Below, piece after piece: positions 1-27,552 of a stretch of DNA of 27,552 bases. Each line of letters opens with the position of its first letter. Position 1 is the stretch's first letter. Under the pieces are notes generated by a model that saw nothing but the letters and a program-made list of their open reading frames with translations, was not told the origin of the DNA and searched no databases. Source of the DNA: a virus; IMG/VR virus record IMGVR_UViG_3300046012_000491, positions 1-27,552 of that record. One strand, given 5' to 3'. Position numbers and translations under genes: made by a program.

Positions 1-78
1 GAGGAAGAGAGCGCTGGGCTACCAGTCTCGCGGTGCGTGCAAAACTCCAACCGTTGAAAAATCGCCGGGGTTTCCGCA
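1..78. other. Upstream edge of the window, no callable gene
   Basis: This short stretch precedes the small terminase gene. One plus-strand frame is open from base 1 to a TGA at 55-57, and another to a TGA at 86-88, so either could be the last codons of an upstream gene. In phages of this layout an HNH endonuclease often precedes the terminase, but the few residues visible show no Cys/His motif, so no identity is given. No strong ribosome binding site, promoter or hairpin is seen. Confidence 0.3.
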
Positions 79-525
79 ATGGCCGTGACCGGACGCAAAC
101 CAAAAGACGAGAAGGTGACGCGCCACCCCCTGAGCCACGACTGGACGGAGGTCGACGACCGGCCGTACACCGGGCCGAAGAAGGCGCTGCCGAAGAAGCT
201 GCCTGCCGAGACGCGCGCCTGGTACGCCGACATCTCGCGGATGCCGCATTGCGTGCTCTGGACGGCGACCGATTGGCGCTTCGCCGTCGACACTGCGCGA
301 GTGCACGCGGCATTCATCGGTGGCGACATGGCGCGGGCAGCCGAGCTGCGCGTTCGAGAAGCAAAGATGGGCACGACGATGGACGCGCTGCGCGACCTTC
401 GTATCCGCTACCGCGAGCCGCTGGCGAAGGATGTGCCGACAGACGAGACCGAGACAGCGGCGCCAGCCGAGGATGCGGTCGACTTCGCCGCCGAACGGCG
501 AAAGAGGTTGACCGGTGCCGGTTGA
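79..525 (+). CDS. terS: Terminase small subunit
   Basis: A protein of 148 residues that probably recognises phage DNA and hands it to the large terminase for packaging. It is basic at the N-terminus (GRKPKDEKVTR). A Trp/Pro-rich stretch follows (HDWTEVDDRPYTGPKKALP, residues about 19-38), typical of small terminase proteins of actinophage-like siphoviruses. The middle is rich in Trp and helix-forming residues (WYADISRMP, then WTATDWRF) and the tail is acidic then basic. The length fits the family. Its stop lies 11 bases inside the next gene, the large terminase, and this position is the main support for the call. No clear helix-turn-helix can be pointed to by eye. Confidence 0.8.
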   Translation: MAVTGRKPKDEKVTRHPLSHDWTEVDDRPYTGPKKALPKKLPAETRAWYADISRMPHCVLWTATDWRFAVDTARVHAAFIGGDMARAAELRVREAKMGTTMDALRDLRIRYREPLAKDVPTDETETAAPAEDAVDFAAERRKRLTGAG

Positions 526-2164
526 GCGCGTGGTTTCGCCCGGGCACGAGCGAAAGCGCAGCCTCGGCTGGCTGGCAGCAGCGTGGATGGACCACTTCTG
601 CGTGCACGGGCCGGGCGATGTCCAGGGGCAGCCGGTGAGGCTGAGCGACGAGCTCGCCGCCTTCACCGCCGATGTGTACGCGCTCGATGCGAACGGGCGA
701 CGGCTCTACGACAGCGCGTTCTTCTCACGGCCGAAGGGCGCCGATAAGTCGGGCCACGCAGCCCGCTTTTCCTTGTTCGAAGCGCTGGGCGCGTGCCGCT
801 TCAATGGCTGGGCCGAGGGCGGCGAGATCTACCAGCACATGGACTTCAAGTACCGCTACGAGCGCGGAGAACCGATGGGGCGCCCGGTGACGGCGCCCTT
901 TCTGCGCATCCTCGCCACCGAGGAGGGGCAAGCCGGGAACGTCTACGACAGCGTTTACCTCAACCTGCGGGAAGGTCCACTGCGCGAAGCGTTCGCGCGG
1001 CCGGATGATATTGGGCTGACGCGCGTCTACATCCCCGGTGGAGGCGAGATTCGACCTTCGACAGCGAGTTCGAGCGCGAAAGACGGCGGGAAGGAAACCT
1101 TTTCGAACTTCGACGAGACGCACCTCTACATCACGCCCGAGCTGCGGCGGATGTACGCGACGGTGCGCCGCAACATGGCCAAGCGCAAAGCGGCCGAGCC
1201 GTGGTCGTTCGAGTCGAGCACGATGTACCAGCCGGGCCAGAACAGCATCGCCGAGGCGTCCCACTCGCTCGCGAAGCGCATTCGCGAGGGGAAGGTGCGG
1301 ATGCCGCGCTTCCTCTTCGACCATCGCGAGGCGCCGGCGGATACGAACCTCGCCGACGAAGTCTCGCTCCGCGCAGGGCTCATCGAAGGGTATGGCAGCG
1401 CATCAGAGTACGTCCCTCTCGACCGCATCATCGCGGAGATCTGGGACCCTCGAAACGATGTGAACGAGTCGCGGCGTTACTTCCTCAACCAGGTGACGGC
1501 TGCGGGCGACGCGTGGGTGTCGCCGCAAGAGTGGGACGCCTGCGCCGACGACAAGAAGAAGGTCGAGCCGAAGGAGCTGATAGCGCTCGGGTTCGACGGT
1601 TCAAGCACGAACGACCATACCGCCCTCGTTGGCTGCCGCATCAGCGATTCGCACCTGTTCACGGTCGGACTATGGGACCCGGCGCAGTCCGGCGGCGAGG
1701 TGCCCAAGCCGGCGGTCAACGCGGCCGTCGCGAAAGCGTTCGAAACATACGACGTCGTCGCCTTCCTCTCGGACGTGCGCGAGTGGGAGTCGTACATCGA
1801 TAGCTGGGAGCAGGACTACGCCGAGGGGTTGTGTGTGCGTTCGATGGATAAGCACCCAATCGCCTGGGACATGCGCGGCCGGACCATCGAAACGACGAAG
1901 GCGGCGGAGGCGTTTCACACGGCGGTCATCGAACGCGACCTCACGCACTCCGGGGACAAGCAGGCGAGCCAGTACGTGTACAACGCGCGGCGCTGGCCGA
2001 ACCGCTACGGCGTCACCTTTGGGAAAGAGACTGCAATGAGTAACGACAAGGTGGACTGGGCGGCGGCCGCGATGTTGGCGCGCAAGGCGCGGCAGGATTA
2101 CCTGGCGCTGCCAGAGAACAAGAAGCGGCAACCGAAACGGAAAGCGAGTGTCTCATGGGCATGA
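515..2164 (+). CDS. terL: Terminase large subunit
   Basis: A 549-residue DNA-packaging motor with an N-terminal ATPase and C-terminal RuvC-like nuclease. The Walker A-like loop is SRPKGADKSG (residues 71-80, Lys78), and the Walker B-type acidic pair is Asp200-Glu201 in NFDETH. The nuclease domain shows Asp361 in ALGFDGSSTNDH, Asp420 in FLSDVREW and Asp514 in NDKVDWAAAA, the usual spacing of three metal-binding acids. The GTG at 515 is taken as the start because it overlaps the end of the small subunit and gives a full-length family member. The Walker A loop has Asp where most terminases have Gly before the Lys. The stop overlaps the start of the next small gene. Confidence 0.95.
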   Translation: MPVERVVSPGHERKRSLGWLAAAWMDHFCVHGPGDVQGQPVRLSDELAAFTADVYALDANGRRLYDSAFFSRPKGADKSGHAARFSLFEALGACRFNGWAEGGEIYQHMDFKYRYERGEPMGRPVTAPFLRILATEEGQAGNVYDSVYLNLREGPLREAFARPDDIGLTRVYIPGGGEIRPSTASSSAKDGGKETFSNFDETHLYITPELRRMYATVRRNMAKRKAAEPWSFESSTMYQPGQNSIAEASHSLAKRIREGKVRMPRFLFDHREAPADTNLADEVSLRAGLIEGYGSASEYVPLDRIIAEIWDPRNDVNESRRYFLNQVTAAGDAWVSPQEWDACADDKKKVEPKELIALGFDGSSTNDHTALVGCRISDSHLFTVGLWDPAQSGGEVPKPAVNAAVAKAFETYDVVAFLSDVREWESYIDSWEQDYAEGLCVRSMDKHPIAWDMRGRTIETTKAAEAFHTAVIERDLTHSGDKQASQYVYNARRWPNRYGVTFGKETAMSNDKVDWAAAAMLARKARQDYLALPENKKRQPKRKASVSWA

Positions 2165-2400
2165 ATGCAACGAGACTGTTATGCACGAGGGTTATTCGTG
2201 CGATACTCACCGCAGTTGTGCATGGGAGTAAGCAGCTGATCGGTCTCCTGTCTCCCTCGACTGTCGCGGCTTCGGTTGGGGTCGCGCTCACTGCATACGG
2301 GCTCTACGGACTATACGAGCCCCTCGCCTACATCGTGCCGGGCCTGCTGTTGACGGCGTTCGGATTGTGGCTGGCCGGCGTGTTTACGAGGACGGGATAG
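2155..2400 (+). CDS. Small membrane protein between terminase and portal
   Basis: A protein of 81 residues. The first third is amphipathic or basic. Two hydrophobic segments follow (about residues 34-52 and 57-76, with GLYGLYEPLAYIVPGLLL), consistent with a hairpin of two transmembrane helices. It starts inside the large terminase gene. The ATG at 2155 is in frame with another ATG at 2161 whose last bases overlap the terminase stop as ATGA, and that second start is equally plausible. Small membrane proteins of unknown role are common at this place in siphophages. No function is proposed. Confidence 0.6.
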   Translation: MGMNATRLLCTRVIRAILTAVVHGSKQLIGLLSPSTVAASVGVALTAYGLYGLYEPLAYIVPGLLLTAFGLWLAGVFTRTG

Positions 2401-2407
2401 GGGATAA

Positions 2408-3997
2408 ATGGCGTCTGGGCTCCTGGAACGCATCGTCGAGACCCGCAACGTCGCGACCAACGCATCACGCATCGCTTCCGTTCCCGGCGGCGGTTTCGGC
2501 AGCCAGTACGCCACACCCAACCTCAGCGAAGCCTATTACCGCAACGTCACGATCAACGCCGGACTGCGCCTGCTCGCCCGCCAGGTGGCCGAGCCATCGT
2601 TCGTAGGGCGGAAATATCGGGGCGGACGGACGGATACGCGGCGCGCAGCGAACCATTTCCGCGCTCAGGGCCTCAAAAACAGCGCCGGCGCCCGCGAAGT
2701 GGACCGCGCACTGGTTACCAACGGCTTCACCGAGCAGGTGTTCGACCATCCGCTCGTCGAGCTGCTGAACAACCCGAACCCGTTCATGACGGGCGACGAG
2801 CTTTGGGGGCTCACCGTTGTCCTCGACCAGTGGATGGCGGGCAACGCTTACATCCTCAAGGGGCGCACGGACTACGGAAATTGCGCTGAATTGTGGCGCT
2901 TGCGGCCAGATCGGGTGCGAGTCATCCCCGACGAGCAGGAATTCATCGTTGGGTACGAATACAAGGTCGGCCAGAAGAAGTTCGTCTTCCCGCGCGACGA
3001 CATCGTCCACATCAAGACGCTGAACCCGGACAACCCCTACTACGGCACGCCGCTGCTGCTCCCGGTGATCGATTCGCTCAGCATCGACGCGGCCATGAAG
3101 GGCTACCTCAAAACGTTCTATCTGTCGGGCGGCAGCGGCCCGGGGGCCATTCTCTCGGTCGAAGGTGAGCTCACGCAGGAAGAAAAGGAAGAATTGCGCG
3201 AGCGGAAGCGCCGAATCTTCGGTGGCGCGGCCGGTGCGCACGAGTGGCTCATCCTCGACAACACCAAGACGACGTACCAGTCGCTGGGCCTCGACCGTGG
3301 GCTTGCTGCCGGGCTGCCGAAAGAGATCGCCGCGGTGATCGCGTCGGAGCTTTCGATGGCGTTGGGGATCCCGGGGTCGATTCTCGGCCAGCTAATCGGC
3401 TACGAATCGTCCAGCTATGCAAATAAGCGCGCGGACTGGCAGGTAATTTGGGACATCACGCTCACTCCGCAGATGGAGGGACTCGACAACGCCATCAACA
3501 AGGCGTTCCTCGATAAGCAGCACCCCGAGTTCAGGGGCATCGACGAGATCTACTCGGACCTGTCATCGATCGCCGCGCTGCAGGAAGACGCGGACGCGCT
3601 GCAGGAGCGCGCTCGTAAGAACAAGGACGCTGGCATCCTTGGCTGGCATGAGTCACGGATAGCTGTCGGGCTGGACCCGGACCCAGACCCGGACGAAATC
3701 TTTATGGTGCCAGCGAACATGCAGGCCATTCCATACCGCGAGCTCGGCCAGGCGCCAGCCGAGCCAGCCACACCCGCTGAGGCCGTCGCGGCACAGTTCC
3801 GGCAGGCGTTCCTCGCCAAGGATGTGACGCCGAGGGTTGGCCGACCGGCATTACTGTCCGACCCGGGCGCCCGCGCCATCCACGACAAGGCACTCTCGCT
3901 TCGAGCGAAAAACCCGGCGTGGGCATGGTCCGACGTGGCGGCCGCGCTGAACGTCAGTGAGCGCCAGTTGAGGCGCTATCGGACGCAGTTCGAATGA
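2408..3997 (+). CDS. Portal protein, HK97 type, with C-terminal helix-turn-helix
   Basis: A 529-residue portal protein that forms the ring through which DNA enters and leaves the head. The N-terminal half has the usual portal features: an early helix with NVTINAGLRLLARQVAEP, then DHPLVELLNNPNPFMTG, the GNAYIL strand, LRPDRVRVIPD, and DDIVHIKTLNPDNPYYGTP. A long stem region and the typical ALGIP…YESSSYANKRADW segment follow. The length is typical. Unusually, the last 54 residues (476-529) look like a separate DNA-binding domain: GRPALLSDP, then a helix-turn-helix WSDVAAALNVSERQLRRY. The ATG at 2408 is used; there is no strong ribosome binding site beyond GGGGATA. It overlaps the next gene by ATGA. 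Confidence 0.93.
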   Translation: MASGLLERIVETRNVATNASRIASVPGGGFGSQYATPNLSEAYYRNVTINAGLRLLARQVAEPSFVGRKYRGGRTDTRRAANHFRAQGLKNSAGAREVDRALVTNGFTEQVFDHPLVELLNNPNPFMTGDELWGLTVVLDQWMAGNAYILKGRTDYGNCAELWRLRPDRVRVIPDEQEFIVGYEYKVGQKKFVFPRDDIVHIKTLNPDNPYYGTPLLLPVIDSLSIDAAMKGYLKTFYLSGGSGPGAILSVEGELTQEEKEELRERKRRIFGGAAGAHEWLILDNTKTTYQSLGLDRGLAAGLPKEIAAVIASELSMALGIPGSILGQLIGYESSSYANKRADWQVIWDITLTPQMEGLDNAINKAFLDKQHPEFRGIDEIYSDLSSIAALQEDADALQERARKNKDAGILGWHESRIAVGLDPDPDPDEIFMVPANMQAIPYRELGQAPAEPATPAEAVAAQFRQAFLAKDVTPRVGRPALLSDPGARAIHDKALSLRAKNPAWAWSDVAAALNVSERQLRRYRTQFE

Positions 3998-4197
3998 ACG
4001 AGTGTCATCGCGGGTTCGCCCTGAATTGTGGGTTGCCATCGAAGCACGACGGCCCTTGCGTCACCCAGCTGCTGCGCAACGGTAATCGCCTCATCGCTAT
4101 CGTCAGCGAACCGCCCATCGTGCGACAGATCCCTACCGTCGCGGAGACGCTTCGCCGGCTCGACCTCGCGATTGCAAATGTGAGGCGCTTCGCCTAG
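3994..4197 (+). CDS. Small Cys/His protein after portal
   Basis: A protein of 67 residues starting in an ATGA overlap with the portal stop. Near the N-terminus is a Cys/His cluster, CHRGF then CGLPSKHDGPC, that could bind a metal. The Cys-Gly-Leu-Pro-x-x-His-Asp-Gly-Pro string recalls small phage proteins with one zinc knuckle. The C-terminal half is helical. The function is unknown. The coupled start and the motif argue that it is real. It is followed by a 78-base gap. Confidence 0.6.
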   Translation: MNECHRGFALNCGLPSKHDGPCVTQLLRNGNRLIAIVSEPPIVRQIPTVAETLRRLDLAIANVRRFA

Positions 4198-4275
4198 ACA
4201 AGGCGTCAATTACCGTCCGGTTTAAGTCCGGTTCCCGTCCGCCCGGTTTCTGGCGCTTAGCTGAATCTTCGGCGC

Positions 4276-5040
4276 ATGGACAAGAGGCGACTCGGCTGGC
4301 GCGTGGTCAATGCGGCAGCATCTCCGCGCGAAGCGGACATTCTCCTGTTCGATGTCATCGGTGGTGATGGCTTCTGGGAAGACGGCACGACCGCAGCGGA
4401 CTTCGTCAAGGAGCTGATCGACCTCAAAGGGAACGTTGATCTCATCCGGTTCCATATCAACAGCCCCGGTGGCTACGTTGATGACGCCCTGGCGATGTAC
4501 CAGGCCATTCTTGATCATCCTGCGACGACAGAGGCTCACATCATCACGGCGTACTCCGCCGCGTCGTTCGTCGCGCTCGCAGCTGACAAACGGCTGATCG
4601 CCAAGACCGGCAAGGTCATGATCCACGACGCGTTGACCTACGCATACGGGAACGCTTCCGACATGCGAGCGCTCGCCGATCGGCTCGATGCGGAGAGCGA
4701 GAACATCGCTTCTATCTATGCAGACAGGGCAGGCGGCCAACCGGCCGACTGGCGTTCACGGATGCAGGCCAACGGCAAGAACGGCACCGAGTACCGCGGC
4801 CAGCAAGCAGTTGACGTTGGGCTGGTGCAGGAACTCATGCCTGCCTCCAAGAACGAATACAGCGAGCGGATCGCGGCGCTCGTGACTGAAACGACTGCGC
4901 CCACCAACCCCGAACCCTCCGCCCAGGTGATCGACTTCGCGGCAGCGATTCGCGCTGCTCGCCTGGAGTCGCCCACCCCGACCCTCCAGCAACTGCTGGA
5001 GACACAGTCGTCACTCTCAACCGCCCTCAAAGGAGCCTGA
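4276..5040 (+). CDS. Prohead protease, ClpP-like serine peptidase
   Basis: A 254-residue ClpP/SppA-fold peptidase that probably trims the capsid scaffold before DNA packaging. Family features are visible in order: HINSPGGYVDDALAMY (residues 60-75), the nucleophile region AYSAASFVALAADKR with Ser97 in the AAS position, and MIHDAL with catalytic His117. A helix containing the likely third member, an Asp in DMRALADRLD, follows. The C-terminal 60 residues are a variable tail. The start at 4276 lacks a good ribosome binding site; the 78 bases upstream hold three imperfect GTCCGGTT repeats at about 11-base spacing. The major capsid gene follows directly, as usual. Confidence 0.92.
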   Translation: MDKRRLGWRVVNAAASPREADILLFDVIGGDGFWEDGTTAADFVKELIDLKGNVDLIRFHINSPGGYVDDALAMYQAILDHPATTEAHIITAYSAASFVALAADKRLIAKTGKVMIHDALTYAYGNASDMRALADRLDAESENIASIYADRAGGQPADWRSRMQANGKNGTEYRGQQAVDVGLVQELMPASKNEYSERIAALVTETTAPTNPEPSAQVIDFAAAIRAARLESPTPTLQQLLETQSSLSTALKGA

Positions 5041-5044
5041 TCCA

Positions 5045-6418
5045 ATGGCAACGAAGATGCCCATCCCGCAGACCCCTGCCGAAATGCAGGAACTCATGGA
5101 CGACACCAAGCGGCTCGCCAACTGGATCAGCGAGGGAGGGCAGCTCTCTGAACTGACCCGCGCTTACGCGAAGGCGACCGACGAGCGCGGCGAGATGTCG
5201 GAGCTCGTGACCAACGCGGTGAAGGCCGCGATGGTGGGCCGCGGCGAGATCGCAGAGATCGTGAACAAGGAGGCGGGCGAAATCGTCGCCAAGCTGCTCG
5301 CGGACCGTGGCGTGAACCGCCCGGACATGGGTGGCCTGGGCGCGAAGTCCGCGGCCACGGCGAACCCGCTCGCGGCGGGCGTCCCCATGGACGACATCGG
5401 CTTCACGAACATCGGCGACTTCACCCGGACGGTCTTCGGGCGTGGTAAGGCCGGAGACGAACGGGTTGTGAAGGCACAGGAAGTGATGAACGCCTACAGC
5501 TCGTATGACCCGAGCACCGGCGGCTTCCTCGTCCCGGAGACGTTTCGCTCTGAGATTTACGACCTCGTGCTCGAGCAGAGCATCGTCCGCCCGCGGGCGT
5601 CGGTCATCACGATGGGACCGGGCAAGCAGGTGCTCCCGTACGTCGACCAGACCACGCACGTCGGGTCGGTGTTCGGTGGCATGGCGTTCCAGCGCGTTCC
5701 TGAATCCGGCACCGTCCCCCCGACCGAAGCCAAGTTCGGTCGCGTTGTGCTGGAAGCCACGAAGCTGATGGGTACGGCACGCGTGCCAAACGAACTCTGG
5801 GCCAACGCCGCGTCGCTTTCGACGTGGCTGATGGCTGCGATGCCGCGTGGTATCGCGTTCTTCGAGGACCTGGACTTCATTTCCGGCCTCGGTGGCGGCA
5901 GCGGCCCGCTGGGCTTCACGAAGTCGCCAGCCCTCATCACTGTGGCGAAGGTAACGAACCAGCCAGCCTCGACCATCGTGGTTGACAACGTCACGCAGAT
6001 CTACGCCCGGGCGCTGCCGCAGTCGATCGGCAACTCGGTCTGGCTGGCGAACCCGACCACTTTCCCTCAGCTCGCCACCCTCTCGATCCCCGTCGGCACC
6101 GGTGGTTCGGCGGTGTTCCTCATGGACATCCATGCCACACCGAACATGACGCTGCTCGGGCGGCCCATCATCTTCACCGAGAAGGTTCCGGCGCTTGGCG
6201 CAGCCAACTGCATCGGCCTGTACGACATGGGCATGTACCTCATCGGTGACGCCCAGTCGATCTCCGTTGAGACCAGCACGGAAGCCCGGTTTGAAAACGA
6301 CGAGACCTCCCTCAAGGTCATCGCCCGGAACGACGGCCGGCCGTGGATCCAGTCTGCGCTCACGCCGATCAACGGCGACTCGCTCAGCCCATTCGTCGCC
6401 CTCGGCGCCGTCGCCTAA
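5045..6418 (+). CDS. Major capsid protein, HK97 fold
   Basis: A 457-residue major head protein. The first 100 or so residues are helical and charged, as expected of a scaffolding (delta) domain. The mature part starts near the STGGFLVPE strand (about residue 157), where the HK97 N-arm and E-loop region begins. The GGGSGPLGF loop and the C-terminal ARFENDETSLKVIARNDGRPW strand pair are typical of this fold. AAAGGAGCC just upstream is a good ribosome binding site, and the gene lies five bases after the protease gene. A stable hairpin follows the stop, which may protect this abundant mRNA or lower downstream transcription. Confidence 0.95.
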   Translation: MATKMPIPQTPAEMQELMDDTKRLANWISEGGQLSELTRAYAKATDERGEMSELVTNAVKAAMVGRGEIAEIVNKEAGEIVAKLLADRGVNRPDMGGLGAKSAATANPLAAGVPMDDIGFTNIGDFTRTVFGRGKAGDERVVKAQEVMNAYSSYDPSTGGFLVPETFRSEIYDLVLEQSIVRPRASVITMGPGKQVLPYVDQTTHVGSVFGGMAFQRVPESGTVPPTEAKFGRVVLEATKLMGTARVPNELWANAASLSTWLMAAMPRGIAFFEDLDFISGLGGGSGPLGFTKSPALITVAKVTNQPASTIVVDNVTQIYARALPQSIGNSVWLANPTTFPQLATLSIPVGTGGSAVFLMDIHATPNMTLLGRPIIFTEKVPALGAANCIGLYDMGMYLIGDAQSISVETSTEARFENDETSLKVIARNDGRPWIQSALTPINGDSLSPFVALGAVA

Positions 6419-6432
6419 GTCCGTACGACCAG

Positions 6433-6460
6433 GAGAGAGGGGCAATCAACCCCCTCTCTC
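6433..6460 (+). terminator. Hairpin after major capsid gene
   Basis: A perfect 10-base stem, GAGAGAGGGG (6433-6442) with CCCCTCTCTC (6451-6460), and an 8-base loop. There is no T tract after it, so it is a weak intrinsic terminator at best. It may instead stabilise the capsid mRNA end or reduce read-through to downstream genes. Confidence 0.5.
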
Positions 6461-6508
6461 TCCCAAACACTGAACCGGCAGTAACTCCCCGGCAGAAAGG
6501 TCTCAGTC

Positions 6509-6964
6509 ATGGCTTACTCAGGCACCGCAACGTCGAACAAGGGCACCGGGCTGGGGAAGGACTTCAACGTCTTGCCGCTCGCCACGGGCAAGCATGTCTC
6601 GATGAAGAACTGTGCAGCCATCACGTTCGTCTGCTACGAAGACGGCGGCGCGCAGTCGATCGCCTTCAAGGAGTCGATCGACGGCGCCTCTGAGCAGATC
6701 CTGCCCGTCTTCACCGAGTTCTATGCCGGCGACGGTGTGGGCAGCGTGTGGACGAAGGAAGCGCAGACGATCGATGACGCCTGGACGAAGGCAGACACCA
6801 CGCCCTTCGATGCGCTCGTGGTCACCGTCCGCAAAGAGCAGCTCTCGCCGGGGTTCAACGCGGTGGAGTGCACCATCGATGGCGCAGGGATCTGCTTCGC
6901 CATCCTGCACGAGCTCGCGGTACAGCGCGCTCCCCAGAACCTGCCTTCGGTGAACGTCACCTAA
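6509..6964 (+). CDS. Small virion-associated protein next to capsid
   Basis: A protein of 151 residues, mostly predicted beta strand by eye (ITFVCYEDGGAQSIAFKES, VWTKEAQTIDDAWTKAD, VRKEQLSPGFNAVECTID). Proteins with this pattern commonly sit directly after the major capsid gene in siphophages and are thought to be head-surface or head-associated. No enzymatic motif is seen. AGAAAGG upstream could act as ribosome binding site. The next gene starts one base after its stop. The specific role is unknown. Confidence 0.7.
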   Translation: MAYSGTATSNKGTGLGKDFNVLPLATGKHVSMKNCAAITFVCYEDGGAQSIAFKESIDGASEQILPVFTEFYAGDGVGSVWTKEAQTIDDAWTKADTTPFDALVVTVRKEQLSPGFNAVECTIDGAGICFAILHELAVQRAPQNLPSVNVT

Positions 6965-7315
6965 ATGGCAGCGATCGACGACCTCCAAACCGCTCTGCTG
7001 GAGCGCTACAACATCGACGAGCCCGGCGACGGCAGCGTGTTCGCTGCTGTCGCACGGGTCCGTGAGGAAGGCGCCGCGGCCATCCCAGTGTTGGAACACG
7101 AGCTGCGCGAGCGCACGTTCTACCACTGGCACGAGCGGATCTGGGAAGCGTTCGCCAACCTCTCGAACGGCGAGCCGGAAGGCCTCGCAGCCAAGTCCTA
7201 TAACGAACTGAAGGCACTCGCGAAGGCTCGCGGTATTGCTTTCGTTGGCCTCACCAAGGCGGCGCTGGTCGAGGCACTCACAGAGGAAGACAGCCCGGCG
7301 GAACCAACCGCCTAA
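6965..7315 (+). CDS. Small head protein with SAP/HeH-like C-terminal motif
   Basis: A 116-residue helical protein. The C-terminal third, YNELKALAKARGIAFVGLTK followed by AALVEALTEE, has the helix-extended loop-helix pattern of SAP or HeH domains, which bind nucleic acid. Such motifs are frequent in small proteins between the capsid and neck genes of phages. The start ATG follows the preceding stop by no spacer. The molecular job is not known; DNA end protection or head completion are possibilities only. Confidence 0.7.
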   Translation: MAAIDDLQTALLERYNIDEPGDGSVFAAVARVREEGAAAIPVLEHELRERTFYHWHERIWEAFANLSNGEPEGLAAKSYNELKALAKARGIAFVGLTKAALVEALTEEDSPAEPTA

Positions 7316-7333
7316 AAACAGGAGGCACAGGTC

Positions 7334-7765
7334 ATGAGCTTCGCAGCACTGAAGAGTGATTGGATCGCCGGCAAGTTGTTCTTCCGCAAGAAGAGCAACG
7401 GAGGGATCGTTTTCAGCATCGGCCCGAACGGCATCGGCAAGGGCCTCACGCGCGTCGATGTGGACTCGCAGAACGCTACCCTCCCGGCGGCGACGCTGGC
7501 ATCGGGGCTCCTGGTGCACACGTCGGCGACCGGCGGCGGCACGCTCACGGTGGATACGGCCGATAACCTCGATGCCGCGTTTCCGGAGTGGCAGATCGGC
7601 GAGACGATGGAGTGCCACTACCTCAACGATGGCAACCAGACCGTGACGCTTACCGGCGCCACCGGGGTGACCGCCACGGCCGCGCAGACGATCGCGACGC
7701 TCCAGGGCCGGCTCATCGTCTTCCTCAAAACCGCCGCGAACACTTACATCGTTTGGGGCGAGTAA
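7334..7765 (+). CDS. Beta-rich structural protein
   Basis: A protein of 143 residues preceded by a strong AGGAGG ribosome binding site. It is rich in Thr, Ala and Gly with short strands (GTLTVDTADNL, TVTLTGATGVTATAAQ, TYIVWGE), like phage surface or decoration domains. No known motif is recognised. It sits between head genes and the neck module, so a head-decoration or accessory virion role is the most likely reading. Confidence 0.65.
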   Translation: MSFAALKSDWIAGKLFFRKKSNGGIVFSIGPNGIGKGLTRVDVDSQNATLPAATLASGLLVHTSATGGGTLTVDTADNLDAAFPEWQIGETMECHYLNDGNQTVTLTGATGVTATAAQTIATLQGRLIVFLKTAANTYIVWGE

Positions 7766-7768
7766 GCG

Positions 7769-8131
7769 ATGGCGGGCACGGTAACTGTCGTTGAGGAGCG
7801 CTACGGCTCCGTGAAGAAGGTCGCCTGGACGTGGACGGCCACGGCCGGCGGCGCGGCGGACCTCGTCACGGCGAACGCTTACAACGGCGCCGTCGAGCGA
7901 TTGGTCACGGTGCCCGATGCGGGAACTGCGCCAACGGACAACTACGACATCACGGTCACCGACGAGGACGGCACGGACGTGCTCATGGGCGCGGGCGCGA
8001 ACCGCGACACGCTGAACACCGAACAGGTGCTCGCCTCATCGCTGGGCGTGGTTGCCAACGACAAGCTCACGCTCAACATCAGCAACGCTGGTAGCGGCGG
8101 CAAGGGCGTCACCTACCTGTACATCCGCTGA
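7769..8131 (+). CDS. Beta-rich structural protein, small
   Basis: A protein of 120 residues starting three bases after the previous gene. It begins with a strand (GTVTVVEERYGSVKKVAWTW) and continues with a jelly-roll-like alternation of polar strands (NYDITVTDEDGTDVLMGAG, KLTLNISNAGSGGKGVTYLY). It has no cysteine and no catalytic motif. The context suggests a virion component near the head-tail joint. The family name is not recognised. Confidence 0.65.
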   Translation: MAGTVTVVEERYGSVKKVAWTWTATAGGAADLVTANAYNGAVERLVTVPDAGTAPTDNYDITVTDEDGTDVLMGAGANRDTLNTEQVLASSLGVVANDKLTLNISNAGSGGKGVTYLYIR

Positions 8132-8142
8132 GAGGGGAATCG

Positions 8143-8349
8143 ATGCGAAGGGAATGGGGTGGCTTCGGAGCGATTCTCAGCGAGGCGGAAGCGTTCGATG
8201 AGGTGAACCGCAGCACGCCGCGGCTTGCGTGCCCGCGCTGCAGCACGCCGCTCGATGTGAACGGCGAGGGCGCGGTGAACTGCCCGATGGGCCACTACCG
8301 GCGTGCTTCGCGGCCGATGCTTTCGGAGGACGCCGATGGCTCTCAGTGA
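8143..8349 (+). CDS. Small zinc-ribbon protein
   Basis: A protein of 68 residues with CPRCSTPLDVNGEGAVNCPMGH (Cys-x-x-Cys, then Cys and His about 15 residues later), a one-site zinc ribbon. GAGGGG upstream supports the ATG at 8143. The gene overlaps the start of the connector gene by 14 bases. Similar short zinc proteins are widespread in actinophage-like late operons and are not well characterised. It is one of five small Cys/His proteins in this window. Confidence 0.65.
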   Translation: MRREWGGFGAILSEAEAFDEVNRSTPRLACPRCSTPLDVNGEGAVNCPMGHYRRASRPMLSEDADGSQ

Positions 8350-8932
8350 TGCCTACGCGACGGCCGCCGAATACCGCACGCAAACGGACAAGTCCAGTAC
8401 TGCCGACGACACCACGATCGCCAGCGAGCTGACTGCCGTGTCGCGCTACATCGATAAGCGGCTCGCGCGCCCGCTCGGGTTCAGCAAGGACGCCACGGCG
8501 GTCGCGCGCGTGTACGTCATGGGACGACCGTTGCGCATCGATGTGGATGACTACGTCTCGGTGAGCAGCGTGGAAGTCGGCGACCACTACAGCCAGGTTT
8601 ATGATTCCGCGCTGGCCACGTCGGCCTATGCGCTCTTGCCGCGGGCGGCTGCTCAGCAACCGGAGCCGCAGCCCTATCGGCAGATCGAGTTCCTCACGAA
8701 CTGCCCGGGCTACCAGCAGCTCGTGCGCGTCACCGGCATTGGCGGGTGGCCAGCGGTGCCCCCGGCGATAAAGGCCGCGTGCATCGAACTGACGAGCATC
8801 CTGCGGCTGGAGTCGGCGCGGGCAACAAACAAGGTCAACGCCATGGACCAGGTGCTGAGCACGAGCCGTGTGGCGCAGAACATCATCGACGAGCTCTTGC
8901 GCGTCTATCGCAACAAGGCGGCCATCATCTGA
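8336..8932 (+). CDS. Head-tail connector (adaptor) protein
   Basis: A 198-residue protein that probably docks under the portal ring. The start is set at the ATG at 8336, preceded by GGAGGA, rather than an in-frame ATG at 8303, because the family begins with the helix DAYATAAEYR. The early helix bundle (ASELTAVSRYIDKRL), a beta region with GRPLRIDVDDYVSVSSVEVG, and the closing WPAVPPAIKAACIELTSI helix match head-tail connectors of the gp6 type. It overlaps the next gene by the single A of TGATG. Confidence 0.82.
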   Translation: MALSDAYATAAEYRTQTDKSSTADDTTIASELTAVSRYIDKRLARPLGFSKDATAVARVYVMGRPLRIDVDDYVSVSSVEVGDHYSQVYDSALATSAYALLPRAAAQQPEPQPYRQIEFLTNCPGYQQLVRVTGIGGWPAVPPAIKAACIELTSILRLESARATNKVNAMDQVLSTSRVAQNIIDELLRVYRNKAAII

Positions 8933-9282
8933 TGGTTACGAAGCAACGGAATATCCGGGTTGCCGGGCTGGATGAGCTCGAAAAGAAACTGGGCGCGGAC
9001 TTCCTCTTCCAGCCTGAGATTGAGGACATTCGCGGGACCATCGTGAAGCGCATCATGCGCGGTGGTAAGGGGCTGGGAGCTCAGCGAAACCAGATCACCG
9101 CCCAGCCGGAAGACCTCGGCGCCATCGTCGAGACGACCCTTACGAACCCCCGCAACACGGGTAAGGCGTGGGGCCACAAGAACCAGCGAATCGTTGGCTC
9201 GATGGCTCCGCGCGTGTTCGCGAAGGCCGCCAGGAACATCGAAGCGCGCTGGGCGGCTGAGTCTGGCGGGGGTCTGTCCTGA
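8932..9282 (+). CDS. Neck / tail completion protein, HK97 gp10-like
   Basis: A protein of 116 residues. The ATG at 8932 overlaps the connector stop (TGATG), which decides the start over longer in-frame options. The sequence begins with IRVAGLDELEKKL, the typical first helix of gp10-like neck proteins, and ends with a basic region with VGSMAPRVFAKAARNIEARW. By family and position it probably binds between connector and tail. It overlaps the next gene by one base. Confidence 0.75.
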   Translation: MVTKQRNIRVAGLDELEKKLGADFLFQPEIEDIRGTIVKRIMRGGKGLGAQRNQITAQPEDLGAIVETTLTNPRNTGKAWGHKNQRIVGSMAPRVFAKAARNIEARWAAESGGGLS

Positions 9283-9743
9283 TGGACATTCGCAGCGTGC
9301 ACGCGGACCTCGTCACGCGCCTGGCGACGCTGGCCATCACCGCGCCGGCGACGGCGAGCATCAAGCGCGTCTACAAGTACGTGCCAAAGCTTTCCAAAGC
9401 CATCACCGACTACCCGTGCATCTTCCTCACCTACGGGCTTGAGCAGGTGCTGTTCATGCCTTCGTTCACCGAGCAGCAGTACACGATCCATATCCAGATG
9501 TTCATCGGCAAGGTGGAGGCCGAACAGGACATCAGCGCGGACGTGGCGAGTGCCTTTCTCGATGCGCTCGTGACCAAGCTCTCTCAGTCGCAGCGGTTGG
9601 GCGGCACGGTGAGCGTTATCCGCGGCCTCCGCGGCTCATCGCCAGACACGCTAACCGGGCTGGAGTGGGCGGACGTGGACTTCGTCGGCCTTGACCTCTT
9701 CCTCGACGTCACCCTCAAAACCGCTATGGAGCATGCAGCATGA
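9282..9743 (+). CDS. Tail terminator-like protein
   Basis: A protein of 153 residues that probably caps the tail tube and joins it to the neck. It has an N-terminal helix (VHADLVTRLATL), strands around DYPCIFLTYGLEQVLFMP and YTIHIQMFIGK, and a later VDFVGLDLFLDVTL strand, a pattern usual for tail terminator proteins. It lies between the gp10-like neck protein and the tail tube gene, which is where the tail terminator belongs. The ATG at 9282 overlaps the previous stop. Confidence 0.72.
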   Translation: MDIRSVHADLVTRLATLAITAPATASIKRVYKYVPKLSKAITDYPCIFLTYGLEQVLFMPSFTEQQYTIHIQMFIGKVEAEQDISADVASAFLDALVTKLSQSQRLGGTVSVIRGLRGSSPDTLTGLEWADVDFVGLDLFLDVTLKTAMEHAA

Positions 9744-9988
9744 GCTATCAACTGACCGCCTTTGCGAAGACACGGGAGCCACTCAACCGCGTGCCCTGGC
9801 GCGATCTCAGCGATGAGGAGTTCGCTGTCGCGAACGCGTTGTATGACGGGCTCCTTGAGGAGCGCGGCTACTTCGAGCCCGAAGCGCCAACCAGTGAGGA
9901 TTCCTCACAGGTTGCCACCGAGCCGACGCGCATTCGCGGCCGGCGCCATGTAACTGAAGACGCGGCAGCGCCCGCAGAGGAGGACTGA
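9740..9988 (+). CDS. Small acidic protein before tail tube
   Basis: A protein of 82 residues, starting in an ATGA overlap with the tail terminator gene. It is acidic (DLSDEEFAVAN, EERGYFEPEAP, final AAPAEED) and low in complexity near the end. Small proteins with a DLSDEEF-type string occur in tail modules of related phages. The function is unknown. Confidence 0.6.
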   Translation: MSYQLTAFAKTREPLNRVPWRDLSDEEFAVANALYDGLLEERGYFEPEAPTSEDSSQVATEPTRIRGRRHVTEDAAAPAEED

Positions 9989-9989
9989 G

Positions 9990-11369
9990 ATGACCGAGAA
10001 CACGCTCGAGGGCCTGCGAATCAACCAGTTCGGCTTTGAGACTGTCAAAGCCACGGGCACGCTGACCCTCGCAACCCAGCCGACGGCGGCCGACACCATG
10101 ACCATCGGCACGAAGGTCTATACGTGGAAGGCTTCCGGCGCGGCTGCGGACGGAGAGCTCAACGTGGGTGCCGACCTCGCGGCGGCCAAGCTCAATGCGG
10201 TCGCCGCCATCAACGGCACGGACAGCATCAACGACCCGCACCCGGACGTGAGTGCGTCCGCGTTCAGCGTGAACGTCTCCACCCTTACGGCACGCCGCGG
10301 CGGCACGCTCGCCAACGCCATCGCCCTCACCGAAACGTTCACGGACGCCGGCAACGTCTTCAACGCGGTGCTCCTCGGCGGCACGACCGCCGGGAGTTTC
10401 GCTCGCGGGACGGCGGTGGCGTCGACTTCGAAGATCGCGATTGAGAAGCTCGATTGGGATGACGCCGACGAGAACATCTACCGCCCGCAATTCGCCAACG
10501 GTCTGCTGATGCGCAACCGCGGGCACGCCACGGCTGTGCAGCATGGCACCGGGTTCAGCTGCTCGGACCAGCCGATGGTCTGGGAACAGCTCATGCACTG
10601 GCTGAGCATGGCGGTGACAGGCCTGCCCACGGTGGAGTTCGTCTCGGGCTCGCCGGACGTGTACCGGTGGACGTTCACCCGCAATCCCATCACGAACCCG
10701 CAGCCGAACGCGGCCACCATCCAGCGGCGGTTCACGAACGGCACCGACGTCATCGACCAGCGCGCGGCCTACGCGATGATCAAGGACCTCACGCTCAAGT
10801 ACGCGCAGAACGAAGTGGTGAAGCTGTCGCTCAACGGCTTCGCGCGCAAGTTCGAGACGAGCACCATCACGGCGGCGCTCAGCCTGCCCACGACCGAGCT
10901 GGGCGTGTCGGCGCTGAGCACGGTCTACGTGAACGACTCCTGGGCGACCGTTGGCGACACGTTGCTGGCGGAGCAGGTCGTCGGCTGGGAGTTGGCCATC
11001 GGCACCGGGCTGATGCCGCTGATGACGGCCGAGGGGCGCACAAGCCTCGACTTCACCAAGCACCAGATCGACGCGCACAACGTCACCCTCGGGCTCAAGC
11101 TCACGTGCCTGCTCGACCCGACGAGCTACGCGACGGAGTCGGCGGCGGCGGCCGCGGGAACGATGCGCGCCATCCGCATCAAGGTGGCAGGCTCCGGCGG
11201 CCGACTGCTCACGCTCGACGGGCTCTTCCAGTACACGAAGCCGGCGCTGTTCAAAATCGGCGAGCAGGACGGCGGGGACATCGTCGACATCGAGCTCGAG
11301 GAGGCGACCGACCAGACGAACTTCTTCTCGGTCATCCTCGAGCATCCGACGGTGAACTCGCTCGCATGA
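9990..11369 (+). CDS. Major tail tube protein with inserted beta domain
   Basis: A 459-residue tail protein, larger than a minimal tail tube subunit (about 200-300 residues). Residues about 21-136 form an inserted Thr/Ala-rich domain (TLTLATQPTAADTMTIG, then AAINGTDSIN, then GNVFNAVLLGG). The flanking parts carry the tube-like core: NIYRPQFANGLLMRNRG, TGFSCSDQPMVWEQL, YRWTFTRNP, and the C-terminal GLFQYTKPALFKIGEQDGG followed by DQTNFFSVILEHPTV. The position between tail terminator and chaperone genes fits. The inserted domain resembles one in the hub/fibre gene further on. Confidence 0.8.
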   Translation: MTENTLEGLRINQFGFETVKATGTLTLATQPTAADTMTIGTKVYTWKASGAAADGELNVGADLAAAKLNAVAAINGTDSINDPHPDVSASAFSVNVSTLTARRGGTLANAIALTETFTDAGNVFNAVLLGGTTAGSFARGTAVASTSKIAIEKLDWDDADENIYRPQFANGLLMRNRGHATAVQHGTGFSCSDQPMVWEQLMHWLSMAVTGLPTVEFVSGSPDVYRWTFTRNPITNPQPNAATIQRRFTNGTDVIDQRAAYAMIKDLTLKYAQNEVVKLSLNGFARKFETSTITAALSLPTTELGVSALSTVYVNDSWATVGDTLLAEQVVGWELAIGTGLMPLMTAEGRTSLDFTKHQIDAHNVTLGLKLTCLLDPTSYATESAAAAAGTMRAIRIKVAGSGGRLLTLDGLFQYTKPALFKIGEQDGGDIVDIELEEATDQTNFFSVILEHPTVNSLA

Positions 11370-11557
11370 ACGCGTCGTTCATCCCGGTCCGGTGCCCGTG
11401 CTGCGATTACCTGTTGTTCGAAGCCGGGCCCGGGTTCGCCGGCCTCACGCGGCATAAATGCAAGCGCTGCCGGAAGCGCGTGTGGGTCTCCGGCAACGGG
11501 GCCGGACACACGCGCACCGGCATGGTGGACGCGCCGCAAGTCAGGATGGCCGGATGA
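11366..11557 (+). CDS. Com-like zinc-finger protein
   Basis: A protein of 63 residues starting in an ATGA overlap with the tail tube stop. It has two Cys-x-x-Cys pairs about 22 residues apart: VRCPCCDYLLFEAG and HKCKRCRKRVWV, with an intervening Gly-rich loop. This is the layout of the Mu Com family of RNA-binding zinc fingers, known as translational activators of the mom gene. No mom-like gene is in the window, so a regulatory role here is only an analogy. It overlaps the next small gene by ATGA. Confidence 0.7.
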   Translation: MNASFIPVRCPCCDYLLFEAGPGFAGLTRHKCKRCRKRVWVSGNGAGHTRTGMVDAPQVRMAG

Positions 11558-11799
11558 GGAAGTGTGCGGGTTGTGAACGGCGGCACGCCTGGCTCAATCG
11601 AAAGTTCGCTCAGGTGCTTGACGGTCGCATCCGAGGAATAGCTACAATGCATCATCAACTGCGCAGTTCGACCCCGAGCATAGCCCAGCAGCTCCCTCAC
11701 GCGAGCTCCGAGGAACGGCCAGCGGCGAACCTACCGAAAGGTGGTTCACGCCATGGCCCTTATCAAGAAAACCAACAAGCGACTCGAACACCCGACTGA
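11554..11799 (+). CDS. Small CxxC protein (Arg/Trp-rich)
   Basis: A reading frame of 81 codons, starting in an ATGA overlap with the Com-like gene. The first 20 residues, MRKCAGCERRHAWLNRKFAQ, match a motif common in tiny phage proteins (CxxC followed by basic residues and WLN). The rest is low in complexity and overlaps the following chaperone gene by 47 bases. The functional part may therefore be only the N-terminus. The function is unknown. A sigma-70-like promoter candidate lies inside this frame. Confidence 0.5.
   Translation: MRKCAGCERRHAWLNRKFAQVLDGRIRGIATMHHQLRSSTPSIAQQLPHASSEERPAANLPKGGSRHGPYQENQQATRTPD
11618..11648 (+). promoter_or_regulatory. Candidate promoter for the tail module
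   Basis: TTGACG (11618-11623) and TACAAT (11643-11648) resemble -35 and -10 boxes, with a 19-base spacer, which is longer than the usual 16-18. It would start a transcript about 100 bases upstream of the chaperone gene. It lies in the tail of a small reading frame. The match is by eye only. Confidence 0.35.
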
Positions 11800-12109
11800 A
11801 CCCGGCGCCTGGTTCGTCGTGCGGCTCCCGCTGAGTGCCGGCGACCTGGCCGCGATGCGCTCGGATGGCAGCTCGATTGCGATGTCACTCGACCTCGCCG
11901 CTGAGGTGATCAAGGAGTGGAGCTACGACGCTCCCGTCTCGCTCGATACAGTGAAGGACCTGGACGTTGATACGTTCACCTGGCTCTCTCGGGAGATTCA
12001 GGAGGCGAGCGGCATCCGGAGTGAGGACGAAAAAAAAGACTTCGGTTCCAGCTCCTCGCCCACTTTGGCGCTGGTCGAGGGCGATTCCCCGAAGAGCTCG
12101 GGTATCTGA
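11753..12109 (+). CDS. Tail assembly chaperone, unshifted product (gpG-like)
   Basis: A 118-residue product of normal decoding. The ATG at 11753 with GAAAGGTGG eight bases upstream is preferred over an in-frame GTG at 11741. It begins MALIKKTNKRLEHP, has a central strand and helix region (WFVVRLPLSAGDLAAM, LDLAAEVIKEWSYD) and reads through a run of A residues near codon 95 before stopping at 12107-12109. In lambda-like phages this gene makes a short chaperone, plus a frameshifted longer one, in fixed ratio during tail assembly around the tape measure. Position just before the tape measure gene supports this. Confidence 0.82.
   Translation: MALIKKTNKRLEHPTEPGAWFVVRLPLSAGDLAAMRSDGSSIAMSLDLAAEVIKEWSYDAPVSLDTVKDLDVDTFTWLSREIQEASGIRSEDEKKDFGSSSSPTLALVEGDSPKSSGI
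12031..12037 (+). promoter_or_regulatory. Slippery site for -1 frameshift (A AAA AAA)
   Basis: A run of eight A residues spans 12030-12037. In the chaperone frame, the codons GAA AAA AAA GAC present the heptamer A-AAA-AAA at 12031-12037. A -1 slip lets both lysine tRNAs re-pair perfectly, and the new frame, starting AGA at 12037, is open to 12270. This is the canonical arrangement of the gpG/gpGT programmed frameshift. Confidence 0.75.
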
Positions 12110-12270
12110 TCGAGATGGAATGGCTGCGCCGGCACGGCGTCATCGGCTGCTACGACGATTACGTCGGGCTGCCGTTCGTCGTGCTCGAGGACTCGCGCCT
12201 GTTGATGCAGGAGGAGTGGGCGCAGGAGCGCAAGCAGAGAGCGGAGGCGGAACGTGGCAACCGTCGCTGA
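12037..12270 (+). CDS. Frameshifted extension of tail chaperone (gpT-like)
   Basis: These 77 codons are read after a -1 slip at 12031-12037. The fusion from 11753 would have 172 residues. The extension contains GYLIEMEWLRRHGVIGCYDD, then LPFVVLEDSRLLMQEEWAQ, and a basic Arg/Gln/Glu tail, like the C-terminal parts of tail chaperones in other siphophages. An internal ATG at 12115 exists but would give only 51 residues, so the fusion is the better reading. The stop at 12268-12270 overlaps the start of the tape measure gene. Confidence 0.75.
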   Translation, partial: RLRFQLLAHFGAGRGRFPEELGYLIEMEWLRRHGVIGCYDDYVGLPFVVLEDSRLLMQEEWAQERKQRAEAERGNRR

Positions 12271-15200
12271 ACTGATCCTGCTTATCACGGGCAAGAACGA
12301 GGTTTCGAAGGTCCTCAAGGCTGCCGGCGGGGACGCGGGCAAGCTGGGCAAGGAGTTCGAGGACCTCGGGAAGAAGCTCGACGGCGCCTCGTCAAAGATG
12401 GCGGGTGTCGGAAAGGTCATCGCCGCTGGTGCTGCCATCGGGGTCACGTCGGCAGTAGGCCTCGGTGGCGCAGTGCTCAAGCTGGGCCTCGACTTCGATT
12501 CGGCCTATGACAAGATCCGCATCGGCACCGGCGCCACGGGCGACCAGCTGAAGGCGCTCGAAGGCAACTTCAAGACCGTGTTCACCTCGGTGCCAACGGA
12601 CATGGAGTCGGCCTCCACCGCTATCACCCAGCTGGCACAGCGCACGGGCGCGGCGGGCGGGACGCTCGAGGAGATGTCGAAGTCGGCGCTCAACCTGAGC
12701 AGGCTCACCGGCACCGACCTCGCCGGCAACATCGACAAGGTCACGAAGCTCGCGAACAACTGGGGAGTCGCGAACAAGGACGTGTCCTTCCTGATGGACA
12801 AGCTCTTCACGGCCGCGCAGAAGACTGGCGTGCCGATTCAGGAGTTGGTCGATGCGGTGCTGCAGGGGAGCCCGGCGTTTCGTGCGCTGGGTATCGGCAT
12901 GGACCAGTCGATCGCGATCATCGGGTCACTCACCAAAGCGGGAATCGACGCGGGGTCGGTCGTCCAGGGGCTCAATAAAGCCATCTCGCTGGCAGCGAAG
13001 GAAGGCAAGCCCGCGGGCGATGCCATCCGCTCGGTGTTCGAGGCGATCCAGAACGCCGTTTCGCCGACCGAAGCGCTCACCGTTGCGGTCGACATCTTCG
13101 GCACGAAGGCGGGCCCGAAGATGGCCGACGCCATCCGCTCCGGCGCCTTCAGCGTGGACCAGCTCACGGCCGCGGTGCAGGGGAGCCAGGGCGCCATCAA
13201 CCAGACGGCGAAGGACACGGACGACTTCGCCGAGAAGTTCACCATCCTGCGCAACAAAATCACGGTGGCGCTGGAGCCGCTGGCGAACCGTGTCTTCGAC
13301 GTCGCAAACCGCTTCACCGACTGGCTCATCCCGGCGCTGACGGCGGCGGGGCAGGAGTTCGAGACCGAGTTGCTCCCGAAAATCAAGGAGTTCCTGAACA
13401 GCGACGTGGTGCCGTTCCTCGAGCGGATGGCGCAGGGCTTCAAGGACAACCTCCCGGGTGCCATCAACGCGGTCAACCACACGCTCGCGAGCTTCATCAA
13501 CATCGTCGCCACAACGGTGACGGCCATCACCAGCGGCTTCAGCGCCATCGTCCGCATCATCTCCATTTCGATGCAGGCGGCGGCCACGGTCGTGAGCACG
13601 CTCGGCAAGGTGATTTACGAGGGCCTGTCGTGGATCAACCCGTTCGCGACGCACTCGCCGGCGCTCGTCGACCAGGTGCGCGATGGCATGGCGCTCATCG
13701 TCCAGAACTTCGGGCGGCTCGACGAAATCAATGGCAAGCTCGACGGCTCCGCGGCGGCCGTGCGCGGGTTCGAAGGCGCCATGACCAGCGTTGCCTCCGG
13801 GCTGCAGGCGGCGGACCTCGCCGGCACGATCGACAACATCAACCAGGCGGCCGGTGGGGAGGCGGCAGCGGCTTACGCTTCAGCGGCTTCGGGAGTGGAT
13901 GCGCTCAAGGCTTCGTACGACGCGCTGACGCCGTCCATCGAAGCGGCAAAAACCAAGCTGGACGATGCGGGCAAGGCGCTCGACGACATCAAGTCCAAGA
14001 TCTCGGCGGCGAAGGCGAGCTTCGACGACCTGTCCAACACGCCGCTGCTCGAAGAGAAGCCGTTCGACGCCAAGGCGAAGGCGATCGACACCGACATGAC
14101 CCAGCTGCAGCTGAAGATTACGAAGCTCAAGCAGCAGGGCCCGCTGGAGATCACAGACGCCAAGGGCAAGACGCAGGTAACAGCGCTCGGCAAGAGCGTC
14201 GAGACGTTGCAGCGGCAGCTCGACCAGATGGGGCTGGCGGCGCAGCAGAACGACCTCGAGAAGAAGCTCGCCATCGACCCGCTCAAGGACAAGCTCGATT
14301 CGCTCACGGAGACGGCGCCCAAGCCGTTCAATGAGCTGTTCGCCGGGATGGTGAAGGCGAAGGGTGAGCTCACGAACCTGACCGCGCAGCAGGCGGCGGC
14401 TCAGCCGGTGTACGACGCGGCGAAGGCGGCGCTCGACCTGCAGACGGCGGCGTACGACACGCTCGGCCAGAAGATAACCGAGCAGTCGGGCATCCTCGAC
14501 AAGTACGCGCAGATGGCCGCGACGGTGGTACAGCAGCAGCAGGCGGCGGCGCAGGCGGCAGAAGCAGCAGCCACAGCGGCCGGGCCACTTGCCGGACTGC
14601 CTGACGCCACTGGCGGGCCGAACCCCGCCGATGCGGTGGCGGATGCACAGAAGACGGCGCAGCAAGCGACAGCGGACGCAGCGGAGGCGGCGGCGAACAT
14701 CAAGCAGACGATGCAGGACATCCACGACGGCATCGACAAGGTGAAGGGGTCGTTCAAGGAATTGGGCGACTCGCTCAAGCACCTCAAGGAGTCGCTCGGC
14801 CCGATCGGCAAGTTCTTCGATGACTCGGAGCGAGCAAAGAGCCTGCTTATTGGGATGGCCGGTGGGTTCCTCATCGTCCAGGGCGCGGCCTTCGGACTGA
14901 AGACAGCGACCGCGGCCGTGCAGACGGCGACCGAGCTGTACAAGATTGCGACCACGGTTGCGGCCGGTGCGCAGTGGTTACTGAACATCGCCATGGACGC
15001 CAACCCAGCGGTGCTGATAGCGCTCGCTATCGTCGCGCTGGTAGCCATCCTCATCGTGCTCGAAGAGAAGTACGGGGTCGTGACCAAGGCCGTGAACGTC
15101 GCCAAGGACGCCTTCCAGGCGATCGCGAAGTTCGTGACCGAGAAGCTGGTCCCCGCGTTCACAACCGGAGGGATGGGCGCAGTGCTCGACTGGGTCGGCA

Positions 15201-15913
15201 AGAACTGGCCGATTATCGCCACCATCATCAGCGGGCCCTTCGCGCCGCTGGTGCTCCTGGCAACCGATGCGTTCGGCATCAGGAGCGCCATTGTTGGGGC
15301 TATTGGCGGCGCGCTCAAATGGATCGGGGACAACTGGCCCATCATCGCGACCATCATCTCGGGGCCGTTCGCGCCCATCGTTGCCTTCGCCACAGATGCG
15401 TTTGGCGTCCGCTCGGCAATCGTTGGCGCTTTCAACAGCATCCTCACCACGGCCTCGACGTGGGGCGGGAACCTCCTCACGTTCTTCACGAGCCTTCCGG
15501 GCAACCTGAAGTCAGCGTTCGGTAACGGCTTCGACTTCATCTGGGACGCCTTCAAGAGCGCCATCAACTACATGATCCGTGCCTGGAATGGGCTGTCGTT
15601 CTCACTGCCGGGCGTAGATACACACATCCCGAAAGTAGGGTTCATCGGTGGCTTCACGCTCAACACGCCGGACATCCCTCAGCTCGCAGCCGGTGGCATC
15701 GTCACGCGGCCAACGCTGGCGATGATTGGCGAGTCGGGCCCGGAGGCGGTTATCCCGCTAGGCCGCAACGGGAGTGGTGGCGGCGGGCTCACGGTGAACT
15801 TCAACGGGCCGGTTACGCTCGCACCTCCGGGCAGCCCCAAGGACCAACTGCAAACCGTGGGCTTCGCGGTCGCTTCCACGCTCCGCCGGCGCGGCATTCC
15901 GATGCTCACATGA
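12254..15913 (+). CDS. Tape measure protein
   Basis: A 1219-residue tail length ruler. The GTG at 12254 with GGAGG upstream is the start; it overlaps the frameshifted chaperone. The N-terminal part resembles phage tail minor domains (TALTV-type helices; GLGGAVLKLGLDFDSAYDKI; repeated TGVPIQELVDAVLQGSPAF). Long alpha-helical, Ala/Lys/Asp-rich coiled-coil stretches occupy the middle, and hydrophobic segments occur near residues 860-940. A 43-residue tandem repeat lies near the C-terminus, followed by the conserved GGIVTRPTLAMIGESGPEAV motif. With the known rule of about 0.15 nm per residue, the tail may be roughly 180 nm. Confidence 0.95.
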   Translation: MATVAELILLITGKNEVSKVLKAAGGDAGKLGKEFEDLGKKLDGASSKMAGVGKVIAAGAAIGVTSAVGLGGAVLKLGLDFDSAYDKIRIGTGATGDQLKALEGNFKTVFTSVPTDMESASTAITQLAQRTGAAGGTLEEMSKSALNLSRLTGTDLAGNIDKVTKLANNWGVANKDVSFLMDKLFTAAQKTGVPIQELVDAVLQGSPAFRALGIGMDQSIAIIGSLTKAGIDAGSVVQGLNKAISLAAKEGKPAGDAIRSVFEAIQNAVSPTEALTVAVDIFGTKAGPKMADAIRSGAFSVDQLTAAVQGSQGAINQTAKDTDDFAEKFTILRNKITVALEPLANRVFDVANRFTDWLIPALTAAGQEFETELLPKIKEFLNSDVVPFLERMAQGFKDNLPGAINAVNHTLASFINIVATTVTAITSGFSAIVRIISISMQAAATVVSTLGKVIYEGLSWINPFATHSPALVDQVRDGMALIVQNFGRLDEINGKLDGSAAAVRGFEGAMTSVASGLQAADLAGTIDNINQAAGGEAAAAYASAASGVDALKASYDALTPSIEAAKTKLDDAGKALDDIKSKISAAKASFDDLSNTPLLEEKPFDAKAKAIDTDMTQLQLKITKLKQQGPLEITDAKGKTQVTALGKSVETLQRQLDQMGLAAQQNDLEKKLAIDPLKDKLDSLTETAPKPFNELFAGMVKAKGELTNLTAQQAAAQPVYDAAKAALDLQTAAYDTLGQKITEQSGILDKYAQMAATVVQQQQAAAQAAEAAATAAGPLAGLPDATGGPNPADAVADAQKTAQQATADAAEAAANIKQTMQDIHDGIDKVKGSFKELGDSLKHLKESLGPIGKFFDDSERAKSLLIGMAGGFLIVQGAAFGLKTATAAVQTATELYKIATTVAAGAQWLLNIAMDANPAVLIALAIVALVAILIVLEEKYGVVTKAVNVAKDAFQAIAKFVTEKLVPAFTTGGMGAVLDWVGKNWPIIATIISGPFAPLVLLATDAFGIRSAIVGAIGGALKWIGDNWPIIATIISGPFAPIVAFATDAFGVRSAIVGAFNSILTTASTWGGNLLTFFTSLPGNLKSAFGNGFDFIWDAFKSAINYMIRAWNGLSFSLPGVDTHIPKVGFIGGFTLNTPDIPQLAAGGIVTRPTLAMIGESGPEAVIPLGRNGSGGGGLTVNFNGPVTLAPPGSPKDQLQTVGFAVASTLRRRGIPMLT
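15191..15448 (+). repeat. Tandem 129-base repeat in tape measure gene
   Basis: Two adjacent copies start at 15191 and 15320, each coding 43 residues with the pattern W-x-G-x-NWPIIATIISGPFAP, then ATDAFG-x-RSAIVGA. The second copy differs at scattered codons, so the duplication is not brand new. Hydrophobic repeats of this kind may span the membrane or line the tail tip. Confidence 0.85.
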
Positions 15914-16224
15914 GCTGGCAGGACTCAGGACTGAGGACTCAGAAGAGTGCGGTGGCGCTGTGGATGCGGTATCTGCGTTCGGCGACCGAGGGCTACGCTG
16001 CGGAGTGCGAGTGCGGATGGCGCGACGCGTGTGCCGAACTTAGCTGCCTGCGAGCCGTTGCCAGGGTGCATGTTCTCCGCAATCATCTCCCGCCATCCTT
16101 CAGCGTGGGGTGTACGGCCGATCGCGAGAAGGAGCGGTGGGACGGCCATCGCTGCGCGAGCGGTAGGTCGTATCAAGCTGCGCGTGCGGATGAGCTGCTC
16201 AGGACTCAGGCGGGGGTGCCATGA
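15910..16224 (+). CDS. Small Cys/His protein between tape measure and Dit
   Basis: A frame of 104 residues that starts in an ATGA overlap with the tape measure stop and ends by overlapping the next gene. The central AECECGWRDACAELSC stretch followed by HVLRNHLPPS resembles small zinc-binding C2H2-type proteins common in high-GC genomes. The N-terminal and C-terminal thirds look random, and the 9-base word AGGACTCAG occurs at 15920, 15934 and 16201. It is probably a minor accessory gene. Confidence is moderate because other frames are also open here. Confidence 0.5.
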   Translation: MSWQDSGLRTQKSAVALWMRYLRSATEGYAAECECGWRDACAELSCLRAVARVHVLRNHLPPSFSVGCTADREKERWDGHRCASGRSYQAARADELLRTQAGVP

Positions 16225-17045
16225 GCTTCCAGCCGCGCATCCCGACGACGTTTGAAAGCATCGATGGGGCGACCGTGCTCACGTTCGGGCTGGCGGAGTA
16301 CGAGTGGGATTCGGACCAGCCGCTGTACGTTCCTTCCGTGCCGCTGGTGGGTGCGAACTACGCCTATGACCAGCTCGGCTCGGCGCCACCGGTCAAGCAG
16401 AACGCGCGTGAGACGCTGCGCTTCGTGGTCTACGAAGACACGCCGGCCGAAGTCGACACGGCCATTGACGACCTGATGGCGAAGTGCGTGAGCATCGGCC
16501 TGGGCAAGCTGTGGACGACCGATAGCAGCGATGACCGCCGCTGGGCTTATGCGCGGGTGGTATCCATGCCGGCGGTGCACTGGACGGCCGGCGACATTCT
16601 GCGCAAGGCCGTGAGCCTGGACTTCGACCGGCAGTCCGACTGGTACGGCGCGAGCGCGGCCGTCTCGACCAACCTGCTCGCCTCGGACCCGGATACGTTC
16701 ACGGTCACGAACTGGGGCGGCACGCGCGTCCTAAACTCCGTGGTCAAGATCGCGGGCACGTGGACCAGCCCGGTGACGATCGAAAACACGACCAACGGCT
16801 ACGGCATCGTTTACAGCGGGGACGACGGGGCGAGCTCGGACGATGTCGCGCGCTTCGATTCGGGCACGGGCCGGGTCGACCGTTCGTATGACGGCGGCGT
16901 GACGTGGACGCCCGACTACAACAGCTATGCAGCGCTGGCCGACGGGCAGGTGCAGATCATGATTCTCAATCCCGGCGACAACGATTTCTCCGTCGATTCG
17001 GCCAACGGCGCAACCGTGACCGTGACCCTCTATCCAGCCTTCTAA
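16221..17045 (+). CDS. Distal tail protein (Dit-like)
   Basis: A 274-residue protein that follows the tape measure in the position of the distal tail (Dit) protein, which forms the hub ring at the tail tip. The N-terminal half has the expected mix of strands and one helix (EVDTAIDDLMAKC), with ARVVSMPAVHWTAGDILRK and VSLDFDRQSDWYG near the middle. The C-terminal half is beta-rich with a jelly-roll-like pattern (VLNSVVKIAGTWTSPVTIEN, YGIVYSGDDG). The ATG at 16221 lies seven bases after GGGGGTG, a usable ribosome binding site. The exact family was not recognised beyond this. Confidence 0.7.
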   Translation: MSFQPRIPTTFESIDGATVLTFGLAEYEWDSDQPLYVPSVPLVGANYAYDQLGSAPPVKQNARETLRFVVYEDTPAEVDTAIDDLMAKCVSIGLGKLWTTDSSDDRRWAYARVVSMPAVHWTAGDILRKAVSLDFDRQSDWYGASAAVSTNLLASDPDTFTVTNWGGTRVLNSVVKIAGTWTSPVTIENTTNGYGIVYSGDDGASSDDVARFDSGTGRVDRSYDGGVTWTPDYNSYAALADGQVQIMILNPGDNDFSVDSANGATVTVTLYPAF

Positions 17046-17054
17046 GGAGTAGCT

Positions 17055-17585
17055 ATGACCGACATCACGCTCTCAACCGGAAACGCCGTCGGGCCACCCG
17101 CGGGGACGGTGCTGCGCGCCGAGACCATCAGCGCCAAGCAGTACCAGGTGGTCAAGGTTGCGCTCGGTGCGGCGGACGCCTTCAACGCGGACCTCGAGGG
17201 GACGAACGACCTTGCTGCGCTGCTCGCTTCGGCGGCGCGCACGGCCGCGGGCACATCGGCAGACCAGACCTCGGCGAGCCACAAGGGAGTGATGCTGTTC
17301 CTGAACGTGACGGTCGAGGCGGGCGTCGCGAAGACCCTTTCGCTCGCCATCCAGGGCAAGGACCCGATTAGCGGCAACTACGTCACGCTCTACGACTTTG
17401 GCGTTGTGGACACGCACGCCACGGGGACGTTCGCCTGCATTCTCTACCCGGGCTTGCTGGATGCGGACCTCGCGACGGCGGCGTTCGGGAAGTCGGGCAA
17501 CCTGCCGCACACCTGGCGCGCGGTAGTGACGCCCTCGGACTCGACGAGCTGGACGTACAGCCTCGGCGCGAGCGGGCTGTTCTAG
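17055..17585 (+). CDS. Beta-rich virion protein
   Basis: A protein of 176 residues with an AAGGAG ribosome binding site. It contains the segment KGVMLFLNVTVEAG then LAIQGKDPISGNYVTLYDFG, a pattern seen in small phage virion-surface proteins that adopt a beta-sandwich. It lies between the Dit-like protein and the hub fragment, so it may sit on the tail tip. No catalytic motif is seen. Confidence 0.65.
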   Translation: MTDITLSTGNAVGPPAGTVLRAETISAKQYQVVKVALGAADAFNADLEGTNDLAALLASAARTAAGTSADQTSASHKGVMLFLNVTVEAGVAKTLSLAIQGKDPISGNYVTLYDFGVVDTHATGTFACILYPGLLDADLATAAFGKSGNLPHTWRAVVTPSDSTSWTYSLGASGLF

Positions 17586-18275
17586 ATGCTCGCCTCGCTG
17601 CTCGCCGCGGCTACCGTGCAGTCGGACCCGATCGTTCGTGCGCCGGGGCCGACGTCCATCTTCGTGAAGAACGCGACGGGCTTCGCCTTCCCGCAGCCGA
17701 TTACGAACGTCTTCGCCTTCCAGGTGGACCGCTTCGCCAACCGCATCGGGACGTGGGCGGCGACGGTGCCGGCGGACAGCGGGCTCGACGACTTCGGCGA
17801 CATCGTTTCGGCGACGATTCGCAGCGGTTGGAAGGTCACCATCCTGCAAGAGAACAACACCCCGTTCGGCGCAGGCAGCACCTACCTCCTCACGGATGGT
17901 GTGGTCGAGCGGCGCGAGTTCATCCCGGCCGAGGGCGGGGTCGCGCTGGCACTCTCAGGCTCGTTCCGCGAGGCGTTCCTCACGCGCGAGCAGATCCACA
18001 ACACGCTCAGCTATGACACGAGCGCGCAGGCGATCGCGGACGACCTGGCGGGCGAACACGTGATTACGCCGGGCATCAACCGCTCGGCCCTCAAGGTCGA
18101 CTTCAACGGCGGCACGCGCTACGCGGCGCTGCTCACGCTGGGCGAGGCGGCGCGGCTCACGCTGCGAGAGAACTGGGATGGGGATGCACTGGAGTTCACG
18201 GCTATCGATGGCGCGCCGGACTCGGGCATCACCCTCATGAACGTCGAACAGGCTCAGCCCGGCATGGGCTTCTAG
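17586..18275 (+). CDS. Tail hub protein, N-terminal part
   Basis: A protein of 229 residues, starting directly after the previous stop. The N-terminal beta domain has VDRFANRIGTWAATVPAD and DFGDIVSATIRSGWKVTILQ. These, followed by a domain with FREAFLTREQ and YAALLTLGEAARLTLREN, fit the first half of a siphophage tail hub (gp27-like Tal). It ends abruptly after EFTAIDGAPDSGITLMNVEQ, where related hubs continue. The expected second half, starting RVGLISDRPQITYDG, is found 2.5 kb downstream in another gene. This could therefore be one hub split by an inserted cassette, or a two-part hub. Confidence 0.6.
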   Translation: MLASLLAAATVQSDPIVRAPGPTSIFVKNATGFAFPQPITNVFAFQVDRFANRIGTWAATVPADSGLDDFGDIVSATIRSGWKVTILQENNTPFGAGSTYLLTDGVVERREFIPAEGGVALALSGSFREAFLTREQIHNTLSYDTSAQAIADDLAGEHVITPGINRSALKVDFNGGTRYAALLTLGEAARLTLRENWDGDALEFTAIDGAPDSGITLMNVEQAQPGMGF

Positions 18276-18289
18276 GAGGACGGATGGAG

Positions 18290-18937
18290 CTAGTAGACTC
18301 CGGGCACGAGCCGCCATCGAACCTGTCGTTTGTACAACCGATAACTCGCGTCCTGCATCAGCACGTGCTCCTCAGCCCCGATGCGCGGGGCCAGAAGACA
18401 AATCGTGGCGATCGCGATAGCAAGGTTCGTCAGGGACGGGTTACATATCAGGTTGCCGACGATTCCGATGCACTCGGCCGAGTACACGGGATGGCGGAGC
18501 AACTGGTAGGCGCCGCTCGTCTGGATGCCCCGATTTGCAGCCACGATACCAAAACTCCGCCCGAGCGAGGCTACACCAACGATCGTGAGCATCGCTCCCA
18601 TGGCTGCAACGGAAGCGCCGGCGATCGCCATGCTCTGCGACGAGTCGGCTGGTCGCATGAACAGCGGAAGCCACGCGCCGATTCCAACCAGCCAATCGAG
18701 TGGCCGCCGACTGACAACGAGCGGCTTCCGGCGAACGATAAAGAGGCAAAACAAGAGTGCGTACTGGAGGGCGAACGGAGCGCTCGTCAGTACGCCATCG
18801 ACCACAACCCTATGCCCCTGGGCGTAGACGAAGAGCCCGAACATCTCGATCAGGGCGACATTCGAAGTCGCTGTCAGAATGCCGCGCACTCGCATGTGCG
18901 GCGGAGTGTACTCCAATCGTTGGTTGGAAATCAGCAA
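18290..18937 (-). CDS. Membrane methyltransferase, isoprenylcysteine carboxyl methyltransferase-like
   Basis: A 215-residue integral membrane protein on the strand opposite to the tail operon. Three or four hydrophobic segments are visible in the first 180 residues. The C-terminal half has the family motifs: SLGRSFGIV, then GAYQLLRHPVYSAE (Arg148-His149-Pro150), the acidic pair Glu189-Glu190 and YRLYKRQVRWRLVPGV. Members methylate small or protein substrates in the membrane using S-adenosylmethionine. A TTG at 18937 is the longest start; the ATG at 18895 is an alternative. Composition looks less G+C-rich than the flanks. It is probably a moron (non-virion cargo). Confidence 0.8.
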   Translation of the reverse strand: MLISNQRLEYTPPHMRVRGILTATSNVALIEMFGLFVYAQGHRVVVDGVLTSAPFALQYALLFCLFIVRRKPLVVSRRPLDWLVGIGAWLPLFMRPADSSQSMAIAGASVAAMGAMLTIVGVASLGRSFGIVAANRGIQTSGAYQLLRHPVYSAECIGIVGNLICNPSLTNLAIAIATICLLAPRIGAEEHVLMQDASYRLYKRQVRWRLVPGVY

Positions 18938-18981
18938 GAGTCGAATTATTCAGGAGACCCCACTGAGGGCCAGGAGGAACC

Positions 18982-19416
18982 ATGAGCTTCGTATTCACTC
19001 GCGCGCTTGGGCTATTGAACTCGACCGTGCTCACCGGCGACGTGCGCGCGGCGCTGCTGATGAGCAACACCACCGGCGATACGGACGAGGACGCGACCTT
19101 CATCGCGGACATCGGCACGCTGGACGAGTACGACGGCGCCAGCTATGCGCGCGTGGCGCTCTCGGGGGAGTCGTTCGCGGTCGACACAACGAACGACCGC
19201 TTCAAGTTCGACGCCACGGACTTCGCCTTTTCGACGCTGGGCGTGGGCACGCGCCAGGCGGTGGGTCTGCTCATCTATCTGCACGTGTCGAACGACTCGG
19301 ACTCGAAGCCGCTGATCTACATCGACGGCACCGGGTTCCCGTTCGATGGCAACGGCGCGGACGTGAACTTCACGATTCACGCCGATGGGCTGGCCTACGT
19401 GGCGAACGCGGCATAA
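18982..19416 (+). CDS. Conserved virion protein, tail-tip or fibre region
   Basis: A protein of 144 residues with a strong AGGAGG ribosome binding site. It has the segments LLMSNTTGDTDEDATFIADI, then LDEYDGASYARVALSGES and GTRQAVGLLIYLHVSNDSDS, a family pattern common in phage late operons that is believed to be a beta-rich virion component. It starts just beyond the divergent methyltransferase gene and ends by overlapping the next gene (TAATG). The role is unknown. Confidence 0.72.
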   Translation: MSFVFTRALGLLNSTVLTGDVRAALLMSNTTGDTDEDATFIADIGTLDEYDGASYARVALSGESFAVDTTNDRFKFDATDFAFSTLGVGTRQAVGLLIYLHVSNDSDSKPLIYIDGTGFPFDGNGADVNFTIHADGLAYVANAA

Positions 19417-20087
19417 TGAGCATCTTCCCGGTCCGCGAGTCCTGCACCGTCACCGACTTCGGCTCCGACGCGACGTCGCACGCGGCGAACATGCCCGCGA
19501 CGGCCAACGCAGGCAACCTGCTGCTCGCGCTCGTGGCCTTCGATGGTTCGTCCACAACCATCACGACGCCGAGCGGGTGGACGCTCATCACTGCCAACGC
19601 GTCTCTCGACCCGGTCGTTGGTGTGTATGCGAAGGTCGCGGCCGGAACAGAGGGCGGTGGCACGGTCGACTGGGTCACGTCGAACAGTCAGCGGGGCTCG
19701 GTGCATGTCTACCGGATGAGTTCATGGTATGGCTCGCTCGATGGAGTGCTCGTGAGTATGGGGGCAGCTGGGACAAGCAGCAGCGCCATCTCACTGCGCA
19801 CGGGTGAGCGGTCGCTGGACATCCATTGGATCGTCGCCGAAATGAAAAGCTCGGGCACGGCCTTCGGGACTGTGCCATCTGGTTACACGAACGAGGCGAA
19901 AACAAACATCAGTGAAGACACGTCGAGCAGCGCTTCTATCGCCTCTGCCACACGCACCAATAGCTCCAACAAAGAGGAAGTGTCGGCGCTCTGGAACACC
20001 GTGTCTTCGTTTCTCACCGTGCTGATAGCTGTCCTGCCAGTGGGCGGCAAGAAGCTCCCGCGAGCATCATCCGTGATTGGAGTTTAG
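19416..20087 (+). CDS. Tail fibre or surface adhesion-like protein
   Basis: A 223-residue beta-rich protein. The ATG at 19416 shares one base with the preceding stop, which decides it over a much longer frame. Segments ANAGNLLLALVAFDGSSTT, then ITTPSGWTLITANASL and VGVYAKVAAGTEGGGTVDW resemble phage adhesion modules of fibronectin or jelly-roll style. Low-complexity Ser/Thr/Asn runs occupy the C-terminal third. It is probably a tail-surface protein, but no receptor is inferred. Confidence 0.65.
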   Translation: MSIFPVRESCTVTDFGSDATSHAANMPATANAGNLLLALVAFDGSSTTITTPSGWTLITANASLDPVVGVYAKVAAGTEGGGTVDWVTSNSQRGSVHVYRMSSWYGSLDGVLVSMGAAGTSSSAISLRTGERSLDIHWIVAEMKSSGTAFGTVPSGYTNEAKTNISEDTSSSASIASATRTNSSNKEEVSALWNTVSSFLTVLIAVLPVGGKKLPRASSVIGV

Positions 20088-20090
20088 CCA

Positions 20091-20405
20091 ATGGCTGCGC
20101 CATATAACCCGCCGGTCAAGAACCAGGACTTCGTCGTGCGCATCGCCCTCGAAGACATGATCAACCCGGGCCAGTTCAAATCGAGCCCGACCATCGCCTC
20201 GGGCGACTTCAAGGTCGACAAGGATGGCGGCGGGCTCACCAACCTGAGCACGCTCCCGACGGTCGATCCGAGCGGCAGCAAGCTCGTCAAGATAACGATC
20301 TCCTCGACGGAGATGAACGCCGACGTTGTCACGCTGGTGTGCAGCGACCAGACGTCGCCGCCGGAGTGGGCTGATTACGTAGTCAGCATCCCGACGACGG
20401 CCTAA
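20091..20405 (+). CDS. Small virion protein, fibre-associated
   Basis: A protein of 104 residues, three bases after the previous gene. It starts with MAAPYNPPVKNQDFVVRIAL and has GDFKVDKDGGGLTNLSTLP and KLVKITISSTEMNADVV, a pattern that recurs in phage tail-fibre regions. It is probably a beta-rich fibre accessory domain made as a separate chain. The following gene starts four bases after its stop. No catalytic motif is seen. Confidence 0.65.
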   Translation: MAAPYNPPVKNQDFVVRIALEDMINPGQFKSSPTIASGDFKVDKDGGGLTNLSTLPTVDPSGSKLVKITISSTEMNADVVTLVCSDQTSPPEWADYVVSIPTTA

Positions 20406-20409
20406 CGCG

Positions 20410-22899
20410 ATGGCGAGCAGGATCTTCTTCGGCAACCAGTCGAGTGCGCGCACCATAGCGCTCTCGCCGGTTGTCGTTGAGGTAAGCCTGCCGGCAGTTA
20501 CAGTCCTCGTGCCGCGGACGTTCGCGCTCGCGCCGGTCGTCGTCGAAGTCACCATCCCGGCCGTCACGGTGGCCACGGTCGCGCCGCCCATCAACATCTC
20601 CCTCGTGCCCGTCGTCGTGGAAGTGACGGTGCCCGCGGTGGCAGTCTCGTACGACCAGGCGATCGCACTTGCGCCGGTGGTTGTCGAAGCGACTGTGCCG
20701 GCCATCACCGTCCTCGTCACGCCCGGGCCCACGATCAGTCTCTCGCCGGTGGTCGTCGCGGTCAGCGTCCCTGCCGTCACTGTCAACTCCAACCCTGCGC
20801 CCACGATCCCATCGGGTGGCACGGCGCGGGTCGGGCTCATCTCCGACCGCCCACAGATCACCTACGACGGCAGCGGGCTCATCAACCGCATCATCCCCTT
20901 CGGGGTGAACTACGACGGCTCCGACCTGACGCTGCAATACGCGCTCCCGGCGCAGTACCCCTATCCCATCAAGCACGACGGGGACGCCTGGTACATCGAA
21001 GACACGGCCTCGATCGCGCTCTATGGCCTCTACGAACAGAAGGTTTACCGGAGCGATGTGAAGGTCCCGCCGACGCACGACAACAGCGCCACGGGCCAGC
21101 CGGGCCAGCCCACGGGCCTGAACCAGCAACTGCTCACCATCGGCGCCGCCTGCACTGCCGGCGACCTGATCTCGTTCACGTGGCTGGGCGTGACCTACAC
21201 CTACACGTTCGCGAGCTCGCCGGGGAATGGGGAGATCGGGATTGCCTCCACGGCCGGCGAACAGCAGCAGCTCATCCTCTCGGCGTTCGCTGGTGCGGAC
21301 GGGCACAACCTCAACTATGGCGTGGTCGCGCTGGGCAGCTTCTATAACAACATCGCGGTCATCAACGCCAGCCAGCGGGGCGACATCGGCATTTCGGCGA
21401 CGTTCACCGATGCGGCGAACTACCTCGGCGGCGGCCAGGCGGACAGCGACCCGCCGGCGACGAGCCCGCCCGCGACGGCGCCCACCGAGCTCGGCGGCGG
21501 CGACCTCGGCACGGAGACGGCGAACGTACTCTACGCGCTCGCCGTGAACACGCTCATCAAGCAGCGCTCCGAGATCCTCGGCCTGCGCGTTGTGGTCGCG
21601 AACGGAGCCGACATCTGGGCGCTCCCGGGCGACCGCATGCAGGTGAAGTACCGTGGGATCGCGGACACGGCCGAGTCTCTCGCGGTGAACGGCAACTCGC
21701 GCGTCGTCTGGCTGGACATCGATGAGCCGATGCTCGTGGTCGAGCGCCATGACCGCTCGGACCCTTCTGGCATTCGCCAGGTGGAGTTCATGCTGGCAGC
21801 GCCAACGATCCAGTACGCCGTACCGCCGCTCCCGACGTGGACTGACCCGGTCGCTCTGCCGGTGCCCGCGAACACGGGCAGCTTCCCGGGCACGGACGCA
21901 ACGGGCGCGGGCGACACCCCGCCGTTCGAGGGCTATACCCCCGGGGACTACACGCCGCCCGACATCCCGCCGTACACGCCCGCCGCGGACTGGGTAGCGG
22001 ATACGCTTGGCAGCATCCTCACGGGCAACAAGCTGCCGTTCCCGAGCTGCTGCCCGGACCCGACGACGGACATCACGAGCGGCACGAACCTCCTGCCGCC
22101 GCCGCAGGTGGCCATGGTCGAATGGAGCTGGCCCTTCGGCAGTGGCAGCTCGCGCGGGCGCCCACTGCGCGGCGACTGGGTGCTCCTCATCTCGCGCACG
22201 GACTGGGGCTTTTACACGCCGGACCCGGGCGTGGTCACGGACGGCGACGCCTACATCATGGAGACCCGCGGGAGCACGGCGCTCAACATTGCCGGCGCGT
22301 CCGTAAAGGCGCATCTCGGTCCGCTGGAGTTTTCGATGGTGCGCCACAACCAGAGTGAGGACCTGTCGGCGAGCTGGACGAACGAGCTCTACTACAACGT
22401 CGAGGTCTATCTCGTCTTTATCGAAGATGACGACTGGGGCGGCACCATCATGGGGCAGGGTGGCGACGTAGTCCAAGACGGGACGACCTGGACGACGACG
22501 CCCGAGGAGTACGACATCGGCGACATCACCGTCTTGGGCGGAGACTTCGGCGCAGCCCAGTCGATGCTTTCCGTCCGCTACGCCGTGACCGACACGCCCA
22601 CGCTGACATCTGTGGTTGCCGAGTGCGATACCCGCTCCGCCTTCCAACTCAACCTTCCTATTAGCAGCAGCGGCGACCAGGGGTCGCTCATCCAGGGGCT
22701 GGCATCGGAGATAGGCATCAGCGGCACGAGCCTGATCTTCCTGCCGTCGGTGCTGGAGGCGGAAGATTTGACCGCGCTCTACGATGGCAGCTTGCTGCTC
22801 ATCGATGACCCGGGCGGAGACACCGGCGGGAACTACCTCACGCAAACGTTTGGCGCGGTCGGCATCACCTTCGACCCGGTCGCGAGCTCCACCGAATGA
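20410..22899 (+). CDS. Composite tail hub (C-terminal part) and fibre-like protein
   Basis: An 829-residue protein of several parts. Residues 18-125 hold five hydrophobic repeats of PVVVEV then PAVTV type. From residue 140 comes RVGLISDRPQITYDG then LINRIIPFGVNYDGS, which reads like the second half of a siphophage tail hub. Residues about 237-350 contain an inserted beta module like that in the tail tube protein. The hub part ends near residue 461 after PGDRMQVKYRGIADTAES and HDRSDPSGIRQVEFML. A Pro/Gly-rich linker (about 465-530) then leads to a beta-rich C-terminal domain (560-829) that could bind a receptor. It is the last gene before the structural terminator. Confidence 0.72.
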   Translation: MASRIFFGNQSSARTIALSPVVVEVSLPAVTVLVPRTFALAPVVVEVTIPAVTVATVAPPINISLVPVVVEVTVPAVAVSYDQAIALAPVVVEATVPAITVLVTPGPTISLSPVVVAVSVPAVTVNSNPAPTIPSGGTARVGLISDRPQITYDGSGLINRIIPFGVNYDGSDLTLQYALPAQYPYPIKHDGDAWYIEDTASIALYGLYEQKVYRSDVKVPPTHDNSATGQPGQPTGLNQQLLTIGAACTAGDLISFTWLGVTYTYTFASSPGNGEIGIASTAGEQQQLILSAFAGADGHNLNYGVVALGSFYNNIAVINASQRGDIGISATFTDAANYLGGGQADSDPPATSPPATAPTELGGGDLGTETANVLYALAVNTLIKQRSEILGLRVVVANGADIWALPGDRMQVKYRGIADTAESLAVNGNSRVVWLDIDEPMLVVERHDRSDPSGIRQVEFMLAAPTIQYAVPPLPTWTDPVALPVPANTGSFPGTDATGAGDTPPFEGYTPGDYTPPDIPPYTPAADWVADTLGSILTGNKLPFPSCCPDPTTDITSGTNLLPPPQVAMVEWSWPFGSGSSRGRPLRGDWVLLISRTDWGFYTPDPGVVTDGDAYIMETRGSTALNIAGASVKAHLGPLEFSMVRHNQSEDLSASWTNELYYNVEVYLVFIEDDDWGGTIMGQGGDVVQDGTTWTTTPEEYDIGDITVLGGDFGAAQSMLSVRYAVTDTPTLTSVVAECDTRSAFQLNLPISSSGDQGSLIQGLASEIGISGTSLIFLPSVLEAEDLTALYDGSLLLIDDPGGDTGGNYLTQTFGAVGITFDPVASSTE
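20461..20787 (+). repeat. Five coding repeats, PVVVEV…PAVTV
   Basis: Copies start at 20461, 20527, 20602, 20668 and 20740, with periods of 22, 25, 22 and 24 codons. Each encodes Leu-x-Pro-Val-Val-Val-Glu/Ala-Val, then Pro-Ala-Val/Ile-Thr/Ala-Val. The alternation of hydrophobic strands and Pro turns suggests a beta-helical or amyloid-like shaft. Codons differ between copies, so the array has been kept by selection or is old. Confidence 0.85.
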
Positions 22900-22988
22900 G
22901 CGGTTTGCAATGCGAGTGTGGTTCGGGTTTGATATGCTTTCGCAATCAGGCAGCGCCTGAATAGCCGACACCCACGAATGAGTGCCTT
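22900..22988 (+). ncRNA. Candidate small transcript upstream of terminator
   Basis: This gene-free stretch has a promoter-like extended -10 (TGATATGCT, -10 hexamer at 22933-22938) with no convincing -35. A small hairpin TCAGGC-AGC-GCCTGA follows at 22946-22960, then the strong terminator at 22989-23027. A transcript from about 22945 to 23027 would be about 83 bases long. A similar layout occurs at 25302-25380. The evidence is structural only. Confidence 0.25.
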
Positions 22989-23027
22989 GAGCGCCGACGG
23001 GAGAGATCCCGACGGCGCTCTTTTGTT
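22989..23027 (+). terminator. Intrinsic terminator after structural genes
   Basis: GAGCGCCG (22989-22996) pairs with CGGCGCTC (23013-23020). After one A-A mismatch, CGGG pairs with CCCG around the loop AGAGAT, and TTTTGTT follows. This is a textbook rho-independent terminator. It ends the long head-tail operon before the lysis genes. Confidence 0.9.
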
Positions 23028-23042
23028 ATCTGGGAGGCGGGA

Positions 23043-23321
23043 ATGCCGGGTGCGATGGTCGTGCAGACGTGGTCGGTTTGCTGGACGGACGAGCGCAGCG
23101 TGCGCCGGATAGTGGACTTCGAAAGCCGTGCGGAGGCGGACTGCATGGCGGTCCTGCTGGCCGAGGCAGCGCGCAAGGAGATCATCGTGGCCGGGCCGGT
23201 CGAGATGCAGATGGACATGGAGCGCATCGACGTGCTGAAGGAACGCATCCTTTCGAAGATGCGCGGGCTGGCCGCGGACTACGCGCTGCACGAAGCGGCG
23301 GGCGGGACTCCTGTCGAATGA
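23043..23321 (+). CDS. Small helical protein, first of lysis operon
   Basis: A protein of 92 residues with GGGAGGCGGG as ribosome binding site; an in-frame ATG at 23055 is an alternative start. Residues 30-90 are charged and helical (FESRAEADCMAVLLAEAARK, VEMQMDMERIDVLKERILSK). There is no membrane segment or catalytic motif. Its stop overlaps the next start as ATGA, opening the coupled chain that ends in the holin-like gene. The function is unknown. Confidence 0.65.
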   Translation: MPGAMVVQTWSVCWTDERSVRRIVDFESRAEADCMAVLLAEAARKEIIVAGPVEMQMDMERIDVLKERILSKMRGLAADYALHEAAGGTPVE

Positions 23322-23386
23322 CGCTTACAACTTCGTCGAATGCTTCACCGCTTCGGCCCCTCGCCTTCGGCTGGAGGCTGCGGTGA
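23318..23386 (+). CDS. 22-residue coupled peptide, MTLT…GWRLR copy 1
   Basis: A micro reading frame whose start overlaps the previous stop (ATGA) and whose stop overlaps the next start (GTGA). It begins MTLT, has NASP at residues 8-11 and ends GWRLR. A second frame at 23875-23958 has the same start, NASP and end. It may be a translated coupler or leader that carries ribosomes into the next gene rather than a functional peptide. Confidence 0.4.
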   Translation: MTLTTSSNASPLRPLAFGWRLR

Positions 23387-23703
23387 GCGACCTCATCCAG
23401 AACTACGCCAGCACCATCATCACGGTCGCGGCCGCACTCGGACTCCTGGGCGCCGGGGCGCGCTTCATCTGGCACCGCGCCATGCAGCCGTTCATCGAGG
23501 TACAGAACGCGGCGGCCGACATCATTCGCGCGCAACTCACGCCGAACCACGGCAGCTCGCTCGTGGACAAGGTCAACAAGATCGAAGGCAACCACCAGGA
23601 GGCGCAGCGCCACTGGGAGAACCTCGAAAGCGTGCAGGGCCAGCTCGTGAAGCGGCTCGAGAAGATTGAGCAGGCGACAGCAGAACCGAAGGACGTGCCG
23701 TGA
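23383..23703 (+). CDS. Membrane-anchored coiled-coil protein of lysis region
   Basis: A 106-residue protein with a GTG start at 23383 and GGAGG nine bases upstream. Residues 9-27 form one transmembrane helix (ASTIITVAAALGLLGAGARF). The remainder is a charged helix with PNHGSSLVDKVNKIEGNHQE and VQGQLVKRLEKIEQ, typical of a coiled coil. The PN-x-GSSL-x-D string recalls DUF2746-type proteins found near holins in mycobacteriophages. It may be a holin partner or membrane anchor of the lysis complex; this is an inference from family and position. Confidence 0.7.
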   Translation: MSDLIQNYASTIITVAAALGLLGAGARFIWHRAMQPFIEVQNAAADIIRAQLTPNHGSSLVDKVNKIEGNHQEAQRHWENLESVQGQLVKRLEKIEQATAEPKDVP

Positions 23704-23801
23704 AGCTCGTGTGGCTCCTCTCGGCGTTCGTGGCGGGCGTGGTCGCTGGAGTCGCGGCGCTCTGGAACATCGCCAGCTGGGGACGGGAGCACATCCGGTG
23801 A
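23700..23801 (+). CDS. 33-residue single-span membrane peptide
   Basis: The frame starts with GTG in a GTGA overlap with the previous stop. It encodes MKLVWLLSAFVAGVVAGVAA followed by LWNIASWGREHIR: one transmembrane helix and a short basic tail. It is too short for most automatic calls, but the coupled start and clean hydrophobic profile support it. It may be a small holin-like or lysis-regulating peptide. Confidence 0.55.
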   Translation: MKLVWLLSAFVAGVVAGVAALWNIASWGREHIR

Positions 23802-23878
23802 CAAGCGATTGGGGCTGGGGATTCCTCTGCGGGGTCGCCCTGGTCCTTGGTGTGGCGCTCATGGCGAACTGGCTATGA
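23798..23878 (+). CDS. 26-residue single-span membrane peptide
   Basis: A GTG start overlaps the previous stop as GTGA. The peptide begins MTSDWGWGF and continues with a hydrophobic stretch LCGVALVLGVALMANWL that fits one transmembrane helix. Its stop overlaps the next ATG. The function is unknown; its place in the lysis operon suggests a membrane role. Confidence 0.5.
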   Translation: MTSDWGWGFLCGVALVLGVALMANWL

Positions 23879-23958
23879 CGCTTACGCCTTCGGCGAACGC
23901 TTCACCGCCTTGGCGCTCTCTGCGAACGCTTCTCGCCTGCGGCTGGAGGCTGCGATGA
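23875..23958 (+). CDS. 27-residue coupled peptide, MTLT…GWRLR copy 2
   Basis: The paralogue of the 22-residue frame at 23318-23386. It starts in an ATGA overlap, begins MTLT, has NASP at residues 8-11 and ends GWRLR, then overlaps the next ATG. About 15 extra bases, containing a partial duplicate of GCGAACGCTTC, make it longer. The DNA ends of the two copies are nearly identical, including GGCTGGAGGCTGCG, which also supplies the ribosome binding site for the next gene. Confidence 0.4.
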   Translation: MTLTPSANASPPWRSLRTLLACGWRLR

Positions 23959-24041
23959 ACCGCTTCCCGTGGGGCATCGTCTGGGGTGTGCTTGCGATGG
24001 AACTGCTGCTGCTGTTCGTGGTCTACGGGAGGGCGGGATGA
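23955..24041 (+). CDS. 28-residue single-span membrane peptide
   Basis: The ATG at 23955 overlaps the previous stop, with GGAGG upstream. It begins MNRFPWGIVWGVLAMELLLL and continues FVVYGRAG: one transmembrane helix with little else. The stop overlaps the next ATG as ATGA. It is the third tiny membrane peptide in this operon. The function is unknown. Confidence 0.55.
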   Translation: MNRFPWGIVWGVLAMELLLLFVVYGRAG

Positions 24042-24166
24042 GGGGCGCACGGCCGCCGGCGCCAGAGACGGCTGAGAGCAGGGCCAGGCGGGCGCAGAAC
24101 ATCATCGCGACAATCTCGGTGCTACTCGTGGAACTGATGAAGCTGGAGGGCAAGGCATATGAATAG
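24038..24166 (+). CDS. 42-residue basic and amphipathic peptide
   Basis: The frame starts in an ATGA overlap and ends eight bases into the lysin-like gene. The N-terminal half is basic and Pro/Ala-rich (RGARPPAPETAESRARRAQN) and the C-terminal half is a hydrophobic or amphipathic helix (IIATISVLLVELMKLEGKAYE without its last residue). GGAGGG near its end serves the next gene. No function is proposed. Confidence 0.45.
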   Translation: MRGARPPAPETAESRARRAQNIIATISVLLVELMKLEGKAYE

Positions 24167-24851
24167 AGACGAGTTCTTCGCCGGCGTGTGTGCCGGATTG
24201 GGCTGGACACCTACACCCTGGCGACTGGCGGTGTTCGACGAATGGGCGCGGCATGAGGGTATGCCCTTCGAGCAATCCTGGAACCCGCTGGCGACGACGC
24301 GGGCCTCGGCGGCGGCCGTGCGGAACCCGAACTATGACATCGGCTACGGGCCGGGCAACTGGAACACCGTCCATGTCGGCGTCTACCGCGACGCGGGCGC
24401 CGGCATCGCGGCGACGGTGGAAACGCTGGCCCTGGACTACTACCCGAACGTGCGGCGCTGCATGGCAGACCAGGCGGGCTATCCCGAAGCGGTGGCCGAG
24501 CTCGCCACGTACGTGGGCTCAATCGCATACGGACAGGCGCTCGTGGCGTTCATGACGAGCTGCACAGCGGACAAGGGAGGTGACGTGGCAGATCCACGAG
24601 TTGACGACATTCTCCGGGCCCTCACGGGCCGCGAGGGAACAGACGCAACCGCGCGGCTCGCGGGCTGGAACACGAAGGAAGGCAAGCCGAGCGGCTGGTC
24701 CTTGCTGGACGGATACCTGGGGCAGCAGAGCCACATCGGCCAGCTGGCGACGTTGCTGCAGACACTGCCGGGAGTTTCGCCGGATGTCCTTGCCGCCCTC
24801 GTCGCACTCGGCGAGGCGGCCAAGAAAGCGCAAGGAGGCGCGCATGGATAA
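24159..24851 (+). CDS. Putative cell-wall hydrolase (endolysin)
   Basis: A 230-residue protein in the lysin position, just before a holin-like gene. The N-terminal 110 residues begin with a helix bundle (VCAGLGWTPTPWRLAVFDEW, Glu33 in ARHEG). They then show WNPLATT (41-47), GNWNTVHVGVYRDAGAGIAA and LALDYYPNVRRCM, a pattern of lysozyme/transglycosylase-like lysins seen in actinophages. The remainder is a helical region with GWSLLDGYLGQQSHIGQL that may bind the wall or oligomerise. GGAGGG lies upstream. The cleaved bond is not known. It overlaps the holin-like gene by eight bases. Confidence 0.65.
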   Translation: MNRDEFFAGVCAGLGWTPTPWRLAVFDEWARHEGMPFEQSWNPLATTRASAAAVRNPNYDIGYGPGNWNTVHVGVYRDAGAGIAATVETLALDYYPNVRRCMADQAGYPEAVAELATYVGSIAYGQALVAFMTSCTADKGGDVADPRVDDILRALTGREGTDATARLAGWNTKEGKPSGWSLLDGYLGQQSHIGQLATLLQTLPGVSPDVLAALVALGEAAKKAQGGAHG

Positions 24852-25209
24852 CGCGGTACTATCGGCGCCGCTCGTCATCATCCTGGGGCTCATCGCCCCG
24901 ATCCTCATCAGCGTTCTCAAACGCGCTGGCACTTCGACGCTGTTGAACCAGCTCATTGCGGTGGCCGTCTCGTTCGCCTTCGGCTTCGCCTCGGTCGTCA
25001 TCGACCATGGCGGTCTGCACGGCGTTACGGTGCCGGTGCTGCTTGGCTGGACAACCGCGGCGTACGCGATCGCGCAGCTGACCTATCACACCTACTTCGT
25101 AGAAACGGACATCAACAAAGCGCTCAGTGCACTCATCTGGGGTGCGCCGGCGGCTTCGGATGCAACGGCGATCGGAGGCTCGAACACGGCTGCCAAGCCG
25201 GGCACGTAG
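24844..25209 (+). CDS. Holin-like membrane protein
   Basis: A protein of 121 residues. AAGGAGG upstream fixes the ATG at 24844, inside the end of the lysin-like gene. Three hydrophobic segments are visible (about residues 5-24, 33-53 and 60-83) and the polar C-terminus ends SNTAAKPGT. Size, topology and position after a lysin-like gene fit a holin that forms holes in the inner membrane and releases the lysin. It is the last gene before a strong terminator. Confidence 0.75.
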   Translation: MDNAVLSAPLVIILGLIAPILISVLKRAGTSTLLNQLIAVAVSFAFGFASVVIDHGGLHGVTVPVLLGWTTAAYAIAQLTYHTYFVETDINKALSALIWGAPAASDATAIGGSNTAAKPGT

Positions 25210-25239
25210 CTTCGTTCGAACCCAAGCGCGTATTACCGA

Positions 25240-25273
25240 GGGGCCCGGCAGAGATGCCGGGCCCCTTCGTTGT
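25240..25273 (+). terminator. Intrinsic terminator after lysis operon
   Basis: An 11-base perfect stem, GGGGCCCGGCA (25240-25250) with TGCCGGGCCCC (25255-25265), has a GAGA tetraloop and is followed by TTCGTTGT. It closes the lysis operon 30 bases after the holin-like stop. Confidence 0.87.
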
Positions 25274-25282
25274 GACGGTGCG

Positions 25283-25299
25283 GGCCAATATTATTGGCC
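25283..25299. promoter_or_regulatory. Perfect palindrome, operator-like
   Basis: GGCCAATA-T-TATTGGCC is a perfect inverted repeat with a single central base in an otherwise G+C-rich setting. It lies between the lysis terminator and a promoter-like element at about 25302-25319. It could be a repressor or activator site. No obvious cognate regulator is in the window. Confidence 0.45.
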
Positions 25300-25301
25300 G
25301 G

Positions 25302-25352
25302 GTTCGTGCGTGGTAGGATGCCGGTGGATGTGGGATTCCCTGCATCGGCGCG
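25302..25352 (+). ncRNA. Candidate small transcript in convergent gap
   Basis: Downstream of the palindrome, GTTCG, seven bases and TAGGAT (25314-25319) form a promoter-like string similar to GTTCG, seven bases and TATGCT at 22921-22938. A foldable stretch (GATG…GGG…CCC…CATC, about 25327-25346) and a hairpin terminator follow. No coding frame of note is present. A transcript of about 55 bases is possible; expression is unproven. Confidence 0.25.
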
Positions 25353-25380
25353 AGCCCCGTGACCAGCACGGGGCTTCTTG
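25353..25380 (+). terminator. Hairpin terminator between convergent operons
   Basis: AGCCCCGTG (25353-25361) pairs perfectly with CACGGGGCT (25367-25375) around the loop ACCAG, followed by TCTTG then CTTT. The T content lies on the plus-strand side, so it best fits a plus-strand transcript. It also lies just beyond the stop of the minus-strand 54-residue frame. Confidence 0.65.
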
Positions 25381-25383
25381 CTT

Positions 25384-25548
25384 TCACATCATCTCGGCCA
25401 TGATGGCCGACTTTGCCTGCTGCACGCGCTGGAGCTTCTGCTCGAGCTCGGCTCGGCGCTCTGGCGGCAGGTCTTTCGCGAGCGCGTTGCACGCCTCGAA
25501 GATCGCCTGGAAGCCGCTCACGACGTGGTTCGCCAATACTCTGTCCAT
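25384..25548 (-). CDS. Small helical protein, minus strand
   Basis: A 54-residue frame with an ATG at 25548 and an in-frame GTG 15 bases earlier. It is predicted mostly helical with a charged centre: HVVSGFQAIFEACNALAKDL, then PPERRAELEQKL and AKSAIMAEMM. The frame stays open with plausible residues for about 30 codons upstream but without a canonical start. It is the last gene of the minus-strand accessory block, after the aspartic protease. It is not recognised. Confidence 0.45.
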   Translation of the reverse strand: MDRVLANHVVSGFQAIFEACNALAKDLPPERRAELEQKLQRVQQAKSAIMAEMM

Positions 25549-25641
25549 GGCGGCAGTGTGCACCTGGCGCGGCGCGACGTCCGAGGCCCGGGCGTCACTG
25601 CGAACCTTGACGGTTTGAGGGATTGCGGTGGGGACGTTGGG

Positions 25642-26085
25642 TCACCGGAGGTACTTAGCTCTCCGATCGGCCTGCTTGTCTTTTCGCTCCCGAATGGCCT
25701 GAGCATTCGCTGCATAATCGATGTGCTCGATGGATGGATGGCGAAATGAGAACTTCGTAATCCCCCCAACATTCGTCACGGCGAAGTCCCCCCGGCTGAT
25801 GATGTCCATTCCGATCAATAGGTCGGTGCTGGTTAGCTGGCCGCGCGTCACCTGAATACCATGGAAGCCAACACCGTTGGGGAGGATGATATTGACGAGA
25901 AACGTCGGAACCTGCTCAGATCCATGAACTCCATGCACCTGAACGATGCCGGTCGCAACGAGCCCACATTGGTCGATGCACCCTTGAGAAATGACCGAAT
26001 TTGTTGCCCCGGTGTCCCAGATAGCATCCATTTCCAGAGGGACAGGCGCCGAAGTGCCGCTGGCCGGATCCCAGGCTGGCGACAC
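25642..26085 (-). CDS. Retropepsin-like aspartic protease
   Basis: From the GTG at 26085 the protein has 147 residues. It carries the retropepsin active-site motif WDTGATNSVIS with Asp24-Thr25-Gly26, a glycine-bearing flap region (HGVHGSEQVP), and the second conserved hydrophobic-Gly element LLIGMDII (Gly92). It ends GDFAVTNVGGITKFSF. Retropepsins work as dimers with one Asp from each chain. The frame continues upstream with a family-like segment (DFRAFTTTASGRANVLTNKC) to a GTA at 26157 that overlaps the partner stop. The true start may lie there, giving about 171 residues. Lower G+C than the virion genes suggests separate acquisition. Confidence 0.8.
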   Translation of the reverse strand: MSPAWDPASGTSAPVPLEMDAIWDTGATNSVISQGCIDQCGLVATGIVQVHGVHGSEQVPTFLVNIILPNGVGFHGIQVTRGQLTSTDLLIGMDIISRGDFAVTNVGGITKFSFRHPSIEHIDYAANAQAIRERKDKQADRRAKYLR

Positions 26086-26153
26086 TAGGCACTTGTTCGT
26101 GAGGACGTTCGCGCGACCGGAAGCCGTGGTGGTGAACGCGCGGAAGTCGCCGG

Positions 26154-26399
26154 CTACGAGAACACCACCCGGGAATGGAATGTCTGCGTGTACCCCTCGG
26201 GCCCGCTCGTTACCCGTTGGATCAGAAAGGTACCCAGCTCATGGTGCTTCTTGGTCTCGAGGAGAGCCGCCATTTCCGAGTCGTAAGATCCAATGATGGT
26301 GCCGCCCTTGATGACCACGAACTTGCCGTCATGCTCGGCCGCGATCTCGGCCTGGTGATCGAGGTAGTACTGGAATTCGTTTTTTAGCTGGCTGTCCAT
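26154..26399 (-). CDS. Protease-partner protein, FLIQ…TFHSRV family
   Basis: An 81-residue protein with the ATG at 26399 chosen because it begins the family-like helix DSQLKNEFQYYLDHQAEIA. It continues with strands GKFVVIKGGTIIGSYDSEM, a helix MAALLETKKHHELG and a conserved end, GTFLIQ then GYTQTFHSRVVF. The GKFVVIKGG part resembles DUF5678-type domains. I recall proteins of this kind recurring beside retropepsin-like proteases in unrelated bacteria, as here. It may be a regulator, activator or substrate of the protease; that is inference. An earlier in-frame start would add residues with no family resemblance. Confidence 0.7.
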   Translation of the reverse strand: MDSQLKNEFQYYLDHQAEIAAEHDGKFVVIKGGTIIGSYDSEMAALLETKKHHELGTFLIQRVTSGPEGYTQTFHSRVVFS

Positions 26400-26532
26400 A
26401 AGCGCACCGTGTCCCAAGGCCGTATATGCTACCACGTCACCGTAGTGTGTGCGCCCTCGGTGCGCGCAGGCCGCTGTATAGCGCCCGGTTGTCACGCCAG
26501 CCACTCATCCGGGCTCGCCTTCTTCGCCTCGC
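26400..26532. other. Gap between integrase and protease module
   Basis: This stretch of 133 bases follows the integrase stop on the minus strand. It contains AT-richer strings (such as TAGCATATAC read on the minus strand) that could be a -10 region for the two-gene module, but no convincing -35. No gene or strong hairpin is seen. Confidence 0.3.
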
Positions 26533-27441
26533 TCAGCTGCTCTTGCGGCGCCAGATGGGCCGAACGCCGGCGTCGAGCTCGTGGATGATGCCCGCCGAAC
26601 GCTCCTGCCGTCCCTCAGCCCCGTAGATGAGTGTCATCGACGGATCGCTGTGCCCGAGCTGCTCCATGGCCACGTCGAGCGGGGCGCCTGCTTTCAGCCA
26701 GCGCGCGGCCGCTGCCCGCCGGAAGTCGTGGGCCGAGACTTCGATACCCGCGCCCAGCGCGAGTGAGCGGATGGCCGACTGCATCCCATCGCTTGAGAGC
26801 GGCGCATCCCCACGCCCGAGAAAGAGCGCGCCAGGCGCACGCCCACGCTCGCGGATGATGTAGCTATCGAGGGCGCCGCGGCCGGACCGTTCGACCGCGA
26901 TGAGTCGCGGCACGCCGGTCTTCGTGTGGCGCAGCCTGAGGGTGCCCGCCTTGTCGTCGTAGTCGCGCAGCTCGCAGGCGGCGAGCTCGGAGCGACGCGT
27001 GCCCGTGGCCCACAGCATCTCGATGAGGGCGGCGTTGCGGCGTGGGTGTTCGGGGCGTGCCTTGGCGACGAGCAGCAGCTTTTTCTTCGTGCCCGGGGAT
27101 GCCGTTCGGCGCTTGATCTCTTCCGGCCGCACGCGAATCATCTGCACCTTGCGCGTGATGTCGGGCACACCAAAGTCATCCTGAATGTAGAGCCAGCGCA
27201 CGAAGGTCCAGACGGCAGACTGGTACGAATGGATGGCGCCCGGCTTGAGCCCGCGGGTGCGCATAGCGGCACTCCAGGTGCGCAAATGCGTCGTGGAGAG
27301 ATCGGCCACGAGCTCGGGCGCAGCCTCGGAAATGAAGCGGTCGATGGCGTAGCTGTAGTAGGCGCGAGAGGTCGCGCGCACGCCCGCGTCCTCCTTGTCG
27401 ATGAGGAAGAGACGCTTGGCGTCTGCAGTCGTGATGTCCAT
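26533..27441 (-). CDS. int: Tyrosine recombinase / phage integrase
   Basis: A 302-residue site-specific recombinase. The N-terminal core-binding domain (about residues 12-105) has SYAIDRFISEA and HSYQSAVWTFVRWLYIQ. The catalytic domain shows Arg149 in ATGTRRSEL, Lys174 in RHTKTG, His238 and Arg241 in AHDFRR, His264 in LGHSDP and the nucleophile Tyr273 in LIYGAEG, so all catalytic residues are present. GGAG lies ten bases before the ATG at 27441. It reads away from the partial tRNA at the window edge, the usual arrangement for phages that integrate into a tRNA 3' end. Confidence 0.95.
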   Translation of the reverse strand: MDITTADAKRLFLIDKEDAGVRATSRAYYSYAIDRFISEAAPELVADLSTTHLRTWSAAMRTRGLKPGAIHSYQSAVWTFVRWLYIQDDFGVPDITRKVQMIRVRPEEIKRRTASPGTKKKLLLVAKARPEHPRRNAALIEMLWATGTRRSELAACELRDYDDKAGTLRLRHTKTGVPRLIAVERSGRGALDSYIIRERGRAPGALFLGRGDAPLSSDGMQSAIRSLALGAGIEVSAHDFRRAAAARWLKAGAPLDVAMEQLGHSDPSMTLIYGAEGRQERSAGIIHELDAGVRPIWRRKSS

Positions 27442-27528
27442 TAACTAACACTCCAATTCGTGGGCTGGCTACTTTGCGATGAGCCGGCCAACCGTCGAAC
27501 GGGGCATTTTGAATCTGGACTGGGTACT

Positions 27529-27552
27529 TGGTACGCCCGGGTGGACTCGAAC
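27529..27552 (-). tRNA. 3' part of a tRNA, probable attachment site
   Basis: On the minus strand the edge reads: T-loop TTCGAGT, T-stem 3' half CCACC, a seven-base acceptor strand CGGGCGT, discriminator A and encoded CCA. These exactly fit tRNA geometry. The 5' part lies outside the window, so the amino acid is unknown. The tRNA ends 87 bases upstream of the integrase start and on the same strand, so it is the likely attB/attP core. Confidence 0.75.

What the first reader, a model, noticed from the sequence alone, without database searches (positions are those of the whole stretch)
25642..26399. Two-gene retropepsin plus FLIQ…TFHSRV partner module in phage accessory block
Seen: a minus-strand pair, an 81-residue protein ending GTFLIQ then TFHSRV and, in a coupled arrangement, a protease with the retropepsin DTGA motif and LLIGMD element. 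The pair lies between lysis genes and integrase, where phages carry non-virion cargo, and is less G+C-rich than its surroundings. Known: retropepsin-like enzymes in bacteria are few and mostly uncharacterised. I recall the same pair in many unrelated bacteria, which would argue for a mobile functional unit. Inference: the partner could be the protease's activator, inhibitor or substrate, in a proteolytic switch used for defence, superinfection exclusion or regulation.
Basis: partly seen in the sequence, partly recalled or inferred. Interest (0 to 1): 0.82.

Follow-up and report, generated by a model that had tools for sequence, protein, structure and literature searches.

The report
Paired small protein and HIV-type protease
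A phage genome carries a two-gene unit, a small DUF5678-like protein followed at once by a retropepsin (HIV-protease-like) enzyme, and the same unit in the same order occurs in bacteria of at least 21 phyla, so it is a widespread, apparently undescribed protease-plus-partner system.

Summary
On the minus strand an 81-aa protein (P1, 26399-26157) is followed at once by a retropepsin (WDTGA, LLIGMD). P1 belongs with Pfam DUF5678 (89 of 123 homologues match). The protease matches gag-asp_proteas, and a homologue's AlphaFold model has the retropepsin fold. The pairing is close to obligatory: among 80 bacterial loci found with the protease alone, all 80 have P1 directly upstream. Searching with P1 first also finds the protease beside it, even for very divergent DUF5678 relatives. 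Two loci carry DUF5678 and the protease as one natural protein. The unit lies alone among unrelated neighbours and occurs in at least 21 phyla and in phages, including Leptospira phage LE1. AlphaFold places P1 on the protease with high confidence (pTM 0.82 for a read-through pair), but P1's conserved tail (TQTFHSRV) is disordered. I conclude that P1 binds and gates the protease (about 0.7). The inhibitor or antitoxin-like role is the best single guess (about 0.4). A defence role is not shown: no defence-gene enrichment. One correction: the GTG start at 26085 is too late. In this clade the conserved N-terminus starts at a GTA/ATA codon overlapping P1's stop, with no ATG, GTG or TTG.

The parts
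26154..26399 (-). P1 gene: 81-aa small protein, DUF5678-like, globular part residues 1-68
   Evidence: 89/123 homologues match PF18929, best 1.5e-8; P0001 itself is below threshold (E 0.17); AF2 pLDDT 77-89 for residues 1-60
26157..26195 (-). Conserved, predicted-disordered C-terminal tail of P1 (residues 69-81, GYTQTFHSRVVFS)
   Evidence: Conservation; pLDDT below 50
25642..26157 (-). Retropepsin gene read from the GTA codon that overlaps the P1 stop (171 aa + stop); start codon inferred, not shown
   Evidence: Protein-level conservation of the N-terminus with third-position changes in L011-L013; Pfam PF13975
26005..26019 (-). Catalytic motif W-D-T-G-A
   Evidence: Invariant W, D, G, A in 117 homologues
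25804..25821 (-). LLIGMD, hydrophobic-hydrophobic-Gly element of the retropepsin fold
   Evidence: G and M invariant in 117 homologues
26083..26085 (-).
   Evidence: Cuts off the conserved segment DFRAFTT...NVLTN
26533..27441 (-). Context: tyrosine integrase directly upstream, same strand
   Evidence: PF00589 E 8e-25, phrog_1 E 1.2e-35

Best explanation
This is an autonomous, horizontally mobile two-gene unit: a DUF5678 protein (P1) and a probably cytoplasmic retropepsin made from one coupled message and acting as a complex. P1's globular part docks on the protease. Its conserved but unstructured tail (YTQTFHSRV) most likely enters or covers the active-site cleft once two protease subunits have paired. 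P1 would therefore gate the enzyme, holding it inactive or restricting its substrates until P1 is removed, cleaved or displaced. In the phage it is lysogeny-module cargo rather than a capsid protease. Shown: the pair, its conservation, order and fixed spacing, natural fusion, and the protease fold in a model. Inferred: binding, gating by the tail, catalytic activity, cellular location, mobility and the inhibitor sign.
For: Adjacency is 80/80 in genome loci chosen by the protease only. P1-first searches also return pairs: 19 of 24 loci in 301 Chloroflexota genomes and 9 of 11 in 198 Nitrospirota genomes. The start and stop lie mostly within about -10 to +19 nt, a spacing enriched among subunits of complexes (PMC10666635). 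DUF5678 and Asp_protease_2 occur as one protein in L171 and L191, both above Pfam cut-offs. The AF2 model of a read-through pair has pLDDT 87.9 and pTM 0.82 over 266 residues, of which about 40 are floppy. By my estimate separately placed domains would give about 0.55-0.6. P1 pLDDT rises from about 85 alone to about 97 in the pair, though with different alignments. The tail is conserved in 70-80 of 123 homologues yet disordered. All 5 solitary P1s in Chloroflexota have lost or broken the protease downstream, whereas no chromosomal protease of the close family lacks P1, an antitoxin-like asymmetry. The phage already has a ClpP-type head maturation protease.
Against: No biochemical data were found for any member. 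The joint model is an artificial read-through of a relative (L091), as a monomer, and coordinates could not be inspected. The tail was not placed in a cleft. Inter-protein covariation was weak and confounded by kinship. The solitary-P1 sample is small, from one phylum and from distant DUF5678 types. P1 is half as long as the protease, so it decays less often by chance. Seven phage loci carry the protease without a detectable P1, so P1 is not always needed.
Confidence: 0.5

Rival explanations
1. P1 is a substrate adaptor or activator: it brings specific target proteins to the retropepsin or stabilises its dimer, and the unit is a regulatory protease without toxicity.
For: Natural fusion of DUF5678 to the protease suits an adaptor or cofactor as well as an inhibitor. 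About half of the proteases end in a SEC-C motif (56/117), which in known proteins binds metal and protein partners (own knowledge) and would suit targeting. Known bacterial A2 enzymes are described as needing other factors (PMC11957791).
Against: Solitary P1s beside broken proteases are harder to explain for an adaptor. Neighbours show no recurrent target gene.
Confidence: 0.3
2. P1 is the substrate: the protease cuts its conserved unstructured tail and so releases or switches off P1, which is the effector.
For: The tail is conserved and disordered with aromatic-His-Ser-Arg-Val residues, as expected of a processing site. Retropepsins are usually processing enzymes (PMC4140852).
Against: DUF5678 has no known effector activity and no PDB fold match. 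Several subfamilies replace the motif (YTNYISS, YTVTISS).
Confidence: 0.17
3. The pair is a phage-defence or superinfection-exclusion system related to PADLOC's candidate PDC-M08 (a statement about its role, compatible with several of the mechanisms above).
For: 73/117 proteases match PDC-M08B at E<=0.01 (best 4.5e-7) and 2/123 P1s match PDC-M08A weakly (0.015). It lies in a phage next to the integrase.
Against: Flanks of genome loci show no defence enrichment: a few scattered restriction or candidate-defence genes among 150. PDC-M08A matched none of the P1 loci in 550 genomes from three phyla. PDC-M08B matches may only reflect the shared retropepsin fold.
Confidence: 0.25
4. The phage copy is a decaying passenger without function: no start codon for the protease.
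For: No ATG/GTG/TTG before the conserved N-terminus.
Against: Three independent relatives (51-59% identical, two phyla) lack the start at the same place yet keep the frame, the active site and the N-terminus through third-position changes, which points to selection on the protein.
Confidence: 0.07

Closest known systems
Pfam DUF5678 (PF18929)
   Same: 89/123 P1 homologues match, best E 1.5e-8; divergent members are also followed by an aspartic protease
   Different: P0001 itself is below the curated cut-off (12.2 against 23.2 bits); P1 adds the conserved TFHSRV tail; the family has no described function and is named in one unrelated paper of the library
Bacterial retropepsins APRc, RimB, RloA (MEROPS A2-like)
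   Same: Same fold (Rickettsia APRc 5c9b, Foldseek E 3.7e-5) and D-T-G-A motif; RimB also works with partner proteins
   Different: APRc is membrane-anchored, RloA secreted, RimB partnered by RimK/RimA; none is described there with a DUF5678 partner or a SEC-C tail
PADLOC candidate system PDC-M08 (A+B)
   Same: Two genes including a retropepsin-like protein; most proteases here match PDC-M08B weakly
   Different: The A component is not recognisably P1 at family level; no tested function found in the library
Toxin-antitoxin modules (type II)
   Same: Small first gene, coupled second gene, stand-alone unit with unrelated neighbours, patchy distribution, solitary P1 remnants
   Different: No toxicity or neutralisation shown; no DNA-binding domain seen in P1

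Membership tests
Retropepsin (A2-like aspartic protease) | D-[ST]-G-A active site, later hydrophobic-hydrophobic-Gly motif | tested here: met
   WDTGA and LLIGMD; key residues invariant in 117 homologues
Retropepsin (A2-like aspartic protease) | Sequence-family match | tested here: met
   PF13975 36.4 bits, cut-off 28.2
Retropepsin (A2-like aspartic protease) | Retropepsin fold | tested here: met
   Model of relative L091, best PDB match APRc, E 3.7e-5; not run on the window protein itself
Retropepsin (A2-like aspartic protease) | Active homodimer | not testable with these tools
   Only monomer prediction available
DUF5678 (PF18929) | Curated profile match | tested here: inconclusive
   Window P1 12.2 bits against 23.2 cut-off; 89/123 homologues match at E<=0.1, 11 of 27 host genomes have a match over the cut-off
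PDC-M08 | PDC-M08B match of the protease | tested here: inconclusive
   E 1e-4 for the window protease; no curated cut-off shown
PDC-M08 | PDC-M08A match of the partner | tested here: not met
   No match for P0001; 2/123 homologues at best 0.015
Toxin-antitoxin module | Second protein toxic, first neutralises it | not testable with these tools
   Needs expression
Phage head maturation protease | Encoded in the head module, the phage's only such protease | tested here: not met
   Lies by the integrase on the other strand; a ClpP-type head protease is at 4276-5037

The most novel reading that the evidence does not exclude
A bacteria-wide proteolytic switch in which a retropepsin is the toxin or effector and a DUF5678 protein is its trans-acting inhibitor, working through an unstructured pseudo-substrate tail, with phage copies that start the protease at a non-AUG codon overlapping the partner's stop to keep its dose low.
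Probability: 0.3. Interest if true: 0.85.

Novelty: new variant of a known kind. Interest (0 to 1): 0.62.

Why it matters
Only a handful of bacterial retropepsins have been studied. This pair gives a large, multi-phylum family with a fixed small partner of unknown function, so how bacterial HIV-like proteases are controlled, and what DUF5678 does, become directly testable with two short genes. If P1 is a natural protein inhibitor, it would be a rare example of a dedicated partner inhibitor of a retropepsin.

Tried and rejected
Plasmid search with P1 and two proteases: nothing. Phage records: 5 for the window protease, none for L009's P1 at that sensitivity. PDC-M08A as the name for P1: rejected. 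Defence-island setting: no support. Head maturation protease: rejected. Programmed -1 frameshift for the missing start: no slippery heptamer seen at the junction by eye in the window and L011-L013, so unusual initiation is preferred but not shown. P1 fold search in PDB: no match. Inter-protein covariation with 116 pairs: some top pairs involve the P1 tail, but not separable from kinship. Promoter scan: none found.

Full report
The window is an IMG/VR virus record of 27,552 bases that encodes a tailed phage: terminase, portal, ClpP-type head maturation protease, major capsid protein and tape measure on the plus strand, and a tyrosine integrase at the right end on the minus strand. The lysis assignment itself found no family match. 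P1 is 26399-26157; the protease frame ends at 25642. The pair has 58-61% G+C against 64-71% around it.

Families. The protease passes Pfam gag-asp_proteas. P0001 passes no family on its own, but 89 of 123 homologues match DUF5678, best 1.5e-8, so P1 is a divergent DUF5678 relative. All 117 aligned proteases match gag-asp_proteas and Asp_protease_2, and 56 also carry a SEC-C motif at the C-terminus; the window protease does not.

Recurrence. A profile of nine phage proteases found 312 coding stretches in the genome collection. In all 80 kept loci a P1 homologue is directly upstream on the same strand. Of the 80 viral loci, 72 have it too; L152 is at a contig edge and seven lack it. Searching with P1 alone gives the mirror result: in 301 Chloroflexota genomes 24 P1-like loci, 19 with a retropepsin downstream (one of these, L200, broken in both genes), and the other five with a truncated, frameshifted or insertion-disrupted protease. 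In 198 Nitrospirota genomes 9 of 11 have the protease; one is a fragment and one has another gene in its place. In 299 Pseudomonadota genomes only the starting genome has it. The unit is widespread but patchy.

Relatives outside this subfamily. Very divergent DUF5678 proteins in Chloroflexota are also followed by, and often overlap, a divergent retropepsin, so the pairing is older than the subfamily. In L171 and L191 the two are one 200-aa protein, both domains above Pfam cut-offs. Leptospira phage LE1 carries an 80-aa DUF5678-like gene followed by a retropepsin that its record leaves unannotated.

A self-contained unit. Median gaps to the flanking genes are 206 and 145 nt, the neighbours point either way, no Pfam family occurs more than twice among 150 flanking proteins, and defence genes are few and scattered. 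Genes were called by a simple longest-ORF rule, so these gaps are approximate. The tree of proteases covers 21 named phyla with 32 label changes where 20 is the minimum. This is compatible with some transfer, although MAG misbinning and paralogy also add changes.

Coupling and the odd start. Across 155 pairs with a recognisable start codon, most starts lie within about -10 to +19 nt of the P1 stop. In the window and in L011, L012 and L013, which fall with it and L059 in one supported clade (99), there is no ATG, GTG or TTG before the conserved N-terminus. The codon overlapping the P1 stop reads GTA, GTA, GTA and ATA. L059 has GTA ATG at this place, so the ATG was probably lost. The segment after it (DFRAFT...NVL) is conserved with third-position changes, which implies it is translated. 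I infer termination-reinitiation at a near-cognate codon; one paper reports that the non-canonical codon ATT works at about 0.3% of ATG (PMC10666635). That would make little protease per P1, but no measurement exists here.

Structure. P1 and protease of L091 lie in one frame, so the read-through product could be modelled with 32 paired relatives: mean pLDDT 87.9, pTM 0.82. The C-terminal 25 residues and the P1 tail/linker are floppy; for such a chain I estimate pTM about 0.55-0.6 if the two domains were placed independently, so the model implies a confident contact. This is an inference from the score, since coordinates and pairwise errors were not available. The best PDB matches are Rickettsia APRc, DDI1 and retroviral proteases. 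In the viral library the protease part matches A0A8S5LJK9 and, by its length, the P1 part matches A0A8S5LJB2, both from Siphoviridae sp. ct3o911, another phage with both parts. P1 alone is helix-strand-strand-helix-strand with a disordered tail and has no PDB match.

Mechanism. Fixed order, tight coupling, natural fusion and the joint model make a physical complex likely (about 0.7). The conserved disordered tail suggests a peptide that is bound in the protease cleft, as pseudo-substrate, substrate or docking motif. Solitary P1s next to broken proteases, with no chromosomal protease of the close family found without P1, lean towards P1 as the restraining partner (about 0.4), with adaptor/activator (0.3) and substrate (0.17) as rivals. 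These readings are inferences. Nothing here shows catalytic activity, toxicity or a phage phenotype.

Known or new. Bacterial retropepsins are a known kind (APRc, RimB, RloA). PADLOC lists a two-gene candidate, PDC-M08, whose B component is retropepsin-like, but whose A component P1 does not match. The library held one paper with the word DUF5678, on an unrelated plant disease, and none joining retropepsin with toxin-antitoxin. I therefore rate the pair a new variant of a known kind.

Noticed in passing
window 26155-26157; L011 1770-2306; L012 1514-2038; L013 6025-6588: The protease of this clade has no ATG/GTG/TTG start; the codon overlapping the partner's stop is GTA or ATA. Unusual initiation, or an undetected recoding signal.
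   Followed up: partly
L131, L135, L140, L143 (about 7974-8486): P1-less retropepsins of the same family directly after a large conserved protein of about 355-365 aa in related phage contigs, not beside a P1.
   Followed up: no
L166 and L167 (about 7785-8303): P1-less retropepsins in phage structural regions, L166 after a head-morphogenesis-like ORF; possibly virion proteases.
   Followed up: no
L220 4980-5519 (Leptospira phage LE1): The retropepsin is missing from the deposited annotation although the 80-aa partner is annotated.
   Followed up: yes
L245 1360-2586 (minus strand): A DUF5678-like gene followed by a different large protein instead of a protease; the partner may be swappable or the protease was replaced.
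   Followed up: no
L091 6836-7270 and 7995-8471: Two retropepsins of this family in one phage contig, only the second with a P1.
   Followed up: no
BFVD A0A2U7UG46, A0A2U7UD66, S4VV29 (Pandoraviruses): DUF5678 proteins in giant viruses match the model by fold, probably its P1 part; whether a protease lies nearby was not checked.
   Followed up: no
window 25384-25563, minus strand: A small co-directional ORF (59 aa) follows the pair; no family above cut-off.
   Followed up: no
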